Assembly: GCA_024278215.1 (NCBI GenBank)
Contig: JAJRTR010000080.1
Coordinates: 1-8,925, forward strand
Reading direction: 5' to 3'
Source of the DNA: a bacterium
Lineage (GTDB): Bacteria > UBP15 > UBA6099 > JAJRTR01
DNA length: 8,925 nt
Under the pieces are notes generated by a model. The model searched no databases. It saw only the letters and a program-made list of their open reading frames with translations, and was not told the origin of the DNA. The translations under genes and the position numbers were made by a program. Each line of letters opens with the position of its first letter. Within the stretch, counting starts at the first letter, position 1. Of this stretch, positions 1-8,925 are shown one piece after another.

Positions 1-335
1 GAGACCACTACAAAATTGCTATCTACTTCCACTGCGGCGGTCTCAATCTTTATCCGGAAATAGCTCAATGAAAGGAATTATCATGCGCTCGGACTTGCAC
101 CACAACATCTTGTGGCTACCCACTCAAAACCCGGAAGCGCGGTTTCTGTTACCCAATTTTCACATTTATCATGTTCTTTTCTTCCTTTTGTACAGGCACA
201 AGCTGAGGCGCGTGACGGTGGCTGCACCCTGCACTCTTATCGTTTTTACGCAAACCCGTCTTACATCATTTCTTTGTTAACAGGACACTGGAGCAGTTGC
301 AATGATTTCAAACAAGCTATGCGTGAAAATGATTT
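1..335. other. Intergenic region without a convincing gene
   Basis: No reading frame here looks like a protein. Two plus-strand frames (68-280 and 112-390) lack ribosome binding sites, and their translations resemble no family I know. The frame starting at base 3 runs open to a TGA at 69-71 and could be the last 22 codons of a gene entering from the left (ending NLYPEIAQ), but this is too short to judge. A small perfect hairpin, CCACAA / TTGTGG with a 4-nt loop, lies at 100-115. I see no tRNA and no clear terminator for the minus-strand gene that ends at 336. The stretch may be a decayed gene or a dispersed repeat. Confidence 0.4.
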
Positions 336-2126
336 TCAGAACTTCGAAGAGAAATCTATTATCAGGTCGTTATTTTCGACATTCCAGTAGGTGGTAAGCA
401 TCGAGCCGTAAAAATCGTAACGAAGGTTGTAGTTCTTAACACTGAAAACACCTCTTTCGAGATTATAAATCAGGTTCGATTGAAGCGACGCTTTCTTGTT
501 CAGCTCGTAATTGAAAGCAGTAGAGAGAGAGCCGAATCTGTTTCTGCGCAAATTGTAGGAACTGGACAGCCTGACATTGAATGTTCGGCCCCTTGCCATA
601 GAATATGTAGAGGAAAGGCTCTGCGAGGAGCTGGTTTCGCCAATGTCGCGGTTCTGATTGTATCTGTAGGACAGCCCGAAGGATTTCCCGTGGCCGAGAT
701 TTTGATTGAGCCTGACGGAACTGCCGTAATTGTTATGAATGCTGCCTTCAGTGTAGCCCCCTACCCCGCCGTTTAATGACGTGCTGATCCTCAACTTTTT
801 TGTAATCTTGATAGCCGAACGGAACATGCTTAAGCCTACGAACATACTTCCCGCACTATCGTTGGCTCTGTTGTTTTGCCAGCCGAGTGAAGAACTCATG
901 CGATACTTGTACTTGTCATTTCTCAGCACGGGGCGCGTTTTCCCCATGAAGCGCACCATTGCGTCCATACTCGACTGGCCCAACCCGTTATAGCTGACGA
1001 CATGTTTGTTTTTGAATGCGCGGAAATAGCCCTGTATCTGTGTCGAACCCATCTTTGCGGTCGTGCCCAGCCTGAAAGACTGGCGCCCCTTCCTGCTGAT
1101 ACTCAGGTTCATATTCTGATTTCTCACACTGCCGCCGTGGCGCATCATCGAGATGGAATATGATCTGCGGCTTCCGAAAAGAGTTCCCATGCCGAGACTG
1201 CCTGAAAGGTTGTTCTTGAACTTGAATTGCTGACTGAGGTTGGCGACATAACTGTGGCCTCCGTCACCGTAATAATTCAGGTCTACAAATCCCTTCTTTC
1301 CTTTGGCGTCACTGTAACGATACCTCGTGCCGAGGCCCCAGTCGTTGTTGCTGCTATATTTGATTTTTTTAAGCTTGATATTGCCCCTTGTCAACTTGTT
1401 GGATGTGTTTGTCCAGTATGGCAGTTGTGTCAGCCGGTTGCCCTTAAACCACAATACAGAATTCCACGCTTCATAAGCGTCGTCCGGTGATATGCGCACT
1501 CTTTTTGCCGTTATAGCATTCGCCATAATATCGGGTTCTTCGTATAGATACTTGGGTTCGCCGATCTGAGGCATCTCCGAGACTTCATAGAGCTCTTCGC
1601 CCTGTAGATATATCTTCCGCACTTCCGACTTTGTCTTTATCAGCACCCCGGCCATCTTTTGCAGGTCGAATAAGAGCACATCGCCCTCATAATTCTGGAT
1701 ATTTCCGGATTTTTCGCAGGCATCTATTTCTTTGAGTTTGCGGTCTGCTTCTTCCGCCATCGTTTCGCCGTCCGATAGGATTGCGCCGGGCACCTTAACT
1801 TCTTTTGTCCCGCATACGGCTTTCTCTGTTCCAGCGACAGCCGGGGTTGGACTCCTTAGCATTGTCGAAAGCGTCACTGTTCCCTCGGCATGCAGTATGT
1901 GGGTCTTTGTGTCGACCTTTATATTTTTCGCCTGCACCCGGAGCATTCCGAATATGAGTTCTGCCTGGCCCTCGCAGTGGAGAATTTTCTTGTCAATATC
2001 AAACATTATATAATCTGCTGAAGCTGTATAGGGTTTGTCCAGGGAAAACGAAGGCAGGGCACACAGGCAGGCCAAAACACAAGCCAGCACCACAACTAGA
2101 GGTTTGTTATAATTCTTTTTAACCAA
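336..2126 (-). CDS. LptD/OstA-like outer-membrane beta-barrel protein
   Basis: A 596-residue exported protein related to LptD (OstA), the outer-membrane translocon that inserts lipopolysaccharide. Residues 1 to about 29 form a signal peptide (KK n-region, then a hydrophobic Leu/Val/Ala/Cys core). Residues 33-90 resemble the LptA/OstA jelly-roll repeat (ASADYIMFD, then HAEGTVTLS), with a second strand-rich part at about 140-210. The segment before the barrel ends in LPYW (235-238), matching the LptD motif in which a gene product strand is followed by 'lPy'. From about 245 to the end are alternating, Gly/Ser/Tyr/Asn-rich strands, and the protein ends in Phe (DFSSKF), as outer-membrane barrels do. 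It is shorter than E. coli LptD (784 residues). The start is TTG, with no ATG in that frame between it and the upstream stop. A 12-codon frame (ATG at 2157) ends 3 nt past this TTG and could couple translation. Family assignment is good; function as the sole LPS translocon is inference, since an LptD paralogue is possible. Confidence 0.78.
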   Translation of the reverse strand: MVKKNYNKPLVVVLACVLACLCALPSFSLDKPYTASADYIMFDIDKKILHCEGQAELIFGMLRVQAKNIKVDTKTHILHAEGTVTLSTMLRSPTPAVAGTEKAVCGTKEVKVPGAILSDGETMAEEADRKLKEIDACEKSGNIQNYEGDVLLFDLQKMAGVLIKTKSEVRKIYLQGEELYEVSEMPQIGEPKYLYEEPDIMANAITAKRVRISPDDAYEAWNSVLWFKGNRLTQLPYWTNTSNKLTRGNIKLKKIKYSSNNDWGLGTRYRYSDAKGKKGFVDLNYYGDGGHSYVANLSQQFKFKNNLSGSLGMGTLFGSRRSYSISMMRHGGSVRNQNMNLSISRKGRQSFRLGTTAKMGSTQIQGYFRAFKNKHVVSYNGLGQSSMDAMVRFMGKTRPVLRNDKYKYRMSSSLGWQNNRANDSAGSMFVGLSMFRSAIKITKKLRISTSLNGGVGGYTEGSIHNNYGSSVRLNQNLGHGKSFGLSYRYNQNRDIGETSSSQSLSSTYSMARGRTFNVRLSSSYNLRRNRFGSLSTAFNYELNKKASLQSNLIYNLERGVFSVKNYNLRYDFYGSMLTTYWNVENNDLIIDFSSKF

Positions 2127-2209
2127 AATGTCTTTGCTGTCGTCTATATTGAGGCATTATTATGTTGTTGTTCACGTATGATGCCCCGACTGATATGTTT
2201 AACTTCTCT

Positions 2210-2388
2210 GAGCCAATTGCAAAGTTCTGATTCGGCTGCGGTCGGCTGCAATTGTCCATGGCTGCGTTGTCGGCACAAAATCTTCCTCAACGTACTCGAC
2301 GAGTACGCCTGCGGGGATTCTGCACCTCCGCCTTGCTTCTGAAAAATTTCGTTCGACCTCGCTTCGAACATAAATTTGAAATTGGCTC
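2210..2388. mobile_element. 179-bp MITE-like element with terminal inverted repeats
   Basis: The ends are 14-bp inverted repeats matching at 13 of 14 positions: GAGCCAATTGCAAA at 2210-2223 against GAGCCAATTTCAAA read backwards from 2388. Weaker similarity (TT-TG-TTCG) continues for about 12 further bases inward. Both ends are flanked by CTCT (2206-2209 and 2389-2392), a possible 4-bp target duplication. Inside are a perfect 17-bp palindrome (2291-2307) and a second stem, GTTCGA/TCGAAC (2351-2369). It contains no transposase gene, so movement would depend on an enzyme elsewhere. Minus-strand reading frames through it are not gene-like. It could instead be an extragenic palindromic repeat shaped as RNA. 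Confidence 0.55.
2291..2307. repeat. Perfect palindrome CGTACTCG-A-CGAGTACG
   Basis: Two 8-bp arms surround a single central A. As RNA it would fold as a 7-bp stem with a 3-nt loop. It lies near the middle of the inverted-repeat element, so it probably belongs to that element and is not a separate operator. Confidence 0.7.
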
Positions 2389-2392
2389 CTCT

Positions 2393-2401
2393 ATTATAAC
2401 A
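2393..2401 (-). promoter_or_regulatory. Extended -10 promoter for the LptD-like gene
   Basis: Read on the minus strand, this is TGTTATAAT: a perfect TATAAT hexamer with the TGn extension. No good -35 hexamer sits at 16-18 nt; the nearest candidate, TTGTTT, is 19 nt away. Initiation would fall near 2386, giving a leader of about 260 nt before the TTG at 2126. The leader would contain nearly all of the inverted-repeat element at 2210-2388. The hexamer is clear; its use is inference. Confidence 0.5.
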
Positions 2402-2480
2402 TAATGCAGTATATGAAAAACAAGATGTGTTATTAATTTAGTGATTGAACGAAAAAGTGCTTCTTCCGAAATATGCGCAA

Positions 2481-2504
2481 ATTGCCCGCTTTCTCGGGAA
2501 TGAC
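2481..2504 (-). repeat. Fragment of a GTCATTCCCG-type dispersed repeat
   Basis: On the minus strand this reads GTCATTCCCGAGAAAGCGGG followed by CAAT. It closely resembles the widespread intergenic repeat with core GTCATTCCCGCGAAAGCGGG, in which CCCG and CGGG form a small stem. Recognition is from memory of that motif. There is no second full copy in the window. Confidence 0.5.
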
Positions 2505-2550
2505 TCTTTTCGCGGTCGAAAATATGATAAGATGGCGATGTCATCCAGTT

Positions 2551-2580
2551 TGTCATTCAGAGCGAACCGAAGTATCTTTT
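2551..2580 (+). repeat. Fragment of a GTCATTCTGAGCGAAG-type dispersed repeat
   Basis: The sequence TGTCATTCAGAGCGAACCGA followed by AGTATCT differs by a few bases from the common bacterial dispersed repeat with core GTCATTCTGAGCGAAGCGAA followed by GAATCT. It lies 46 bp from the opposite-facing GTCATTCCCG fragment at 2481-2504. The pair could be the two ends of one decayed element. Confidence 0.5.
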
Positions 2581-2637
2581 GTTGTTCACCGGATATTCGC
2601 TGATGCTACCCCGACGGTTACGTGTTTTCGGGATAAA

Positions 2638-2683
2638 GCTTATTATTAAATTGCGAAAAACATCAATAATTGTAATAATAAGC
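2638..2683. repeat. AT-rich inverted repeat with 11-bp arms
   Basis: GCTTATTATTA (2638-2648) is the exact reverse complement of TAATAATAAGC (2673-2683). A further AATT pairing continues inward after a one-base bulge. It sits about 65 bp upstream of the -35 box of the sigma-factor promoter, far enough to be an activator or repressor site, a remnant of a terminator, or another small repeat. It has no T tract on either strand. Confidence 0.55.
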
Positions 2684-2749
2684 GAATGTATTGCAGGGTT
2701 TCAGCCAATATATTATTTATTGGGTCTAATAAAAATACGATTCAATACC

Positions 2750-2778
2750 TTGACAAAGACGCGATATCTTTTTATTAT
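2750..2778 (+). promoter_or_regulatory. Near-consensus sigma-70 promoter of the sigma-factor gene
   Basis: TTGACA (2750-2755), a 17-bp spacer and TATTAT (2773-2778) match the sigma-70 consensus at 11 of 12 positions. Transcription should begin near 2785, which leaves a leader of about 200 nt before the start codon at 2984. It is the strongest promoter I can see in the window. Confidence 0.75.
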
Positions 2779-2880
2779 CTCTATGGTTTGGATGGATGAA
2801 GAGTATACGACAGTCTGGTTATCAGGGGACAGGCGGTTCTTTCTCCTGCAATCCTCCATAATGAACATCGGTAATTATTG

Positions 2881-2906
2881 CGACCGGTTAAAACGGTTGT
2901 TTTTTT
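2881..2906 (+). terminator. Terminator-like stem-loop in the sigma-factor leader
   Basis: CGACCG (2881-2886) pairs with CGGTTG (2894-2899) in a 6-bp stem with one G-U pair and a 7-nt loop, followed by seven T residues (2900-2906). This is the shape of a weak intrinsic terminator. It lies between the promoter at 2750-2778 and the start codon at 2984, so it may attenuate transcription. An unbroken 50-codon frame (2792-2944) passes through it, and translation of that frame would open the stem. Confidence 0.4.
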
Positions 2907-2983
2907 GTGCAGAACAGCACGATGGCGGATGGTTCTATGTCTAACAGAGTGTAAACGGATCATCTGCGTAGGGATGTGAGAAT

Positions 2984-4129
2984 ATGATGGCACGACAGGC
3001 AAAGCGGGCGGGAAAAGCCTTTAAGAGCGGAGATATAATAAAAAGGATAGTCAGCAGGGTAGTGAGAGGATTCATTGTAGAGGCCGAAACGAGAGGGTCG
3101 GTCAAATACGACGAGATCGTGGATTTTTTGTTTCTCCACGATGAAAACAACGGAATAACAATAGAGGAACTTCTGAGTATTTTCTCTAAAAAGGGTATCA
3201 CTGTTCTTGATGACAATGGTGACCCGATAATAACCGAGGATAAAGAAGAGGAAGAAGAGGAAGAAGTCGCATTTGTAGATACGAGTACTCCGATAGACGA
3301 TTCAATACAGATGTATATGCGGGATGTCGGCAAGGTGCCGTTGCTTACCGCGGAAGAAGAGATAATGCTGGCAAAAAGGATCGAGATGGGTGATGGAACG
3401 GCACGCGCCGAACTCATCGAGGCGAACCTCAGGCTTGTCGTTGCAAATGCAAAGAAGTATATCGGCAGAGTGAATATGTCGTTTCTCGACCTGATTCAGG
3501 AAGGCAACCTGGGACTTATGAGGGCTGCTGAAAAGTTTGACTTCCGCAAGGGCACTCGTTTCAGCACCTATGCCACGTGGTGGATACGCCAGAGCATAAT
3601 CCGCGGAATGGCGGATCAGGGCGCTACCATCAGGAAGCCCATACACATGGCCGACGCCATCAGGCGGCTTGTTCGCACTTCGAGACAATTGCGTCAGGAC
3701 AACGGCAGGGAACCCACCGTTGCCGAACTCGCGGTCGAACTCGATATGCCCGAGCCCAAGATAAAGGAAATGCTCCAAGCGGCGAAAACGCCTGTGTCCC
3801 TGGATACGTCCATCGGCGACAGCGACGACACGCGCCTGCTGGACTTTATCGAAGACAAGGAAGCACCCAGGACTGAGGACAGCGCTGCCTATACAGCGTT
3901 GAAAGAGGACCTGTGCGACATACTCGGCACACTCGGCTACAGGGAACGGAGAATCATCGAACTTAGATTCGGTCTCATCGACGGCCACCCCCGGACCCTG
4001 GAAGTTGTGGGAAATGAATTCGGGGTGACACGCGAGCGTGTCAGGCAGATCGAAGCCAAAGCGCTTGATAAACTCAAGATGGCCTGCGACGGTCGCCGCA
4101 TTCATCTCGATTATTTTCTTGACGAATAG
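2984..4129 (+). CDS. rpoD: RpoD-family RNA polymerase sigma factor
   Basis: A 381-residue sigma-70 factor with the domain order of a primary sigma factor: region 1.1 (about 10-80), an acidic linker with seven Glu (88-94), region 1.2 (about 105-137), region 2 (about 140-225, with NLRLVVANAKKY, DLIQEGNLGLMRA and FSTYATWWIRQ), region 3 (about 226-300) and region 4 (about 305-381, with the helix-turn-helix VTRERVRQIEAKAL). It directs core polymerase to -10/-35 promoters. Its length is close to SigA-type factors that lack the large non-conserved insert. An in-frame TAG at 2969-2971 limits the start to the ATG at 2984 or 2987; GGGA at 2971-2974 is a suitable binding site. Several normally conserved residues differ: Ile206 where E. 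coli has Thr440, Gly213-Ala214 for Ala447-Arg448, Lys218 for Ile452, Val341 for Glu575, and Asp362 for Arg596. It may therefore be a group-2 paralogue and not the housekeeping factor. Confidence 0.93.
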   Translation: MMARQAKRAGKAFKSGDIIKRIVSRVVRGFIVEAETRGSVKYDEIVDFLFLHDENNGITIEELLSIFSKKGITVLDDNGDPIITEDKEEEEEEEVAFVDTSTPIDDSIQMYMRDVGKVPLLTAEEEIMLAKRIEMGDGTARAELIEANLRLVVANAKKYIGRVNMSFLDLIQEGNLGLMRAAEKFDFRKGTRFSTYATWWIRQSIIRGMADQGATIRKPIHMADAIRRLVRTSRQLRQDNGREPTVAELAVELDMPEPKIKEMLQAAKTPVSLDTSIGDSDDTRLLDFIEDKEAPRTEDSAAYTALKEDLCDILGTLGYRERRIIELRFGLIDGHPRTLEVVGNEFGVTRERVRQIEAKALDKLKMACDGRRIHLDYFLDE

Positions 4130-4163
4130 TTTTTCAGATTCAGATAACGATATCGAATAATAA

Positions 4164-4196
4164 AAGGGCGGGAATCTTGATATAATTCCCGCCCTT
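4164..4196. terminator. Bidirectional intrinsic terminator
   Basis: A perfect 12-bp stem, AAGGGCGGGAAT (4164-4175) with ATTCCCGCCCTT (4185-4196), has a 9-nt loop. On the minus strand the stem is followed by TTTTATTATT; on the plus strand by a weaker T-rich run. It lies between two convergent genes, 35 bp after the sigma-factor stop and 24 bp past the DUF35 stop, and should end both transcripts. Confidence 0.88.
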
Positions 4197-4220
4197 ATTG
4201 TTGTGTGCAGTAAAATCAGG

Positions 4221-4856
4221 TCAGAATGTGAAACCCGCCGGGAGTTTGCTCTTCGGTGTTCCCAGCGGCACCCAGCTCAGGTCTGTAATTGTGTAAGTCG
4301 GATTCTTCGTCCTGAAAATGGGGACCACTCTCATGCCGATCTCGGGTTCTCCGACCGACAGGTAGCTCATAAGGATTGTGCATACTCCGTCGAATTCTAT
4401 GTTGATGAACTTTATCGGCTTTTTGAGCGTGTTGAATGCGCCCGTTCGCTCCGTGATCATGAATGTATGCACTCTGGCGGTTTTCTTGACCAATCCCGTG
4501 AGAGTGACTTTCTTCATCTTGCTGAGGCAGTCGGGGCAATGGATGCGGTAAGGAAGATATATCGAGCCTTTGAACTCGCAGTCTGGATTAACACACTTTG
4601 TGCCGAGAAGCACGCCTTTAGCGAGCGCATCGAAAAAGGGAGCTTCGCCTCCATAAGAGTGCATGTATGTCATATCCCTGGGATTGGTAACACCACAGAG
4701 TTTTCCTTTTTCGTCGAATATCGGAGTATTCGGTATTGCGACATGAAAACTTCCGCTTGGAACATATTTGTCTTTTACGACTTTGACCGTTCCTCTTTTG
4801 ACAACCTTACCCGCAGTGTTTTTCTTCTTTGTGGTTTTCTTTTTTGCAACAGCCAT
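4221..4856 (-). CDS. DUF35 zinc-ribbon/OB-fold protein, thiolase partner
   Basis: A 211-residue protein of the DUF35 (rubredoxin-like zinc ribbon plus OB fold) family. The ribbon is at about 85-112, with Cys88-x4-Cys93 and Cys107-x2-Cys110. The OB fold follows from about 115 to 200. Family members bind a thiolase-fold partner and help position the acyl-CoA; known pairs are BbsA-BbsB, the ChsH2 DUF35 domain with Ltp2, and the archaeal HMG-CoA synthase complex. Residues 1-30 are an unusual Lys/Thr/Val-rich extension, and a further N-terminal part (31-75) precedes the ribbon. The gene follows the thiolase with a 1-bp overlap (TAATG). Its binding site GGAGG lies in the last thiolase codons, 9 nt before the ATG, so the two are translationally coupled. 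Family and partnership are well supported; the substrate is unknown. Confidence 0.87.
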   Translation of the reverse strand: MAVAKKKTTKKKNTAGKVVKRGTVKVVKDKYVPSGSFHVAIPNTPIFDEKGKLCGVTNPRDMTYMHSYGGEAPFFDALAKGVLLGTKCVNPDCEFKGSIYLPYRIHCPDCLSKMKKVTLTGLVKKTARVHTFMITERTGAFNTLKKPIKFINIEFDGVCTILMSYLSVGEPEIGMRVVPIFRTKNPTYTITDLSWVPLGTPKSKLPAGFTF

Positions 4857-6325
4857 TATTTCTTACCTCCCTTCCGTTTTGAAGAGGCTTTCTTTTTCTT
4901 CTTGCCGGATTTCTTCAGCAGGTGGTCGGGATCGACAAGTATCGTTGCAGTGACATGTGAGCCGACACCGGCATGGCTGATAGCCAGGGTGCGTTTGCAG
5001 TTCCTGACAGTAAGGTCCTGCCAGTCTTTAGGTTTCTTTTTGCCGTAAGCTTTCCAGCGTTTCGGGTCGCCGTGAATCTCGGCGTGTTTGTTCCATATAT
5101 GCAGAGCGCATTCGCTGATCTGCATGAGTCCGGTAGCGCCGACAGCGTGCATGCAGCCGATGAGACCGCCCGAGAGATTTGCGGGCAGCCTGCCGGGTTT
5201 GCCTGTATTGGGGTTGGTGTGGTAGCAGTCGCCCGACTCGACATAGTCACGGCCTTCGCCGTAGGGCCTGATGCCGATGTCTTCGTAGGTCTGGATGTCG
5301 CTGATTGTGAAAGCGTCGTGGAGCTCGACCATGTCGAGGTCTTCGCACGGGTCGGTGACGCCTGCCATGCCGTATGCGTAATATGCCGCCATGCGCGCCG
5401 CGAGGAATCCTGTGAAGCCTGGGTACCGGTCTCCGCCGGGGAATCTCTCGCCGAGGTCTTTGTACTGGGACGGTGTCTCGTTGGGCAGGAGCGGTATGTC
5501 CATATCGCGCCTGTCCGCGGGCCGCAGCGTGTGCGAGCCGGCACCGACATAAATGCGCAGGGGTTTGTCCGTCATTTTGCGGGCGGTCTTTTCGTCTGCA
5601 ACTATGCAGCATGATGCGCCTACGCTCATGAGGCAGCAGTCGAGCGCGCGGAGCGGATACGCGACAACGGGCGACTTCAGAACATCTTCCACCGTGATCT
5701 TCATCGGAGCCTGCGCGAACGGGTTGTAGCAGGCATAGCCGTGGTTCTTGACGGCGATCTCAGCCATTGTGCGCCTGAAAGAATCTTCGGATTTACCGAA
5801 CACCTGCCAGTATTTCTGGGCCATGACAGCGTAATATCCTGTATAGATGTGGCCGAGAGGTGTCTCCCAGTCCTTGTCGGCGGCACATGAGATCAGGTGA
5901 TTGCCTTCATCCGTGGGAACCTCATCCATTCGCTCCCAGCCCAGCGCGAGCGCACAGTCCGAGTAGCCGGACGCGACGGCTTTCACTGCTTCCCACATAG
6001 TCGAGCCGCCTGTGGCACCGCCTGTTTTCACGCCTATGTTCCCCAGCGGGTCGAGGCCAAGCCTGTCGTGTATGACAGATTCGCCGAGAAGCTGATCGCC
6101 GAAATGGTCTGCAAAATGACCGTAGTAACATGTGTGAATGTACCTTTTCAATTCCGCCGGCGACATGTCGATCAACTCGGCTGCCATCTGCATTGCATCC
6201 ACACACAATTCTTCCGTTCTCTTGTGCGGGAACGCGCGGCGAAATTCAGACTCGCCGACCGTGACGAGGTAGACCGGTCTGCTCATTTCCGGAATCTTGA
6301 GCTGTTCCTTACTGAACTTGATCAT
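4856..6325 (-). CDS. Thiolase-superfamily protein lacking the nucleophilic Cys
   Basis: A 489-residue thiolase-fold protein of the SCP2/archaeal type that pairs with DUF35 proteins. Recognisable parts are GGATGGSTMWEAVKAVASGY (102-121), the ELHDAFTISDI motif (334-344), NLSGGLIGCMHAVGATG (383-399, with His393 at the GHP histidine) and SHAGVG (450-455). At the position of the acyl-accepting cysteine (CASGG in relatives) it has Gly103, so the normal ping-pong thiolase reaction through an acyl-enzyme looks impossible. The precedent is Ltp2, a thiolase-fold retro-aldolase with a rebuilt active site that also needs a DUF35 partner. It is about 100 residues longer than typical thiolases, partly through insertions at about 265-305 and 355-380 and a Lys-rich tail (470-489). 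GGGAG lies 8 nt before the ATG. Acyl-CoA carbon-carbon lyase or aldolase activity is inference; the substrate cannot be named. Confidence 0.85.
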   Translation of the reverse strand: MIKFSKEQLKIPEMSRPVYLVTVGESEFRRAFPHKRTEELCVDAMQMAAELIDMSPAELKRYIHTCYYGHFADHFGDQLLGESVIHDRLGLDPLGNIGVKTGGATGGSTMWEAVKAVASGYSDCALALGWERMDEVPTDEGNHLISCAADKDWETPLGHIYTGYYAVMAQKYWQVFGKSEDSFRRTMAEIAVKNHGYACYNPFAQAPMKITVEDVLKSPVVAYPLRALDCCLMSVGASCCIVADEKTARKMTDKPLRIYVGAGSHTLRPADRRDMDIPLLPNETPSQYKDLGERFPGGDRYPGFTGFLAARMAAYYAYGMAGVTDPCEDLDMVELHDAFTISDIQTYEDIGIRPYGEGRDYVESGDCYHTNPNTGKPGRLPANLSGGLIGCMHAVGATGLMQISECALHIWNKHAEIHGDPKRWKAYGKKKPKDWQDLTVRNCKRTLAISHAGVGSHVTATILVDPDHLLKKSGKKKKKASSKRKGGKK

Positions 6326-6352
6326 TCGGTAACTCCCTTCGATAGTTGATAA

Positions 6353-6384
6353 TAAAAAGCGGAGGTTGCAACATACGCCTCCGC
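6353..6384 (-). terminator. Intrinsic terminator in the thiolase leader (attenuator-like)
   Basis: On the minus strand, GCGGAGG and CCTCCGC form a perfect 7-bp stem (6384-6378 with 6365-6359) around a 12-nt loop, followed by TTTTTATTAT. This is a good intrinsic terminator. No minus-strand gene lies upstream to be terminated, and it stands between the promoter at 6494-6522 and the thiolase ATG at 6325, about 28 nt before that ATG. That placement suggests regulated read-through. Confidence 0.7.
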
Positions 6385-6388
6385 CTGT

Positions 6389-6475
6389 TTATGCGTAATC
6401 CGGAAAATAATAACACTTCTGCAATTCGTATAAACTGTGTTTGTGAGGCTGTAAAACTACTTTCATTTTCTCCAT
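6389..6475 (-). CDS. Candidate 28-aa tyrosine-rich leader peptide
   Basis: A reading frame of 28 codons begins 12 nt after the predicted transcript start and ends with TAA 4 nt before the terminator stem. Its last eight residues are CYYFPDYA; with Tyr16 it holds four Tyr and one Phe in its final 13 residues. A second in-frame ATG at 6466 follows GGAG with only 3 nt between. A ribosome paused on the closing Tyr codons or at the stop would cover the 5' arm of the terminator and allow read-through. The segment GCCTC within the frame can also pair with GAGGC of the stem. There is no strong binding site, and a chance frame of this length is quite possible. Confidence 0.35.
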   Translation of the reverse strand: MEKMKVVLQPHKHSLYELQKCYYFPDYA

Positions 6476-6493
6476 ATTATTTTAACGGTGTGT

Positions 6494-6522
6494 AGTATAT
6501 CACAGCTTCAAAACACGGGCAA
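6494..6522 (-). promoter_or_regulatory. Sigma-70 promoter of the thiolase-DUF35 operon
   Basis: On the minus strand, TTGCCC (6522-6517), a 17-bp spacer and TATACT (6499-6494) match the consensus at 4 of 6 and 5 of 6 positions. Initiation near 6487 would give a leader of about 160 nt that contains the short tyrosine-rich frame and the terminator. Confidence 0.55.
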
Positions 6523-6534
6523 GTAAAATGTTGT

Positions 6535-6562
6535 TTGTGTTTCCTCGTTAATTCTGTAAAAT
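6535..6562 (+). promoter_or_regulatory. Possible promoter of the GH2-like gene
   Basis: TTGTGT (6535-6540), a 16-bp spacer and TAAAAT (6557-6562) form a weak sigma-70 match, 3 of 6 and 5 of 6. It lies 45 bp before the ATG at 6607 and is arranged back to back with the thiolase promoter. The -10 box is fair and the -35 box is poor. Confidence 0.3.
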
Positions 6563-6606
6563 AAAACTATCGTAAATACAGACTGATACGAAGTGGAAAA
6601 CCGAAT

Positions 6607-8922
6607 ATGCGAAGGGTGATTGCAGTAATTACGGTCATTGCAGCGGCGGCTGCGTCGGGTTATGTCGCCCTGTGGATTCCTGTTGCCGCCGCGCCCGTTC
6701 TGTTGCTGCTTTTCTCCATTATTTCAGGGCCTCGGAAAGTGTCTGCGGAAAGTCTTACAGAGATAAAAACTATTCCATATAAAGATAACGCATCCGCCGG
6801 GCTCCGGCTCAACGGCAACTGGAATGTGTCGATACCCGGCAGCGGCAAGTATGAAATACCGCTACCATGCGACCTTGCGACAGTGAGGGGAATAGCTTCA
6901 GTCCGCAAACCACTCACCTTCAGCAGGAATGTTACAATCGAATCAATTGATGAAAAGCAGCGCGTTTTTTTATATGGATCCGGCGCGGGCGGCGAAGTCA
7001 CGGTTTATATAGACGGAACACAGACTGGCGAAATCGCGCCGGGCTTTCTCCCTTTCAGGATAGACATAACTGATGCTGTCGATGCAGGCGTTGAATTTCT
7101 TCTCAGTATAGATGTCGCAACTCCGAAAGAACATGACGCTCCCGGCAAACTCGATGGAATCGGGCCTCAATATGCTGTCGGAATTTTCAGGGAATTATTC
7201 ATCGAAACAGTTTATGCTGTCTCTCCTTGCAACGTATGGTTCGACAGGAAAACGGCGGGCTGCGAGCCGACCCTGTGTGTGGCGGTCGAAGGCGAAACCG
7301 ATTATCCGACTGCTGTGTCGGTCGCAATCAAGGATAAGAAAACAGGCAAAAACATTTTCAACGGAACGGAGATTGTACCGGGCATAGGGGGACGTTCCGT
7401 GATCACGTTCTTCTTAATTGATGCCGCGATCAAAGAATGGGATTCCAACGATCCGCAATTATACGATGTGAATGTTGCCCTGGTATGTGAGGACATCCGT
7501 GCTTCTACGGAATTTATTACAGGCTGCAAAACTTTCAGTTGTTCTTCGGGGAAGATGCAGATAAACGGAGAATCCCGAACACTTCGAGGTGTCTCACGCT
7601 ACGAACATTTTCCACCATACGGAGCGGCTGTACCGTCATGGGGAGCGGCAAAGGATGTCAGGTCGATTCTCGAACCCGGTTTCAATACAGTTTATTGCCC
7701 GGACTATCCGCCGCACCCAGCGTTCTGGAAAGCTTGCGACGAAGCAGGACTTCATGTAATAGCTGAATTTCCATACAGGCAGCTCGAGCGAACAGTGGGA
7801 AAAGAAAAAGCGCGCGCGATATTCAGACTCGAAACCGACAGGGCTGTCGCACATCCGTGTTTCCTGTTCTGGACGGTCGACGCACCTGCCGCACAGAAGC
7901 CGCTCCTTGATGATAACCACAGCGATAGAGTCTGCCGTCTTCATAAGGGACGGGCACACTCCGGTCATGCTGGAATGAACGCCGTAAAACTGAATGTGGA
8001 CATGTACACCCGCGGACACTTCAGGAAACAACTCGGCGAATTCGTTGATTCAGGAGCCGACCTCCTGATAATGGATTATATAGATACGGCGGCAGGCAGC
8101 GAGAGCCACGGAAACAGGGAATTGAGAAAAGCGAGCCATGATCTTGAAACCTTGAAGGCGGCGGACACGCAAGGGCTGAAGGCGCTTGTGCTCGGGCAGT
8201 TCTTCACCTGGGGGCTACGCTCGGGCGTATACTCGATAAACAGGAAAAAGAAAGCTTCAGCCGATTCGATAAAGAAATATTTTGAAAGCGGCATAGCGGC
8301 GGAAGTGACTACAGGCCGACACACTGTCTATCTCCCCAACAGGATCCCGATAGTTGTACTGTCCGCGTTGCTCGCCTGTCTTATCATCGTGCCTCAGGCA
8401 GGTAGTTTTTTTGCCAGGGGGCCGCATATAATGACCCTTTTTCTGCCCTGGTGGTACGCCGCGGCGGTCCAGTCTGTGGCCTGGCTGATTATGGCCCTGT
8501 GTATGACACTTTACTTTGAATGGCGGCGCAGATTGATCCCGGGCGCGGCCTGCATACTCGGCTACCCCCTTTTTCTAAGGCTCTACACAACGCATACATC
8601 CAGATCGGCGATAGCGCTCGCGATGTCGGTATGGCTCATAGTCATAGCGGCGGTTGTGGCCAATGCGGTTGCGGGCGGCAACCTTCTTCAGGATGCGCTC
8701 GTGCCTGTCATGCTCGCCTCGGTTTTCGATTGTCTTGCCGCTGTCTATTTGTTTGTTCCCGTCAGTCCGTATATATTGCTGGGCAGTTCATTTCTGCTTC
8801 AGTTTGCGTTTCTCTCATGGTTTTTCGGGCCGCTCGGCGCACTTGCGGCTGCATTTATCAAGAACGCCCCGTTCGCCGCACTATTCGCATGGCTGGATGC
8901 AAAAAATATTTTTTCTTCATGA
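6607..8922 (+). CDS. GH2-like membrane protein without catalytic residues
   Basis: A 771-residue protein built from an N-terminal hydrophobic region (about 4-40, one or two membrane passes), a GH2-type sugar-binding jelly roll (about 65-205, with LNGNWNV, VYIDG, FRIDIT and GIFRELFIE), an Ig-like domain (about 207-310), a GH2-type TIM barrel (about 314-560, with INGESRTLRGVSRYEHFP and FWKACDEAGLHVIAEF), and a C-terminal domain (about 578-765) with some six membrane segments. The barrel lacks the expected active site: where GH2 enzymes have W-S-L-G-N-E, with the acid/base Glu, it has FWTVDAP (421-427); the SHYP histidine is Asp366 (CPDYP); and no nucleophile Glu is evident before GQFFTWG (530-536). 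Hydrolysis is therefore unlikely, and binding or scaffolding of glycans at the membrane is the better guess. An in-frame TAA at 6562-6564 bounds the start; the ribosome binding site (TGGA) is weak. The gene is complete, ending 3 bases before the window does. Confidence 0.75.
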   Translation: MRRVIAVITVIAAAAASGYVALWIPVAAAPVLLLLFSIISGPRKVSAESLTEIKTIPYKDNASAGLRLNGNWNVSIPGSGKYEIPLPCDLATVRGIASVRKPLTFSRNVTIESIDEKQRVFLYGSGAGGEVTVYIDGTQTGEIAPGFLPFRIDITDAVDAGVEFLLSIDVATPKEHDAPGKLDGIGPQYAVGIFRELFIETVYAVSPCNVWFDRKTAGCEPTLCVAVEGETDYPTAVSVAIKDKKTGKNIFNGTEIVPGIGGRSVITFFLIDAAIKEWDSNDPQLYDVNVALVCEDIRASTEFITGCKTFSCSSGKMQINGESRTLRGVSRYEHFPPYGAAVPSWGAAKDVRSILEPGFNTVYCPDYPPHPAFWKACDEAGLHVIAEFPYRQLERTVGKEKARAIFRLETDRAVAHPCFLFWTVDAPAAQKPLLDDNHSDRVCRLHKGRAHSGHAGMNAVKLNVDMYTRGHFRKQLGEFVDSGADLLIMDYIDTAAGSESHGNRELRKASHDLETLKAADTQGLKALVLGQFFTWGLRSGVYSINRKKKASADSIKKYFESGIAAEVTTGRHTVYLPNRIPIVVLSALLACLIIVPQAGSFFARGPHIMTLFLPWWYAAAVQSVAWLIMALCMTLYFEWRRRLIPGAACILGYPLFLRLYTTHTSRSAIALAMSVWLIVIAAVVANAVAGGNLLQDALVPVMLASVFDCLAAVYLFVPVSPYILLGSSFLLQFAFLSWFFGPLGALAAAFIKNAPFAALFAWLDAKNIFSS

Positions 8923-8925
8923 TCC

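Follow-up and report, generated by a model that had tools for sequence, protein, structure and literature searches.

The window, i.e., the whole stretch of 8,925 nucleotides that was analyzed, carries on its minus strand two overlapping genes for a protein of 489 amino acids with a predicted thiolase fold and a DUF35 protein of 211 amino acids. The genes and the sites discussed below are located as follows.

4856..6325, minus strand: Cys-less protein of 489 amino acids with predicted thiolase fold, family NCBIfam NF004982/PRK06365
6017..6019, minus strand: codon of Gly103, which replaces the nucleophilic Cys (Gly in 82/82 sequences)
5417..5503, minus strand: conserved family-specific insert, residues about 275-303 (alignments)
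5318..5320, minus strand: His336 of ELHDAF, where the catalytic Tyr of Ltp2 and Sal stands (His in 82/82)
5147..5149, minus strand: His393 of MHAVGATG, counterpart of the GHPxGATG His of thiolases (His in 81/82)
4973..4975, minus strand: His451 of SHAGVGS; the column is Asn (HNxGG) in the Cys-bearing relatives of the branch
4854..4858, minus strand: TAATG, overlap of the thiolase-gene stop and the DUF35-gene start
4221..4856, minus strand: DUF35 partner of 211 amino acids with zinc ribbon and OB fold (conservation, Pfam matches of homologs, model)
4527..4595, minus strand: predicted zinc ribbon of the DUF35 protein with Cys88, Cys93, Cys107, and Cys110 (conserved Cys)
4164..4196, minus strand: hairpin resembling a terminator, downstream of the DUF35 gene; it is likewise a perfect inverted repeat

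The window flanks (a sigma factor and a GH2-like protein) give no functional hint, and no leucine-pathway genes are located beside the pair in the window itself. The protein of 771 amino acids at positions 6607-8922 has a glycosyl hydrolase family 2-like middle part and a hydrophobic C-terminal third, the latter of which looks membrane-bound. Another protein, of 596 amino acids (positions 339-2126), has a signal-like N-terminus and by eye resembles outer-membrane LptD/OstA-type proteins; Pfam and NCBIfam searches returned no match for it.

The thiolase-fold protein and its DUF35 partner

The AlphaFold model of the 489-residue protein (single chain, ligand-free; mean pLDDT of 88.2, pTM of 0.91) predicts the fold of the thiolase class, with a Lys-rich tail that lacks confident structure. 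Among solved structures, it is closest to 6et9, an archaeal acetoacetyl-CoA thiolase (Z 50.3, rmsd 1.9 over 384, 30% identity); other near structures are ST0096, PFC_04095, and BbsB (Z 46.8, rmsd 2.1 over 373); the corresponding values are Z 41.9 and rmsd 2.4 over 361 for Ltp2 (6ok1) and Z 40.5 and rmsd 2.8 over 372 for Sal (9myr). The protein matches NF004982/PRK06365, a family that is merely labeled "thiolase domain-containing protein," over its full length (positions 1-429 of 430) with 685.7 bits, thus missing the curated cut-off of 695 by 9 bits, and several orthologs score above this cut-off (up to 711.6 bits). Close homologs (n = 80; 74-86% identical) are hosted by Deltaproteobacteria/Desulfobacterota, Spirochaetes, Krumholzibacteriota, Latescibacterota, Marinimicrobia (Fidelibacterota), Phycisphaerae, Actinobacteria, and Lokiarchaeota. 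A plasmid search retrieved distant relatives only, all under 60%. On a Rhodococcus plasmid (L157, 2483-3993), a Cys-less thiolase gene (GGTTGG) that forms a long branch in the tree adjoins a DUF35 (OB-fold) gene. No account of the family was found in the open-access literature on PRK06365, on HMG-CoA lyase together with DUF35, or on 3-hydroxyisovaleryl-CoA (3-hydroxy-3-methylbutyryl-CoA) in combination with acetone.

The smaller protein has the predicted four-Cys zinc ribbon followed by an OB fold that defines DUF35 proteins. The Pfam models zf-ChsH2 and OB_ChsH2_C are matched by 19 and 15 of its 44 homologs, respectively; the copy in the window is without any Pfam match. The best match of its structural model is the DUF35 protein of Sal-Shy (Z 12.8, rmsd 3.1 over 133). 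Together with it, the top matches comprise the DUF35 subunits that accompany Ltp2, archaeal thiolase, PhlABC, and BbsAB as well as two free Sulfolobus DUF35 proteins (Z 12.8 to 8.8, compared with at most 5.1 for other folds). The pairing of both proteins, already proposed in a preliminary description of this DNA, recurs throughout the family, since the two genes are adjacent in 78 of 80 loci (54 recognized by an automatic distance rule and 24 more from listed coordinates); the exceptions are one contig end and one locus without a DUF35 match.

Active-site motifs and phylogenetic position

The preliminary description had placed Gly103 at the position of the nucleophilic Cys of thiolases. Phmmer alignments to four structures (7yvy, 6esq, BbsB 7pxp, and SCP2 6hsj) confirm this placement, because Gly103, the second Gly of VKTGGATGG, falls on the Cys of CASGG, and the alignments are ungapped there; in the AlphaFold model, the helix that begins at the nucleophile site starts at residue 102. 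The CASGG-type Cys with which the N-domain helix of thiolases begins is accordingly replaced by Gly in all 82 aligned sequences, in which Gly102-Ser108 are invariant, as are 201 columns overall. No substitute Cys is present at this site in any of the 82 sequences. The conserved Cys residues are all located elsewhere, i.e., Cys231 (82/82), which aligns with a Cys common to BbsB and Ltp2, and Cys124 and Cys239 (81/82 each). A displaced Cys is rejected by the conservation of Gly103 and the off-site location of the conserved Cys residues, and decay is likewise rejected, because Gly103 and His336 are invariant among the homologs.

The family is characterized by the motifs KTGGATGG, ELHDAF, GCMHAVGATG, and SHAGVGSH, which stand against CASG, HDxF, GHPxGAT, and HNxGG in Cys-bearing relatives. 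The nucleophile is thus lost, whereas the histidines of HDxF and GHxxG, which the preliminary description had reported as intact, are retained (His336 in 82/82 and His393 in 81/82 sequences), and His451 takes the place of Asn. In classical thiolases, this column presumably holds the second Cys, and His451 is proposed to serve as a general acid/base. With 489 residues versus 388-392 in the closest solved relatives, the protein does carry the roughly 100 extra residues noted at the outset. They include the insert at about 275-303 with its invariant PLLP and YPGF runs, a longer segment at 365-381, added residues around 411-444, and the Lys-rich tail. The extra segments are conserved, and they may, as the preliminary description suggested, supply a new active site.

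A maximum-likelihood tree of 50 rows resolves the family as a distinct clade (support of 100/100, stem of 1.09 changes per column) that nests among Cys-less Asgard and bacterial rows. The Ltp2/Sal set is separate with 100/100 support, and the Cys-bearing SCP2, BbsB, and archaeal thiolases likewise stand apart. The deepest joins have a support of about 90 and long branches, and a single origin of the Cys-less side of the tree is tentative. Since the distant Asgard homologs (L133-L145, L147, and L148) are also Cys-less and also have SHAG, the loss of the Cys predates the family. The intermingling of phyla within the family suggests lateral transfer. According to the tree and the 82-sequence alignment, the family is thus a clade of its own that lacks the Cys but conserves polar residues where the classical catalytic residues stand, which is the outcome that the preliminary description had named as supportive of a new activity. 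Its proposal of a new carbon-carbon bond enzyme in the manner of Ltp2 stands in part: the Cys-less clade and the DUF35 partner make such an enzyme likely, but descent from or identity with Ltp2 is not upheld, because the Tyr of Ltp2 and Sal is His336 here and both proteins group elsewhere in the tree.

Among the known systems, Ltp2-ChsH2 and Sal-Shy (6ok1 and 9myr) share with the family the thiolase fold, the missing nucleophilic Cys (Gly in Sal), and the DUF35 partner. They differ in their steroid context, their separate clade, and the fusion of DUF35 to a MaoC hydratase, whereas DUF35 is free-standing in the family. Sal, with Gly at the nucleophile site, cleaves a 3-hydroxyacyl-CoA; the retro-aldol reaction of both systems on such substrates is proposed for the family as well, and Ltp2 (YDHF) and Sal (YDCY) carry a catalytic Tyr (PMC12329534). 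The mechanism may be like that of Ltp2 by analogy. The Tyr of the YDxF/Y motif is represented by His336 of HDAF in all 82 sequences, and orthology with Ltp2/Sal was rejected on the basis of this motif and the tree, for which a genuine Ltp2 from Nocardia (L161; 608 bits to 6ok1) served as the reference. The archaeal acetoacetyl-CoA thiolase/DUF35/HMG-CoA synthase complex of Methanothermococcus (6esq/6et9) has the closest fold, a DUF35 partner, the His of HxxGATG, and a role in acetoacetyl-CoA/HMG-CoA metabolism in common with the family, but its thiolase has a CASGS nucleophile, HDCF, no 275-303 insert, and thiolytic or condensing chemistry. Similarly, the benzoylsuccinyl-CoA thiolase BbsAB (7pxp) has a separate DUF35 subunit and an identical ELHDAFTI in the alignment, but it keeps the Cys (SACSAG), catalyzes thiolysis, and belongs to a different clade. 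HMG-CoA lyase (HMGCL, NF004283) shares the proposed reaction and the same syntenic slot in Fidelibacterota without any sequence relation; it belongs to the unrelated HMGL-like TIM-barrel family, for which Pfam and NCBIfam profile searches gave no match to the window protein.

Other Cys-less thiolase-like proteins occur in tandem pairs in the genome of the window (contigs C199, C140, and C43, i.e., L003, L004 and L006, and L007 and L008); one subunit has GGTTG with YDPSSW and the other has MDG(I/V) for the Cys motif. Three Fidelibacterota genomes encode a diverged sister form (L187, L200, and L202; HDAY, SHAGTGT; 38-39% identical) in the vicinity of PPIase and AccA-YbgC genes, and one Asgard genome has a counterpart of it (L133).

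Gene neighborhoods and exchange with leucine-pathway genes

In many loci of relatives, the pair is preceded by a regulator that combines HTH and cupin-like domains, and acetoacetate-CoA ligase (about 14 loci), acyl-CoA dehydrogenases, acyl-CoA ligases, and enoyl-CoA hydratases are found downstream or nearby; some loci add BKACE, a CoA transferase, an aldehyde ferredoxin oxidoreductase, or a canonical thiolase. The operon of Desulfocapsaceae has the order regulator, pair, acyl-CoA ligase, acetoacetate-CoA ligase, and isovaleryl-CoA dehydrogenase (IVD). The acetoacetate-CoA ligase of this operon in L024 scores 917.8 bits and that of the locus L029 scores 920.7 bits at a cut-off of 520.9, and the dehydrogenase of L024 is assigned to IVD by 600 bits to 4o5m versus 324 for the next class, the IVD-type Glu, and the GAGTSE motif, a signature that recurs in L027, L036, L038, L044, L047, and L073. 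The pair is placed between isovaleryl-CoA dehydrogenase/hydratase and acetoacetate-CoA ligase, where the canonical HMG-CoA lyase acts. Observations that count against a role in leucine breakdown include the SCAD-like (non-IVD) acyl-CoA dehydrogenase beside the pair in 24 loci and the complete canonical leucine operon with HMGCL that Desulfopila aestuarii has in addition to the operon of the pair.

In Fidelibacterota, the common gene order is UDG - QOR - PPIase - ECH - X - EamA - MT - YbgC - AccA, as named by sequence likeness and partly by eye. The position X is occupied by HMG-CoA lyase and MCC beta in L164, L165, L166, L212, L213, L218, L220-L222, and others, by the pair in L088 and L203, and by the pair without ECH in L201; with partial flanks, the pair is also in this slot in L076, L070/L169, L078, L081, and L173. 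The ECH hydratases of both types are orthologous (53-60%) and LiuC-like and belong to the NF005675 family, which also includes the Desulfopila hydratase encoded in the canonical leucine operon. The thiolase-fold gene is present in 42 of 199 Fidelibacterota genomes, three of which have the sister form. According to uncorrected Fisher tests, which ignore shared ancestry and lifestyle, acetoacetate-CoA ligase is found in 39/42 Fidelibacterota genomes with the gene versus 66/157 without it (p 6e-10), MCC beta orthologs (at least 60% identity) in 0/42 versus 33/157 (p 3e-4), HMGCL among the ligase-positive genomes in 3/39 versus 30/66 (p 3e-5), and the ligase among 119 Asgard genomes in 11/14 versus 19/105 (p 1e-5). 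In the 46 genomes chosen as carriers or close kin of carriers, the ligase is over the cut-off in 32 and HMGCL in 4; in the genome that contains the window, the ligase is present (938.8 bits) and no HMGCL reaches the cut-off. The HMGCL of genome G010 (about 310 bits) was dismissed as a counter-example, as it lies outside a leucine operon beside LeuC/LeuD-like and hydantoinase-like genes (by eye).

In one Marinimicrobia genome (L230, 4885-16315), an HMGCL-like gene has neighbors that by eye resemble LeuC/LeuD and hydantoinase A/B genes, apparently as part of another aldolase pathway. In Lokiarchaeota, the pair is followed by a glycyl radical enzyme (L053, 2748-5144; L055, 8259-10652; L063, 8362-10758; TIGR01774, 751 bits for L055), and these loci also have an acyl-CoA-dehydrogenase-like gene and a Ras-like GTPase. 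A spirochaete locus (L083, 409-10091) combines the pair with an AMP ligase, BKACE, two CoA-transferase subunits, a metallo-beta-lactamase-fold protein, and an aldehyde ferredoxin oxidoreductase.

Proposed reaction and alternative explanations

The probable role of the pair is that of a novel carbon-carbon lyase in leucine breakdown. We give a retro-aldol lyase of leucine/isovalerate catabolism about an even chance of being correct, with HMG-CoA somewhat ahead of 3-hydroxyisovaleryl-CoA as the substrate. We infer the activity from the conservation of Gly103 and the histidines, the predicted fold, the separate clade, the adjacent gene for a DUF35 partner, the genomic neighborhoods, and the exchange with HMGCL/MCC beta. 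The 3-methyl branch leads to a tertiary 3-hydroxyacyl-CoA that cannot be oxidized at C3, and a retro-aldol lyase is therefore needed; Ltp2 cleaves a comparable tertiary alcohol in steroids. The thiolase-fold subunit and the DUF35 partner would act as a heteromeric, non-thiolytic lyase that binds the tertiary 3-hydroxyacyl-CoA supplied by acyl-CoA dehydrogenase and hydratase. Without Cys acylation, cleavage would be a non-covalent retro-aldol reaction, in which His336, His393, and His451 may hold the thioester oxygen and shuttle protons, and acetyl-CoA and a ketone would be released. In the preferred version, which is based on the acetoacetate-CoA ligase and the LiuC-like hydratase, HMG-CoA would be split into acetyl-CoA and acetoacetate, and the ligase would then reactivate acetoacetate. 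Alternatively, 3-hydroxyisovaleryl-CoA would yield acetyl-CoA and acetone, a variant favored by the fact that the pair of Fidelibacterota replaces MCC beta too, leaving HMG-CoA without an evident source. A biotin-free route of this kind, in which the hydratase makes 3-hydroxyisovaleryl-CoA from 3-methylcrotonyl-CoA and the pair substitutes for methylcrotonyl-CoA carboxylase plus HMG-CoA lyase, is rather unlikely, but it would explain the lack of MCC beta in all 42 Fidelibacterota genomes with the pair. A dedicated acetone carboxylase adjoining the pair was not recognized.

The SCAD-like dehydrogenase, which is 60-76% identical to that of L009 and neighbors the pair in those 24 loci from several phyla, would fit a retro-aldol or aldol enzyme of another pathway that acts with this dehydrogenase and a hydratase on a different 3-hydroxyacyl-CoA to give an aldehyde or ketone, the leucine link being secondary. 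The aldehyde ferredoxin oxidoreductase (L083 and L011), BKACE (Lokiarchaeota and L083), and glycyl radical enzyme (L055) of some loci point in the same direction. We nevertheless regard such a role as doubtful, since the Desulfocapsaceae operons encode IVD and the pair exchanges with HMGCL-MCC beta, both of which indicate one pathway, and a single reaction is expected of an enzyme that is nearly 80% identical across contexts. Operation in the condensing direction, e.g., as a synthase of HMG-CoA or 3-hydroxyisovaleryl-CoA towards isovaleryl-CoA/isoprenoids that is fed by acetoacetate-CoA ligase, would agree with the nearest fold, which is that of the acetoacetyl-CoA thiolase in the archaeal thiolase/HMG-CoA synthase/DUF35 complex, and synthesis could use both the ligase and the dehydrogenase. 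HMG-CoA synthases and thiolases, however, require an acyl-Cys, which the family lacks, and the genes replaced by the pair in Fidelibacterota (HMGCL and MCC beta) are catabolic, so that a synthase is improbable.

Decarboxylating ketosynthases have His positions that resemble those of the family, and its histidines might accordingly decarboxylate a 3-keto or malonyl-type CoA ester, as in Cys-less ketosynthase domains. A precedent is TbSLP, which likewise lacks the SCP2-thiolase cysteines and for which very weak malonyl-CoA decarboxylation is quoted in PMC12329534. Considering that Sal shows no decarboxylase activity of this kind (PMC12329534) and that the neighborhood of the pair offers a hydratase and a ligase that handles acetoacetate but no source of malonyl-type substrates, this function is quite improbable. 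The loss of the nucleophile by itself would also permit a non-catalytic or regulatory subunit or a decayed thiolase, but the 201 invariant columns, the nearly invariant active-site histidines, and an identity of about 80% across phyla and domains make this highly improbable.

If the proposed lyase reaction is correct, the thiolase fold would have been recruited as a non-covalent carbon-carbon lyase beyond steroid breakdown, in a small-molecule pathway common to many lineages of bacteria and to Asgard archaea. The enzyme would close the apparent gap in leucine/isovalerate catabolism of genomes without methylcrotonyl-CoA carboxylase or HMG-CoA lyase and would provide a compact enzyme for acetone/acetoacetate chemistry. 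A large family that has so far been named only "thiolase domain-containing protein" would thereby obtain a function.
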